The position numbers and the translations under genes are program-made. The notes beneath the pieces were generated by a model. It was not told the origin of the DNA, did no database searches, and was given only the letters and a program-made list of their open reading frames with translations. A DNA stretch of 37,884 bases, from IMG/VR virus record IMGVR_UViG_3300049255_000532, positions 1 to 37,884 of that record, one strand, 5' to 3'. Within the stretch, counting starts at the first letter, position 1, and each line of letters opens with the position of its first letter. Shown in pieces: positions 1 to 37,884 of the stretch. Source of the DNA: a virus.

Positions 1-516
1 CTAGCTCGCGTGCTTACTCCGTCGCCATAGCGTCGTTTTCGACGGTCCGCGCTCCCCGATCTTCGGCCCGGGTCGCTTCGCGCCGAGTTTCTTCATGCCG
101 TTGCGGATCCGCTCCGCGATCAGGCTGCGCTCGAGCTCCGCGACAGCGCCCAGGATGGTGAAGACCAGTTTTCCGTAAGGCGTCGAGGTGTCGATCGATT
201 CCGTCAGGCTCACGAAGTCGATTTTCAGCGCCTGGAATTTTTCGAGCGAGTTGACCAGGTGGCGGACCGATCGCGCGAAGCGATCGAACTTCCACACGAC
301 GATCGCTTTGAAGTCGCGCCGGCCGCGTTCCGCGTCGGCCATCATCTCGTCGAGCGCCGGCCGCGATTCCTTCGCGCCGCTCCAGCCGTGGTCGACGTAT
401 TCGTGTGTGATGTCCCAGCCGCGCGTCCGGCACATCTCGCGCAGGGGCTGGAGCTGAGCCTCCGGATCCTGGTGGCTCTGTGCCTTGGAAACGCGCGCGT
501 AGAGAGCGACCTTCAT
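1..516 (-). CDS. Small serine recombinase (resolvase/invertase family)
   Basis: A 171-residue protein of the resolvase/invertase family, which cuts and rejoins DNA through a serine-DNA bond. The N-terminal catalytic domain is clear: YARVS at residues 6-10 gives Ser10 as nucleophile, and WKFDRFARS at 75-83 carries the conserved arginines. The segment around 115-142 (GKLVFTILGAVAELERSLI, then the long helix) is the usual dimer helix. The C-terminus is odd. Family members normally end in a helix-turn-helix of about 45 residues; here only about 23 residues (149-171) follow, with GPSKTTLWRR resembling just the last helix. This is much smaller than large serine integrases, so a role in resolution or inversion is more likely than phage integration, but that is inference. 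It reads away from the plus-strand gene at 535. A GGAG lies 10 nt before the ATG. Confidence 0.9.
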   Translation of the reverse strand: MKVALYARVSKAQSHQDPEAQLQPLREMCRTRGWDITHEYVDHGWSGAKESRPALDEMMADAERGRRDFKAIVVWKFDRFARSVRHLVNSLEKFQALKIDFVSLTESIDTSTPYGKLVFTILGAVAELERSLIAERIRNGMKKLGAKRPGPKIGERGPSKTTLWRRSKHAS

Positions 517-520
517 GAGC

Positions 521-526
521 TATAAT
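521..526 (+). promoter_or_regulatory. Candidate -10 box for a leaderless gene
   Basis: A perfect TATAAT ends 8 nt before the ATG at 535, so transcription would begin at or next to the start codon. No Shine-Dalgarno sequence separates the two and no good -35 box is visible. It lies in the short divergent gap between the resolvase and the plus-strand gene. Confidence 0.45.
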
Positions 527-534
527 CTCCGGCC

Positions 535-708
535 ATGTACGTCTCCAACACTGAGATCGAAGCCGCCGCTGCGTTCATCGCGGACCTCGTCGAGGAAGGT
601 GCCTGGCAGCATATGTCGGAACCCGACTCTCAAAAGGCGATCGCCAAAATCCGAGAGCTGGTCAGGAAAGCCGAAAAACCGACGTTGCCCCGTCCTCGTC
701 GCTGGTGA
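535..708 (+). CDS. Small hypothetical protein, 57 residues
   Basis: Reads divergently from the resolvase. The product begins MYVSNTEIEAAAAFIADLVE and is mostly helical and mixed in charge, ending in a basic, proline-containing tail (EKPTLPRPRRW). I do not recognise the family. The start is supported by a TATAAT just upstream that would give a leaderless transcript. Amphipathic periodicity and an ordinary residue mix argue that it is coding, but its short length keeps confidence moderate. Nothing indicates a function; its place next to a recombinase could mean a small regulatory partner, which is only a guess. Confidence 0.5.
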   Translation: MYVSNTEIEAAAAFIADLVEEGAWQHMSEPDSQKAIAKIRELVRKAEKPTLPRPRRW

Positions 709-868
709 TCACACTGTCAGTCCAGGCTGCTGCGCGGCAGGCCGCCTGGGCCAGGTGTCCCCCACCTGCGCTAAAAAAACAGGCCACCAAGTTTGTTAAC
801 TAACTAGTCATTTCCGCGCGTAAGTTGCTGATAGTTCACTTCAGGTGAATTGAAATGCCGAAAGGCCT
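709..868. other. Convergent intergenic region with operator-like palindromes
   Basis: This 160-nt gap lies between the 3' ends of two genes (plus-strand 535-708, minus-strand 869-1222). It contains a hairpin CAGGTG/CACCTG at 752-768, a 16-bp palindrome at 790-805 matching two sites at 2547-2586, and a second inverted repeat TTCAC/GTGAA at 835-849. The hairpin lacks a T-run on either strand downstream of the stem, so a rho-independent terminator is not supported. Confidence 0.4.
790..805. promoter_or_regulatory. Operator-like 16-bp palindrome, copy 1
   Basis: AGTTTGTTAACTAACT, a near-perfect palindrome. It differs at a single position from the copy at 2571-2586 and at two from the copy at 2547-2562. 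Recurrence of such a long palindrome in short non-coding gaps suggests a binding site for a dimeric regulator. No gene start lies directly beside this copy. Confidence 0.5.
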
Positions 869-1222
869 CTAAAATCCGTCCGGCGCCGCGATGAGTTGGT
901 CGAGGAACTTCTTCACCTGGCCGCGGTGCTCCGGCCTGATAGCCTCCGGATCCAGGCGGCGCAGCCAGCGGTCGAGTTTTCGCTCTTGCGCTCTGGTCGC
1001 CCGCGGCTGGGCAGCGGAGCGCACTTTTGCGTCGCCGGTTCCAGTCCACCGCGCGAACTTTCCGGTGTGTTCTTTGTCAGTCTCGATCGCCGCGTGGCCG
1101 CGGGTCTTCGTGCAGCGATCGCCGGCGAAGTGTTCCCTGCAGCGGTCAGCGGCTCTCATGCGGCCGGCTTCTTTTTCGGCCGCACGTCGAGCGACGGCTT
1201 TTTGTCCTGCGTCACCATACAC
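869..1222 (-). CDS. Hypothetical basic protein with Cys/His cluster
   Basis: A 117-residue protein starting at GTG. Charged helices flank a central Cys/His cluster: two cysteines in CREHFAGDRC, then GH and later HTGKF. The spacing resembles small zinc-binding modules common in phage proteins, but I cannot assign a known family. The C-terminus (LDRWLRRLDPEAIRPEHRGQ) is basic and helical. It is the last gene of a three-gene minus-strand run with 1230-1541 and 1538-1795, separated from the next by 7 nt. A nucleic-acid-binding role is plausible from charge alone; this is inference. Confidence 0.65.
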   Translation of the reverse strand: MYGDAGQKAVARRAAEKEAGRMRAADRCREHFAGDRCTKTRGHAAIETDKEHTGKFARWTGTGDAKVRSAAQPRATRAQERKLDRWLRRLDPEAIRPEHRGQVKKFLDQLIAAPDGF

Positions 1223-1229
1223 TTGGGCC

Positions 1230-1541
1230 TCAGCGAGAGCATTTTTCGCATCGGCACTCCGGTGCGTGGTATGGCTCTTTGGCCCGTACTGACAGCAGCA
1301 GCGAGCTCTGACGCGGGATCATCATTCCCGCTGTCAGGGGCGCGAATTCGGCGCTGCACACCTGCAGCTCGATCATTTGAAACAGCGAGATCTGGTGCAC
1401 GCCGACGACCTCTGCATCAGCGGGCAGGCCTTCGACGGCTTCCACGCGGCCAGAGAGCAGCTTAGTCATAGCGTCGAAGCTCACGGCGACGATCCGAAGA
1501 CGCGATCGCCGTTCTGCCTCGACCAGAAGATCAGGGATCAC
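1230..1541 (-). CDS. Conserved-type small phage protein of unknown function
   Basis: A 103-residue protein starting at GTG, with GTGA overlap with the upstream gene's stop, so translation is probably coupled. The pattern SFDAMTKLLSGR, then GLPADAEVVGVHQ, then ESAEF-like and a proline after a glycine-methionine stretch resembles a small protein seen in many phages, with unknown function. It ends in a compact cysteine motif, CRCEKC, that could bind a metal. The family resemblance is from memory of the motif order and should be taken as moderate evidence. Confidence 0.7.
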   Translation of the reverse strand: MIPDLLVEAERRSRLRIVAVSFDAMTKLLSGRVEAVEGLPADAEVVGVHQISLFQMIELQVCSAEFAPLTAGMMIPRQSSLLLSVRAKEPYHAPECRCEKCSR

Positions 1542-1795
1542 GCCTTCACTCGCTTCAGCTCGAATCGGCCGATGCCGTGGGCGCGGAAAACTTTTCGCGC
1601 GTTGGCGTAGAGATCCTCGAGCACGGCTCTCTCGCCGGCGGCGTTGAGCACAAGCTCGTCGCCTGGCTTCAGCCCGGCATCGAGCAGGCGGTTCATATAT
1701 ACGTCGGCGCGAGCGTAGCCGCTCTTGCCTTCGTCGAGCGCGCGAAAAAACTTCCGCGCTGTCGCCGCCAGGCTGCGATGTTTCTTTTTCGTCAT
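1538..1795 (-). CDS. Hypothetical basic protein, 85 residues
   Basis: Starts MTKKKHRSLAATARKFFRAL and is lysine- and arginine-rich, with a helical N-terminus and a short segment (LKPGDELVLNAAGERAVLEDL) that could form a small beta unit. The ATG at 1795 is chosen; a TTG 12 codons upstream at 1831 would extend it and is preceded by TACTAA. It is the first gene of a minus-strand run of three, reading divergently from the plus-strand gene at 1904. Function unknown; a DNA-binding role would fit the charge but is not shown. Confidence 0.65.
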   Translation of the reverse strand: MTKKKHRSLAATARKFFRALDEGKSGYARADVYMNRLLDAGLKPGDELVLNAAGERAVLEDLYANARKVFRAHGIGRFELKRVKA

Positions 1796-1903
1796 GCCGC
1801 GATGGTCGTCGCCCAGATTCGCGCTTGGCAAGGCACGTTAGTAACTGCGGGCGCCGCGCTGCTCCGCTGCCGTGGTAGGTTGATCGTCGGAGGGCTCGAA
1901 AAA
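1796..1903. other. Divergent intergenic region
   Basis: About 108 nt separating the minus-strand run that starts at 1795 from the plus-strand gene at 1904. It should hold both promoters. A short palindrome GTTAGTAAC lies at 1836-1844. No convincing -35/-10 pair can be picked for either direction. Confidence 0.35.
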
Positions 1904-2143
1904 ATGTTCAACATGGGAACTCAGGCGAGCGATCGAATTACCGGCTTTAAAGGCTACGTGACCGGGCGATGCGAGTACATCACTGGCTGCACGCAATTCT
2001 TGCTTCAGCCGCCGCTCGATAAAAATGGGAAGTTTGTTGAGGCGCGGTGGGTCGACGAGGATCGTCTAGTCGCCGCCGATGGCCCTTTGGTCGAACTGAA
2101 AATTGAAAAAGCTGGATTCGATGTGCCCGCGCCCGTTCGCTGA
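1904..2143 (+). CDS. Small conserved-type phage protein (TGFKG...GC motif)
   Basis: A 79-residue protein with the order SDRITGFKGYVTGRCEYITG, then a Cys followed by TQFLLQP, then KNGKFVEARWVDEDRL. This matches a small protein family common in phages and prophages of diverse bacteria, predicted to be a compact beta-barrel of unknown function. The start at 1904 follows GGAGGG by about 10 nt; an upstream reading of the same frame exists but overlaps the opposite-strand gene and lacks support. It heads a short plus-strand set with 2159-2545 and 2604-2993. Confidence 0.8.
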   Translation: MFNMGTQASDRITGFKGYVTGRCEYITGCTQFLLQPPLDKNGKFVEARWVDEDRLVAADGPLVELKIEKAGFDVPAPVR

Positions 2144-2145
2144 AG

Positions 2146-2151
2146 TAAAAT
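2146..2151 (+). promoter_or_regulatory. Candidate -10 box for the gene at 2159
   Basis: TAAAAT ends 7 nt before the ATG at 2159. As at 521-526, this spacing would give a leaderless or near-leaderless transcript, and no Shine-Dalgarno sequence lies between. The position overlaps the stop region of the preceding gene. Confidence 0.35.
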
Positions 2152-2158
2152 TGCGCGC

Positions 2159-2545
2159 ATGAACCGTCGATCGTTCCTCCACACAGCAGGACTGAGTGGC
2201 GCCGGCCTGGTCGCGACTGCGACGCTGGCCGAGGCCGGCGCGCTCGCTGAGTTCTTCGACTGGCTTCGCCGGCGGCCGTCGTTCTCGTTCCCTTCCGACA
2301 CGCGGTCGCCGCAGGTCGTTCCGGTGCGTCACCCTTTGCTGGAAATCGGCGATTGGATCAAGATTCCGACTCGTGGGCCGACTGTGTACAGGGTCAGCAG
2401 CCTAACGCACCGTTCCAACTGGAGGAATGACGACGAGGAGGAGATAGGCATGCAAGTCTTCGCCTCCAACGCAAACGAACGAATCGAGCTCTGGCTCCCC
2501 AGTTACTACTCTGATCCCCGTCGCAGCAGGCCTCCGGCGGCCTGA
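2159..2545 (+). CDS. Hypothetical protein with twin-arginine signal peptide
   Basis: A 128-residue protein beginning MNRRSFLHTAGLSGAGLVAT, which matches the twin-arginine (Tat) leader pattern: N-R-R-S-F-L, a mildly hydrophobic stretch, and A-E-A-G near residue 27 as a possible cleavage site. The mature part has about 100 residues, acidic in the middle (NDDEEEIG), with several aromatic residues (WLPSYYSD). No family is recognised. Tat leaders normally export folded, often cofactor-bearing proteins, so such a leader on a small phage gene is unusual. A cytoplasmic protein with a chance RR motif cannot be excluded. A likely -10 box lies directly upstream. Confidence 0.65.
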   Translation: MNRRSFLHTAGLSGAGLVATATLAEAGALAEFFDWLRRRPSFSFPSDTRSPQVVPVRHPLLEIGDWIKIPTRGPTVYRVSSLTHRSNWRNDDEEEIGMQVFASNANERIELWLPSYYSDPRRSRPPAA

Positions 2546-2546
2546 G

Positions 2547-2562
2547 AGTTTGTTATCAAACT
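2547..2562. promoter_or_regulatory. Operator-like 16-bp palindrome, copy 2
   Basis: AGTTTGTTATCAAACT; the flanking bases extend the perfect arms to GAGTTTG/CAAACTC (2546-2563). Its centre is 24 bp from that of copy 3, so two dimers would bind in tandem on nearly the same face of the helix, upstream of the gene at 2604. Confidence 0.6.
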
Positions 2563-2570
2563 CCCGTGGT

Positions 2571-2586
2571 AGTTTGTTAACGAACT
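2571..2586. promoter_or_regulatory. Operator-like 16-bp palindrome, copy 3
   Basis: AGTTTGTTAACGAACT, one mismatch from perfect symmetry and one base different from copy 1 at 790-805. It lies directly before the strong ribosome-binding site (GGGAGGTGAT) of the gene at 2604, where a bound protein would block transcription. Confidence 0.6.
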
Positions 2587-2603
2587 CCTGGGAGGTGATT
2601 CCG

Positions 2604-2993
2604 ATGGGCCGTCCGCGTCAGCAGCAGCTGCAAATCTGTTGTTCCTCGAAGTGCCTGCGCACGATCGATCCGAACGAAAAAGCGGTAGCGCTCACCATCT
2701 TCGCGCAGACGCTGGGCATGGGAAAGCGCCGCAGTTCGAAGTCGGAACGGCTTGCCCTTTGCCCGCAGTGCGCATATCGCGTCGCCGGCGTCGAGAAAGA
2801 GCCGTCGCGCACAGCGCCCTTCGACCTCGCAATTTTTAGGGTGCTGTTGGATCTCATCGGCGCCGATGGCGACGTCGCCCAGGCCAGCTGGGAATTGCTG
2901 CAGCGCCGCCGTTCGGAGATCCTCTACGCGCAGCCCGCGCTCTCTGAGGGCGAAGTGCTGCCACCGCCGCGCCGGCTGAAAGAAGCGAGCTAG
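2604..2993 (+). CDS. Hypothetical protein with two Cys pairs (zinc-ribbon-like)
   Basis: A 129-residue protein starting MGRPRQQQLQICCSSKCLRT. Cysteines near residues 11-16 and a CPQC pair near 53-56, about 40 residues apart, suggest a zinc ribbon. Helical segments follow (FDLAIFRVLLDLIG). The ATG at 2604 is chosen because it follows GGGAGGTGATT; an in-frame ATG at 2550 would run through the palindromic operator pair. The position directly behind two operator-like sites suggests it is a regulated gene, perhaps the regulator itself, but no helix-turn-helix is visible. The stop overlaps the stop of the convergent gene at 2990 within CTAG. Confidence 0.75.
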   Translation: MGRPRQQQLQICCSSKCLRTIDPNEKAVALTIFAQTLGMGKRRSSKSERLALCPQCAYRVAGVEKEPSRTAPFDLAIFRVLLDLIGADGDVAQASWELLQRRRSEILYAQPALSEGEVLPPPRRLKEAS

Positions 2994-3202
2994 TTCGTCG
3001 CCCTGGCGCGTGCTAGGCTGCGCGGTGAGGAGGTGTACTCGCATGGCCTCACACTCCGGCGCGCGCGAAATGCAGCTGTTCGCGCGAGTTCTTCCCCAAT
3101 TGGATCCTTGCGTTTTTCCAGCTCGAACAACGCGCAGCTTGTGGCGCGATGTCCAATCGCGCCACAAATCCTGCAGCTGGCGTAGTGTCCGTTCAGGCCC
3201 AT
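2990..3202 (-). CDS. Small protein with a CCHC zinc knuckle
   Basis: A 70-residue protein whose residues 10-23 read CRICGAIGHRATSC, an exact C-x2-C-x4-H-x4-C zinc knuckle with the usual glycine before the histidine. Such knuckles bind single-stranded nucleic acid in retroviral nucleocapsids and in many eukaryotic proteins. The rest is charged and basic with no recognised domain. The ATG at 3202 follows TAGGCGACG, and the gene lies 6 nt after the stop of 3209-3544 in the same strand. Its 3' end overlaps the plus-strand gene's stop. The exact motif is visible; the nucleic-acid-binding role is inference. Confidence 0.7.
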   Translation of the reverse strand: MGLNGHYASCRICGAIGHRATSCALFELEKRKDPIGEELARTAAFRARRSVRPCEYTSSPRSLARARATN

Positions 3203-3208
3203 CGTCGC

Positions 3209-3544
3209 CTACAGCTTCGCGGCCGCCGCCTTCAGCGCCGGAATTGCTGCCTGCACGTCGGCGATGAGCGCTTTGTCCAGGCTCACCGAGAGCCCGTTGG
3301 CCGAGGCCGCCGGGCCTGCGTCTTCGACCGCGGTGCAGATCGCTTCGAAGGCGGCCAGTGCTGTCATTTCGATCGCAGCGGCGCCGGGGAAGGCGAGCTG
3401 CACCAATGCTTCCACTTCGGGCGCGTCTTTTTCGACCTCGGCCGCAATGGTCGGCGCTTTCTCTGCCGCCTTCAGTACTTCCGCTTTGAAATCTTTCGCC
3501 GCCGCGACTAATTTGCTCACGACGCCTTTAAACGATGTGCTCAT
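3209..3544 (-). CDS. Alanine-rich hypothetical phage protein
   Basis: A 111-residue, almost wholly helical protein rich in Ala, Lys, Glu and Val (for example KGVVSKLVAAAKDFKAEVLK at the N-terminus). No signal peptide or membrane segment is obvious, although the middle (AIEMTALAAFEAICTAV) is apolar. It overlaps the upstream membrane protein gene by ATGA, so it belongs to the lysis-end operon. Small helical proteins in this position may be minor virion or lysis accessory proteins, but there is no evidence for either. Confidence 0.75.
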   Translation of the reverse strand: MSTSFKGVVSKLVAAAKDFKAEVLKAAEKAPTIAAEVEKDAPEVEALVQLAFPGAAAIEMTALAAFEAICTAVEDAGPAASANGLSVSLDKALIADVQAAIPALKAAAAKL

Positions 3545-3921
3545 GGTTTTTTCTCCAGTTGAGGTGCAATGGTTTCGGTGTTAGTGGCCATCTCCGCCGC
3601 GGCTTCCCAGGAAGGCAGCACGAACAGGATGCCGCGGCTGAGCGGATCTCGCCGGAATACGGCGACTATCATCAGCGCGGAAATCACGAGCCCGAGTCCG
3701 ATCGAGAATCCCCAATCGCCCGAGGGAAGGGAAGCGGGCAGGGCGCCGTCGACGGCCGTGCCGAACAAAAGCGACAAGACGTTGCCGCCGATCAGCGATC
3801 CTCCGCAGACCAGCATGAACGTCAGCACGCCACTGCCGACCATCGAGAACAGCAGGCGGATCCAGCCCTGCAGAATTTTCTTCTCGATCAGCCCGAGAAT
3901 CAGTTTTGCGATCGCGTCCAC
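3541..3921 (-). CDS. Membrane protein, two predicted helices (holin-region candidate)
   Basis: A 126-residue protein starting at GTG one base after the stop of the small membrane protein gene upstream. Two or three hydrophobic segments are visible: about 20-37 (WIRLLFSMVGSGVLTFMLVC), 38-58 and about 72-88 (FSIGLGLVISALMIVAV), followed by RRDP and a hydrophilic C-terminus. Its size, membrane character and position beside a small membrane protein and lysozyme make it a holin or lysis-regulator candidate. It does not match a holin family that I can name, so this is context-based inference. Confidence 0.75.
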   Translation of the reverse strand: MDAIAKLILGLIEKKILQGWIRLLFSMVGSGVLTFMLVCGGSLIGGNVLSLLFGTAVDGALPASLPSGDWGFSIGLGLVISALMIVAVFRRDPLSRGILFVLPSWEAAAEMATNTETIAPQLEKKP

Positions 3922-3922
3922 G

Positions 3923-4084
3923 CTACTTCGAGTCCGCGGCTTTGATCAGGCCGACGCCCGCGGTGATGCCGGCGATCGTGGTCGGCACGTCGACCGGCTT
4001 GTGCTGCAGCACGGCGAGGCCTGCGGTGACGAGTGTGCCGGCAATGGTGAGCGCGCCGGCGAGTGTGGTCTTCCAATCCTTCAT
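3923..4084 (-). CDS. Small holin-like membrane protein, 53 residues
   Basis: Starts MKDWKTTLAGALTIAGTLVT and contains two short apolar segments (about 8-28 and 36-49) joined by QHKPVDVPTT, ending in ADSK. This layout, with K-x-W-K-T-T at the N-terminus and a Val-Pro-containing turn, is common among small proteins next to phage endolysins, often annotated as holin-like. A strong AGGAGAAAAC ribosome-binding site precedes the ATG. It lies 23 nt downstream of the lysozyme gene, which supports a part in lysis. Confidence 0.75.
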   Translation of the reverse strand: MKDWKTTLAGALTIAGTLVTAGLAVLQHKPVDVPTTIAGITAGVGLIKAADSK

Positions 4085-4107
4085 GACGTTTTCTCCTGTG
4101 AAAGTGC

Positions 4108-4557
4108 TTATTGCCAGAATCCGGTTTCGAGCTGCAGGGCGAGGCGTTCAATGCGCGCCGGCTCCTGGTGGTCGGCCGCGGAGTCGAGCAGCTCCGCCTT
4201 CGCCGTCTGCCAGTCTTTTTGCTGCAGCGCGGCCAGCATCTTGGGAAAGCCGGCGACGCCCTTCGCGCCCATATTGAAAATCAGGTTGAGCAGTGCGCCT
4301 CTGCGGACCTCGTCGAGATCCATTGCCCAGGGGAAGTTCGCTTCTAGCGCGACGATCGCATCTTGCTTGTCGTTCGCCAGCAGGAAGTCACGCTCTTTCT
4401 GCGAGAGTCCCTTCGCGCTCAGGTTGCGGCCGACGGCGACCGTCAAATTTCCCTGCAGCGTCGCGCCCTTCACTAGAGTTTTCCCGGTGGCGTCGTCGTA
4501 TGCGAATTGGCGCTCGCTCTCGTCGCGGCGCAGCTGGTCTTCGAGGCAGGTAATCAT
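4108..4557 (-). CDS. Phage lysozyme (T4-type, GH24 endolysin)
   Basis: A 149-residue muramidase that cleaves the glycan strands of peptidoglycan at the end of infection. The catalytic triad spacing of T4 lysozyme is visible: Glu13 and Asp22, nine residues apart, and Thr39 in NLTVAVGRNL. The C-terminal half follows the T4 pattern closely: RRGALLNLIFNMGAKGVAGF, then LQQKDW, and a final RIERLALQLETGFWQ. The usual His after the Thr-x-x-x-Gly stretch is Arg here, which also occurs in active relatives. There is no signal peptide, so release would depend on a holin; the two membrane genes downstream are candidates. The ATG at 4557 is chosen over upstream in-frame starts because it begins the fold. 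Confidence 0.93.
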   Translation of the reverse strand: MITCLEDQLRRDESERQFAYDDATGKTLVKGATLQGNLTVAVGRNLSAKGLSQKERDFLLANDKQDAIVALEANFPWAMDLDEVRRGALLNLIFNMGAKGVAGFPKMLAALQQKDWQTAKAELLDSAADHQEPARIERLALQLETGFWQ

Positions 4558-4563
4558 GAGAAA

Positions 4564-4815
4564 ATGCTCCGTATGGAGTTTTCGCTGGGAGATTCCGAGC
4601 GGCGCCTCACGCTCGCGGCGCCTTATTCGTCGAAAGATCAGCTGGTTTCGCTCAGCGTGTCCAGCGACGCTGAGGGTCCGCACCTGATCGATGGATTCGG
4701 GGCCGTTCCGCCAGGCGCTATCCGCATCTTCAAAAGCGACGGTATGCGTTGGCGTCGCTGCTATCTGCGCGAGGTCATCGCGCGCACTACTCGACTCCTG
4801 TCATCACGCCGGTAA
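4564..4815 (+). CDS. Plus-strand hypothetical gene inside the tail-lysis operon
   Basis: An 83-residue protein (MLRMEFSLGDSERRLTLAAP at the start) in the only gap of about 230 nt between lysozyme and the tail hub gene, reading against both. The composition (balanced charged and apolar residues, few repeats) looks like real protein, while no minus-strand frame in the gap does. A GAGA lies just upstream; a second ATG at 4573 is possible. Its last 29 nt overlap the 3' end of the tail hub gene. Function unknown. With the plus-strand genes at 6937 and 10611 it forms a set of moron-like insertions. Confidence 0.5.
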   Translation: MLRMEFSLGDSERRLTLAAPYSSKDQLVSLSVSSDAEGPHLIDGFGAVPPGAIRIFKSDGMRWRRCYLREVIARTTRLLSSRR

Positions 4816-6922
4816 TTCCATAAGGCGAGTACTCTCCAAAATTCGACGAGCTGGTCGGCGCGGTGAAGGTGTAGACCGACGGATCCGTCTGTCGGCCGAC
4901 GATGTCGACGCCGATCACGGGCGCCTGGTCCTGGCCGGCGCCGGCTTCGATCGTGATCGTCACCTGGTCCGCGAGAAAAACTGTGTCATTCATATTCCAG
5001 CGCGAGTGCACGAAGCCGAAGGTGTCGCCGGCCTCAATTTGGAATGCGGTCATCTTGCAGGCCAGCGTCACCGTCTGCTGGAAACGCAAACGCATCAGCG
5101 TGATCTTCGCCAGGCGCTGCGCGGTCCAGAGCGAGGTGGTGAAGTCGAGTTGAATGTCTTGCCAGATCACCTGCCCGCTATCTTCCGAGTTCAAGTAGTT
5201 CGGTTTTCCGGCGAGCCCGTTGGCCTGGTATGAGGGAAAGCTTTGCGTCTGCCACGCCGCCGGCACCTGCACCATGCTGAGCGCGGCGCCGGGGTTCGAC
5301 GGCAGAAACGCGGGAATGTAGCGGCCTTTGACGGAGTTCGCGACGTCGCGCTTCGAAAGCCGGAAGTCGCCTTTGATCGGGCCGCGCAGATCGTTGTCGG
5401 TCACCGTGGCCAGCGGCGTCACGTAGGCGCCGGCGAAAACGTGCCAGAGATCTCCTGGCGAAATTACCCAGCCGGCCATCGATCCGCAGAGCGAGGTGAG
5501 AACGTCGCCGCGGTTCGACGAGTGATCGAACATCCCATTGCAGGAATAAAGATTCTCGTAGACCACGGTGTTGTCGGCGTTCCAGATGATCAGCTCTTGT
5601 TCTTCGCAAACGTTGGCCGCGGCGATGACGCTCGCACTGTCGATGGTCGATGCGGCCACGCCCAGGCCTGCGTCCGCGTCCTGCAGGTAATCGTTCACCA
5701 CCAGCGCACAATTTGAAGGATTGAGGGCATGCGGCGAACGTCCCATGCACGTCCAGGTGGCCGCGTTGTCCGTGGTCGTCGAGCCCACGGCCGTCGCAAA
5801 CAGCGGATGAGCACTGCCGGTTGAGCCCGCGGTGGTGAGCAGCTGCAGGTAGCCGATCGGCGCCTCGATCACGGTCTGCAGCGCGCCCGATCCGTAGGTC
5901 GCGCCTGGCGCCCAGGTATCGTTCAGCAAAATGCCGGCGCCCAGGCTGCCCGGTGTAAACGCGAGCTGTGGCGGATTGTTCGGAAAGTTTCCCGTGAGCC
6001 AGAAAGCCAGGCCGGTGCCGGTCGAGTACCAGGTGCAGCCGCCGTCGGTCAGGGTTGTGGCCGCGGAGTCGTTGGCTTCGAAGTTGGGCCGAGTGCCTCC
6101 GCTCGAGGGGTTGCCGCTGGTCTGCTGAAACCAGACGACGCCGTGGTTATCGACGATGTAGGTGTACTGGTGGTAAGTCGTCGAGCCCTGCCAGGTGTTG
6201 ATGACGCGCGGATCGGTCAGCTTCTTTCCGGTCACCAGAAATTGAATGTTCGGAATCGAGCCGTTGGGAAAAACGTAAGGCCATCCCTGCGAAGCCGAGA
6301 GCACGACGTGCACCTTGGCGCATCCTCGCTGCATGAACGCGCTGGTCCAGCCCGAATCGACCGCACCCAGCTCAGGGAAGGCCTGCGTCGTGTTCGCTGG
6401 GTTGCCGCAGTCGAAAGTCATCTCGAGTGAGAGCCAGTAGAAATCTGAAAGCGTGCTCGAGTTCGCCGGCTTCAATACCCAGTAAGTGCCGTTCCAGATC
6501 AGGTCGCTGCCAAAGTTGTAAATCGAGCCATTGATGCAGATTGCATCGAAGCTGGAAATTTGGTGACCGGTGAGCGTGTAGACCAGGTGCAGCCGCTGCT
6601 GGTCGACGTTCTGGTTTTCTGCCGGCGGAAAGCTCGCATAGGTGAGCACTCCCGCAGTTTGGAATTGCCCGTAGATCACGCGCCGCGGCGCTGGGCCTTG
6701 ATTGAAGCTGACCTGGTTCGCCGTGCCTACTGGCTTCGTCGGCGCCGGCCGCAGTGCCACTCCGACGCCGCTCAGAGCCGTGCTGACGCCGATACCGAGC
6801 ATTGCGCTGAGCAAGGCCGCATGACCTTCGATAGCAATCAGGCCCAGCATTTGCAGGCCGGGAATTGCCGCGAGCGCCAGGCCTCCGATGATCAGGCCGA
6901 TTTCAGTGAAGGTTTTGCTCAT
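4787..6922 (-). CDS. Tail hub / tip attachment protein (J-like)
   Basis: A 711-residue protein of the central tail hub, which caps the distal tail tube and contacts the host. The N-terminus is apolar and glycine-rich (IGLIIGGLALAAIPGLQML), usual for this family. It is followed by APRRVIYGQFQTAG and HLVYTLTGHQISSFDAICIN, the typical start of phage lambda J-type proteins, and later by segments matching the tip-J core (DLWHVFAGAYVTPLATVTDN; FRLSKRDVANSVKGRY; KITLMRLRFQQTV). Two inserted modules of about 60 residues (roughly 6010-6205 and 5740-5930) resemble an insert in the head-tail connector gene. The ATG at 6922 is chosen; upstream codons are basic and low in coding character. It lacks the long C-terminal fibre part of lambda J, so receptor binding may sit elsewhere. 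Confidence 0.88.
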   Translation of the reverse strand: MSKTFTEIGLIIGGLALAAIPGLQMLGLIAIEGHAALLSAMLGIGVSTALSGVGVALRPAPTKPVGTANQVSFNQGPAPRRVIYGQFQTAGVLTYASFPPAENQNVDQQRLHLVYTLTGHQISSFDAICINGSIYNFGSDLIWNGTYWVLKPANSSTLSDFYWLSLEMTFDCGNPANTTQAFPELGAVDSGWTSAFMQRGCAKVHVVLSASQGWPYVFPNGSIPNIQFLVTGKKLTDPRVINTWQGSTTYHQYTYIVDNHGVVWFQQTSGNPSSGGTRPNFEANDSAATTLTDGGCTWYSTGTGLAFWLTGNFPNNPPQLAFTPGSLGAGILLNDTWAPGATYGSGALQTVIEAPIGYLQLLTTAGSTGSAHPLFATAVGSTTTDNAATWTCMGRSPHALNPSNCALVVNDYLQDADAGLGVAASTIDSASVIAAANVCEEQELIIWNADNTVVYENLYSCNGMFDHSSNRGDVLTSLCGSMAGWVISPGDLWHVFAGAYVTPLATVTDNDLRGPIKGDFRLSKRDVANSVKGRYIPAFLPSNPGAALSMVQVPAAWQTQSFPSYQANGLAGKPNYLNSEDSGQVIWQDIQLDFTTSLWTAQRLAKITLMRLRFQQTVTLACKMTAFQIEAGDTFGFVHSRWNMNDTVFLADQVTITIEAGAGQDQAPVIGVDIVGRQTDPSVYTFTAPTSSSNFGEYSPYGITGVMTGVE

Positions 6923-6936
6923 GAGAGAATTCGCGA

Positions 6937-7143
6937 ATGAGTCAGGCGATCGGTCCGAAAATTCCGTTTCGCTGCAGTTACGACTGCGAGCAGATGGGCT
7001 ACCCTGGTCACACCGTGCGCGAGATTTTTGATCGCAGTTCGGATTCCTATCGCTTCCAGGTCGACGAAAATCGTTTCTTCGTCTTCGACGAAAACTGTTT
7101 CGCAGCTCTGCTGAACGCGCATGAAGCCAACAAAGATCGTTAA
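6937..7143 (+). CDS. Plus-strand small hypothetical gene between tail genes
   Basis: A 68-residue protein reading against the tail operon, in the 217-nt gap between the tail hub and the Cys-peptidase-like gene. The sequence is rich in aromatic and acidic residues (REIFDRSSDSYRFQVDENRF) with a CSYDC pair at residues 13-17 and one further Cys, and it looks like a compact beta fold. GAGAG lies about 10 nt before the ATG. Its stop lies inside a palindrome shared with the stop of the convergent gene. No family is recognised. I infer a moron, but no promoter stands out. Confidence 0.6.
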   Translation: MSQAIGPKIPFRCSYDCEQMGYPGHTVREIFDRSSDSYRFQVDENRFFVFDENCFAALLNAHEANKDR

Positions 7144-7151
7144 CCGATCTT
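7133..7151. terminator. Inverted repeat at convergent stops
   Basis: AAGATCG (7133-7139) and CGATCTT (7145-7151) flank TTAAC, and both convergent genes stop within it. It may act as a weak bidirectional terminator or barrier. The stem is only 7 bp with no T-run beyond it, so rho-independent activity is doubtful. Confidence 0.35.
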
Positions 7152-7565
7152 CCAGGCGCGCTTCCAGCGATGAATGCGAACCAGCGCCAGGCCGCCCTGT
7201 GCGGCGCACGCCACGAAGCGCGCATCCAGGCTGACCACGCCGACGGCGCCCTGCGGAGTTCCGTTTTGCACCAGTACGACGTCGCCGCGCTGGGCCTGCG
7301 TCACGGGGATTTCTGGGCAGCCCAGCGCGGCCGCTTGCGTCGCGATGAAAGTCTCGAGGCTCTCGCCATAAACGGCCGCGGCGCCAGCCTCGTCAGAATA
7401 TGTTCCGCGCCACGCGGCTGCCGGATCCGCGCAGCCGGTGATGGCGCGGATGCAATCGCAGACCTGCAGCGCGCAGTCGAACGTTCCCCATTGGAAGTCG
7501 AGCCCGCGCGCGCTCTCGATCATGCGGCCGAGCCGCTCCCGCCAGTCTGGATGTCGCTTCAGCAT
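7140..7565 (-). CDS. Tail-tip Cys-peptidase-like protein (DUF6950 / NlpC-P60-like)
   Basis: A 141-residue protein in the slot where many siphophages and gene transfer agents keep a small peptidoglycan-hydrolase-like protein next to the tail hub. The N-terminal pattern HPDWRERLGRMIESA, then FQWGTFDCALQVCDCI, matches the DUF6950 family. Cys31 in FDCAL is the likely nucleophile position, and a later GDVVL with a run of short strands (VGVVSLDARFVAC) fits the NlpC/P60-like fold. A His near the C-terminus (RIHRWKRAWKIG) could be the partner, but I cannot confirm the triad. It would act on the cell wall during DNA entry if active. Confidence 0.82.
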   Translation of the reverse strand: MLKRHPDWRERLGRMIESARGLDFQWGTFDCALQVCDCIRAITGCADPAAAWRGTYSDEAGAAAVYGESLETFIATQAAALGCPEIPVTQAQRGDVVLVQNGTPQGAVGVVSLDARFVACAAQGGLALVRIHRWKRAWKIG

Positions 7566-7569
7566 TTGG

Positions 7570-8505
7570 TTACGAATGCACGATCATCGCCACCGCGGCG
7601 CGATATTGCTGCGAGGCGCCGCTGGTGCCGATGCCGATCGGCACGCGCGCGACGATGGAGCACGCGCCTGGCCCGACACCGGTGATCAGAAACGTTGAGT
7701 AAGAAAAGGTCGCGACCTTCGGATTCGTGGAACCGATCGAGAAAATGAAAGGCGGTCCGGATCCGCTGTGGCCGACGCCCAAGGTTCCCGAGTAAGTGCT
7801 TCCGTCGGAATAGTGAATTGTGGCCGTGATCGTCGATGTGCCGCCTACTGCGAGATCTGGGGAGGAGAGCGCCAGGGTCATGTAGAGCGGATAAGGCGAC
7901 GTCGTCGTCATCGGCGCGGGCCAGAAGAGCGCGCCGTTCGCCAGCCCTTCCACCATGCTGAAGCCGAGATCGCCGGGATAATAAATCTGCTGGTCCGCGT
8001 CGTCGAACTGCCGGTTCGGCGCCAGGTTCAGCGAGAGCAGCGGATTCTCGCAGGTGATCGAGATGGAGCACGTCTCGCCCGAGTCATCGAGCGTCGGCAC
8101 ATCGAGGCCTCCGGCATAGACCTGCACGGGATCGGTGAGCAGGTTGTTGTTGCCATCGAAGAGTCCGAGCCAGATGGTGGCCGTTCCAGCAATGCGGACC
8201 TGCCCGATCGCCTCTGACACCAGCGTCGCAGGAATGCCGCTCAACAGGAGCGTCATGTTTTGCGCCTGCACCTTCGTGCTCTGCGGAATCGCGGAGATCT
8301 TTCCAAGCCAACCCAGCCCGCTGAAGGTTTGCCCGTAAGGAAATGTCGATGACGGATTCGATGGCGGTCCGGCCGGCGTGATCGTCCCCAGTCCGGTGAA
8401 GAGGTAATAGGTCGCATCGGCGAATGCGAGTTCGGAGAATACGGCGAGGGTCACCGTCTTCGCAGCGATCGCCGCGACCATTGCGGTGGAAAGAGTGCGG
8501 GGCAT
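7570..8505 (-). CDS. Minor tail protein with C-terminal BIG2-like domain
   Basis: A 311-residue tail-tip protein. The first 200 residues resemble minor tail proteins of the L/DUF2163 type found between the distal tail and hub (MPRTLSTAMVAAIAAKTVTL at the start; KISAIPQSTKVQAQNMTLLL; an internal CSISITCENPLLSLNLAP). The C-terminal 90 residues form a bacterial Ig-like group 2 domain: LAVGGTSTITATIHYSDGST, then TNPKVATFS and a closing ITGVGPGACSIVARVP. Such Ig-like domains decorate virions and bind weakly to cell-surface glycans. The ATG at 8505 is chosen over a start 12 codons upstream. It lies 2 nt after the small gene upstream. Confidence 0.8.
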   Translation of the reverse strand: MPRTLSTAMVAAIAAKTVTLAVFSELAFADATYYLFTGLGTITPAGPPSNPSSTFPYGQTFSGLGWLGKISAIPQSTKVQAQNMTLLLSGIPATLVSEAIGQVRIAGTATIWLGLFDGNNNLLTDPVQVYAGGLDVPTLDDSGETCSISITCENPLLSLNLAPNRQFDDADQQIYYPGDLGFSMVEGLANGALFWPAPMTTTSPYPLYMTLALSSPDLAVGGTSTITATIHYSDGSTYSGTLGVGHSGSGPPFIFSIGSTNPKVATFSYSTFLITGVGPGACSIVARVPIGIGTSGASQQYRAAVAMIVHS

Positions 8506-8507
8506 TT

Positions 8508-8666
8508 TTATTCCAACAGTGCGGCAGCCGCCGCTTTCCACGCCGTTTTCACGACGTCAGGCAACAACGACCAGTCCAGCGGATATGGGGGGAGAAATGC
8601 GCGGGCTGATTCGCAAAACGCCCGGTAGGCCTTCGACGCTTCGGCTTCGAGTTCTTCCGGTGGCAT
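8508..8666 (-). CDS. Small tail-module protein, 52 residues
   Basis: Starts MPPEELEAEASKAYRAFCES and ends in a helix of alanines (KTAWKAAAAALLE), a compact helical protein with no recognised family. Its start overlaps the stop of the upstream minor tail gene by one base (TGATG), and its stop is 2 nt before the next start, so it is translated as part of the tail operon. Conserved position in a tight operon is the main evidence; the role is unknown. Confidence 0.7.
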   Translation of the reverse strand: MPPEELEAEASKAYRAFCESARAFLPPYPLDWSLLPDVVKTAWKAAAAALLE

Positions 8667-9469
8667 CACAACGCTTCTTTCGCTTTGAAGCTGATCTTGT
8701 AAATCTTGTCTTTGTCGACCTTCCACGTCGGCCGGTTGTCGAGCAGGCGGAAGGTTCCGGCCGTGTTCGCCGTGACGATCGCGTTGCCGTCGGCGATCGT
8801 CTCGCGGATGTTCGGAAAAATCGTCAGCGCCACGTTGCCGGCTACTGTGCTCGAGGCGTTCTGCACGACTTTGTAAAGCCGTTGCGGATTTCCTGAGACC
8901 GTGACCTGCACGTAGTCGCCGGCGACGGCCCAGTTCGTGATGCTCGCGGTCGCACCGCGCAGGTTCAGCGTGTTCGAGCCGTTCAGGTTGTTTCCCGAAA
9001 CGACCGGCGCTCCGCTCCACGGGCCTTGCGGCGAAGGCCGCAGGTAATCGCCCATCAGAAACGTTCCGTACTTGCCATAGAGCGACGCCAGAAACGAGAT
9101 CCACTGCTCCGCCTGGGCGAGTGTGAGCGGTGGCAGGTCGACCTCGAGTTCGAAGCGCTGGCCTTGCCACTGTTGCTCCTGCTGGCTGTAGGTAAAAGGC
9201 GATTCGGTTTCGCCGACGACGTTGGCCATCGTCATGGAAAAATCTTGCGGACCGATGCCCGCGATCGCCGGCGCTGAGATGGGGTAGTTAATTCCCAAGA
9301 GTGGACTCGTGACTGAAATCTGCAGAACTTCCTGCGTTGACTCCACGCCGGCGACGGCCGTCGGCACGACTGCGGAGATTTCGAGAACTTCCTGCGTCGA
9401 CTGCACGGCGCCGGAATTCTGCGCCGAGATCTCGAGAACTTCCTGCGTGGACTGCAGGCCCGTTGCCAT
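8666..9469 (-). CDS. Minor/distal tail protein with N-terminal STQEV repeats
   Basis: A 267-residue tail protein. The N-terminus has three near-identical copies of QSTQEVLEIS spaced by 9-12 residues (residues about 7-53); similar short threonine-glutamine-valine repeats open several siphophage structural proteins. The middle matches a known tail protein pattern (FSMTMANVVGETESPFT, then QQWQGQRFELEVDLPPLT and FLASLYGKYGTFLMGD). The C-terminus alternates short strands and ends with KDKIYKISFKAKEAL. Located between a lectin-like virion protein and the BIG2 minor tail protein, it is probably part of the distal tail ring. No enzyme motif is present. Confidence 0.8.
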   Translation of the reverse strand: MATGLQSTQEVLEISAQNSGAVQSTQEVLEISAVVPTAVAGVESTQEVLQISVTSPLLGINYPISAPAIAGIGPQDFSMTMANVVGETESPFTYSQQEQQWQGQRFELEVDLPPLTLAQAEQWISFLASLYGKYGTFLMGDYLRPSPQGPWSGAPVVSGNNLNGSNTLNLRGATASITNWAVAGDYVQVTVSGNPQRLYKVVQNASSTVAGNVALTIFPNIRETIADGNAIVTANTAGTFRLLDNRPTWKVDKDKIYKISFKAKEAL

Positions 9470-10524
9470 CAGCTCGCCTCATAAATACTCATGGTCGCGG
9501 CGTCGGCGCCTGCAGCCAGCCAGGCTGCAGAAGTGTTCGGGTCGATCGAACTGAAAACGTCGAAGTAGGCAAAGCTCGAGGGCACGGTGACCGCGGTGCC
9601 CAGCTGGTCGGTGCTGCCGGAACGCACGCCCGCCTGGAAGGTGTGCGCGGATGCGTCGTTCTTCGCGATGCGCGAGCGGCGCACCAGGCCGTTCACTGTT
9701 CCGGTGAAGCCGGCCGCGCCCACCGCGTAGTTGTCTTCGACCATCGTGGTGGAAGAAACGTAGCTGGTGTTGTCGTCGGGTGGCACTTCGTCGACGCACT
9801 GCCAATTCGCCGAGGCTCCATTCGGAGTCCAGTTGGTGAGGGCGCCGGCGCCGGTCGGCAGCTTCGTATAGATTCGTGAGCCTTCGCCGAGAATTGCGTT
9901 CGGCGCGGATCCGCCGGCGTCGTGCGCGTGGAAGTCGTCCCAGCGCGTAGGCGTGCTCGCATTGTTGAAGTCGCCGATGCCGACCTGGTTCGCGTAAGCG
10001 TTTCCGGAGGCGCTGGTGTTCACGCTGCTCACGGTCAACACCGCGGGGCCGCCCTTCGGCGTGCTCAGGTAGACCGAGAAGCTTCCGCCAGTGCCGGTGG
10101 CGATCACCGCGATGAAGTCGATAAAGAACCAGGTGTTCAGCGTGATCAGGCCGGGCGAGGTTGCGCCCAGTAGCGTGCCTGTAAAGGCCTTGCCGCGCCA
10201 CACCTGCAGCGCGCCCGCGCTGGTCACAGCCAGCGCGAGTTGAATGGTGCCGGCATCGTAAAACTGAATGTAGCCAGCTTCGCCGCCGGCCACAAAGGCC
10301 TCGAGAAAGAATGCGGTCGAAACAATCGGCGAGGCCACGTTGCTCGAGTAGTTCTTGATTTTGTAGCAGGCGCTGGGGATACGGCAGCCTTGACCGACGC
10401 AGTGCGCAGCCGCGGCGAAGCGCGCATAGGCAGTGCTGTACTGCAGCGTGCCGGAGATGGTGTCCCAGCGCTCGCCGGTGGTGGTGTAGTGGTCGAATCC
10501 GTCCCAGATTCCGGAATAGGACAT
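9469..10524 (-). CDS. Virion protein with concanavalin-A-like fold (predicted)
   Basis: A 351-residue structural protein beginning MSYSGIWDGFDHYTTTGERW. The first 200 residues alternate strands (IQFYDAGTIQLALAVTSAGA; FFIDFIAVIATGTGGSFSVY), and FIDFIAVI with a following VYLST is usual for jelly-roll lectin-like phage proteins. The C-terminal half has another beta-rich unit with NGLVRRSRIAKNDAS. Proteins with this order occur in tail-tip regions of several environmental phages and are probably exposed, sugar-binding decorations. The ATG follows GGAAAGACCCCA. It abuts the plus-strand moron across an 86-nt divergent gap. Confidence 0.75.
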   Translation of the reverse strand: MSYSGIWDGFDHYTTTGERWDTISGTLQYSTAYARFAAAAHCVGQGCRIPSACYKIKNYSSNVASPIVSTAFFLEAFVAGGEAGYIQFYDAGTIQLALAVTSAGALQVWRGKAFTGTLLGATSPGLITLNTWFFIDFIAVIATGTGGSFSVYLSTPKGGPAVLTVSSVNTSASGNAYANQVGIGDFNNASTPTRWDDFHAHDAGGSAPNAILGEGSRIYTKLPTGAGALTNWTPNGASANWQCVDEVPPDDNTSYVSSTTMVEDNYAVGAAGFTGTVNGLVRRSRIAKNDASAHTFQAGVRSGSTDQLGTAVTVPSSFAYFDVFSSIDPNTSAAWLAAGADAATMSIYEAS

Positions 10525-10557
10525 TGGGGTCTTTCCTCTCTGGCCTAGTTGGGCCGC

Positions 10558-10586
10558 TTGTCAGAAGGGTTGGTGCGTGGCATCAT
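10558..10586 (+). promoter_or_regulatory. Candidate sigma-70-type promoter of the moron gene
   Basis: TTGTCA (10558-10563), 17 nt, then CATCAT (10581-10586), giving a start near 10593, just upstream of GGAGGT at 10597-10602. It lies in the 86-nt divergent gap between the lectin-like gene and the plus-strand gene at 10611. Match to the -35 is good; to the -10, four of six. Confidence 0.45.
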
Positions 10587-10610
10587 CCACGGCGTCGGAG
10601 GTACTTCGTC

Positions 10611-11000
10611 ATGATTGTGAAATTCAGCGACGTCTTCGCTATTACGGCGAAGGTTCTGGGCGCCCTAATTCTCATCGGAGTGATCGCCGCCCTCGCCATC
10701 GGAGGAGCGCTCCTCGCCATCGGAGGGTTGGGAGACATTCTTCAAAATCACAAAGGCAGCACTGTTTCCGCTTCCGCTAACACCACTGAGGTTGAGAACA
10801 CCCCATCCGCGGATCAATTGACGGCCGCCACCGCCGTTCGACAGATGAAAAGCGAAATCAGCGTCTGCAAGGGTGACGTAATCTGGCCTGAGAGTGCTGA
10901 CGCAAAGCGGTGCATCGGCAAGGCCGTCAGTAAATGCCGATCTACAAAATTGAGCGACGCCGCCAACCAATATCTTCTCGAGGGAAGCTGCATCCACTAA
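10611..11000 (+). CDS. Membrane-anchored hypothetical protein (moron-like)
   Basis: A 129-residue protein reading against the tail operon. Residues about 9-44 are a long apolar stretch (VFAITAKVLGALILIGVIAA and onward) forming one or two membrane helices. The remaining 85 residues are hydrophilic and carry four cysteines (VCKGD, RCIG, KCRS, SCIH), which could pair as disulfides if the domain faces the periplasm. The ATG follows GGAGGT by 8 nt and has its own candidate promoter. Isolated, membrane-anchored and antisense to a structural operon, it fits the moron pattern, and genes of that kind often alter the host surface or block superinfection. That role is inference; no family is recognised. 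Its 3' end overlaps the tape measure stop by 4 nt. Confidence 0.75.
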   Translation: MIVKFSDVFAITAKVLGALILIGVIAALAIGGALLAIGGLGDILQNHKGSTVSASANTTEVENTPSADQLTAATAVRQMKSEISVCKGDVIWPESADAKRCIGKAVSKCRSTKLSDAANQYLLEGSCIH

Positions 11001-13210
11001 CGTCCCAGACTGCGCTTGCGAATCTCTGCAACTTGAACGGCCGCGTTCATGATGAGCCGAGGCGCTGCAAAAGAAAGCGCTCTCGCGATTTTCTCTTCGA
11101 CTCCGATCTCCGCTCCCTTCGCATCGATGTGAATGCCTCCCATGTTCATCGACATTCCCCCCAGCGCCTTGTTCGGAGTGATCGATGAACCGGACGGTAC
11201 ATTCATCAATTCAGGGCCATCCTCTCCCACCCATGAAAGGCCGCCGGCCCAGTTGTCGGTTCCCGCAGCGTTCCCTGGGATCGAGCCCGCCCCGCTATCG
11301 CTGAGATCCCCAATTACTCCGCCGCCGCCGCCGCTCGCGCTCGATGTGGCCAGCTCCGTCGCCGCAGCCTGGAGTTCGGTGGCGGCGCTGGTCAGCAGTG
11401 TGCCGGCCGAGGTCAGCGTCGTGCCCGCCGATGTGAGCGTCGCCGCGCCTCCAGCTCCGCCTTGTCCACCGAAGAGGCCACCGATGCCGAGCGATTTAAC
11501 TCCGGCCGCGATTTCCTTGTTCAGCAAAAACTTCAGCGCCTGGTCAGTGAGCCCTTCGAAGTACTGGCGCCACGCGGTTTTCCCGCCGGTGATCGCCTTC
11601 ACGGTTTCATCTTCGAAGCCCTGCAAGCCTTTGTTCAGAAATTCGAATGTAAACTTGCCGCCCTGGCCGGCCTCAGTCTGCAACTGCAGGAAGAAGGCCT
11701 GGAGGCCGGCGTTCACGTCGCCGGTTTTCTCGAGGAGTTTGTTGAGCTGGTCTGTCGTCTTCGCAGCTTCTTCTTTCGCTTTGGCCAGTGCCGCATTGTA
11801 GGCAACGCGATCGATCAGATTTTCTTTCACCAGTAAGTCGAGCTCTTTTTCAGTGAGCTGCAGTTTCTGCGCGGGCGTGATGATGTCGTCGTAAGCTTTC
11901 GCGGCCAGCTTCAATTGCGCTGTCTGGTCGGCGGAGAACACCGAGAACTGCGCGCCGGTTGTGCCGCCTGCGGCCTTGTCAAACTGCGCGCCAGTGCTCG
12001 AAGGCGGCAGTGACGGCGGCGTGACTGGAAGGGAAAGCTTTGTGGGCAGATCTTTCTGTGCGGCCAGCACGTCGGCGTCTGCTTTGGCCTTCGCCAGTAT
12101 CCTGTCGAGATTCGACTCGTAATCGCTGAGATGCTTCGCCGCCGCGGCGAGCGACAACTCGGTGTTCGCGGTCTTGCCCATTTCGAAGAAGTCGGCCTGC
12201 GCCTTCACCTTCATCGTGTCGATCTCGATCGTCAGCTTCTTGATCGGGTCAGCGACCGGATCGAGCTTCTTCATCGAGTCGGCAATGTCTTTGTAGAACT
12301 CAGCCAGGGCCTTCGCGGCTTCGGCCTGAGTTTTCAGCGCCTCTTGGTTGCGGACGCCCTGCTGGGTGTAGTTCTGCACATCCTGGAGTCGCTGCAGACC
12401 TTCGGCATATTGGTTAAGCGCTTTCGAGGTGTCGTCGAATCCCGAACCAGGCTCATACCACTTGTGATCGCTCGCGGTCTTCGCGAACTTCGTCGCTTCG
12501 TCATTCGCTCGATGGATCTCATCCGCGAGCATTTTAGAAGCGTGCGCCGTGCCATCGATCGAATCTTTCAGCGCGGCGACGTTGTACTTAGAAATCAGTT
12601 CCGAGAAATTGCTGCTGATCTGCTGCAGGTTCAGCGTGCTCTGGAACGAGCTGACCTTCTGAACGAAAGTCCCAATGGCGGCCAGAGATCCGTTCAGGAC
12701 TCCGGCTGCGTCACGCGAGGCCTGAGCCTGTTTCTGTTCAGCTTCAGCGAGACGGTCGACGGCAGCAGTTGCCGCGGTGATCGCTTTGTCTTTCGTCGCA
12801 TAGGCTGACATCTCCTGCTCGAAAACAGAGCTGACGCTCTCGGTGGCAACCTTCAGCGCCTCTTGCGCCTTCTGTGCTTTCTCGATCGACTTCGCAATCT
12901 TGTCGAAGAACTCAAAGCCAGCCACGGCGAGCGCGCCGACGACGCCGGCGCCCAGAATCGACTGCAGGCCGGTCGCCAGGGCAGGGAACTCCTGCGTCAG
13001 GATTCGGGTGAGCGGCCGGCTGAGGTGAATGCCGAGCGCTTCATCGATGAGGCGCAGAGACTCCGCGCCTTCGCGCGAGCTGCGCTTCATCGACGCCGAC
13101 ATGCCGAGCGTCTGCTCGTTCACCAGGCGGAAAGCTTCGGGCGCGCCCTTCTCGAGCGCGCTGAGGTCGTAGCCCAGACCGACGAGAATCGTTGCGAGGT
13201 TAGTGGCCAT
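10997..13210 (-). CDS. Tail tape measure protein
   Basis: A 737-residue protein that sets tail length and helps DNA entry. The position after the chaperone and tail completion genes, the large size and the composition are typical: long heptad-like helices rich in Ala, Lys, Glu and Gln through residues 100-500, an apolar segment near 83-103 (SILGAGVVGALAVAGFEFFD), and a glycine-rich part near 580-660 followed by the short C-terminal helix. The N-terminus (MATNLATILVGLGYDLSALE) is common in tape measures of this type. At 737 codons the helical ruler would predict a tail of roughly 110 nm using the rule of about 0.15 nm per residue; this is an estimate. It overlaps the upstream 40-codon gene by 11 nt. 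Confidence 0.88.
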   Translation of the reverse strand: MATNLATILVGLGYDLSALEKGAPEAFRLVNEQTLGMSASMKRSSREGAESLRLIDEALGIHLSRPLTRILTQEFPALATGLQSILGAGVVGALAVAGFEFFDKIAKSIEKAQKAQEALKVATESVSSVFEQEMSAYATKDKAITAATAAVDRLAEAEQKQAQASRDAAGVLNGSLAAIGTFVQKVSSFQSTLNLQQISSNFSELISKYNVAALKDSIDGTAHASKMLADEIHRANDEATKFAKTASDHKWYEPGSGFDDTSKALNQYAEGLQRLQDVQNYTQQGVRNQEALKTQAEAAKALAEFYKDIADSMKKLDPVADPIKKLTIEIDTMKVKAQADFFEMGKTANTELSLAAAAKHLSDYESNLDRILAKAKADADVLAAQKDLPTKLSLPVTPPSLPPSSTGAQFDKAAGGTTGAQFSVFSADQTAQLKLAAKAYDDIITPAQKLQLTEKELDLLVKENLIDRVAYNAALAKAKEEAAKTTDQLNKLLEKTGDVNAGLQAFFLQLQTEAGQGGKFTFEFLNKGLQGFEDETVKAITGGKTAWRQYFEGLTDQALKFLLNKEIAAGVKSLGIGGLFGGQGGAGGAATLTSAGTTLTSAGTLLTSAATELQAAATELATSSASGGGGGVIGDLSDSGAGSIPGNAAGTDNWAGGLSWVGEDGPELMNVPSGSSITPNKALGGMSMNMGGIHIDAKGAEIGVEEKIARALSFAAPRLIMNAAVQVAEIRKRSLGR

Positions 13211-13322
13211 GATGAAAAAGAACTTTTGCGAGAACCCACGCCAGCGCGGGCACGGCCGCGATGCTGCCGTAGAAAGTGCCGGTGAGGAATCCCTGAACGA
13301 ACGCGGGTACTTTCGAATTCAT
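13200..13322 (-). CDS. Small membrane protein upstream of tape measure, 40 residues
   Basis: Reads MNSKVPAFVQGFLTGTFYGS followed by an apolar helix (IAAVPALAWVLAKVLF) and HHGH, so a single membrane-spanning segment with small residues. The start overlaps the stop of the upstream tail completion gene by ATGA, and the end overlaps the tape measure start by 11 nt, which is strong evidence of translation despite the small size. A role in tail assembly or as a tape-measure accessory is possible; nothing in the sequence tells which. Confidence 0.65.
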   Translation of the reverse strand: MNSKVPAFVQGFLTGTFYGSIAAVPALAWVLAKVLFHHGH

Positions 13323-13882
13323 GAGATCAGTTGGTCGATGCGATCGAGCGCTTCGCGCGTGCGCTCAGTGAGAACTTCGACAGCTTCATCGGCCGAAGCA
13401 TCGAAGGCCGGCTTCAGCCAGGGATGCGGTGGCACGTCGTGCGATCCGAATTCCACCTCGACTCCGTTGCGGCGCCGCTGCTTCGCGCTGCCATAGCGTG
13501 ATCGCCACGAATAGCCGGCCTTGCCGTGGCCGAGTTCCACGAACTTCGCGTAGATGCCGGGCGACGTCGTGGTGTCCTGCTGGCCGGCGTAGCGGCCGCG
13601 TTTGCGCGTCTTCACGCCCGGGCCCGGGTAGCCCGGGCCGACCACCACGCGGCTCTTTCGCAGATCGCTCGAGACCTGGACCTGGACGATGATGTCTTCC
13701 TCCAGGTCGCCGGTCCGGCGATGTTCCGCGGCGTTGGCTTCGGCCGCGGCCTGAATCACTTCGCCGGCTTCCTGCAGTCCGTCTCTCGCCACCTCGCGGC
13801 TCAGGACGAGCGGCACCTGGTCCAGCCGGCGCAGCAGCGTCTCGAGCCCTGAAATCTGCGTTACTGTGATTCCGTCCGCCAT
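13319..13882 (-). CDS. Tail completion protein, HK97 gp10-like
   Basis: A 187-residue protein of the HK97 gp10 type, which closes the head-tail joint or tail end. The N-terminus reads ADGITVTQISGLETLLRRLD, followed by the helix EVARDGLQEAGEVIQAAAEA, then an exposed basic segment with a glycine-proline-rich loop (GPGYPGPGVKTRKRGRYAGQ), and IYAKFVELGHGKAGYS, the usual FVE-GT-like motif. The end, PPHPWLKPAFDASADEAVEV, is the characteristic HPFLRPA-like closing helix. The ATG at 13882 is chosen, as upstream codons are arginine-rich shadow sequence. Confidence 0.85.
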   Translation of the reverse strand: MADGITVTQISGLETLLRRLDQVPLVLSREVARDGLQEAGEVIQAAAEANAAEHRRTGDLEEDIIVQVQVSSDLRKSRVVVGPGYPGPGVKTRKRGRYAGQQDTTTSPGIYAKFVELGHGKAGYSWRSRYGSAKQRRRNGVEVEFGSHDVPPHPWLKPAFDASADEAVEVLTERTREALDRIDQLIS

Positions 13883-13938
13883 TGCTCGTCTACGAGGCAA
13901 AACAGGGCCGTTTCCTGCCCCGTACAGCCCCGATCGCC

Positions 13939-14208
13939 CTATTCGAAGGCCTCCAGGGCCATCCCGTCGTCGGCCGCCTCTGCGCGGTCCCGTTCTGTTG
14001 ACTCTGTTGGTTCGGCTTCCACGAAGGCCGTCAGTTCCGAGTCGGCGACCAGGCCGCCCAGGGCTTCGTCGTGCCTGGCGCCGACGTAGAGCTCCATGTC
14101 CGAGTTCAGAATGCGGACCCTGGCGCCTTCGCCGTCGAGATCGAGGATCTCGCACAGCAGCAGGCCCAGCTTGCCCTGGCGCAGCTCCTGGCCGTTGATG
14201 TCGAGCAT
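13939..14208 (-). CDS. Hypothetical tail-module protein, 89 residues
   Basis: Begins MLDINGQELRQGKLGLLLCE and forms a short beta-rich unit of about 50 residues (ARVRILNSDMELYVGARHDE), followed by an acidic tail. It lies between the duplicated-domain protein and the tail completion gene. The beta unit resembles small KOW-like or SH3-like modules, but I cannot name a family. Coding is supported by its composition and the tight spacing (9 nt after the upstream stop). Confidence 0.7.
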   Translation of the reverse strand: MLDINGQELRQGKLGLLLCEILDLDGEGARVRILNSDMELYVGARHDEALGGLVADSELTAFVEAEPTESTERDRAEAADDGMALEAFE

Positions 14209-14217
14209 CGGGAAAAA

Positions 14218-14610
14218 CTAGACGGCCGCGGCGACGCCTTCGAGCTGTTCCGGCTCCGCCCACAGCGATGCCTTGATGCGGCCCTTCAGCGGGCCGGGCG
14301 CGCTGGGATTTTCGCGGCCGAAGGCTTCGACGGCTTCGAGGTTCACCAGTGGCGAGCGGATGCCTCCGATTTTGTTTACGCGGAAATCGAGCGAGAGGGA
14401 ATCGCCGACCTTCGGATCCTTCAGGCTGAGCTGGCTCGGCTTCGCCCACAGCGCGGTTTTGGTGCGCCCTTTCAGTTCTCCGGGCACCTGCGGATTTTCG
14501 TGGCCGTAGGCCTTGACGGTTTCAAGCTGCACCAGGTCGGCGGTCACCGCGATCACGCGGAAGGGAAGCGACACGGTGCCGCCGACTGCGAGAGGTTTTT
14601 CGTTGCTCAT
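14218..14610 (-). CDS. Hypothetical protein made of two tandem copies of one domain
   Basis: A 130-residue protein in which the first half (residues about 8-61) and second half (68-125) are clear repeats. The shared pattern is VG...SL.FRV, then a strand with V-LE-V-A-G-ENP-PG, then LKGR-K-ALWA-P-QL. Both copies keep the order HENPQVPGELKGRTKTALWA and RENPSAPGPLKGRIKASLWA. AGGAG precedes the ATG. It lies directly downstream of the tail assembly chaperone GT. The fold is probably a small beta domain; I do not recognise the family and infer only a tail-related role from position. Confidence 0.8.
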   Translation of the reverse strand: MSNEKPLAVGGTVSLPFRVIAVTADLVQLETVKAYGHENPQVPGELKGRTKTALWAKPSQLSLKDPKVGDSLSLDFRVNKIGGIRSPLVNLEAVEAFGRENPSAPGPLKGRIKASLWAEPEQLEGVAAAV

Positions 14611-14622
14611 TTGGGAATTCTC

Positions 14623-15551
14623 CTAGGTTGCGATATTGCTGAAGCTGGACTCCAGCTGTTTTTTAAACACGACCATCTCTTGCGGGTCAACGTCGAAAGT
14701 TTCGCCGGCCTCGAGCGCTTCGACAAACGCGAGCATCTCGTCGCGATCGTTCTTCGCGCCTGGCATGAAGTCCGCCGGCTTCCACGGGTCGTCGTCCGGG
14801 TCGCGATGAATGTTCGCCAGCACCGAGCAGATCATGGCGGCCGGCGCGAACTGTTCACGCCACTGGTTCTGTTCCTCTTCGAGCAGCAGGTTCAGCTCGC
14901 GCGGCGAGCACGTCAGGAATTCTGCAGGCTCAAATCCGTAACGGAGTCTGGCGTGAGCCCAGAGTCGTTCGAGGTCAGGAGGGTCGGCCGGTTTTCCTCC
15001 GCCGGCTCGCCCGGCGGTGCCACGTTTTTTTCCGTCGCCGGCTTCGCCTTCGGAAACCAGGCCGTGAGCGCCGTAAACATTTTCTCGTTGATCGCTCGCG
15101 TGTAAGAGCAGAGGCCGATCTTTTCCTCGAGTTCTTCCAGGGTGAAGGGTGAGAGCCAGGTCTTTCCGTCCGGCTGCTTCACATGCATGCCGCACCATAG
15201 GCAAGCCAGCCAGCGCTCAGGGTCGATATTCAAATCGATCTTGCGCCAGCTTTCAAATAGAAAGAGACTTTCACCGAGCAGCGCATCCTCTGCTCGAAAG
15301 CCGATGCACAGCAGTGCGTCCTGGTCGCCCAGGCGAATCAGCGACGCGCCGCTGTGGCTGGATTTCCGGACTCCACAAATACAGCGCGGATCCGGATCTT
15401 CCGGCCGCGGCCGGCTGCGTTCGATGCGGGCCGTCTCGCGCTGGTAGGCGATGACGGCACGCATCGGATAGGAGAGCGCCACCACGCGCCCTGCGATCGT
15501 GGCTTCGACTGGAGCTGGTGCGAGTAGTTCTTCCGTCACTGAGCGCTCCAT
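14623..15551 (-). CDS. Tail assembly chaperone GT (product of -1 frameshift)
   Basis: The full-length chaperone arises when ribosomes slip back one base at A AAA AAC (15024-15030), in register for the frame that starts at ATG 15551. Of 309 residues, 176 come from the first frame and 133 from the second. The second part, T, has the expected pattern: RLRYGFEPAEFLTCSPREL, a helix QWREQFAPAAMICSVLANIH, and DDDPWKPADFMPG, like the ANxNR...DF end of T domains in other siphophages. GT binds the tape measure and tail tube during assembly and is not in the virion. The second frame is open from 15204 and lacks a good start of its own, as expected for frameshift expression. Confidence 0.82.
14913..15551 (-). 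CDS. Tail assembly chaperone G (unshifted product)
   Basis: A 212-residue protein, the G form made without frameshifting. It begins MERSVTEELLAPAPVEATIA and shows a beta-rich start usual for these chaperones, followed by helices. Unusually for G, it has a Cys-rich middle (RCICGVRKSSHSG near residues 55-67 and CLWCGM near 115-120), four cysteines that could form a zinc site. After the slippery site, the C-terminal 36 residues (to SVTDLSLQNS) are a disordered tail. Its ATG overlaps the stop of the tail tube gene (TAATG), and the neighbouring tape measure module fits. Confidence 0.78.
   Translation of the reverse strand: MERSVTEELLAPAPVEATIAGRVVALSYPMRAVIAYQRETARIERSRPRPEDPDPRCICGVRKSSHSGASLIRLGDQDALLCIGFRAEDALLGESLFLFESWRKIDLNIDPERWLACLWCGMHVKQPDGKTWLSPFTLEELEEKIGLCSYTRAINEKMFTALTAWFPKAKPATEKNVAPPGEPAEENRPTLLTSNDSGLTPDSVTDLSLQNS
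15024..15030 (-). promoter_or_regulatory. Slippery heptamer for -1 programmed frameshift
   Basis: On the minus strand the codons read GAA AAA AAC, so the A AAA AAC heptamer sits in the correct zero-frame register. Slipping by -1 joins the G frame to the T frame and gives KKRGTAG across the junction. GC-rich sequence follows directly and may fold as a stimulatory structure. Position and product match the usual siphophage arrangement. Confidence 0.85.
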
Positions 15552-15997
15552 TACGACCAGGTCACGGTGACCGGGCCGGAGATCTTCACCGAGCCTTTGC
15601 CCGTGATGGCCTTGTCGAAGGTCACATCGATATCGAAGCTGGCCGAGTAGCCCTGGAAGATCAGCGTCGAGCCGTCGGTGGTGGTGAGGCGCCAGTATTG
15701 TAACGAAGACGACGGGCTTGCCTGCAGGCCGGTCAGCAGCCCTTCCGTTGTCGGATCCGCCGGGTTGACGACGAAATCGAAGGTGCAGGTGTCGGCCTCG
15801 ACCATCGTCTTGATGATTTCCTGGTAGACGGCGCCGCCGCCGATGGCTGGACTGTCGAGGTTGGTGATGTCGTCGGTTTTGATTTTGCCGGCCGACAGCT
15901 TCACGTTCTTGCACTGCGCGACGTTCGTGTAGCTCGATCCGGAGGTTCCTCCGTTGGCGAGTTTCGAACCGAAGCCAGGAAAGGCAATGGTTGACAT
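15551..15997 (-). CDS. Tail tube protein (paralogue 1)
   Basis: A 148-residue major tail protein, a beta-sandwich that stacks into the tail tube. Features: MSTIAFPGFGSKL at the start, VAQCKNVKLSAGKIKTDDIT (the common VK-sensor strand), a YQEIIKTMVEADTCTFDF segment, and the closing strands FDIDVTFDKAITGKGSVKI and GPVTVTW. It precedes the G/GT gene, as in most siphophages. The neighbouring gene 16022-16450 encodes a clear relative with the same strand order (VSEYVPWDVKFDKAIAFSAK and VRVSG). One may be the main tube and the other a variant or tail-end protein. Confidence 0.87.
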   Translation of the reverse strand: MSTIAFPGFGSKLANGGTSGSSYTNVAQCKNVKLSAGKIKTDDITNLDSPAIGGGAVYQEIIKTMVEADTCTFDFVVNPADPTTEGLLTGLQASPSSSLQYWRLTTTDGSTLIFQGYSASFDIDVTFDKAITGKGSVKISGPVTVTWS

Positions 15998-16021
15998 GGT
16001 GGTTCTCCTTTGAAGTTTTGT

Positions 16022-16450
16022 TTAGGCGTTGCCGGCAGGACCGCTGAGTGCGCCCGAGACGCGGACCTTCGCGCTGAATGCGATCGCTTTATCGAACTTC
16101 ACATCCCACGGCACGTACTCGGAAACGAAGCCGAAAAAGTTGTATTGCGTTCCGTCGCTCAGAATCACCTGGCAGGGAACAGTCGCCAGCGAACCGTGGG
16201 CAGCGCCCAGCTGCAGGATCTGGCCGTTCGCCGGATCGAGCACTCCGTCCATCTCGATCTCGCCGGAGGAGATGCGCGTCGGAATCGGCCGGTCGAAATT
16301 GTCCGGCGTGAGCACGTTGGTCTGGTCCTGCACCGTCGCCTTCGAGCCCGAGACCTTGAAGCTGCGCAGCTGCGCGACCTCGAGCATCGCGGCGCCGGAA
16401 AGCTGCATGTAAAATTTCGAGCCGTAGCCAGGTTGTGCTTTTGTGGTCAC
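16022..16450 (-). CDS. Tail tube protein (paralogue 2)
   Basis: A 142-residue protein related to the tail tube protein immediately downstream. Shared features: GSKF near residue 10, VAQLRSFKVSGSKATVQDQ (compare VAQCKNVKLSAGKIKTDDI), an ISSGEIEMDGVLDPANGQIL strand pair, and PWDVKFDKAIAFSAKVRVSG. GTG start, with its GTGA overlapping the stop of the DUF3168-like gene. Two tail tube genes in a row are unusual; possible roles are a second ring type, a tail terminator or a decorated variant. Confidence 0.8.
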   Translation of the reverse strand: MTTKAQPGYGSKFYMQLSGAAMLEVAQLRSFKVSGSKATVQDQTNVLTPDNFDRPIPTRISSGEIEMDGVLDPANGQILQLGAAHGSLATVPCQVILSDGTQYNFFGFVSEYVPWDVKFDKAIAFSAKVRVSGALSGPAGNA

Positions 16451-16878
16451 GAGGCTTCGGTGTAGAAGGCCTGCAGGCGCACCAGCGCGCGATAGAGTCT
16501 TCCGTCCGGACCGGCGCCTTCTTCAAACGGCATATCCCGATCGGCGGTGACGTTTACAAATTGAATCGTGGTTCCGTCCGGCAGTATGCCGGCGTTGAAC
16601 GTTTCCACCAGATAAGTTTTCGCCGCCCTGGTAAGTGCGGTCGCCGCTTCTTGCGTGTCTGCATAGCCGTCGAGCTGGATCTCGCCATCGATCAAATCGC
16701 TGATGCCGTCGAGCGTTGCTTCGGCCGGCGGCGCGCCGACGCGGTTGAGCACCAGGTGCGGCCGCGGTGGCTGCTTCACCGCGCTGTTAATAAAAATGCT
16801 CAGGGCCGGCGGCGACGCCAGGTTCTGCGTCACCGCGGGCGCGAGCAGCAGCTGCGCGTAGATGCCGGGCAGGATCAT
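16447..16878 (-). CDS. Tail completion / terminator protein (DUF3168-like)
   Basis: A 143-residue protein in the tail terminator slot, upstream of the tail tube genes. It follows the DUF3168 order: an N-terminal helix (MILPGIYAQLLLAPAVTQNL), a segment PPRPHLVLNRVGAPPAEATL, a strand-rich centre (EIQLDGYADTQEAATALTRA) and the closing strands around RLYRALVRLQAFYTEAS. Proteins of this type cap the tail and dock it to the head. The stop overlaps the GTG of the tail tube paralogue by 4 nt, and the start overlaps the stop of the upstream beta-helix gene. Confidence 0.78.
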   Translation of the reverse strand: MILPGIYAQLLLAPAVTQNLASPPALSIFINSAVKQPPRPHLVLNRVGAPPAEATLDGISDLIDGEIQLDGYADTQEAATALTRAAKTYLVETFNAGILPDGTTIQFVNVTADRDMPFEEGAGPDGRLYRALVRLQAFYTEAS

Positions 16879-18515
16879 CAGTTGACCGGCGTGCAGACCG
16901 CCGGCGCCCCACCGAACTCATACGCGCCAATGTCCCAGGCCCCAGAAGATGGCCGCGGATTTGTCGCTGCTCGCCCCACTCCCGTGATGGTGTGGTTGGA
17001 GACGTTGTAGGTCACGCCATAGGACGTGTCTTGCATGCAGGCTGCTTGCGCGTTGGCGTTGACTGTGGCGTTCGAGGTCGCTCCGCTGCCGATCGTCGTG
17101 CAGAGCGAGGCTTCGTTCGTGCCCGCGCCCACGGTGGAACCGGTGCCCAGAGTCGGAATGAAAGAGTACGTCGCTCCCGTCAGCGAATAGCCTTGAGAAT
17201 TCGCCGCGGCCTTCGATTGCGGCAGATTGGTTTTGAAGTTGTTTGTGCCTGCCGTTGGCGCGATCCAGCTGTTGCCCGTGGTGGTCGTGATGCAGTGGGT
17301 GTTGATCCAGTTCGCGGTGTTAAGACTGCCGCTGCTCCGGCCGCAATTTCCGCCGGGTGTGCCCGAGTCCACTCCGCCCTCGGCGGTGTTATTGACCCAA
17401 AAGGTTACATTCGATGAGCCGTTGTTGCCTTCGTACATTTGCATCATGTTCCCGCCGTCCATGTCCGGCAGTACGTTGTTGAAGGCGTAGCTGGTCAGCG
17501 AGTTCGGCCCCATCTGGAAGTCGACCACTCCCACGTTGCGGCCGTGCTGGACGACGTTGCCGTAGAGCACCATCGCCGAGCCGCTCTCGCCATTCGACTC
17601 GAACATGTTTTCGTGATCGGTGCCGTTGTCGGGAGACAGGACCTGCCACTCGATGACGTTGTTGTGGAAGTCGATCGGGTTATTGAGAACCACGCTGCTC
17701 CCGCCGAAGTAGCCGATGTAGTTCATAAAAATCTGCCGCGGGCCGTACTGGATCGCGGTGAAGGTGCATGGCCCTGGCGGCGTGCAGGTGTCGGAATTGT
17801 CGAGAACGTTGTGGTGCAGGGTTGAGGTGTTGTCGTCTCCCGAGGAAGGCCAGCCGATATATTGCGGAGTGTGGCTTCCGTCGTGCGCGCTGTTCGAGCC
17901 GTGAAAATAATTTTCGTAGAGGTGGTCGTCAGAGTTTCCTGTGCCGGCGCGATTGATCGCGTAAACGTTGGCGATGGTGGCTGCAGACTGATTGTTGAAA
18001 ATGCCCGTCCACTCCAGGTTGTCGATATCGACGAACGTGGCGCTCAGTGCCATCTGCGCCGAGCAAGTCCCACTGCAGGAAATGATCGGCCGAGTCCACG
18101 ATGCCCCAGTGAACCAGGCCGGGTCGTAGCCGAGATAGATCGGGTGACCGCTGGCGCCGCTGTGACTCCACGTCCACAGCGCCGTGGTCGAGTCCCACGT
18201 CACTCCGCCCTTGAAAATGAAACCGGTGCCAGTGGAGATCGAAGCCGACGAACAATTATTGGCGCAGCCGGCCATGCCTGGTGCGTGCTTCCACGCTGCG
18301 CCTTCGCTGGTCCCTGCGTTCGTGTCTGCTCCGCCGACAAAGTCGATGAAGTAGCAGCCGTTGTTGATGCCGATTCCCGCGAGCGTGCTGGCGCTGGTTG
18401 CCCCATAGACCGGCTCCATACGACCTGAGTCCGATGGGCAGGTGCCGCCCGCAGCGAAAGCGGAGAGCGGGGCGAGTGCGCCCAGCAGAATGAGTGCTAG
18501 ATTTCTCAGGATCAT
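16878..18515 (-). CDS. Secreted parallel beta-helix protein
   Basis: A 545-residue protein with a Sec-type signal peptide (MILRNLALILLGALAPLSAF, cleavage near AFAAG). After a Cys-containing start it shows repeated short strands with asparagine and glycine turns (VYAINRAGTGNSDDHLYENY; LHHNVLDNSD; FHNNVIEWQV; LYGNVVQHGR; YAFNNVLPDM), the rung pattern of right-handed beta-helices as in polysaccharide lyases. It ends in GAWDIGAYEFGG, the usual end of secreted beta-helix proteins. An EPS-degrading or sugar-binding function is likely by analogy but not proven. It is unusual between tail completion and head completion genes. The ATG at 18515 overlaps the upstream stop (ATGA); upstream residues are shadow sequence. 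Confidence 0.75.
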   Translation of the reverse strand: MILRNLALILLGALAPLSAFAAGGTCPSDSGRMEPVYGATSASTLAGIGINNGCYFIDFVGGADTNAGTSEGAAWKHAPGMAGCANNCSSASISTGTGFIFKGGVTWDSTTALWTWSHSGASGHPIYLGYDPAWFTGASWTRPIISCSGTCSAQMALSATFVDIDNLEWTGIFNNQSAATIANVYAINRAGTGNSDDHLYENYFHGSNSAHDGSHTPQYIGWPSSGDDNTSTLHHNVLDNSDTCTPPGPCTFTAIQYGPRQIFMNYIGYFGGSSVVLNNPIDFHNNVIEWQVLSPDNGTDHENMFESNGESGSAMVLYGNVVQHGRNVGVVDFQMGPNSLTSYAFNNVLPDMDGGNMMQMYEGNNGSSNVTFWVNNTAEGGVDSGTPGGNCGRSSGSLNTANWINTHCITTTTGNSWIAPTAGTNNFKTNLPQSKAAANSQGYSLTGATYSFIPTLGTGSTVGAGTNEASLCTTIGSGATSNATVNANAQAACMQDTSYGVTYNVSNHTITGVGRAATNPRPSSGAWDIGAYEFGGAPAVCTPVN

Positions 18516-19909
18516 TGAACGTAGGTGAGCCATCCGACGACGGTCGGAGTCGTGCCGGTGAGGATGTAGCAGAGCGCGTCGCCGACCGGAACGACCGGCC
18601 CTGGCGAGGTCCACATGATGCCGGGCGCCGCGGTCGTCAGAGCAACCGGCTGCGTGAGAATTGTCGTTCCCGTCGCGCAGTTGGTGCCGGTGCCATATTC
18701 GAATTCGATCGTCGGCGTGGTTCCACCGCCCTGCAGATAAGCGCCGCAGATGTAAATCTTTTTTCCGGCCGCGAGCGCGATCAGCTGCGTCAGGGTCGAG
18801 CCTGAAAGGTTGAGCGGCGTAGAGGCAAAGCTCGAGTTGTTGCTGGTGCAGCCGTTGGTGGTCGTGCGAAACGCGACGTAGAGATTGCCGGAACCGTCGG
18901 ACTGCAGCGGCAGAGTTTGCCCGTTCGAAGGTGAAGGCGCAGCGGTGTTGGAAATGGTGCCGACGATCTTCGTGTCGGAGGGCGCCGTTCCTGGCACCGT
19001 TCCCACCATGTCGTCAGCTTCGCTCGAGTCGTTCGAGACAGTGACACGCGCCACGCCGTTGCCACTCGCTCCTGTGCCGGTCGCGACAGCGTTGCCGCCG
19101 ACGTTCTTCACGTTTTGATCGAGGACTCCAGCGGTACCGAATGCCGTGCCGTCAGCTCCGAGCAGGTTCACATCCAATCCAAACTTCGACGTATAGGTCG
19201 ACGAATTCGAGGTGAGCGCGTTGCCGGCTCCATCTTGAGTGCGCGTGCTCCACGTGCCACTCTGCGTCACCGCGGGAATATTGGTGATGAAAGCGTTGAC
19301 GCCGGGCACCAGCACGGCGCCGGGAGAAGTTCCATAGTTCGCCATCGCGCCCAGCGTTCCGCCTCCCCATGTGGTGATCGCGCTCGAACCGCTGCAGCCG
19401 GTCTTGCAGTCGACGTTCACGTAGCCGGATCCGTCGACGGGCGAAACAATCGTCACGCTCGATCCGCCGCCGCTCGATGGATTCTGCGTGTAGCCGAGCA
19501 GCACAAACGTCACTGATCCGCTGCCGGTTATCGAGTAAGTCAGCTGCGCGCGCACGTTCTGTGTCGCGCTGGTAGTCGTATAGACGCCGGTCGATGTGCA
19601 GGTCTGCGAGCTGACGATCGAGCCGGTCGAGAATGATCCGCCTGGGATAGCCCCACCATCGACGGTGACGCTGCAGGCAGAGACCGTTCCGTTCACGACC
19701 CACTGCACCATGTAGTACTGCAGGCCGCTGACGGTGAAATTGTTCATCGAGCCGCTGCCGGCGGTGACGGAAGGCCATGCCAGCCCGAGCTGGAAGGGTT
19801 CGCCGGAAACCAGCGAGAGCGGAGTGCCTTGCTGTGCCTGTCCTGGGACGAGGCAGAGCGCGAGAAACAGCAGCAGTCCGATCGGCAAAAATAAACGATT
19901 GTTCTTCAT
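18512..19909 (-). CDS. Secreted-type structural protein with beta-rich repeats
   Basis: A 465-residue protein starting MKNNRLFLPIGLLLFLALCL with cleavage probable near GQAQQG, so a Sec signal peptide. The mature part is strand- and glycine-rich without charged helices. One stretch (LDQNVKNVGGNAVATGTGAS, then ARVTVSNDSS) matches a motif order common in phage structural proteins from metagenomes. The C-terminal 140 residues form another beta domain with cysteines (CTSNNSS, ICGAYLQ, CATGT, CYILTG). It lies 14 nt after the head-closure gene's stop. Its role could be head decoration or an exported adhesin. Confidence 0.72.
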   Translation of the reverse strand: MKNNRLFLPIGLLLFLALCLVPGQAQQGTPLSLVSGEPFQLGLAWPSVTAGSGSMNNFTVSGLQYYMVQWVVNGTVSACSVTVDGGAIPGGSFSTGSIVSSQTCTSTGVYTTTSATQNVRAQLTYSITGSGSVTFVLLGYTQNPSSGGGSSVTIVSPVDGSGYVNVDCKTGCSGSSAITTWGGGTLGAMANYGTSPGAVLVPGVNAFITNIPAVTQSGTWSTRTQDGAGNALTSNSSTYTSKFGLDVNLLGADGTAFGTAGVLDQNVKNVGGNAVATGTGASGNGVARVTVSNDSSEADDMVGTVPGTAPSDTKIVGTISNTAAPSPSNGQTLPLQSDGSGNLYVAFRTTTNGCTSNNSSFASTPLNLSGSTLTQLIALAAGKKIYICGAYLQGGGTTPTIEFEYGTGTNCATGTTILTQPVALTTAAPGIMWTSPGPVVPVGDALCYILTGTTPTVVGWLTYVQ

Positions 19910-19923
19910 GAGATAAATGTCTC

Positions 19924-20307
19924 CTATGACGCGCTGCCCGCGTTTTGATTGATCTCGAAGGCCATGATGCGCAGCTCGACGCGGCGTTCGTCGGGATCTT
20001 CGATGGCCACGATTTGAAAAGTTCGCAAGGTGCCGAAGTCGTACATGCCGATCGTCATGCTCTCGAGCACGCCCGGCTGATAGGGCACGGTGACCAGGTG
20101 ACTGACGCGCTGCCCGATCTGCTGGGCCTTGTCGAGCTCCTGGCCGCTGAGCGCGCGCACCGATGCCCAGGAGTTGCCATAAGCGCTTGCCTGGACTCCG
20201 GCCGTGGGATTCGCTGGATTGTTAAACGTGATCCAGCGATCCATTGCGCCGCGGCTGGTGTACTGCCCAGGCCCAGGCGGCCGCCCACTCAGTCTTGGCA
20301 GCGGCAT
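19924..20307 (-). CDS. Head-tail joining / head closure protein (SPP1 gp16-like)
   Basis: A 127-residue protein of the head-tail joining family, whose ring closes the portal-adaptor channel. The order is characteristic: WITFNNPANPTAGVQ, SWASVRALSGQELDKAQQIG, VSHLVTVPYQPGV, then TFQIVAIEDPDERRVELRIM. The ATG at 20307 abuts the stop of 20308-20742. The location near the gp6-like connector agrees with its role, though an exported-type gene separates the two. Confidence 0.87.
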   Translation of the reverse strand: MPLPRLSGRPPGPGQYTSRGAMDRWITFNNPANPTAGVQASAYGNSWASVRALSGQELDKAQQIGQRVSHLVTVPYQPGVLESMTIGMYDFGTLRTFQIVAIEDPDERRVELRIMAFEINQNAGSAS

Positions 20308-20742
20308 CTAGTTGAATTGCACGATCGCGAACTTCACTGCGGCGTTGCTGCAGGTCATGCTCACCGTCGATCCCGAAACCCAGCCAGTCTGGTACTTCAT
20401 TTCGACGGCTGCGATCACGCCAGCGGCGACGGAATAGCTGGTCAGGGATGTGTCGCTTCGGCCGAGCTGGTCGGCGACGCTCGTGATGGTGATGGTATAG
20501 GTGCTGCCGCCGGTGTTGTTGATCAGCACGATCTCGCGGCCGGTCGATGCGAAAGAGTTTCCGTTGACCGTGTCGCACGCCGTGAAGGTGAGCGTGAGCT
20601 GGCCGGCAGAGACGGCGACGTTGTTGATAATCAGCTGTTGCGTGGTCAGCGCAGTCGGAGTCGCGAATGCGGCCGTGACGAACATCAGCACGATCGCGAC
20701 GGCAGCGGTGAATTTACGGAACGGCGAGTGAGTGAATTTCAT
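20308..20742 (-). CDS. Small signal-peptide protein in head-tail module
   Basis: A 144-residue protein with a Sec signal (KFTAAVAIVLMFVTAAFATP, cleavage near AFA-TP). The mature 115 residues are a strand-rich domain: NNVAVSAGQLTLTFTACDTV, then GREIVLINNTGGSTYTITIT and VAAGVIAAVEMKYQTGW. This beta pattern resembles small virion surface domains in environmental phages. Two cysteines (TACD, MTCS) could pair after export. It sits directly between the gp6-like connector and the head closure protein, where a cytoplasmic gene would normally be expected. Confidence 0.72.
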   Translation of the reverse strand: MKFTHSPFRKFTAAVAIVLMFVTAAFATPTALTTQQLIINNVAVSAGQLTLTFTACDTVNGNSFASTGREIVLINNTGGSTYTITITSVADQLGRSDTSLTSYSVAAGVIAAVEMKYQTGWVSGSTVSMTCSNAAVKFAIVQFN

Positions 20743-20766
20743 TGGGTGAGTTTCTCCTGTTCGGTT

Positions 20767-21669
20767 TTAGCCCGCGGTGGAGGCGAGGATATTGATCTTC
20801 CAGCGATAGAGCATTCGCTCGAGCGCGGGATTCTTGGAAATGGAACCGGCAAATGACAGTTCGCGGTTGAAGAAGGCGTCTGAAATCAGCAGCAGCATCG
20901 CCTGGCGCAGCGCCGCCGGCGCTGCAGTTCCGTCATTACCGTAGCCGGCCACGAAGTGAATCTCGACCGCGTTCGGAACGTAGAGAACCGGCGGCCAGGT
21001 CTGGCCGGCGAGCGGAAAGATCCGCGGTGGGCAGCTGACTGCGTCATAGATGAAGTCTCCGGGCGGAGCGAGATCGCCATTCGTCCAGGTCAGCGCGTTG
21101 TCGGTGGTCGTGCCGTCGACGATCAGATTCCAGGTGGGAACCGCCGGGCCTGAGCTGCACGTACCATCTTCGTTGGCGAGTTGCTCATTCACGGCCGTCA
21201 CCGTCTGCAGGTTGCCGTTCGCGTCCTGGATCTCGTCGCCGATTTCGTAATTGCTCGAGGCCTTCCAGGGAAGCGGCGCCGTTGGCACCAGAGAAAGTTT
21301 TTCGCCTGTCGCCGAATCCATGTAGTCGATGGAGGTGACCGAGCGCAGCGGCGCCCGCAGCAGCTTGATCATCTGCGAATAGTTCCACAGCGTGGTCGAG
21401 TACCGCGGCAGCGAGTAATAGCTGGGCGGAAAGGCTTTCTGGCTGGTGACGGTGTCGATGTAATAGGGGAACGAATCGAACACCTGCAGATAGCCCTTGT
21501 TCACGATGGAGCGCGAGGTGTAGCCCTCGACTTCTTCGCGCGCGCCCTGAATCAGGAAGTTGATCAGGCCGTCGTCGGCCGTGACGCCAGGTGGCACCTT
21601 CAGGTAATTCTTGACGAAGGCGAGGCTCAGCGGTTCCGCCGCGGGCGCGATTTCTTCAACGATGTACAT
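20767..21669 (-). CDS. Head-tail connector protein, gp6-like, with inserted module
   Basis: A 300-residue protein of the HK97 gp6 / DNA-packaging connector type, the first ring below the portal. Family features are PLSLAFVKNYLKVPPGVTAD at the start, then FLIQGAREEVEGYTSRSIV, QVFDSFPYYID, and a C-terminal helix set (LRQAMLLLISDAFFNRELSF). Members are usually 90-200 residues. Here about 65 residues (roughly 21075-21275; WKASSNYEIGDEIQDANGNL to TTTDNALTWTNGD) are inserted, and a closely similar module occurs twice in the tail hub gene. The connector role is well supported; the insert is the oddity. Confidence 0.82.
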   Translation of the reverse strand: MYIVEEIAPAAEPLSLAFVKNYLKVPPGVTADDGLINFLIQGAREEVEGYTSRSIVNKGYLQVFDSFPYYIDTVTSQKAFPPSYYSLPRYSTTLWNYSQMIKLLRAPLRSVTSIDYMDSATGEKLSLVPTAPLPWKASSNYEIGDEIQDANGNLQTVTAVNEQLANEDGTCSSGPAVPTWNLIVDGTTTDNALTWTNGDLAPPGDFIYDAVSCPPRIFPLAGQTWPPVLYVPNAVEIHFVAGYGNDGTAAPAALRQAMLLLISDAFFNRELSFAGSISKNPALERMLYRWKINILASTAG

Positions 21670-21672
21670 GAG

Positions 21673-24600
21673 TTAGGGAATGACGGTGGTGACTTCGTTC
21701 GAGTACGGGCTTTGCTGCTCGCCGACCTGCGCGGTGACCACGTAGTAGTACTGGCCGCCCGTCACCGAGAGGTCCTGGAAGGTCTGCGCGTTGCCATCGA
21801 GCGTCTGGATGGCCGTGTAAGGGCCGCCACTGACCGGGCCTCGATAAACAATCTGCGAGGTCACTCCCACCGTCGGCGACTTGCGCCAGATCAGCGTTGC
21901 GGCGCCTGAGGTGCCGAGCACGCTCAGGAATGTGGGCGAAGAGATCCCGCTGGCCGAGGTGGTCTGCACCTGGTTGGAATATCCGCCTTCGGCCGAAGAG
22001 CTGAAGGCGTCGACCACATAAAAGTACGTCTGCGCCGCGATGACGCTGCAGTCGGTGTAGGTTTCGCTCGTCGCCGGCAGCGGCGTCAGCAGCGTTCCGA
22101 GGAACTGGCCGCCGGTCTGCGAGCGATAAAGATTCTGGCCGATGGCGATGGTGCTGGGCGAAACGCGCCACACCAGAACCGAGCACCCAGCCTCTTGTGT
22201 CACGCGCAGCCAGATCGGCGGCGAGGGCAGCTTGCTGCCCAGTCGATTGATCGCGTCGGATGTGACCAGCGCGTCGACCAGAAATATCTGGTAGCCGGTC
22301 GGTGTGACGGCCGCAGCGGCGTCGTTCGTGGCGAGGATCTCGAAAAAGCTGCGCGCGCCGGTGAATTGCCGCGCGATCGCATCGCTGGTGACGACGCTGT
22401 CGTTCAGGGTCAGCACGTTTCCCAGGCCGCCGGCTGAAAGGAAATCGGAGGCGCTCAGGCTCTCGCCGGCGGCGCGCAGCCCGGTGTACTGGCGCGTGAG
22501 CGAATCGATCGTGGTCAGAATTTCAGGAAGCGACACGTGATGTGGGGAGACCGTGACCAGGACGTCACTGGTGCTCACGCTATCGGCGAGGGCGAGTGAG
22601 CCCACGTAAGTTCGCGCCAGCGTGTCGCTGGTCGTTAGCGTTTCTGTCAGCGCTTGCGCGTGAGTGAAGTGGCGCGCGATCGCATCGCTGACCGTCAAAC
22701 TTTCGGTAAAGGACTGCGCATGCTTCGCGTTCACGCTCAGCGCGTCGCTGGTGATCACGCTGTCGGCCAGGGCGCCGCTGCCGAGCGAAGCGAATTGCCG
22801 GACCAGCGCGTCGACTACGGCTAACGATTCGGCCAGAGTTCGCGTGTGCGGCGAGACCGACGTCAGCGTATCGACCGTGCTCAGCGCTTCAGCCAGAGAC
22901 TTCGCGCCGGCATATTTCCGCGCGAGCGCGTCGCTGGTGGTCAGGCTCTCGCTCAGCGCCTGCGCGTGAGTGAACTGGCGCGCGATCGCATCGCTGATGG
23001 TCATACTCTCGGTCAGACCAAAATTAGGGATGAAGTCCACGCTGACCGCATCGCTCGTCACCAGGCTGTCATTCGGGTTGCGCAGTCCGGCGAACTGCCG
23101 CGTCAGCGTGTCGCTGGTGGTCAGAGTCTCGAGGCGAAAGCGCGAGCCGGCATAGACGCGGACCAGTGTGTCGCTCGTCGTTAGCGTCTCGCTGAGAGAT
23201 CTAGATGCAATCACCTGTTTACCCAGGGCGTCGCTGGTGGCCAGGCTTTCATTCAGACTCGGAGTGTGATCGATGAAGTTTGCCACCAGCGCGGCGCTGG
23301 TCGACAACGTCTCGCCCAAAGTCGCGAAGGCCGCGAACTGACGCACCAGCGCATCACTGATGGTCAGCGTCTGGGAAATGGTCAGGAAGCCATTGTGCTG
23401 GTGCGCGAGCGCGTCCGTGGTGGTGAGAGTTTCCGTCATTTGCCGGTGGTACTGAGATTTCGTGACCAGCGCGTCGGTCGTCGGCTCGCTCTCGGTTAAG
23501 TTGGCCGCCAGCGCGCTCTGTCGCATCGCCGTGATGTTCGACACGTAAGAGGCCGCATAGGCCGCGCACGGCAGGTAGTTGGGATCGAACGCGCAGAGCC
23601 AATCCTGGTTATAGAGCTCGATGTGCGTCGTGCCGACCTGCTGCATCAACGGCAGAATGTTCGTCAGTGATCCGGTCTGGCTCTGCTGAGATCCTGCGGT
23701 GCACTGGGTTTCGTCTCCGAGCGTCGTTTCCTGTGGACAGCTGGCGGCCAGGGTCTGAAATTCGTGCACGCCGGTAGTCGGGAAGTGGTGGAACAGATAG
23801 CACATGTTCCCAGCGCAGTAATTTCCCGAGGTCGCCGCGGTGCCACCATCGGCGAATCCGAAAGTGTTGAAGGCGATGGTGTCGTTTTGCGTCAGCCCCT
23901 GGCTGCCGAATCCGCCCTTGTTGCCTCCGCCCCAGAATCCTTCGGCGTCGGTCGCTTCCGCATCGGCCCAGTCATAGCCGATCACGCAGGATGAGTTCAC
24001 CGGCACGCAGGTTCCGTCGTTGCCCGCCATCAGCGGATAGGTCGTCGTCTGGGCGCCCATCGTCGAGAACTCGTGAGCGTAGAGCGCCCCAGCATAGTTC
24101 GTGATGGTGGTTTTGATTTGCGCCGTCGTCTTTGCGAAAAATGTTTTGAAGAGGCTGATGCAGTGCGGGAAAACTTCGCCGCCCTGGAAGACGCCTATGC
24201 GCTGATAGGAAACGCGGTTGGCCCACGACTGCGCTGCGATGTAGGCGATCGCCTGATCCTGAAAGGCTTCCCACGCGGTGCTGTAGGGAACTGACGGAGT
24301 CCATGGATAGCCGGTCGTGTCGGTGTTGGTGTCGGAGGTCGCGACATAGACTGTGTCGGTTCCGACCGCGCCGTCGCCGGGATAAGTTGCACCTTCGCCA
24401 GCGCTCGAGCAAAAGCCGACCGGCATCACCGTGGTCGACAGGGAAGTGGCGTAAGTCTTCGAGAACACATAGCACGGCGTGTGCGTGTTCGGCCCTGGTC
24501 CGGCACTGATCCCTGAGAAAATAATTCCGACCGTCGCCGTCGCCGGAAAATTCGAGTCGTTCAGAATGTTCGTGATGGTCGTGCCCAGCGACGAGAAGTT

Positions 24601-25050
24601 GTAGGCCAAGTGGGCTGTGCATCCTGAGTTGCTCGTCTCGAGGTCGGTCCAGTTGAAGATGAGCGTCACGCCGTCGAGCTGGCCGCTTCCATAGACGTAG
24701 AGGCTCACGTCGTCCTGGCATTGCTTGATGTTCGTCGTGCCCTGCTCTGTGAATGTGACGCTGCCCCATGTCGTCGTCGATCCGGATCCGGTGTTGAACG
24801 TTGGCTGAGATCCCGATGCTGTCGTGCCGGCGGTGGTCGCTTTGTAGAAATGGCCGTTCGTCGGACTCGGCACTACCCAGCCCTTGAGCGGATAGTGCGT
24901 GCTGGCCGCGACCGTCGGCGCCGTGACGCCGCAGTTCACCTGCGACGTCGGCGGACCGAAGTCGAGCGCCTGAATATGCCCACTGCCGCCCGGCGTCTGA
25001 GCAGCCGCCGCGCAGCAGAGCAGCGCGAAAATGAGCGCGAGTCGACGCAC
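21673..25050 (-). CDS. Giant secreted modular protein: TIM-barrel-like, 21 repeats, two FN3-like domains
   Basis: A 1,125-residue protein starting at GTG with a signal peptide (RRLALIFALLCCAAAAQTPG). In order: a 60-residue module like that in the connector and tail hub (about residues 50-105); a domain of about 350 residues with a TIM-barrel-like glycosidase look (DGVTLIFNWTDLET, YQRIGVFQGGEVFP, HIELYNQDWLCAFDPNY); then, near residues 517-940, twenty-one tandem copies of a 20-residue unit, consensus LTESLTTSDALARQFAGARS; then two fibronectin-III-like domains to the end. No catalytic pair can be proven. The repeats could form a rod between an enzyme-like head and a surface-binding tail. It is a candidate exported depolymerase or adhesin. 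Confidence 0.75.
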   Translation of the reverse strand: MRRLALIFALLCCAAAAQTPGGSGHIQALDFGPPTSQVNCGVTAPTVAASTHYPLKGWVVPSPTNGHFYKATTAGTTASGSQPTFNTGSGSTTTWGSVTFTEQGTTNIKQCQDDVSLYVYGSGQLDGVTLIFNWTDLETSNSGCTAHLAYNFSSLGTTITNILNDSNFPATATVGIIFSGISAGPGPNTHTPCYVFSKTYATSLSTTVMPVGFCSSAGEGATYPGDGAVGTDTVYVATSDTNTDTTGYPWTPSVPYSTAWEAFQDQAIAYIAAQSWANRVSYQRIGVFQGGEVFPHCISLFKTFFAKTTAQIKTTITNYAGALYAHEFSTMGAQTTTYPLMAGNDGTCVPVNSSCVIGYDWADAEATDAEGFWGGGNKGGFGSQGLTQNDTIAFNTFGFADGGTAATSGNYCAGNMCYLFHHFPTTGVHEFQTLAASCPQETTLGDETQCTAGSQQSQTGSLTNILPLMQQVGTTHIELYNQDWLCAFDPNYLPCAAYAASYVSNITAMRQSALAANLTESEPTTDALVTKSQYHRQMTETLTTTDALAHQHNGFLTISQTLTISDALVRQFAAFATLGETLSTSAALVANFIDHTPSLNESLATSDALGKQVIASRSLSETLTTSDTLVRVYAGSRFRLETLTTSDTLTRQFAGLRNPNDSLVTSDAVSVDFIPNFGLTESMTISDAIARQFTHAQALSESLTTSDALARKYAGAKSLAEALSTVDTLTSVSPHTRTLAESLAVVDALVRQFASLGSGALADSVITSDALSVNAKHAQSFTESLTVSDAIARHFTHAQALTETLTTSDTLARTYVGSLALADSVSTSDVLVTVSPHHVSLPEILTTIDSLTRQYTGLRAAGESLSASDFLSAGGLGNVLTLNDSVVTSDAIARQFTGARSFFEILATNDAAAAVTPTGYQIFLVDALVTSDAINRLGSKLPSPPIWLRVTQEAGCSVLVWRVSPSTIAIGQNLYRSQTGGQFLGTLLTPLPATSETYTDCSVIAAQTYFYVVDAFSSSAEGGYSNQVQTTSASGISSPTFLSVLGTSGAATLIWRKSPTVGVTSQIVYRGPVSGGPYTAIQTLDGNAQTFQDLSVTGGQYYYVVTAQVGEQQSPYSNEVTTVIP
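22233..23499 (-). repeat. Tandem array of 60-bp units (21 copies, protein-coding)
   Basis: Within the giant secreted gene the sequence repeats with a 60-nt period, encoding 20-residue units of consensus (L)xESLTTSDALARQ(F). The units are degenerate at the ends but highly similar in the middle; for example TSDAIARQFT recurs with few changes. Such arrays can expand or shrink by recombination. The register and codon bias show that selection is at the protein level. Confidence 0.85.
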
Positions 25051-25056
25051 GCGGAA

Positions 25057-25611
25057 TTAAATGCTGATCGTCCACGTGATGGTGAGAGTGTCGGTGTTGG
25101 CCAGGTTCACCTGCGTGAACTGCGCTTCGAAGACCATCGTCCCAGAGCTCGAGGCGTTGAACATGCCGGCCTTCTGCACCGACTGCGAAGCGGTCGCTGT
25201 CCAGGTGTGCGCCACCGTCCAGGTCGCGGTGCCGTTGGTATGGGCGTAGGTTCCCTGGGCGCGCGCGCAGCCGTTGGTGGTGATTTCGCTGGGCAGCGTA
25301 CAAGCCGAGGAACCGGCCGCACAGTCGCCGGCCGCGGGCGCAGTGGCGTCGTTGGTCAGGGCGATGTAGTTCACTGTCGCCGGAGGCGCGGAGGTGTTGC
25401 CCATCGCGCTGGCTTGCCAGTCGGCTCCGCCAGTCGTGCGCAGATTGTGAAGCTCAGTGTCATAAAAAATCGTTCCGTCGGCGTGACGGCCGACGATGTG
25501 AACGTTCACCTCTCGGGTCAGGTGAACCTCAGAGGTCTGCGCGACGGCACTGGTCGCGAACAGAACAGCAGCGAGCAATCCGAATAGTTTTTTCTTCATC
25601 TGTTGTTTCAT
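25057..25611 (-). CDS. Signal-peptide protein upstream of the giant modular protein
   Basis: A 184-residue protein with an N-terminal signal (KKKLFGLLAAVLFATSAVAQ, cleavage near AVA-QT). The mature part has about ten strand-like segments (EVNVHIVGRHADGTIFYDTE; YIALTNDATAPAAG; ANTDTLTITWTISI), giving a compact beta-sandwich or jelly roll. Similar proteins with this order (FYDTELHNLRTTGG, then YIALTNDA) appear in environmental phage genomes near capsid genes as presumed structural proteins. There are two possible starts; the first at 25611 is taken. The signal is clear; the virion or secreted role is undecided. Confidence 0.73.
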   Translation of the reverse strand: MKQQMKKKLFGLLAAVLFATSAVAQTSEVHLTREVNVHIVGRHADGTIFYDTELHNLRTTGGADWQASAMGNTSAPPATVNYIALTNDATAPAAGDCAAGSSACTLPSEITTNGCARAQGTYAHTNGTATWTVAHTWTATASQSVQKAGMFNASSSGTMVFEAQFTQVNLANTDTLTITWTISI

Positions 25612-25641
25612 GGGAGTGAATTTCCTTTTCTCAATTTGGAG

Positions 25642-25848
25642 TTAGCTGCGAGCAAAGCGGGATTTCTTCGGAGAGCTGGACTGCGCGGGCGCGACCGCGC
25701 GCTCGCCGGCGGCCGCGAGGCTCATGTTCTCCACGGAGCGGAGCTTTACTTCTTCCGCGGTGCCACCGAGGATCATGGCGCGCGCCACTGCCGGCACCAT
25801 TTCGGTGACCTGGCCGGTGGCCTTGATGCGAATGCGCATCATTTGCAT
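25642..25848 (-). CDS. Small conserved-type phage protein, 68 residues
   Basis: Starts MQMMRIRIKATGQVTEMVPA with AAAGGAATTCACC upstream, and continues VARAMILGGTAEEVKLRSVE. The MRIRIK-x-TG-x-V-x-EMVPAVA-x-A-x-GGTAEEV order recurs in many phages near capsid genes; function unknown. The C-terminus (AAGERAVAPAQSSSPKKSRF) is likely disordered. A start 9 codons upstream is possible but lies without a ribosome-binding site. Confidence 0.78.
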   Translation of the reverse strand: MQMMRIRIKATGQVTEMVPAVARAMILGGTAEEVKLRSVENMSLAAAGERAVAPAQSSSPKKSRFARS

Positions 25849-25876
25849 GGGTGAATTCCTTTCGGCAAAACCCACC

Positions 25877-25925
25877 GAGAGCCGCGCGAGGGGTTTCTCG
25901 CGGATTTGGTTCCGGCGCGGCTCTC
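25877..25925 (-). terminator. Long hairpin downstream of the 25945 gene
   Basis: An 11-bp inverted repeat (25877-25887 with 25915-25925) lies in the 96-nt gap after the stop of the gene at 25945. On the minus strand, GGGTTTTG follows about 5 nt later, a poor T-run. An inner repeat (CGCGAG/CTCGCG) could form an alternative fold. It may cut transcription after the head genes or stabilise the mRNA. Confidence 0.45.
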
Positions 25926-25944
25926 AGTGCCTGGGAGAAACTGC

Positions 25945-26493
25945 CTAGCTGATGGTGACGCCGGATGACTGAACCGGCAGCCACTTGCCGTTGCGGGCGA
26001 CCAGGGTGATGAAGCTGCCCTGGGTGCCGTTGAAGGTGGCCAGGTGATGCGCCGGCGTGATCACGTTCGCTGCCGCGGTCACGGTGTGAGCGTGGCCGCT
26101 GTTGTCGATGATCGTGATCTCGAGTCCATCGTTTCCTCCGGCCGACGGTGCGCCCGCCACTGGAGTTGCCAGTGTGGTGGCATCGACGCCCGCGGTTTCG
26201 ATGAAGCTGGTTCCGCAGATCGGGGTGCTTGTCGCCGCCGCCAGCCCTGGGGGAAGATTCAGGACGCCGCCGCCGCCGGTGATGACGTCGGTGGTTCCGG
26301 TGAGCACTTCAAATTGGAACGGCAGGTTGCTGCTCTGGCCGACGAGGGTGTCGTAGTCCGGAGAGCCGGTGGCGACCATCGGACCGGGCGATTGCGCCGT
26401 GATCGTGGTGCCAAAGAGTGCGCCTGCGGCCGCCAGCGCGGCGATGATGCCGAGCAGGTGACTGCCGCTGACGAGAAACAATGCGATGAACAT
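25945..26493 (-). CDS. Hydrophobic-start protein after the major capsid gene (decoration candidate)
   Basis: A 182-residue protein. The first 40 residues (MFIALFLVSGSHLLGIIAAL and onward) are apolar and may act as a signal or membrane anchor. The following beta-rich part (NLPFQFEVLTGTTDVITGGG; DGLEITIIDNSGHAHTVTAA; FNGTQGSFITLVARNGKWLP) resembles trimeric head or tail decoration proteins. Strong AGGAG precedes the ATG at 26493. It follows the capsid gene after a strong hairpin, where head decoration genes are usual, but the hydrophobic start is unusual. Role undecided. Confidence 0.7.
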   Translation of the reverse strand: MFIALFLVSGSHLLGIIAALAAAGALFGTTITAQSPGPMVATGSPDYDTLVGQSSNLPFQFEVLTGTTDVITGGGGVLNLPPGLAAATSTPICGTSFIETAGVDATTLATPVAGAPSAGGNDGLEITIIDNSGHAHTVTAAANVITPAHHLATFNGTQGSFITLVARNGKWLPVQSSGVTIS

Positions 26494-26530
26494 TGGGATT
26501 CTCCTGAAAATGGATTCGGTCGAGAGGTGC

Positions 26531-26559
26531 GACTGCCGCGGCGCGCGGCCGCGGCAGTC
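26531..26559 (-). terminator. Strong hairpin after the major capsid gene
   Basis: A perfect 12-bp GC-rich inverted repeat with a 5-nt loop (GACTGCCGCGGC, GCGCG, GCCGCGGCAGTC) begins 8 nt after the capsid stop in the direction of transcription. No T-run follows, so full termination is uncertain. It is well placed to protect the capsid mRNA 3' end or attenuate downstream genes. Confidence 0.6.
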
Positions 26560-26567
26560 TGGGTTCA

Positions 26568-28139
26568 CTAGCTGGCTGCCTGTTGCAGATAGCAGACCGG
26601 GTGCGTGCCGGCGTCGAGCAGCTGGCCGTCCGCGCGGCTGAAGCCGATCAGGGCCAGCTGGCCGTAGTCGGCGAAGCGCTCGCGCAGCGTGATGATGCCC
26701 AGCTCTTTCACTCGACGGATGACGTACTTGTCGAGCTGGCCGAAGAGCACCGTGTTCTGGTTGGCCGCGGCGACCGACGGAACGGCCGTCATGTCGTTGT
26801 TAATGTGGAACGGATAGTCGTTGATCCGGTCAGGCTCGCCGGAGGCGACACTCGGCTTCCACAGCGGACGGCCGTACTTGTCGAGCAGCACCTTGATCCG
26901 GCGCAGCGTCTGGTCGTGGAACATATACGCAGCGCCTGGCCGGTAGAGCGGATCCACGGTGTGCTCGAGGTTGTCGAGATCCTGCGAACCGATCGACGTG
27001 CCGCCGGTTTCTGCTCCGCCGTCGTTGGTGGCAGCGCCGCTCGCGATCAGCGGGATGCCGTAGCCGTTGGAGTAGCCGGTCTGCACCGCAGACCACGGAG
27101 TCGTCGACGGCGTGCCGCAAGCGGCAATTACCGCGGTGACGATTCCGTTGGGAGCGTTGGTGCCGGTGCCCACGGTGAACTGGTTGTTGTAGATTCGACC
27201 GATGCGGATGGCCAGCTTCTTTTTGAGATAGCTTTCCATGTCGAAGGCCGAGTCCTGCATCAGTTCGAGCGAGATTTTCACCAGCTTGCTCGAGAACTTC
27301 CAAGCGTTGAAGAGCACCTGGCCGATCACGACGTCCTTGTCGCTGACCTGCTGGTTTTCGCCGACGAGCTCGCCCATGACGGTCGTGTCGTTGTCGGTCG
27401 GGTAGGGCAGGGGCTGGCCGGTGGCCGTGTCCATGATTTCGGACGTGAGCAGCATCGGGCCGTAGTACTTCAGGGCTTCTTCGACGTCATAGACAAAACC
27501 CTTGGGCACGAAGTAGCCGCCCAGAGAGAGGCTGCCGATGCCCATGTCGCGTTTTTCCTTCTCGGTGAACTCGGGACCGCCCACCAGGAAGCCGCGGAAT
27601 TCTTCGTGACGGCCGAAGACGATCTCGCGATCTTTCGGGTCGCAGCGGTTGGTGTCGCCCAGGCCGAAGGCGACCAGGTAGTTCTTCCAAGCGCGGAAGT
27701 AGCGCTCGTTCAGTCCTTCGATGGTCTGCCGGACGTCGGAGTGCACGCTCTCGAGCGCCAGGTTGCGGAACTCCAGCTGACCGCCGCGCCGCGTGACCTG
27801 GGTTCCATGACGGCGCAGTGCGGCGTCATAGATCTGGATGTGGGTGGAGCGATCGGCGCCGGCTCCGTTGTTCAGCGGATCTTCAGGCAGGCGTCCAGCT
27901 CCGCCACGCTGTTCGGCAGCGAGCCGATCGGCGCGAGCTTCGCGCTCGTTGTTGGCGATGATCTCGTCGCGTTCCTGCACCAGCACGTCGACTTCATCCA
28001 TCGCGGTGCTGAAAGCGGCTCGAGCCTCGGTCACCTGTACGGCCGGGGTCTTTTTGTCGGCGATCTTGCGGCGATACTCCGTCACCTGCTCGTTGATCTG
28101 AGCGATTTTCTCGCGGAGCTCGCGAAGGCGTGGGTTCAT
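26568..28139 (-). CDS. Major capsid protein (HK97 fold)
   Basis: A 523-residue head protein. The first 90 residues form a charged coiled coil (LRELREKIAQINEQVTEYRR), the delta-like scaffold region that the prohead protease removes. The capsid part begins near 190 and shows the usual order: GSLSLGGYFVPKGFVYDVEE, EIMDTATGQPLPYPTDNDTT, GENQQVSDKDVVIGQVLF (the E-loop strand), KISLELMQDSAFDMESYLKK and NQFTVGTGTNAPNGIV, ending with FADYGQLALIGFSRADGQLL. AAGGACAAAACACC precedes the ATG. It is followed by a strong hairpin and preceded by a 132-nt leader with GC-rich inverted repeats, consistent with special control of this highly expressed gene. Confidence 0.93.
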   Translation of the reverse strand: MNPRLRELREKIAQINEQVTEYRRKIADKKTPAVQVTEARAAFSTAMDEVDVLVQERDEIIANNEREARADRLAAEQRGGAGRLPEDPLNNGAGADRSTHIQIYDAALRRHGTQVTRRGGQLEFRNLALESVHSDVRQTIEGLNERYFRAWKNYLVAFGLGDTNRCDPKDREIVFGRHEEFRGFLVGGPEFTEKEKRDMGIGSLSLGGYFVPKGFVYDVEEALKYYGPMLLTSEIMDTATGQPLPYPTDNDTTVMGELVGENQQVSDKDVVIGQVLFNAWKFSSKLVKISLELMQDSAFDMESYLKKKLAIRIGRIYNNQFTVGTGTNAPNGIVTAVIAACGTPSTTPWSAVQTGYSNGYGIPLIASGAATNDGGAETGGTSIGSQDLDNLEHTVDPLYRPGAAYMFHDQTLRRIKVLLDKYGRPLWKPSVASGEPDRINDYPFHINNDMTAVPSVAAANQNTVLFGQLDKYVIRRVKELGIITLRERFADYGQLALIGFSRADGQLLDAGTHPVCYLQQAAS

Positions 28140-28271
28140 GGTGTTTTGTCCTTGGTATGAAATTCGGCTCGCCCACGGGCGCCGCCCGCAGGTTGCACGT
28201 TGCTGGAGATCGCGCTTCGGCTGTCACGCCGAGCCGCATTCGGCGCGCGCTCTCCGTTGGGAACTTGTGTT
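28140..28271 (-). other. Capsid-gene leader with GC-rich inverted repeats
   Basis: A 132-nt gap between the protease stop and the capsid start, long for this genome. The minus strand contains CGGGC/GCCCG around GGC and a GGCT/AGCC pair, giving a structured leader. It may hold a promoter for the capsid gene, but no clear -10 box is seen. Confidence 0.35.
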
Positions 28272-29069
28272 TTAGGCTGTTGGCTTCAGGCCGGCACGGC
28301 GCAGCCGCGCGTCGACGTCGTCGAGCGCCGCGGTGCGATCTTCCTCGCCGGTTTCCTGGCCGGCGTTAGCGGCGCGCGAATCCATGCAGCGGCAGTTCTT
28401 CTCATCGCCGCAGTCGACCATGTGATCGGCGCACTTCGTGCAATCTTTGTCGCGAGCGCAGGCCACGCAGCGGCAGTCGCATTCGGGATCCGCTTTTTTG
28501 CCTCGCTCGATTGTGCTGCGAACTTCCGCCGGCAGCGTGTCGATGGCCAGCACCTGGCTGCGCATTTCAGCGCGCGCGCTCACGTCGGTGCCGGTATAGG
28601 CCGGATAGGTCACTGGACTGGCGTCGAACAGATCGACGTCTTCGATCTCGCGCGTCGAGACCGTCACGCCATCTTTCTTTTCCTCGCGCCAGGTCTGGGC
28701 GGTCACATTGAAGGCGAAGCTTGATCCGGAAATGTCGCCGCGCTTCACCAGCGTGACTACATCGCGGCCGAGCTGAGTATCCGGCGGCGTGCAGTCGTAA
28801 TAAAGGCCGTCATCGTCCTGCTTCAGCTTCAGCGTTCCGGACGCGGTGCGCCCGAGCACATGGTTCGGGTCATGATTCATCAAGCAGCGCACGTCCTGCT
28901 TTTCCTTCAGCGCGCGCGTGAATGCGCCCGGCTTCACGGTTTCGACGACGCGAAAGTTACCGCCGTCATAGAGCACATATTCCTGGTTGAAGACGGCCGC
29001 GTGACCTTCGATGTGGCCGTCGTCTTTTGCGCGGAGGTCCGCGTTCTTCAAAAATCGGCGTTCGATCAT
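28272..29069 (-). CDS. Prohead protease (HK97 family) with Cys-rich tail
   Basis: A 265-residue serine protease that cleaves the capsid delta domain. The fold order is typical: GHAAVFNQEYVLYDGGNFRV and VKPGAFTRALKEKQDVRCLM, with His66 in NHDPNHVLGRT as base and the GDISGSSFAF motif (Ser around 114-117) as nucleophile region; Glu143 in EIEDVDLFDASPV is a possible third member. After residue 190 comes an extra segment with nine cysteines (197, 199, 201, 204, 210, 213, 220, 226, 228), looking like a small metal-binding domain, then an acidic end. Its ATG overlaps the portal stop (ATGA). The Cys-rich tail is not part of the core family. Confidence 0.9.
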   Translation of the reverse strand: MIERRFLKNADLRAKDDGHIEGHAAVFNQEYVLYDGGNFRVVETVKPGAFTRALKEKQDVRCLMNHDPNHVLGRTASGTLKLKQDDDGLYYDCTPPDTQLGRDVVTLVKRGDISGSSFAFNVTAQTWREEKKDGVTVSTREIEDVDLFDASPVTYPAYTGTDVSARAEMRSQVLAIDTLPAEVRSTIERGKKADPECDCRCVACARDKDCTKCADHMVDCGDEKNCRCMDSRAANAGQETGEEDRTAALDDVDARLRRAGLKPTA

Positions 29070-30862
29070 GATTGCACCTCGGTTTCTTGTTTTGCCGCGG
29101 ATGTCGCGGCCGAGCGATAGGCTTCGATCGCGATTGCTTTCACTGCCCGCCCCAGCTCGCGATCGCAGATTGCATCGGCGCTGCCGTTCGCGGTCGACCA
29201 GGATTCGTTCTGCGCCCGGTGATGCATGGTTTCCAGGTAGCCTGAGAGGAAGCGCGAGGCTTCGAAGCCGTCAGGATTCGCGGCCGTGCCAAGGAGCTGC
29301 GCGGCATGCTGCTCGAGCTCCTCTCCGATGCTCACCAGAACCGGCATAAATACCTGCCGGAACGTCTTTAGATCCGCGCTCGATCGCGCGGAAATGCGCC
29401 CGAAAGCATCGCGGAAGAGCCGCGAATAGGCGCGAGAAATTCGGGTAACTAGCAGCCTGGAGCCCTTGCCCTTGGGGGCGCTAGGCTCGTCTTCATCGGC
29501 GTCCTGATCCTCGTCGTCGCCGCCGGCGCCAGGCAGCGCAGGTGTCTCGAAGAGCTGCGCGACCGGCGCCATATTGATCTGCATCCAGGTGGAGTCGGCA
29601 GCTTCAGTCGCGATCGGGTTGTCCTGCAGTCGCGCGCGCGCATCGTTTGGCGCCCACACGCCCCACTGCACCATCGCCTGGATGAACTGCCGCAGGTCCG
29701 CGGCCGCGGGAGTGACCAGCGGCCAGGTATCGAAGAACACTCCGAACTTCTTGCCGGCGTTGCGGCCGATCGTAGGGTGCGGGAAAAGTTTGCGCCGGCA
29801 CTCTTGTTCCCAGCAGAGCAGATCCGGCCGCAGCGAGAAGGTGAGGAACTCCTGGCCGATCTGCTCGACATTGGCGCGGCTCGATTTCTCGGTGACGCCC
29901 ACCATGTGCGGTGGAACGTTGCCCATAACGCGGCAGACTTCGGAGATCTGAAAGTTGCGCGACTCGATGAACTGGCCTTCATTCGGCTTCGTCGACGTCG
30001 GGACATAGTCCTCGCCGCCCTGCAGGACCAGCGGCCGGTTCGCGTTCTCGCCGCCCCAGGCCTCTGCCACTTCGCGCTTGAAGACCTCCAAGTCTTCCGG
30101 ACTCAGCGTTCCTGGCAGCTTGAAGATCCCGTAGCCCAGAGCGCCGTTGCCAAAGAATTTGCCACCGAATTTCTCCGTCGCGAGCGCCAGTCCGATCGCG
30201 TTGCGGCCGAGCTGCACGACATCCTGGCCGATGCGGCCGTCGAGCGCCAGGCCGGGAATGTGGATCATGTCCGCCGGCAGGATGGCGCGCTCTGTGGTGT
30301 GGCCTTCGTTCACGGCCTCGTCGACGAAGACCGGCGTCATCTCCTGGCCTTCGTTGGTGGCGTAGAACAGATCGCCCGGCCGGACCAGTTCGCCTTTGAC
30401 GATAAATTTCTCGGTGGCGCGACGGATCTTCATCCGTGCCGGATTGCGCGGCCAGAGCGCGACCGCGCGGTTGCCGTTGTCGCGCTGAATTTCGATGAAG
30501 CCGTTTCCCCACAGCATGCGGTGCGCCTGCACCGTTTTGCGCATGGTAAAGCTGGTCATCTCGCCGTTGGGCTCGTCGTGCACCAAGTCCCACAGATCAT
30601 GGCCGTGGGCAATGATGCGATTCACGCGACCGTCGGCGTTGATCTTCTTCTCAAATATCCGCAGATCGAGCGAGCCGACGGCGCCTGCTTTCAGCTCGAC
30701 ACAGGCCAGCACGGTGGTGACCTGCAGCGCGATCAGCTCTGAGACGCGAATGCCGGAGTCGGTGCGCCCGCCGTTGAAAATATCGAGCAACCACTCCGCG
30801 GGAAACGATAGCGGCGTCTGTGGATTCTCGAGCGAGGTGCGGAACTCGGAGATCAGGCCCAT
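29066..30862 (-). CDS. Portal protein (HK97 family)
   Basis: A 598-residue protein forming the dodecameric channel for DNA entry and exit. It follows the HK97 portal order: LIALQVTTVLACVELKAGAV, LVHDEPNGEMTSFTMRKTVQ, HRMLWGNGFIEIQRDN, then ALWPRNPARMKIRR, HIPGLALDGRIGQDVVQLGR, FFGNGALGYGIFKLPG, and ESRNFQISEVCRVMGNVPPH with MVGVTEKSSRANVEQIGQEF. Standard members end near 420-450 residues. Here another 150 follow: a very acidic linker (GGDDEDQDADEDEPS) and a helical C-terminal domain (ISRAYSRLFRDAFGRISARS and onward). The gene abuts a small membrane protein upstream. Confidence 0.93.
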   Translation of the reverse strand: MGLISEFRTSLENPQTPLSFPAEWLLDIFNGGRTDSGIRVSELIALQVTTVLACVELKAGAVGSLDLRIFEKKINADGRVNRIIAHGHDLWDLVHDEPNGEMTSFTMRKTVQAHRMLWGNGFIEIQRDNGNRAVALWPRNPARMKIRRATEKFIVKGELVRPGDLFYATNEGQEMTPVFVDEAVNEGHTTERAILPADMIHIPGLALDGRIGQDVVQLGRNAIGLALATEKFGGKFFGNGALGYGIFKLPGTLSPEDLEVFKREVAEAWGGENANRPLVLQGGEDYVPTSTKPNEGQFIESRNFQISEVCRVMGNVPPHMVGVTEKSSRANVEQIGQEFLTFSLRPDLLCWEQECRRKLFPHPTIGRNAGKKFGVFFDTWPLVTPAAADLRQFIQAMVQWGVWAPNDARARLQDNPIATEAADSTWMQINMAPVAQLFETPALPGAGGDDEDQDADEDEPSAPKGKGSRLLVTRISRAYSRLFRDAFGRISARSSADLKTFRQVFMPVLVSIGEELEQHAAQLLGTAANPDGFEASRFLSGYLETMHHRAQNESWSTANGSADAICDRELGRAVKAIAIEAYRSAATSAAKQETEVQS

Positions 30863-30868
30863 GTGTTT

Positions 30869-31102
30869 TTATTTGCCGCGCAGGCCGCTGATGAAGCCGG
30901 CCGCCAGCTCGAGCGCCGGAAGAAGCAAACAGAACGTGCCGGCGGCGATCAGACCGAAACGCACCGCGTGCAGGCCGACTCCGATCGTCACCAGGCAGGC
31001 GCCGACGATATAGAGCACGTCGGCCGTGCGCGAATGCTTCTGCTGTGCCGCCTGCTGTTGAGCGTTGGGCGCCTTTGGAACTTTGAAGGGTGAGCTGCTC
31101 AT
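30869..31102 (-). CDS. Small membrane protein between terminase and portal
   Basis: A 77-residue protein: a polar start with a glutamine-rich run (NAQQQAAQQKHSRTADVL), then two apolar segments (about 29-48, VLYIVGACLVTIGVGLHAV; 49-71) ending in GLRGK. Its ATG overlaps the large terminase stop (ATGA) and it ends 6 nt before the portal start. It probably localises to the membrane; a role in head assembly or packaging is unclear. Confidence 0.72.
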   Translation of the reverse strand: MSSSPFKVPKAPNAQQQAAQQKHSRTADVLYIVGACLVTIGVGLHAVRFGLIAAGTFCLLLPALELAAGFISGLRGK

Positions 31103-32856
31103 AGGCGGAAGATTCGCGGCCGAGCGGTTATCGGTTGCCCCATCACGCGATTCACCGCATTCAAGAGCGCGCTCGCGGGATCGATTTTCTTTTCGGCCGT
31201 TTCCTTGGTGGGGAACAGGTTGTCGTTGCGATCGCGGTGCGCCACTACGTTAGCAACTGCCCACTCGAGGATCGGATCGCCGTCGTAATGAAAGCGCCCG
31301 TCGTAGACGGCCGCCTCGAGTTCCTTCATCGGACCGTTGAGCTGCTCAACAGTCTGAGGAACGCGCGTGCACATCAGACCATCGCGCTGCAGGTGGTTAA
31401 CGACCTCGACTGCGTTCCAGGGATCGTGGCCGACATCGCGAATATTGAAAATGCGCGACTGATCGCGGATCCAGTCCTCGACCTGATCGAAGTCGTTGAC
31501 GTCGCCAGGCGAGGTGCGGATCCGGCCGGTGATCGCCCAGCCCTTGTATTGGGAATTCTGCGCCTGCTCGATGCGAGCTTCAGGAAGCCAGTAGGCGCCG
31601 AAGGCGTAATAATGGCGCCGCGGTTTCTGCTGCGAGTCGACTGATTCATCGCGCCAAAACAGTTTGATGACGGCGAGGATGTCGATCTGATTCGCCAGGT
31701 CGACGCCGAGCACGCACGGCTTCGCATGGAAGGCTTCCTCGACGAGAGCCGAGTCCGCGCACTTCCGAAACTTGAGCATGTCCATCCAGGCGTGATCAGC
31801 GTTGACCCAAACGTCGCAGTGCTTCGTCTTGAAAGTCGGCTGCGCGCTGGCGAGCTGCATGGCCTTCTGGGCCTTCTGGCCGAGATCCTGCGGATCGACG
31901 GAGACGCCCCAATTTGGGTTTGCTTTGCGCCATACGTCTGGCCCCGCGGCCCAGTCATCGTCATCGTCGATCGTGAAAATGATTCCGAAAAAGGATTCGT
32001 CGCGAGCAACGCCCTCGAGGATCCGCGTGATGTAGAGGTGGACCTCGTAGCAGATGCCGGCCTGGTCGCTGCCAGCCGTGGTGATCGACCAGAGCAGACT
32101 GCCGTCGCGCTTTCCGTTGGCAGTGTCGAGGTTGTCGTAGAGATCGCGGTTCGGATGGGCGTGCAGCTCGTCGACGCAGATGAAGTAGGGATTGATTCCC
32201 TCGACGGAGTTGGCGTCAGAGCTGAGAGGGCGAAAGAATGAATTTGTGGCGAGCTGATTGATGGAGTGGGCACAAACGTCGACGCCGGCGCGGTCGCAAA
32301 ACTCGGGCATCGCGCGAAGCATGGCCTGCGAGACAGAGAAGACGATCTTCGCCTGGTCGCGCGTCGTGGCTGCGGAATAGACCTCCGCTCCTGGCTCGTT
32401 CTCAGCGAAGCCGGCGTAGTTTGCCAGCGCGGAAGTGAGCGCAGATTTCCCGTTGCCCTTTGCGACCTCGGTGTAGGCGCGGCGAAATCGGCGCAGCCGG
32501 GTCTCTCGATGCAACCATCCGAAGACGACCGTGAGAATGAAACACTGCCACGGCTCGAGCTTGATTCGGGATCCGGCGAAGCGCTTGCCGCGGACGTGCG
32601 GGCTGAGTTCGACGAACTGACAGACACGCTCCGCCGCGGCGACGCTGAAGAAGAACGGAAATTCGGGATCGTTGCGATCGGCGCGCGCGAGGTCGTCGAC
32701 CTGGCGCTGGCAGGCAAGGCGATTCCACTTGCAGGCGGGAGCGCGGCCGGCGAGAACATCATCGATATAAGTGCGAGCGAGATCAACATGGGGAGACGGT
32801 GGGGAAGCTGATGCTGTTGGCTTTACTGTGGCGTCGGTGGGACGAACTGATCCCAC
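31099..32856 (-). CDS. terL: Terminase large subunit
   Basis: The packaging motor and nuclease, 585 residues from the GTG chosen here. Motifs: Walker A VAKGNGKS at about 131-138, Walker B YFICVDELHAH at about 224-234 with catalytic Asp-Glu, SITTAGSD after that as the coupling motif, and the nuclease's first Asp in VLGVDLANQIDILA near 385. An aspartate in NIRDVGHDPWNAVEVVN and another near the C-terminus (HRDRNDN) are likely other metal ligands. A start at ATG 33003 would add 49 residues, but they are arginine- and serine-rich and overlap the small terminase gene by 180 nt, so GTG 32856 is preferred. The start is uncertain; the identity is not. Confidence 0.92.
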   Translation of the reverse strand: MGSVRPTDATVKPTASASPPSPHVDLARTYIDDVLAGRAPACKWNRLACQRQVDDLARADRNDPEFPFFFSVAAAERVCQFVELSPHVRGKRFAGSRIKLEPWQCFILTVVFGWLHRETRLRRFRRAYTEVAKGNGKSALTSALANYAGFAENEPGAEVYSAATTRDQAKIVFSVSQAMLRAMPEFCDRAGVDVCAHSINQLATNSFFRPLSSDANSVEGINPYFICVDELHAHPNRDLYDNLDTANGKRDGSLLWSITTAGSDQAGICYEVHLYITRILEGVARDESFFGIIFTIDDDDDWAAGPDVWRKANPNWGVSVDPQDLGQKAQKAMQLASAQPTFKTKHCDVWVNADHAWMDMLKFRKCADSALVEEAFHAKPCVLGVDLANQIDILAVIKLFWRDESVDSQQKPRRHYYAFGAYWLPEARIEQAQNSQYKGWAITGRIRTSPGDVNDFDQVEDWIRDQSRIFNIRDVGHDPWNAVEVVNHLQRDGLMCTRVPQTVEQLNGPMKELEAAVYDGRFHYDGDPILEWAVANVVAHRDRNDNLFPTKETAEKKIDPASALLNAVNRVMGQPITARPRIFRL

Positions 32857-33263
32857 GGGTTCTCGATCTTTTTCGGCGCCGGCGCCAGGTGCTTTACGCG
32901 ATCGCGATCGGCCGGCGTCATTCCGAGACGCGCGAGCAGGTTTGCGATCTGCGTCGTCTCGCCGCTTTTTGCGTATCCGCGGCGAAACTTTGCCATTAGG
33001 CATACGAGCAATTCGAAAGCCCAGCGATCGCAGGCCTCGACGACGCCTTCAGGCGCGAGATCGGCGAGCTCGTCCCAGATCGCGATCTCTTTTTTATCGA
33101 AATGATCCGGCGGAGCTCCGAGCGGCCCGGTGTAAACACGAACTGCTTCAGCGCGACGACGAGTTGGCTTGTGTTTTCGCGGGCTGCGTTTGCCGGCGTG
33201 CCCTTCGACTCGTTTGCGCTCGCGGGATTTCTTGTTCCGTCCACCAGATCCTCGTCCGCCCAT
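32823..33263 (-). CDS. Terminase small subunit (P27-like)
   Basis: A 146-residue DNA-recognition subunit of the packaging machine. It has the P27-type layout: a very basic glycine-rich start (MGGRGSGGRNKKSRERKRVE), a spacer, then PPDHFDKKEIAIWDELADLA, the helix VVEACDRWAFELLVCLMAKF and a segment LLARLGMTPADRDRVKHLAP, like the L-x-x-LGLTP-x-R motif. It precedes the large terminase and follows HNH after a gap with direct repeats, the usual place of a cos or binding site. Confidence 0.85.
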   Translation of the reverse strand: MGGRGSGGRNKKSRERKRVEGHAGKRSPRKHKPTRRRAEAVRVYTGPLGAPPDHFDKKEIAIWDELADLAPEGVVEACDRWAFELLVCLMAKFRRGYAKSGETTQIANLLARLGMTPADRDRVKHLAPAPKKIENPWDQFVPPTPQ

Positions 33264-33382
33264 CGAAATTCGTTCAACGATCGAGAAATTCGCTCAAAAA
33301 AAATGTTTTTGCTGCGGCCGCGCGTGTGGGGCTGAGAGCCGGTCGCTGGCCGTTCGCCTGGGCAAAAGCAGCCCCCCTTCCC
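33264..33382. other. Intergenic region upstream of terS with repeats and A-tract
   Basis: A 119-nt gap. It holds two direct repeats of GAAATTCGYTCAA at 33265-33277 and 33285-33297, 20 bp apart, followed by an A8 run and ATGTTTTTG, and an inverted repeat GGGGCTG/CAGCCCC (33328-33334 with 33369-33375). A packaging-site or regulatory role is suggested; see findings. Confidence 0.5.
33265..33297. repeat. Direct repeats before the small terminase gene
   Basis: GAAATTCGTTCAA (33265-33277) and GAAATTCGCTCAA (33285-33297) differ at one base and start exactly 20 bp apart, about two helical turns. A third copy is not seen. They could bind the small terminase (cosB-like) or a regulator. Confidence 0.55.
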
Positions 33383-33715
33383 CTAGAGCCCGCGGCCGGT
33401 CTTCGCTGTGTGGTCAGCATGGCATGCGCCCTGGAGGTTGCTGAGGTCAAAGAAGCGGCGCTGATCGCCGTCGTGCTGCGCGACATACTTCTCTGCCGGC
33501 ACGATGTGGTCGACGTCGGTGCTGGGCGCGCGGCCTTCGCAGAGCACTGCGATCTTGCACAGAGGATCGCGCTCGAGCACGAATGGGCGCGTGCGCTCGC
33601 GCCATTGCTTTGAATCATAGAGTCGTCGGAGTCCGCCGGCACGACGCTGGCGCTCGCGATCGCGCGCTGCACTCTCGAATCCTGGAGGCCGTGCGACTGG
33701 TGGTCGGTTTGGCAT
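33383..33715 (-). CDS. HNH endonuclease
   Basis: A 110-residue nuclease next to the terminase genes. After a basic start (RDRERQRRAGGLRRLYDSKQ, then WRERTRPFVLERDPLCKI) it shows the HNH motif: VDHIVPAEKY gives the first His, DLSNLQGACHADH gives the Asn and last His, with the cysteines in CKIAVLC and CH positioned for a zinc. In several cos phages HNH proteins work with the terminase to cut cos. The upstream repeats agree with cos-type packaging, but that role is inferred. Confidence 0.88.
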   Translation of the reverse strand: MPNRPPVARPPGFESAARDRERQRRAGGLRRLYDSKQWRERTRPFVLERDPLCKIAVLCEGRAPSTDVDHIVPAEKYVAQHDGDQRRFFDLSNLQGACHADHTAKTGRGL

Positions 33716-33716
33716 C

Positions 33717-34052
33717 TCATCGGACGAAGGTCCAAATCCAGCGTGCGATCTCAGGCGACCTTGACAACACTGCCGTGACCACAGCGACTGCGATCGCGTT
33801 CCTCAGTTTCAAGTTCATCAGCGCACGTTGCATGCGCTGTTTGTCCGCCTGCAGACCACGAACGGTCACACCCATTCTGTTGAGATGTTCGATCGTGCGC
33901 TGTGGTGTGATCTCGTCGAATGGTGGCTGGTATTGTCTCGAGCGATCAGCAGCGTTCAGTGTGCCGGCGCGACGCGCTTTTTCCAGAGGCAGCATGCGTT
34001 CACAAACAATGATGGTTCGTCTGAAGAGTTCAGCGAAGTCGACGAAGTCCAC
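33717..34052 (-). CDS. Hypothetical protein with C-terminal membrane-like segment
   Basis: A 111-residue protein starting at GTG. The N-terminal 75 residues are charged and helical (FRRTIIVCERMLPLEKARRA; TIEHLNRMGVTVRGLQADKQ). The C-terminus is apolar (LKLRNAIAVAVVTAVLSRSP, then WIWTFV), a possible single membrane helix. The stop lies 1 nt before the HNH start. No family is recognised. Confidence 0.68.
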   Translation of the reverse strand: MDFVDFAELFRRTIIVCERMLPLEKARRAGTLNAADRSRQYQPPFDEITPQRTIEHLNRMGVTVRGLQADKQRMQRALMNLKLRNAIAVAVVTAVLSRSPEIARWIWTFVR

Positions 34053-34061
34053 AGCGGGTCA

Positions 34062-34352
34062 TTATGTCGTGGGCCAGATCAAATCACTAACTCGTTGTTC
34101 GGAAGCGATCGGCGTCACCAGGGCGCGCAGAGTCTTCGCGTGGTGAGCGCTTCTGCCGCTGGTGCAGCGAGTGAGGATGCGGTACTGGTTTCGTTCCCAC
34201 CAAAATGCGAAGCGCGCGATGATGCGCGGATTGTTTGCGTCGACGCGCGGCTTTTTGCGAGGCGATCGTGCGCGCGACGGGAATTGGTCGAGACCTTCGC
34301 GATCGGCGAGCTCGAGCAGGTGGCGATCGGGATTGATGACGATGGGTTCCAT
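34062..34352 (-). CDS. Hypothetical protein, N-terminus shared with the neighbour
   Basis: A 96-residue protein starting MEPIVINPDRHLLELADREG, whose first residues resemble the next gene upstream (VVNPDRFL). The middle is basic (PSRARSPRKKPRVDANNPRI), followed by an aromatic stretch (ARFAFWWERNQYRIL). The end is less clear. With 34354-34590 it may be a small paralogous pair with a common N-terminal motif. Function unknown. Confidence 0.6.
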   Translation of the reverse strand: MEPIVINPDRHLLELADREGLDQFPSRARSPRKKPRVDANNPRIIARFAFWWERNQYRILTRCTSGRSAHHAKTLRALVTPIASEQRVSDLIWPTT

Positions 34353-34353
34353 T

Positions 34354-34590
34354 TTAGGAACTCGAAACCATTTCGATCAGCATGCGAGTCCAGCAGATCT
34401 GCCGCTCGATTTTCATCAGTAGGTCGATATCGAGTGAGGCGTGCTGCCAGCTCGACTTCACTGCTTCGCGGCGTTTGCGGCGAATGTTCGCGCGCTCGAC
34501 CGGGCCTGGTGGAAGTCGGCGTTGAAGCCGGCGATCAGTGGGATCTGGCGCGGGAAGAAAACGATCAGGATTGACGACGACGGTTTGCAT
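34354..34590 (-). CDS. Hypothetical protein, paralogue of the downstream gene
   Basis: A 78-residue protein that begins MQTVVVNPDRFLPAPDPTDR, so it shares the V-x-NPDR-x-L start with the gene at 34062. The rest is basic (RRLQRRLPPGPVERANIRRK, RREAVKSSWQ) and ends in a helix (LDIDLLMKIERQICWTRMLI). One base separates its stop from the downstream ATG. A DNA-binding function would fit its charge but is unsupported. Confidence 0.6.
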   Translation of the reverse strand: MQTVVVNPDRFLPAPDPTDRRLQRRLPPGPVERANIRRKRREAVKSSWQHASLDIDLLMKIERQICWTRMLIEMVSSS

Positions 34591-34944
34591 TTACGCGGGA
34601 CGTTCATTTTGCCAGTCCCAGCGCGCGGCTGCTTCCAGCAGAGTCTCAATTTGAAGTCGGGGAAGAGTAGGGTTTTTCTGGAGGTTCGCTGGCGGAACGA
34701 AGCGCACGCCGGCGAGCTCGTTGCCGATCCAGCCGCGGTTGTCGTCGTCGTATTCCGGCGCCCAGTTCTTCGGCGCGCCGAAATAGAGCAACTCGCGGCA
34801 GATGATGCCCTTCGAATGATCGACCTCGTCGACATAGTCCGCGCGGCCGGCGACGACTTCGCCTGCAGCGTAGCTTTCTGATTTGCGCAAAAACGGGCGA
34901 TCGGCAGACGGATTCGCGCCTCGTGCGAACACAGGAATTCTCAT
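34591..34944 (-). CDS. Hypothetical protein, 117 residues
   Basis: Begins MRIPVFARGANPSADRPFLR and continues with a strand-and-turn rich middle (DYVDEVDHSKGIICRELLYF; YDDDNRGWIGNELAGVRFVP), ending in a helix (LPRLQIETLLEAAARWDWQN). It is acidic in the centre and has single cysteine use. No family is known to me. It lies downstream of a structured 144-nt gap without an obvious Shine-Dalgarno before the ATG. Confidence 0.68.
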   Translation of the reverse strand: MRIPVFARGANPSADRPFLRKSESYAAGEVVAGRADYVDEVDHSKGIICRELLYFGAPKNWAPEYDDDNRGWIGNELAGVRFVPPANLQKNPTLPRLQIETLLEAAARWDWQNERPA

Positions 34945-35088
34945 AGGGGTTTTGCGGTAGGCAGAGATTTCGCGCTCTCGCAGGCGCTAGACCACAGGGC
35001 GTGGCCGAGAAAGGTTAATTCTGCCTGCCAAACACGCGCTGCGCACAGTTACCGAAGTGTGGGGAACTTCTGCGCGCAAGCAAATCGG
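34945..35088. other. Structured intergenic gap
   Basis: A 144-nt gap between two minus-strand genes. It contains a hairpin at 35040-35078 and a 74-nt block closed by a 10-bp stem with one mismatch (34956-34965 with 35020-35029). No promoter is clear. The first hairpin lies about 10 nt after the upstream gene's stop and could end its transcript. Confidence 0.4.
35040..35078 (-). terminator. Hairpin after the early small-gene operon
   Basis: TGCGCACAG (35040-35048) pairs with CTGCGCGCA (35070-35078) with one mismatch; inner GAAGT/ACTTC extends the stem. On the minus strand GTGTTTGG follows some 6 nt later, a poor T-run. It may separate the early run of genes from the packaging genes. Confidence 0.4.
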
Positions 35089-35277
35089 TTAGGGCCGCGC
35101 GGCTTTCCACTTCGCGACGTAGGCTTCGGCCTCGGCCGTCAGCGCGTGCAAGTCTTCCCCGGCGGCGTAACGGCGATATAGTTCGGCGCGCTTCTCTGTG
35201 AACTGCGTGATGTCGATGTCCTGTGCGAACAGCGCCATAAGCAGCGCGTGATCGAGAGGTGGAACCACGATCATCAT
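35089..35277 (-). CDS. Small hypothetical protein, 62 residues
   Basis: Begins MMIVVPPLDHALLMALFAQD and ends AEAYVAKWKAARP; a helical protein with a mid region IDITQFTEKRAELYRRYAAG. The start overlaps the upstream stop (ATGA). The composition resembles a small tail-tip or regulatory helix protein, but no family is recognised. Confidence 0.62.
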   Translation of the reverse strand: MMIVVPPLDHALLMALFAQDIDITQFTEKRAELYRRYAAGEDLHALTAEAEAYVAKWKAARP

Positions 35278-35471
35278 GCCACGTCCGCGTCTCTGCGAAT
35301 GTTTTCGCGCACACGGTCGGCATCCGATTCCGCGCCGATCCACCAGTTGTCGGCGTCTTTCCTGCCGCGCTCGTAGGCGTCTTTCGCCACGTTGCGCAGC
35401 ACATCGAGGAAGATGTGGAGAAAGATCATCAGAAAGAGAAGCAAACAAACGATGCCGATGAAGATGTTCAC
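35274..35471 (-). CDS. Small protein with N-terminal membrane helix
   Basis: GTG start at 35471, 6 nt after a strong GGAGGT and overlapping the upstream stop (GTGA). It begins with a long apolar helix (NIFIGIVCLLLFLMIFLHIF) followed by a charged tail (DAYERGRKDADNWWIGAESD, then DADRVRENIRRDAD). It is a bitopic inner-membrane protein of 65 residues; the soluble part may face the cytoplasm. Role unknown. Confidence 0.68.
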   Translation of the reverse strand: MNIFIGIVCLLLFLMIFLHIFLDVLRNVAKDAYERGRKDADNWWIGAESDADRVRENIRRDADVA

Positions 35472-35827
35472 GCCGTCACCTCCAGCGTGCAGCGGCAGTG
35501 CTTTCCTTGCCCGATCCACTGCCCACACTCGCTCACGTTCTGGTGAACGTGGCCACAGACGCCGCATTCCAGGGGCGAGACGCGATAGCGTGTCTGCTCC
35601 TGGCGCAGCGTGAGCTGGGGACGCAGAGGCACCTTGCGTGTGGCCTCGCGGACCTCTTCCCAGAATTCTCTGTGTCCGGTGATGTCGCAGTGGGAAAGCG
35701 GCCGGCCGTCGAAGAGCACGCAGTCGTAGAGATTCTGGGCGAGCACGTCGAAGAAAATGTTCAGGGTGACGGCGCTCAGGTGGGGCTCGCGCTTGCGGAG
35801 TTCGGCAATCAGTTCGTGGGCGGTCAT
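35468..35827 (-). CDS. Hypothetical protein with C-terminal zinc-ribbon-like motif
   Basis: A 119-residue protein beginning MTAHELIAELRKREPHLSAV. The N-terminal 80 residues are helical with an LSHCDITGHREFWEEVREAT segment. Near the C-terminus CGVCGHVHQNVSECGQWIGQ and then GKHCRC give at least five cysteines and two histidines, in a ribbon-like pattern. The start at 35827 is chosen because upstream in-frame residues are shadow. It is part of the run of putative zinc-binding early genes. A nucleic-acid-binding role is inferred from the motif only. Confidence 0.7.
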   Translation of the reverse strand: MTAHELIAELRKREPHLSAVTLNIFFDVLAQNLYDCVLFDGRPLSHCDITGHREFWEEVREATRKVPLRPQLTLRQEQTRYRVSPLECGVCGHVHQNVSECGQWIGQGKHCRCTLEVTA

Positions 35828-36285
35828 GGTTTGACCTCTTTCGGGCGTTGACGAATTTCTTCCTTCACCGCATCGCTCGGCTCGTACTCGGAGTACTTGG
35901 CGCGCATGACCATCAGCAGCGGGCGAATCAGCGGATAATTTTCGTGATCCGCACGCAAGCCGGCGTTCGCGATGGACTGGACGAAGCCGCCGCCTTTCTG
36001 GGAGGCCTTGGCCAACCACTCGAGAAGCTCCGGATCGTCATTCTGCGCGATCAGGAAATCGGGCAGAAGGGAATGCGCGGGCCAGTTTTCAACCCCGGAA
36101 CAGGGAAAGGGGAGTAGCGCCCTTTCGTGCGACCAGCTCATCAGCGAAACAAGTTCGTCGTGAATCGACCTACGTTTCCCGCCCGCATCTTGACGCCGAA
36201 ATCCTTCACTGAGATAACAAGCGAGCAGCTCATCGAGCGCTCGGTGCAAACGAACATGTTCCTGCTGATGCTCTTCTGGGGTCAT
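35824..36285 (-). CDS. Hypothetical helical protein, 153 residues
   Basis: Begins MTPEEHQQEHVRLHRALDEL and stays helical (LLACYLSEGFRRQDAGGKRR; SIHDELVSLMSWSHERALLP). The second half has short loops and helices (LPDFLIAQNDDPELLEWLAK; LIRPLLMVMRAKYSEYEPSD). No catalytic or binding motif stands out. ATGA overlaps with both neighbours support operon membership. I do not recognise a family. Confidence 0.68.
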   Translation of the reverse strand: MTPEEHQQEHVRLHRALDELLACYLSEGFRRQDAGGKRRSIHDELVSLMSWSHERALLPFPCSGVENWPAHSLLPDFLIAQNDDPELLEWLAKASQKGGGFVQSIANAGLRADHENYPLIRPLLMVMRAKYSEYEPSDAVKEEIRQRPKEVKP

Positions 36286-36443
36286 TCGGGTTGCTCCGAT
36301 TCCAGCCGGCTCGCGGCCTGCCAGAAAAAGTTGTAGCCACCGTGCTCCATCACCTCGATCGTTCCGATCGCGAGGATGGTGAGCAGCAGCAGGCCCAGGA
36401 GATACTCTGCATAATCGTGCTTCAGCTTTTTCTTCGTCGTCAT
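36282..36443 (-). CDS. Small membrane protein, 53 residues
   Basis: Begins MTTKKKLKHDYAEYLLGLLL with basic residues, followed by an apolar helix (LLGLLLLTILAIGTIEVM) and a polar end (HGGYNFFWQAASRLESEQPE). A bitopic membrane protein; the basic start suggests a cytoplasmic N-terminus. It sits between two cytoplasmic-looking genes with 4-nt overlaps on both sides. Confidence 0.68.
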   Translation of the reverse strand: MTTKKKLKHDYAEYLLGLLLLTILAIGTIEVMEHGGYNFFWQAASRLESEQPE

Positions 36444-36721
36444 GCGGCGTCCTCGAAGAGATTGCGCTGTGGCGACGGGTGCTGGCGCTTCCACTCGTCG
36501 TACTTCACCTGGTGGTCAGGGCAGAGGTGTTTGCCGGAGGCTACTTGCTTCGAGTGCTGGGCGCAGCAAGGCGCATCGCACGTTCCGGATTTGTTCGCCG
36601 CGACTTTCCAGTCGCAGAGCGCCATCGCCGGCCGGCCGCAGGTCGCGCAGTAGCGCTGACGCGATCGCACTCCACAAAGAATGGCGACCTGGCCGTTTTC
36701 GAATCGGATGCGCTCACACAT
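36440..36721 (-). CDS. Small Cys/His-rich protein (putative zinc-binding)
   Basis: A 93-residue protein beginning MCERIRFENGQVAILCGVRS. It has eleven cysteines and three histidines, including YCATCGRPAMALCDW, then TCDAPCCAQHSKQV and LCPDHQVKYDEW. The order of the last two motifs (C-x3-CC-x2-H ... LCPDH) is common in a small family of phage proteins that probably bind two zinc ions. The function is unknown, and a nucleic-acid link is inference. Overlaps the upstream gene by 8 nt. Confidence 0.75.
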   Translation of the reverse strand: MCERIRFENGQVAILCGVRSRQRYCATCGRPAMALCDWKVAANKSGTCDAPCCAQHSKQVASGKHLCPDHQVKYDEWKRQHPSPQRNLFEDAA

Positions 36722-36950
36722 GGCTGTGGAGCTCCTGGGCCGCGCGTCGCGAGCCCGCCGGCATGAAGAGCATGCCTTCGCCGTAGATCTCGCGGTCCGC
36801 CGGCATAGAAGTCTTGAACTTCAGCAGCTTCACAAATTGAGACTGCAAAATCGGAATCTCGACCAACGGGAATCTCTGGTACAGCTCGACATTGAAGCCG
36901 GCCGCTCTCAGCTCCGCGGTGATGGTCGTGCTCCATTCGTCGAGGGTCAT
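36714..36950 (-). CDS. Hypothetical protein, 78 residues
   Basis: Begins MTLDEWSTTITAELRAAGFN and shows an alternating apolar pattern (VELYQRFPLVEIPILQSQFV). It ends PAGSRRAAQELHSHV. It overlaps the downstream gene by 8 nt and the upstream frame by ATGA. No motif is recognised. Confidence 0.6.
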   Translation of the reverse strand: MTLDEWSTTITAELRAAGFNVELYQRFPLVEIPILQSQFVKLLKFKTSMPADREIYGEGMLFMPAGSRRAAQELHSHV

Positions 36951-37157
36951 GCGAAGAGTTCCTGTTGCGCTGGCGGCGCCGCGGCCGCTGGCTTGGCTTT
37001 GTGTTCAGCCTCGAGGCGCGCGATGCAATCGAGGCACGGACCTTTGCGCCCTCCGCCTTTTTCGCCCTGGTCGACGCGGTGCTGCGTCGAGCGCTGAGCA
37101 TTTGGAACACCACGCTGCGACCGAGACGGTGTTGCGGGGGAAGTGTTCGCCGCTCAT
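36947..37157 (-). pseudogene. Frameshifted zinc-finger-like gene
   Basis: Two frames share one gene. From ATG 37157 the first reads MSGEHFPRNTVSVAAWCSKC and runs into unlikely sequence. From about 37087 another frame reads TQHRVDQGEKGGGRKGPCLD, then CIARLEAEHKAK and ends QQELFA, with its stop overlapping the ATG at 36950. Joining them (a +1 shift between 37092 and 37085) gives a plausible 4-Cys finger C-x2-C...C-x2-C of about 69 residues. The cause may be a base insertion, a sequencing error or a rare programmed +1 shift. The intact form would be another small zinc protein in this operon. Confidence 0.6.
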
Positions 37158-37366
37158 ATGCCGCCCTCGGTGCATTGCGGACAGTAGTCGCCGCCGGCGT
37201 GTCGGCTCCATCCTGCTTTCTTGGCCTCACGCCGAAGTTGAACGACAGTCGGAGGTTCTATAAAAAATTGGCGAAGCTGCTCAATGGGAAGAAAAAGATC
37301 GGGATAGGTGACGTCGCCCATGCCGTGCTCGTTGTCACAAAAAAGCATCTTCACAGTGCGAGTCAT
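37154..37366 (-). CDS. Small Cys-containing phage protein (GW...CPxC type)
   Basis: A 70-residue protein starting MTRTVKMLFCDNEHGMGDVT. The end reads KAGWSRHAGGDYCPQCTEGG, the GW...DxCPxC pattern recurring in many phage and actinobacterial small proteins with one zinc site formed with the first Cys (CDN). The centre is helical (LPIEQLRQFFIEPPTVVQLR). Overlaps both neighbours by 4 nt. Function unknown. Confidence 0.75.
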   Translation of the reverse strand: MTRTVKMLFCDNEHGMGDVTYPDLFLPIEQLRQFFIEPPTVVQLRREAKKAGWSRHAGGDYCPQCTEGGI

Positions 37367-37884
37367 GCGGTCCTCGCTTTCCGCGGCGAGCGGCTTGTTG
37401 CCCAGGCCGGCTGTGCCAAAAGTTCGACGCACCTCCCGATGCCGCCCTCCTGTTTTTTGGCTAACTGCCGCTCGCCTTCGGAAACTCGATTCGCGATCGG
37501 GATCCACTTCGCCAATCGCCAGGGAATCGCGAGCACGACGCCTTCGCGCACGTGCATGAATTCGTGGTCGCCATCGTGGAGGTCTTCGAGCACGCACTGC
37601 GGGAAGCAGCAGCGATTGCGAACGCGCGGCATGATGCGCATCGGGTCGGTCACGCGGATCCGCGCCAGGTCGCGATCGACTGAGAGAACTTCGCCGGCGA
37701 AGTCTCCGGCCCAGCAGCCCTCTACGCGGTAGTGGTGTCCGATGCTCAGGTCGCACCAATATTTCGCCACGCGCGGTCCGAAGAACGCGAGCAGCGCGCC
37801 GGGCACAAAACCGCAGAGCAGCGCGGTCTTCGTGATTGCCCTGGCAAAGAGCGCAAGGTTCAGGAGTTCGCTGTGCGTCGTCAT
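37363..37884 (-). CDS. Hypothetical protein with membrane segment and Cys/His motif
   Basis: A 173-residue protein whose ATG lies at the last bases of the window; a longer form beyond the edge cannot be excluded. Residues about 20-40 (TALLCGFVPGALLAFFGPRV) are apolar. The next part is a beta-type unit (HYRVEGCWAGDFAGEVLSVD), and RCCFPQCVLEDLHDGDHEFM matches the C-x...H-x-G-x-H-x-F motif often found in short phage proteins. The C-terminus (EGVVLAIPWRLAKWIPIANR) includes a helix. A mixture of membrane-anchored and metal-site features; no family is known to me. Confidence 0.68.
   Translation of the reverse strand: MTTHSELLNLALFARAITKTALLCGFVPGALLAFFGPRVAKYWCDLSIGHHYRVEGCWAGDFAGEVLSVDRDLARIRVTDPMRIMPRVRNRCCFPQCVLEDLHDGDHEFMHVREGVVLAIPWRLAKWIPIANRVSEGERQLAKKQEGGIGRCVELLAQPAWATSRSPRKARTA

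Follow-up and report, generated by a model that had tools for sequence, protein, structure and literature searches.

A conserved promoter at a probable cargo slot beside the tape-measure-like gene of an uncultured phage group

The window, by which we mean the whole stretch of 37,884 nt analysed here, contains a small plus-strand gene, S3, that is best explained, on balance, as the present occupant of a promoter-bearing cargo slot beside the tape-measure-like gene, and possibly as an exclusion moron. From comparison of related sequences, the existence of a slot with a conserved promoter is very probable, and S3 is probably a moron that the lysogen expresses; that S3 acts in superinfection exclusion is a more tentative proposal, made by analogy.

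Three opposite-strand genes within the tail operon

The first-pass annotation had singled out S3 and two further small genes, S1 and S2, as the only plus-strand genes between 3 and 38 kb, each lying in a gap between tail genes, and had proposed that all three are morons. The ORF map, read from the sequence, places them as described: S1 (4564–4815) encodes a soluble protein of 83 aa, S2 (6937–7143) an orphan of 68 aa with three cysteines and S3 (10611–11000) a protein of 129 aa; each fills a gap flanked by minus-strand genes, and the map alone accords with there being no other plus-strand gene in this range. S1 occupies the 229 nt between the genes, both on the minus strand, for a phage lysozyme (endolysin; 4108–4557; PF00959 and phrog_7) and a J-like tail tip protein of 711 aa (4787–6922; phrog_5616, E = 8e-42), and S2 the 217 nt between the latter and a DUF6950 (NlpC/P60-like) tail gene (7140–7565, minus strand; PF22262, E = 7e-34). 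The 472 nt that house S3 are bounded by a tail-operon gene for 351 aa (9469–10524, minus strand; phrog_2448), also present in relatives, and by the tape-measure-like gene (10997–13210, minus strand), which is assigned from weak matches to PHROG 1716 and Tape_meas_lam_C, from its position and length, and is likewise kept in relatives. The 3' ends of S1, S2 and S3 overlap the adjoining minus-strand gene by 29, 4 and 4 nt, respectively.

When each gap was shuffled 5000 times under a first-order Markov model, a plus-strand ORF of such length arose in 0.14% (S1), 0.74% (S2) and 2.2% (S3) of the shuffles. For all three, the codon score of the gene's own frame tops all six, yet it lies below those of the tail genes, and it is weak evidence by itself, because, among 130 plus-strand ORFs spanning 60 aa or more, 4 exceed 0.1. 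GC content is 61% for S1, 51% for S2 and 55% for S3, against 61.6% for the window. Consistent with the claim that none has a recognisable family, searches of Pfam, PHROGs, NCBIfam and PADLOC brought up nothing significant, and no homologue was found in cultured phages. All three are real features, but unequal ones, with S3 the strongest.

For S1 and S2, the moron proposal holds in part. The nearest relative, L004, lacks both gaps, with 13 nt at the S2 site and −1 nt at the S1 site. S1 has a homologue in L008 (42% identity over 60 aa, E = 8e-11), encoded on the opposite strand in another gap, that between the DUF6950 gene and the J gene; a profile of this pair recovered the L008 contig again and no others, and two 15-residue matches in the viral scan (L002 and L003) were treated as chance. 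Insertion of S1 is thereby supported, but its independent expression is not: consensus and PWM scans found no promoter-like site, of the types that they cover, upstream of either S1 or S2, and the idea that the two share the slot promoter was rejected. S2 is likewise absent from L004, is low in GC and is improbable as an ORF, and no homologue was found in the viral scan. Judged from sequence, S1 and S2 would be additional small insertions between tail genes, carried as accessory cargo, S2 being an orphan whose status as a real gene is plausible but unproven. There is perhaps a one-in-three case for the opposing view, that the S2 frame, and perhaps that of S1, arose by chance in inserted non-coding DNA: S2 has neither a homologue in the scans made nor the slot promoter, and its antisense frame is nearly as good (codon score 0.029 versus 0.073). 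For S1, however, the protein-level homologue speaks against this view, and it sits uneasily with the rarity of ORFs of these lengths in shuffled gaps and with the low GC content and near-exact fit to the gap of S2.

The slot and its promoter

Among 21 records with both edges of the slot mapped, the window included, 17 are occupied and four are empty (L029, L032, L034 and L037). Every occupied slot has one or more ORFs on the opposite strand; in L035 and the window, these were seen by reading the sequence directly. The promoter ahead of S3 (10558–10586, plus strand) has the sequence reported in the first-pass annotation, TTGTCA (10558–10563) and CATCAT (10581–10586) separated by 17 nt, and the spacer ends in TGG (10578–10580) immediately before CATCAT; the strong ribosome-binding site that had also been reported is GGAGGT at 10597–10602 (plus strand, read directly), 8 nt ahead of the ATG.

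With a PWM built from the relatives, the S3 promoter scores 25.1, the runner-up in the window 8.8 and the best chance match in 40 shuffles of the window 20.3. Under leave-one-out scoring, 15 of the 17 occupied records, and none of the four empty ones, have the top match of their whole locus at the slot (15.1–31.4 bits); the weakest of these matches (L010, L021, L023 and L027) are not significant alone given the shuffle maximum, and L035 and L036 have no PWM match at their slots, although these are occupied. When loci from different cargo families are compared, the −35 element is 71% identical and the extended −10 79%, against 36% for the spacer and 30% for the DNA downstream, as counted over 14 loci (L010, L027, L036, L035 and L085 were excluded as diverged, differently spaced, without a match or absent from the table). 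The consensus is of the sigma-70 type (TTGAC-N, a 17-nt spacer ending in TGG, then (C/A)ATCAT) and points against the tail operon. A scan with the promoter pattern returned 44 stretches, five of them from this phage group, including one new contig (L085) with cargo A+B; the remaining 39 had no tail or cargo genes by tblastn, and chance matches are to be expected, since the pattern comprises 15 fixed bases. Adjoining the −35 element is an imperfect inverted repeat, GGCC-tagttg-GGCC (10542–10555), better kept as GGCCCGTTCGGGCC in L016, which is a possible operator.

A moron of the lambdoid type is marked by being an extra gene between genes adjacent in relatives, with a promoter and a terminator of its own and a base composition that departs from its surroundings (compare the GC values above), and it would be expressed from the prophage and dispensable for lytic growth. 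For S3, the first mark is seen in the four empty slots and the second, as conserved sequence, in the 15 occupied slots with a promoter; a consensus scan of the plus strand found no terminator-like site near 11000, nor near 4815 or 7143 for S1 and S2. The moron proposal is supported for S3 by much more than the first-pass annotation had adduced, inasmuch as the promoter is kept at the slot in relatives with unrelated downstream genes and the cargo genes combine freely. Either a tyrosine integrase or a small serine recombinase was found in 10 of the 11 records searched, so a temperate lifestyle is plausible; an HTH_3 repressor above the cut-off was found in none of 11 records, and a search of genome_contigs for integrated (prophage) relatives through the J and dit proteins, with two peptide patterns per scan, gave none. 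The conserved promoter would fire while the tail operon is silent, and the slot cargo would then be a moron serving the lysogen.

Alternatively, the promoter could exert antisense control, its transcript reading into the tape-measure gene from the 3' side so as to repress or tune the tail operon, with the proteins secondary. S3 and the tape-measure gene do converge and overlap, and their junction is without a detected terminator-like site. We nevertheless consider this very improbable: purifying selection acts on the cargo genes (pN/pS 0.22–0.55), their products carry signal or membrane segments, and the four empty slots imply that an antisense unit is dispensable.

Cargo proteins and their possible role

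The opposite-strand ORFs of the occupied slots come from at least six sequence families, and almost all of them encode a signal peptide or a membrane helix; of at least eight cargo protein families named, a single one has a Pfam match above the cut-off. First and second cargo genes occur as A+B, A+D, C+B and C+D, and therefore cargo is exchanged; a relationship between families A and C was rejected on profile comparison (probability 1.1%). Neither family A, family C nor the L015 cargo has a homologue in cultured phages, and a family C profile recovered the five known contigs from viral_contigs and nothing more. The model of family C (pLDDT 74.6) has a helix-grip fold (95 residues align to 2laf with Z = 11.9 and rmsd 2.6) and lies near the BamC N-terminal domain (Foldseek E = 2e-4); the fold is common, the top VIA match being a plant protein. 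The L010 cargo is an FkbM-type methyltransferase, a poor fit to a direct injection block.

In S3 itself, the four cysteines previously noted are present, and the membrane anchor previously noted is predicted from a hydrophobic N-terminus (hydropathy maximum 2.92 at residue 16; helix 5–48), followed by a C-terminal domain containing Cys86, Cys101, Cys109 and Cys127. The N-terminus is common to the L015 cargo (E = 8e-5; 9.4e-7 in a second search), the viral-contig scan gave no match, and no significant match to known exclusion proteins was seen in Pfam, PHROGs, NCBIfam, PADLOC or PDB; the S3 model is poor (pLDDT 69, pTM 0.36). We infer that S3 may be anchored in the inner membrane, its Cys-bearing domain facing the periplasm, and might there block DNA entry of incoming siphophages via the tape measure or its host partner, as is reported for HK97 gp15 and TP-J34 Ltp. 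Its likeliest function would be to exclude other phages as their DNA enters, perhaps by way of the tape measure, and the swapped genes for small membrane or secreted proteins probably alter or protect the phage-carrying bacterium.

A less probable reading accepts the moron slot but has the cargo altering the host envelope or fitness, through lysogenic conversion, receptor masking or outer-membrane assembly, and not blocking injection. It is favoured by the likeness of family C to BamC, by a sub-threshold BamE match of the L015 cargo (17.8 bits; cut-off 23.2) and by the methyltransferase in the L010 slot; the helix-grip fold, however, reveals no function, and the position next to the tape-measure gene is left unexplained. 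That the cargo works in the lytic cycle, as a lysis helper, spanin-like protein or assembly factor, is unlikely. The arrangement of an N-terminal membrane helix and a Cys-bearing domain in S3 would suit it, as would a spanin-like PHROG match of the L036 cargo, which is at chance level (E = 0.53), but S3 opposes the late operon, has its own promoter and is distant from the lysis genes (4108–4557 and 3541–3921).

The slot and known systems

Word searches of an open-access library found no description of the slot, which does not prove its absence. It is conceivable, if doubtful, that it represents a dedicated, undescribed cassette slot, in which envelope cargos of one or two genes are exchanged within an uncultured phage group as a fast-changing exclusion repertoire matched to the adjoining tape measure. 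Morons are mostly recognised singly; here, the slot itself is visible by sequence comparison, with the promoter kept, the cargo replaced and two-gene cassettes reassorted in four ways. The cargo families are candidate envelope-acting exclusion factors, and, since they adjoin the tape-measure gene, the notion that an exclusion factor is linked to its target can be tested directly.

The defence hotspots of P2-like prophages have a fixed place in the genome and exchangeable cargo genes. The tape-measure slot resembles them in its fixed site and swappable cargo, but its cargo is envelope-directed, lies beside the tape measure on the other strand from the tail operon and stands behind one conserved promoter. 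HK97 gp15 is an extra gene among the tail genes and was reportedly described as a superinfection-exclusion moron by Cumby et al. in 2012. Like S3, it is small, comes from a siphophage and is predicted to lie in the inner membrane; unlike it, S3 is encoded on the opposite strand in a slot hosting many families, and no sequence match between them emerged from the libraries searched. Both HK97 gp15 and Ltp are described as membrane proteins that act in exclusion and that phages escape through an altered tape measure (PMC10883804). TP-J34 Ltp is portrayed as a secreted, membrane-tethered exclusion lipoprotein that targets the tape measure (PMC10883804, PMC3952083); on that account, it shares tether and target with our proposal for S3 but belongs to a Gram-positive host, and the sequences are unrelated as far as searched. 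The exclusion genes described in PMC9936078 sit in a regulatory region and not in the tail operon. Finally, SNIPE is described as an inner-membrane defence that encounters the tape measure as DNA is injected (PMC13190303), as proposed for S3, but it is a nuclease with DUF4041 and is not phage cargo of the slot described here.

Conserved promoter and swapped cargo in the tape-measure slot

The interval between the tape-measure gene (10997..13210, minus strand) and the tail gene at 9469..10524 (minus strand), hereafter the slot, combines a conserved promoter with swapped envelope-directed cargo (opposite-strand genes), and is a larger finding than the individual ORFs, including its occupant in the window, S3 (10611-11000, plus strand). 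It lies in a virus record 37,884 bases long, whose minus strand bears a siphophage-type gene set: HNH endonuclease, terminase, portal, protease, capsid, connector, tape measure, tail genes, lysozyme and small serine recombinase. No close relatives of the tail genes were found among 50,697 phage records. Scans with the J-like tail tip protein (J; 4787..6922, minus strand) yielded 12, and later 79, distinct viral loci, 34 of which (L004-L037) were analysed together with the window; J identity to the window is mostly 53-75%, and lower in a few. Both slot edges were mapped in 21 records: the gap measures 378-1360 nt in 17, every one of which contains an opposite-strand ORF, and -43 to 32 nt in the other four.

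The same promoter element lies upstream of unrelated cargo genes. In the window, it comprises TTGTCA (10558-10563), a 17-nt spacer and CATCAT (10581-10586); using a matrix from 12 relatives (picked by eye, window left out), this site scores 25.1, the next-best site in the window 8.8, and the best sites of 40 shuffles 11.6 on average (maximum 20.3). With leave-one-out matrices, the top site of the locus falls in the slot for 15 of 17 occupied records, counting the window; the occupied slots of L035 and L036 fail this test, a similar element with longer spacing being discernible by eye in L036. None of the four empty slots has the element, and a scan using nothing but the promoter pattern recovered a new group member, L085. 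Across loci with different cargo (14 loci), the hexamers agree at 71% and 79%, as against 36% for the spacer and 30% for the downstream DNA; because of this disparity, the conservation pattern is, on sequence, that expected of a functional promoter and not of a shared DNA stretch. The start codon follows the -10 hexamer by only 8-11 nt in 9 of 16 loci (window not counted), which suggests leaderless messages there; S3, unlike these, has a ribosome-binding site. Additionally, an inverted repeat at 10542-10555, also seen in several relatives (GGCCCGTTCGGGCC in L016), abuts the -35 hexamer and could be an operator.

Composition of the cargo

The first gene belongs to family A in L004, L006, L007, L008, L024, L026, the later-found L085 and, truncated, L009, and to family C in L011, L016, L020, L021 and L027; elsewhere it is an FkbM methyltransferase (L010), membrane protein E (L023), H (L036), an unassigned membrane ORF (L035), a protein designated by its locus (L015) or S3. 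The second gene is B in L006, L007, L008, L020 and L085, D in L026 and L027, and E in L010. The pairings A+B, A+D, C+B and C+D all occur, which requires exchange of parts. Pairs within cargo families have pN/pS values of 0.22-0.55 and are therefore real proteins, and nearly all first genes, the methyltransferase excepted, begin with a hydrophobic segment. Profile comparison gave no relationship between families A and C. The predicted structure of family C (pLDDT 74.6) resembles helix-grip domains, among them the BamC N-terminal domain (Z 11.9, rmsd 2.6, 95 residues); the L015 cargo gives a sub-threshold match to BamE. Family B also occurs outside the slot, close to the serine recombinase of L021 (15799-16008, minus strand).

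Small opposite-strand ORFs

S3 and the two further plus-strand ORFs of the first-pass annotation, S1 (4564-4815) and S2 (6937-7143), were all found where it had placed them, filling sense-strand gaps of 472, 229 and 217 nt, respectively; as it also held, they belong to no recognisable family, having no significant match in family libraries. ORFs as long are seldom seen in gap shuffles (S1, 0.14%; S2, 0.74%; S3, 2.2%), and the codon score of each is highest in its own frame among six, and below that of the tail genes. The annotation's reading of all three as morons (independently expressed extra genes in a silent operon) is supported for S3, in part for S1 and weakly for S2; a matrix scan found no slot promoter at S1 or S2. 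The single homologue of S1 (42% over 60 aa, E 8e-11), in L008, runs opposite to the tail genes in the gap corresponding to that of S2, and the S1 family therefore moves between gaps. A search for homologues of S2 found none; the equivalent gap in L023 holds an opposite-strand DUF7693 protein, and L004, the nearest relative of the window, lacks both S1 and S2. The N-terminal anchor of S3 is common to the L015 cargo (E 8e-5; 9.4e-7 in a second comparison), the remainder being different; the weak model of S3 (pLDDT 69, pTM 0.36) predicts a long helix at the N-terminus, followed by three shorter ones in the Cys-bearing part.

Other opposite-strand ORFs were also observed. A Cys-rich gene at 2595-2993 (plus strand; no Pfam or PHROG match) is kept in 11 of 34 relatives, each time against the tail genes, and an orphan ORF at 2159-2545 (plus strand) has a twin-arginine-like N-terminus. 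In four relatives, a second conserved family (67 aa, 60-63% identical) is located downstream of J (L008, 12526-12729; matches in L005, L015 and L023). Homologous ORFs in L029 (9869-10243) and L034 (12130-12501) overlap with an ORF of the tail strand that is conserved and zinc-ribbon-like; one or the other may be spurious.

Possible lysogeny and function

A tyrosine integrase is present in 4 of 11 records searched and a small serine recombinase in six others (window included), the two together in none; a search for an integrated relative found none. The recombinase of the window (1-516, minus strand) is 98% identical in protein sequence to that of L004, as compared with 49-84% for other shared genes, reflecting either recent exchange or strong constraint.

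The cargo would be transcribed independently of the late operon, and hence would be used in a lysogen, lysogeny itself being putative. S3 would presumably reside in the inner membrane with a periplasmic Cys domain. The main rival explanation is that the cargo has a different envelope function. Our preferred reading, that siphophages may be excluded at DNA entry, leans on the slot position beside the tape-measure gene and, by analogy, on HK97 gp15 and TP-J34 Ltp, membrane proteins whose block, according to PMC10883804, is escaped through the tape measure.

Follow-up and report, generated by a model that had tools for sequence, protein, structure and literature searches.

One small domain family with a predicted CBM5/12-like fold in the neck connector, tail hub and a secreted protein of a soil phage

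How does one domain of about 60 residues come to sit in the head-tail connector, twice in the tail hub and in a secreted protein of a single phage, and what could it do there? The question is raised by the 37.9-kb (37,884 nucleotides) virus record IMGVR_UViG_3300049255_000532, the whole of which is called the window below. Its source is a soil phage whose host is probably a member of the Acidobacteria, as judged from the company of the module carriers. Phages of Acidobacteriota represent a poorly studied host group, and the adaptor and stopper proteins of the neck are usually treated as pure head-tail plumbing.

One module family at four positions of the window

The initial annotation described four related segments in three proteins, and these are present and belong to one family (Table 1). 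Pairwise BLASTP among the window proteins gives E-values of 0.002-0.005 for hub against connector and 0.017-0.026 for hub against the secreted protein. Because this similarity is weak, a profile was built from the connector inserts of relatives: 80 connector homologues were taken from viral contigs, their inserts were cut out, and 47 distinct inserts from other viral contigs, with the window excluded, form the connector-only profile. Searched over the 677 open reading frames of the window, it recovers the connector insert, hub copy B and the secreted protein, and hub copy A is clear only with a wider family profile that contains window rows. The family membership of hub copy A is independently supported by the corresponding copy of a relative (L089 hub A), which matches the connector-only profile at 5.3e-6. 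A fifth copy was not found within the window.

Table 1. Module copies and their carriers in the window, with i-Evalues of the two family profiles
Feature	Position	Strand	Basis	Connector-only profile	Wider profile
Lambda J-like tail hub (by profile)	4787..about 6925	-	phrog_5616 1.3e-41; phrog_31 (central tail fiber J) 3.9e-14		
Hub module copy B	5741..5923	-	connector-only HMM; AlphaFold2 model of isolated module, pLDDT 93.5	4.9e-11	2.8e-16
Hub module copy A, in tandem with B	6017..6205	-	wider profile	0.38	2.1e-14
Stopper/head-closure gene, without module	19924..20307	-	stopper alignment		
HK97 gp6/RcGTA-type head-tail adaptor (Ad1), carrier of the insert	20767..21669	-	Pfam, PHROG, predicted fold		
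Connector module	21076..21279	-	residues 132-199 of stop-to-stop frame; W..Y..GD..D.NGN.Q...P.W...TTTDN.LTWT; HMM of other viruses' inserts	2.5e-22	8.9e-21
Secreted protein, carrier of the fourth copy, 1125 aa	21673..25050	-	reading frame; signal-peptide-like start MRRLALIFALLCCAAAAQ		
Degenerate module near N-terminus of secreted protein	24739..24924	-	residues 45-106 of stop-to-stop frame; HMM	0.002	1e-9

Across 76 modules, W4 is conserved in 70 (92%), Y10 in 62 and W57 in 74 (97%), P40 is invariant, position 42 is Trp or Phe in 100%, and D52 is likewise conserved. The copy in the secreted protein has lost the first Trp and the DG/DN pair, and the homologue of this protein in G307 keeps the same degenerate form. 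A search of phages and plasmids with the consensus sequence of the family gave no match, perhaps because a low-complexity filter masked the sequence, and the PDB, searched with the family profile, yielded no significant sequence match; a hit there to a phage J protein (0.035) covers only a stretch of 38 residues without the flanking Trp residues.

The carriers are unrelated to each other, in line with the earlier description. The connector scores above the cut-off for PF05135 (2.6e-5, 25 bits, cut-off 21.2) and matches phrog_442 (1.2e-15) and phrog_40 (4.3e-12). The core of its model resembles the RcGTA adaptor (6toa_D, Z 18.1) and HK97 gp6 (3jvo, Z 10.1), and by Pfam score and modelled gp6/adaptor fold together it is classed as HK97 gp6-like. 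The hub is assigned to the lambda J type by its profile matches to J/hub families. In an alignment of relatives, both hub modules are located between IPNIQFLVTGKKLTDPR and NPSNCALVVNDYLQD, and the tandem pair occurs in 11/11 full-length hubs.

The secreted protein also contains, at about 22200-23550 on the minus strand, many repeats of ~24 residues of the type LTESLTTSDALVRQF(A/T)GAR. Along the minus strand from 16878 to 25611, proteins with signal-peptide-like N-termini (25057-25611, 21673-25050, 20308-20742 and 18512-19909) are interleaved with neck genes (connector and stopper), which is an unusual location for secreted-type proteins.

Carriers, gain and loss, and age of the insertions

In the connector family the entire module is either present or missing between ...LSLLP and GDFIYD..., and homologues without it include L066-L071, L077 and L081. 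A tree of the connector core has at least four changes of state on well-supported branches, or six by parsimony, in a sample biased towards module carriers, since some of the search patterns fell within the insert. The module occupies three different sites in connectors: two relatives (G308 and G309) have two tandem modules at another site, before the C-terminal helix, and L141 has one module after the FSAGY strand. Six stoppers have the module in the middle of the protein (L041, L045, L048, L051, L056 and L080), while most others, including that of the window, are without it; the module-bearing L159 matches Phage_HCP (PF05521) at 3.9e-15. L080 has the module in the stopper and none in the connector, which is the reverse of the window phage.

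The wider search suggested earlier found the module across viral contigs, cultured phages and Acidobacteria genomes. Between one and four copies are present in 17 of the 20 related viral records. Among cultured phages, Tunturi_3, an Acidobacteriota phage that infects Tunturiibacter psychrotolerans, gives six matches spread over four open frames (down to 0.005 for the weakest), Tunturi_4 gives one, and a search of Tunturi_1 and Tunturi_5 gave zero. Elsewhere, cyanophage Cy-LDV1 has four matches, Caulobacter phage DMCA one and a Lysinibacillus phage one, and HK97 has zero; a partial match of lambda J (1.3e-4) is taken as noise. Twelve of 297 genomes (phylum of an Acidobacteria MAG) have module matches. 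The range of carriers thus comprises connector (three sites), stopper, J-like hub, major-tail-like protein, flagellar hook FlgE, pilin-like and secreted proteins, and all carriers that could be classified are extracellular or virion proteins. L131, a carrier with an Ig-like match (phrog_2175 and phrog_476), is probably a tail protein. Pilin-like N-termini are present in L132 and L137, and L145 matches PilX_N. FlgE carriers occur in Acidobacteria genomes as L133, with L135 and L136 grouping with it, and these three copies form one clade. Judged from the domain match, the insertion in FlgE, a protein of a cellular appendage, lies in its D2 domain, as the FlgE_D2 match of L133 extends over 183 residues for 123 profile positions and the surplus is about one module length.

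The family PHROG 20658 ('head decoration') is matched by 13/18 modules (best 1.3e-7), and the matches cover the module itself; in the window's secreted protein, the match (0.0016) is confined to residues 43-100. A head-decoration function is therefore ruled out as a reading of this label: PHROG 20658 is a family label on a module-bearing protein and provides no evidence for a head role. The module by itself suffices for the label, which makes it an annotation trap. Tunturi_3 gp19 (L195:9183-12593) is annotated as 'head decoration protein', and its sole PHROG match covers residues 254-312. In L172, L131 and others, the same PHROG is matched by the module alone, and unrelated carriers may inherit the label.

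The spread of the module among these carriers is old. In a tree of 124 modules, the labels for carrier and site need 18 changes compared to 58.2 in shuffles, with few columns, many open forks and one L089 hub B module labelled as hub A; its robust element is the clustering by carrier. The window's hub B joins other hub B modules (98/95), and its connector module joins the G307 connector module (100/92). As modules cluster by carrier and site and not by genome, the insertions are old and inherited. The initial annotation proposed a mobile decoration domain, and the mobility stands on the evolutionary scale, whereas recent copying within the genome is ruled out by the module tree and by a codon-usage test. 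The latter concerns the agreement noticed over ~30 bases between the ends of the connector and hub B modules, which is real (26/30, reached by 0/300 codon shuffles). From the peptides TTTDNALTWT and TTTDNAATWT and the codon usage of the genome, 22.7/30 is expected, with P(>=26) = 0.027. Protein identity and codon usage thus account for the match, which adds little and is not evidence of recent copying.

Predicted fold and relation to CBM5/12

The conserved pattern had pointed to a compact beta fold of the kind seen in carbohydrate-binding domains, and structure prediction agrees with it. The AlphaFold2 model of the isolated hub B module, computed with 76 relatives, is confident (pLDDT 93.5, pTM 0.79), and the model of the full connector has a pLDDT of 85.5 and is weak at residues 71-93 and the last residues only. 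The insert taken from the connector model superimposes on residues 586-642 of the tailspike of cyanophage Pam1 (PDB 7eea) with Z 8.2 and 1.5 A over 57 residues, at 18% identity. Moreover, residues of about 131-202 of the connector model align with CBM5/12 chitin-binding domains at Z 4.2-5.5 and an rmsd of about 2-3 A over about 45-53 residues. These domains belong to Vibrio chitin deacetylases, Serratia ChiB and Streptomyces ChiC, and the 2d49 domain is aligned whole (53/53). The Z values are in the middling range, and many independent chitin-binding domain entries concur. The CBM5/12 matches emerged only with the whole connector model: a Foldseek search of the PDB with the isolated module gave no significant match and no chitin-binding domain among its 39 chains. 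Against viral predicted structures, the isolated module has about 38 matches with a probability of >=0.93, many of them named tail fibre or baseplate.

At the sequence level, Pfam CBM_5_12 (PF02839) is weakly matched by 5/76 modules (best 1.5e-5). The sole whole protein listed (L139) scores 24.6 bits, below the gathering cut-off of 26.2, and the window's hub, secreted carrier and connector have no CBM_5_12 match in the Pfam search. When compared by profile with four CBM5/12 domains, the family aligns over the N-terminal 25 columns only (E 2.6e-4, probability 42.5), and the alignment ends before the region of the ligand-binding Trp, so a module counterpart of this residue is not established. 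The N-terminal W..Y pattern of the CBM5/12 type and a C-terminal Trp are present in the module family. With a fold match and a sequence below the Pfam cut-off, a CBM5/12-like fold is supported by the models, and formal membership of the family is not claimed. The CBM5/12 domains of chitinases and chitin deacetylases are thus similar to the module in the fold of the insert, the N-terminal W..Y..G and the closing Trp. In contrast, they have about 45 residues compared to about 60, lack the additional P[WF]...TTTDG..TW half, and adjoin catalytic domains instead of being inserted in virion proteins.

Possible roles of the module and precedents

Known systems offer several points of comparison. In lactococcal 936 siphophages, carbohydrate-binding modules (CBMs) occur on the neck passage structure, the major tail protein and the evolved Dit, and GFP fusions of two of these modules attached to host cells (PMC6669499). 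The likeness is that several virion proteins, at the neck too, bear small binding modules that vary among relatives, and the same arrangement is found here in the connector, the hub (twice) and the relatives' stopper, with gain and loss. On the other hand, the neck CBM of 936 phages has another fold and is placed at the tip of a long fibre, formed by a collar protein that is separate and optional, whereas the module lies within the adaptor or stopper itself, core proteins of the neck ring, and also in the hub. The receptor-binding domain of the Pam1 tailspike is the nearest solved fold, but is positioned near the C-terminus of the tailspike and is not a neck or hub insert. RcGTA shares the core fold of the adaptor; in RcGTA and the siphophage R4C, accessory carbohydrate-binding domains are described on baseplate proteins, and a search of that paper by terms brought up none for the adaptor or stopper (PMC10276861). 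Domain shuffling among phage proteins is well documented (PMC10684548). In the open-access literature, covered in part, no account of CBM-type inserts within adaptor or stopper ring proteins was found. What is new is the insertion into core neck-ring proteins, this small domain and the Acidobacteriota host group; virion CBMs were already known.

The best explanation is that the module is a weak multivalent glycan adhesin, carried as a CBM5/12-like insert in virion proteins, which holds particles on the host; this is judged moderately probable, on the grounds of the fold, the extracellular or virion carriers, gain and loss among relatives and the 936 phage precedent. Homology, predicted fold, insertion sites and gain and loss form its observed part. 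Phages would insert an independently folding domain of ~60 residues into surface loops of virion proteins. The particle would then carry one copy per adaptor-ring subunit at the neck, presumably facing outward and in the copy number of the ring, two tandem copies per tail hub subunit, and a degenerate copy on the secreted protein. Each domain may weakly bind a host-associated polysaccharide (envelope glycan or exopolysaccharide), and many weak contacts would sum to retain the particle at the cell until it engages the true receptor. The repeated insertion of such a domain in adaptor and stopper, and its loss from them, suggests that the neck ring may also be an adhesion surface. Counted against the adhesin are the degenerate secreted copy, the score below the CBM_5_12 cut-off and the short profile alignment, which gives the ligand-binding Trp no established counterpart; in addition, W4, Y10 and W57 may owe their conservation to a place in the core.

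The main rival, considered rather unlikely, is a structural spacer or clamp that binds no sugar and fills space or ties subunits together in the neck ring, hub trimer, hook or pilus, with the CBM-like fold inherited and its binding face lost or reused. Its carriers indeed form rings, tubes and filaments (adaptor, stopper, hub, major-tail-like protein, FlgE and pilin-like proteins), the ligand-binding Trp has no clear counterpart in the module, and the degenerate secreted copy is still retained in G307. However, close homologues lack the module at the identical site, showing that assembly can do without it; the module also occurs as tandem copies and in secreted proteins that are apparently monomers, and the nearest solved match belongs to a receptor-binding tailspike. 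Binding to environmental polysaccharide such as chitin, cellulose, or plant and fungal residue in soil, which would keep virions near growing hosts, is an improbable alternative to binding the host itself. It would suit the chitin-binding fold neighbours, the origin of relatives from metagenome viral contigs, the one cultured carrier from tundra soil and the host appendage proteins (FlgE and pilin-like) with the module, yet identical evidence suits a host glycan, and the precedent modules attach to host cells (PMC6669499). Convergence by chance or low complexity of Thr/Gly/Asp-rich stretches is hardly credible. Pairwise BLASTP is weak, and the lambda J match indicates that weak scores of such kind can be noise, but the independent profile reaches 2.5e-22 and 4.9e-11, the W/Y/P/W pattern is conserved with P40 invariant, and the common fold is confidently predicted. 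For connector and hub, the independent profile and conserved pattern rule chance out.

The glycan-adhesin reading can be extended to the hosts. A doubtful extension is that one adhesive brick is common to phages (neck ring and hub) and Acidobacteriota hosts (flagellar hook and pilin-like proteins), where it would bind the same polysaccharide in multivalent adhesion in soil. The domain in the hub and in the hook and pilin-like proteins of hosts offers a small testable unit for how Acidobacteriota phages find soil cells.

Two further features of the window lie on the minus strand. A tail protein at 8666-9469 has three near-identical (Q/E)STQEVL(E/Q)IS copies at its start (9310-9469), and the left end of the window (1-516) encodes a serine-recombinase-like protein (MKVALYARVSKAQSHQDPEAQLQPLREMC...).
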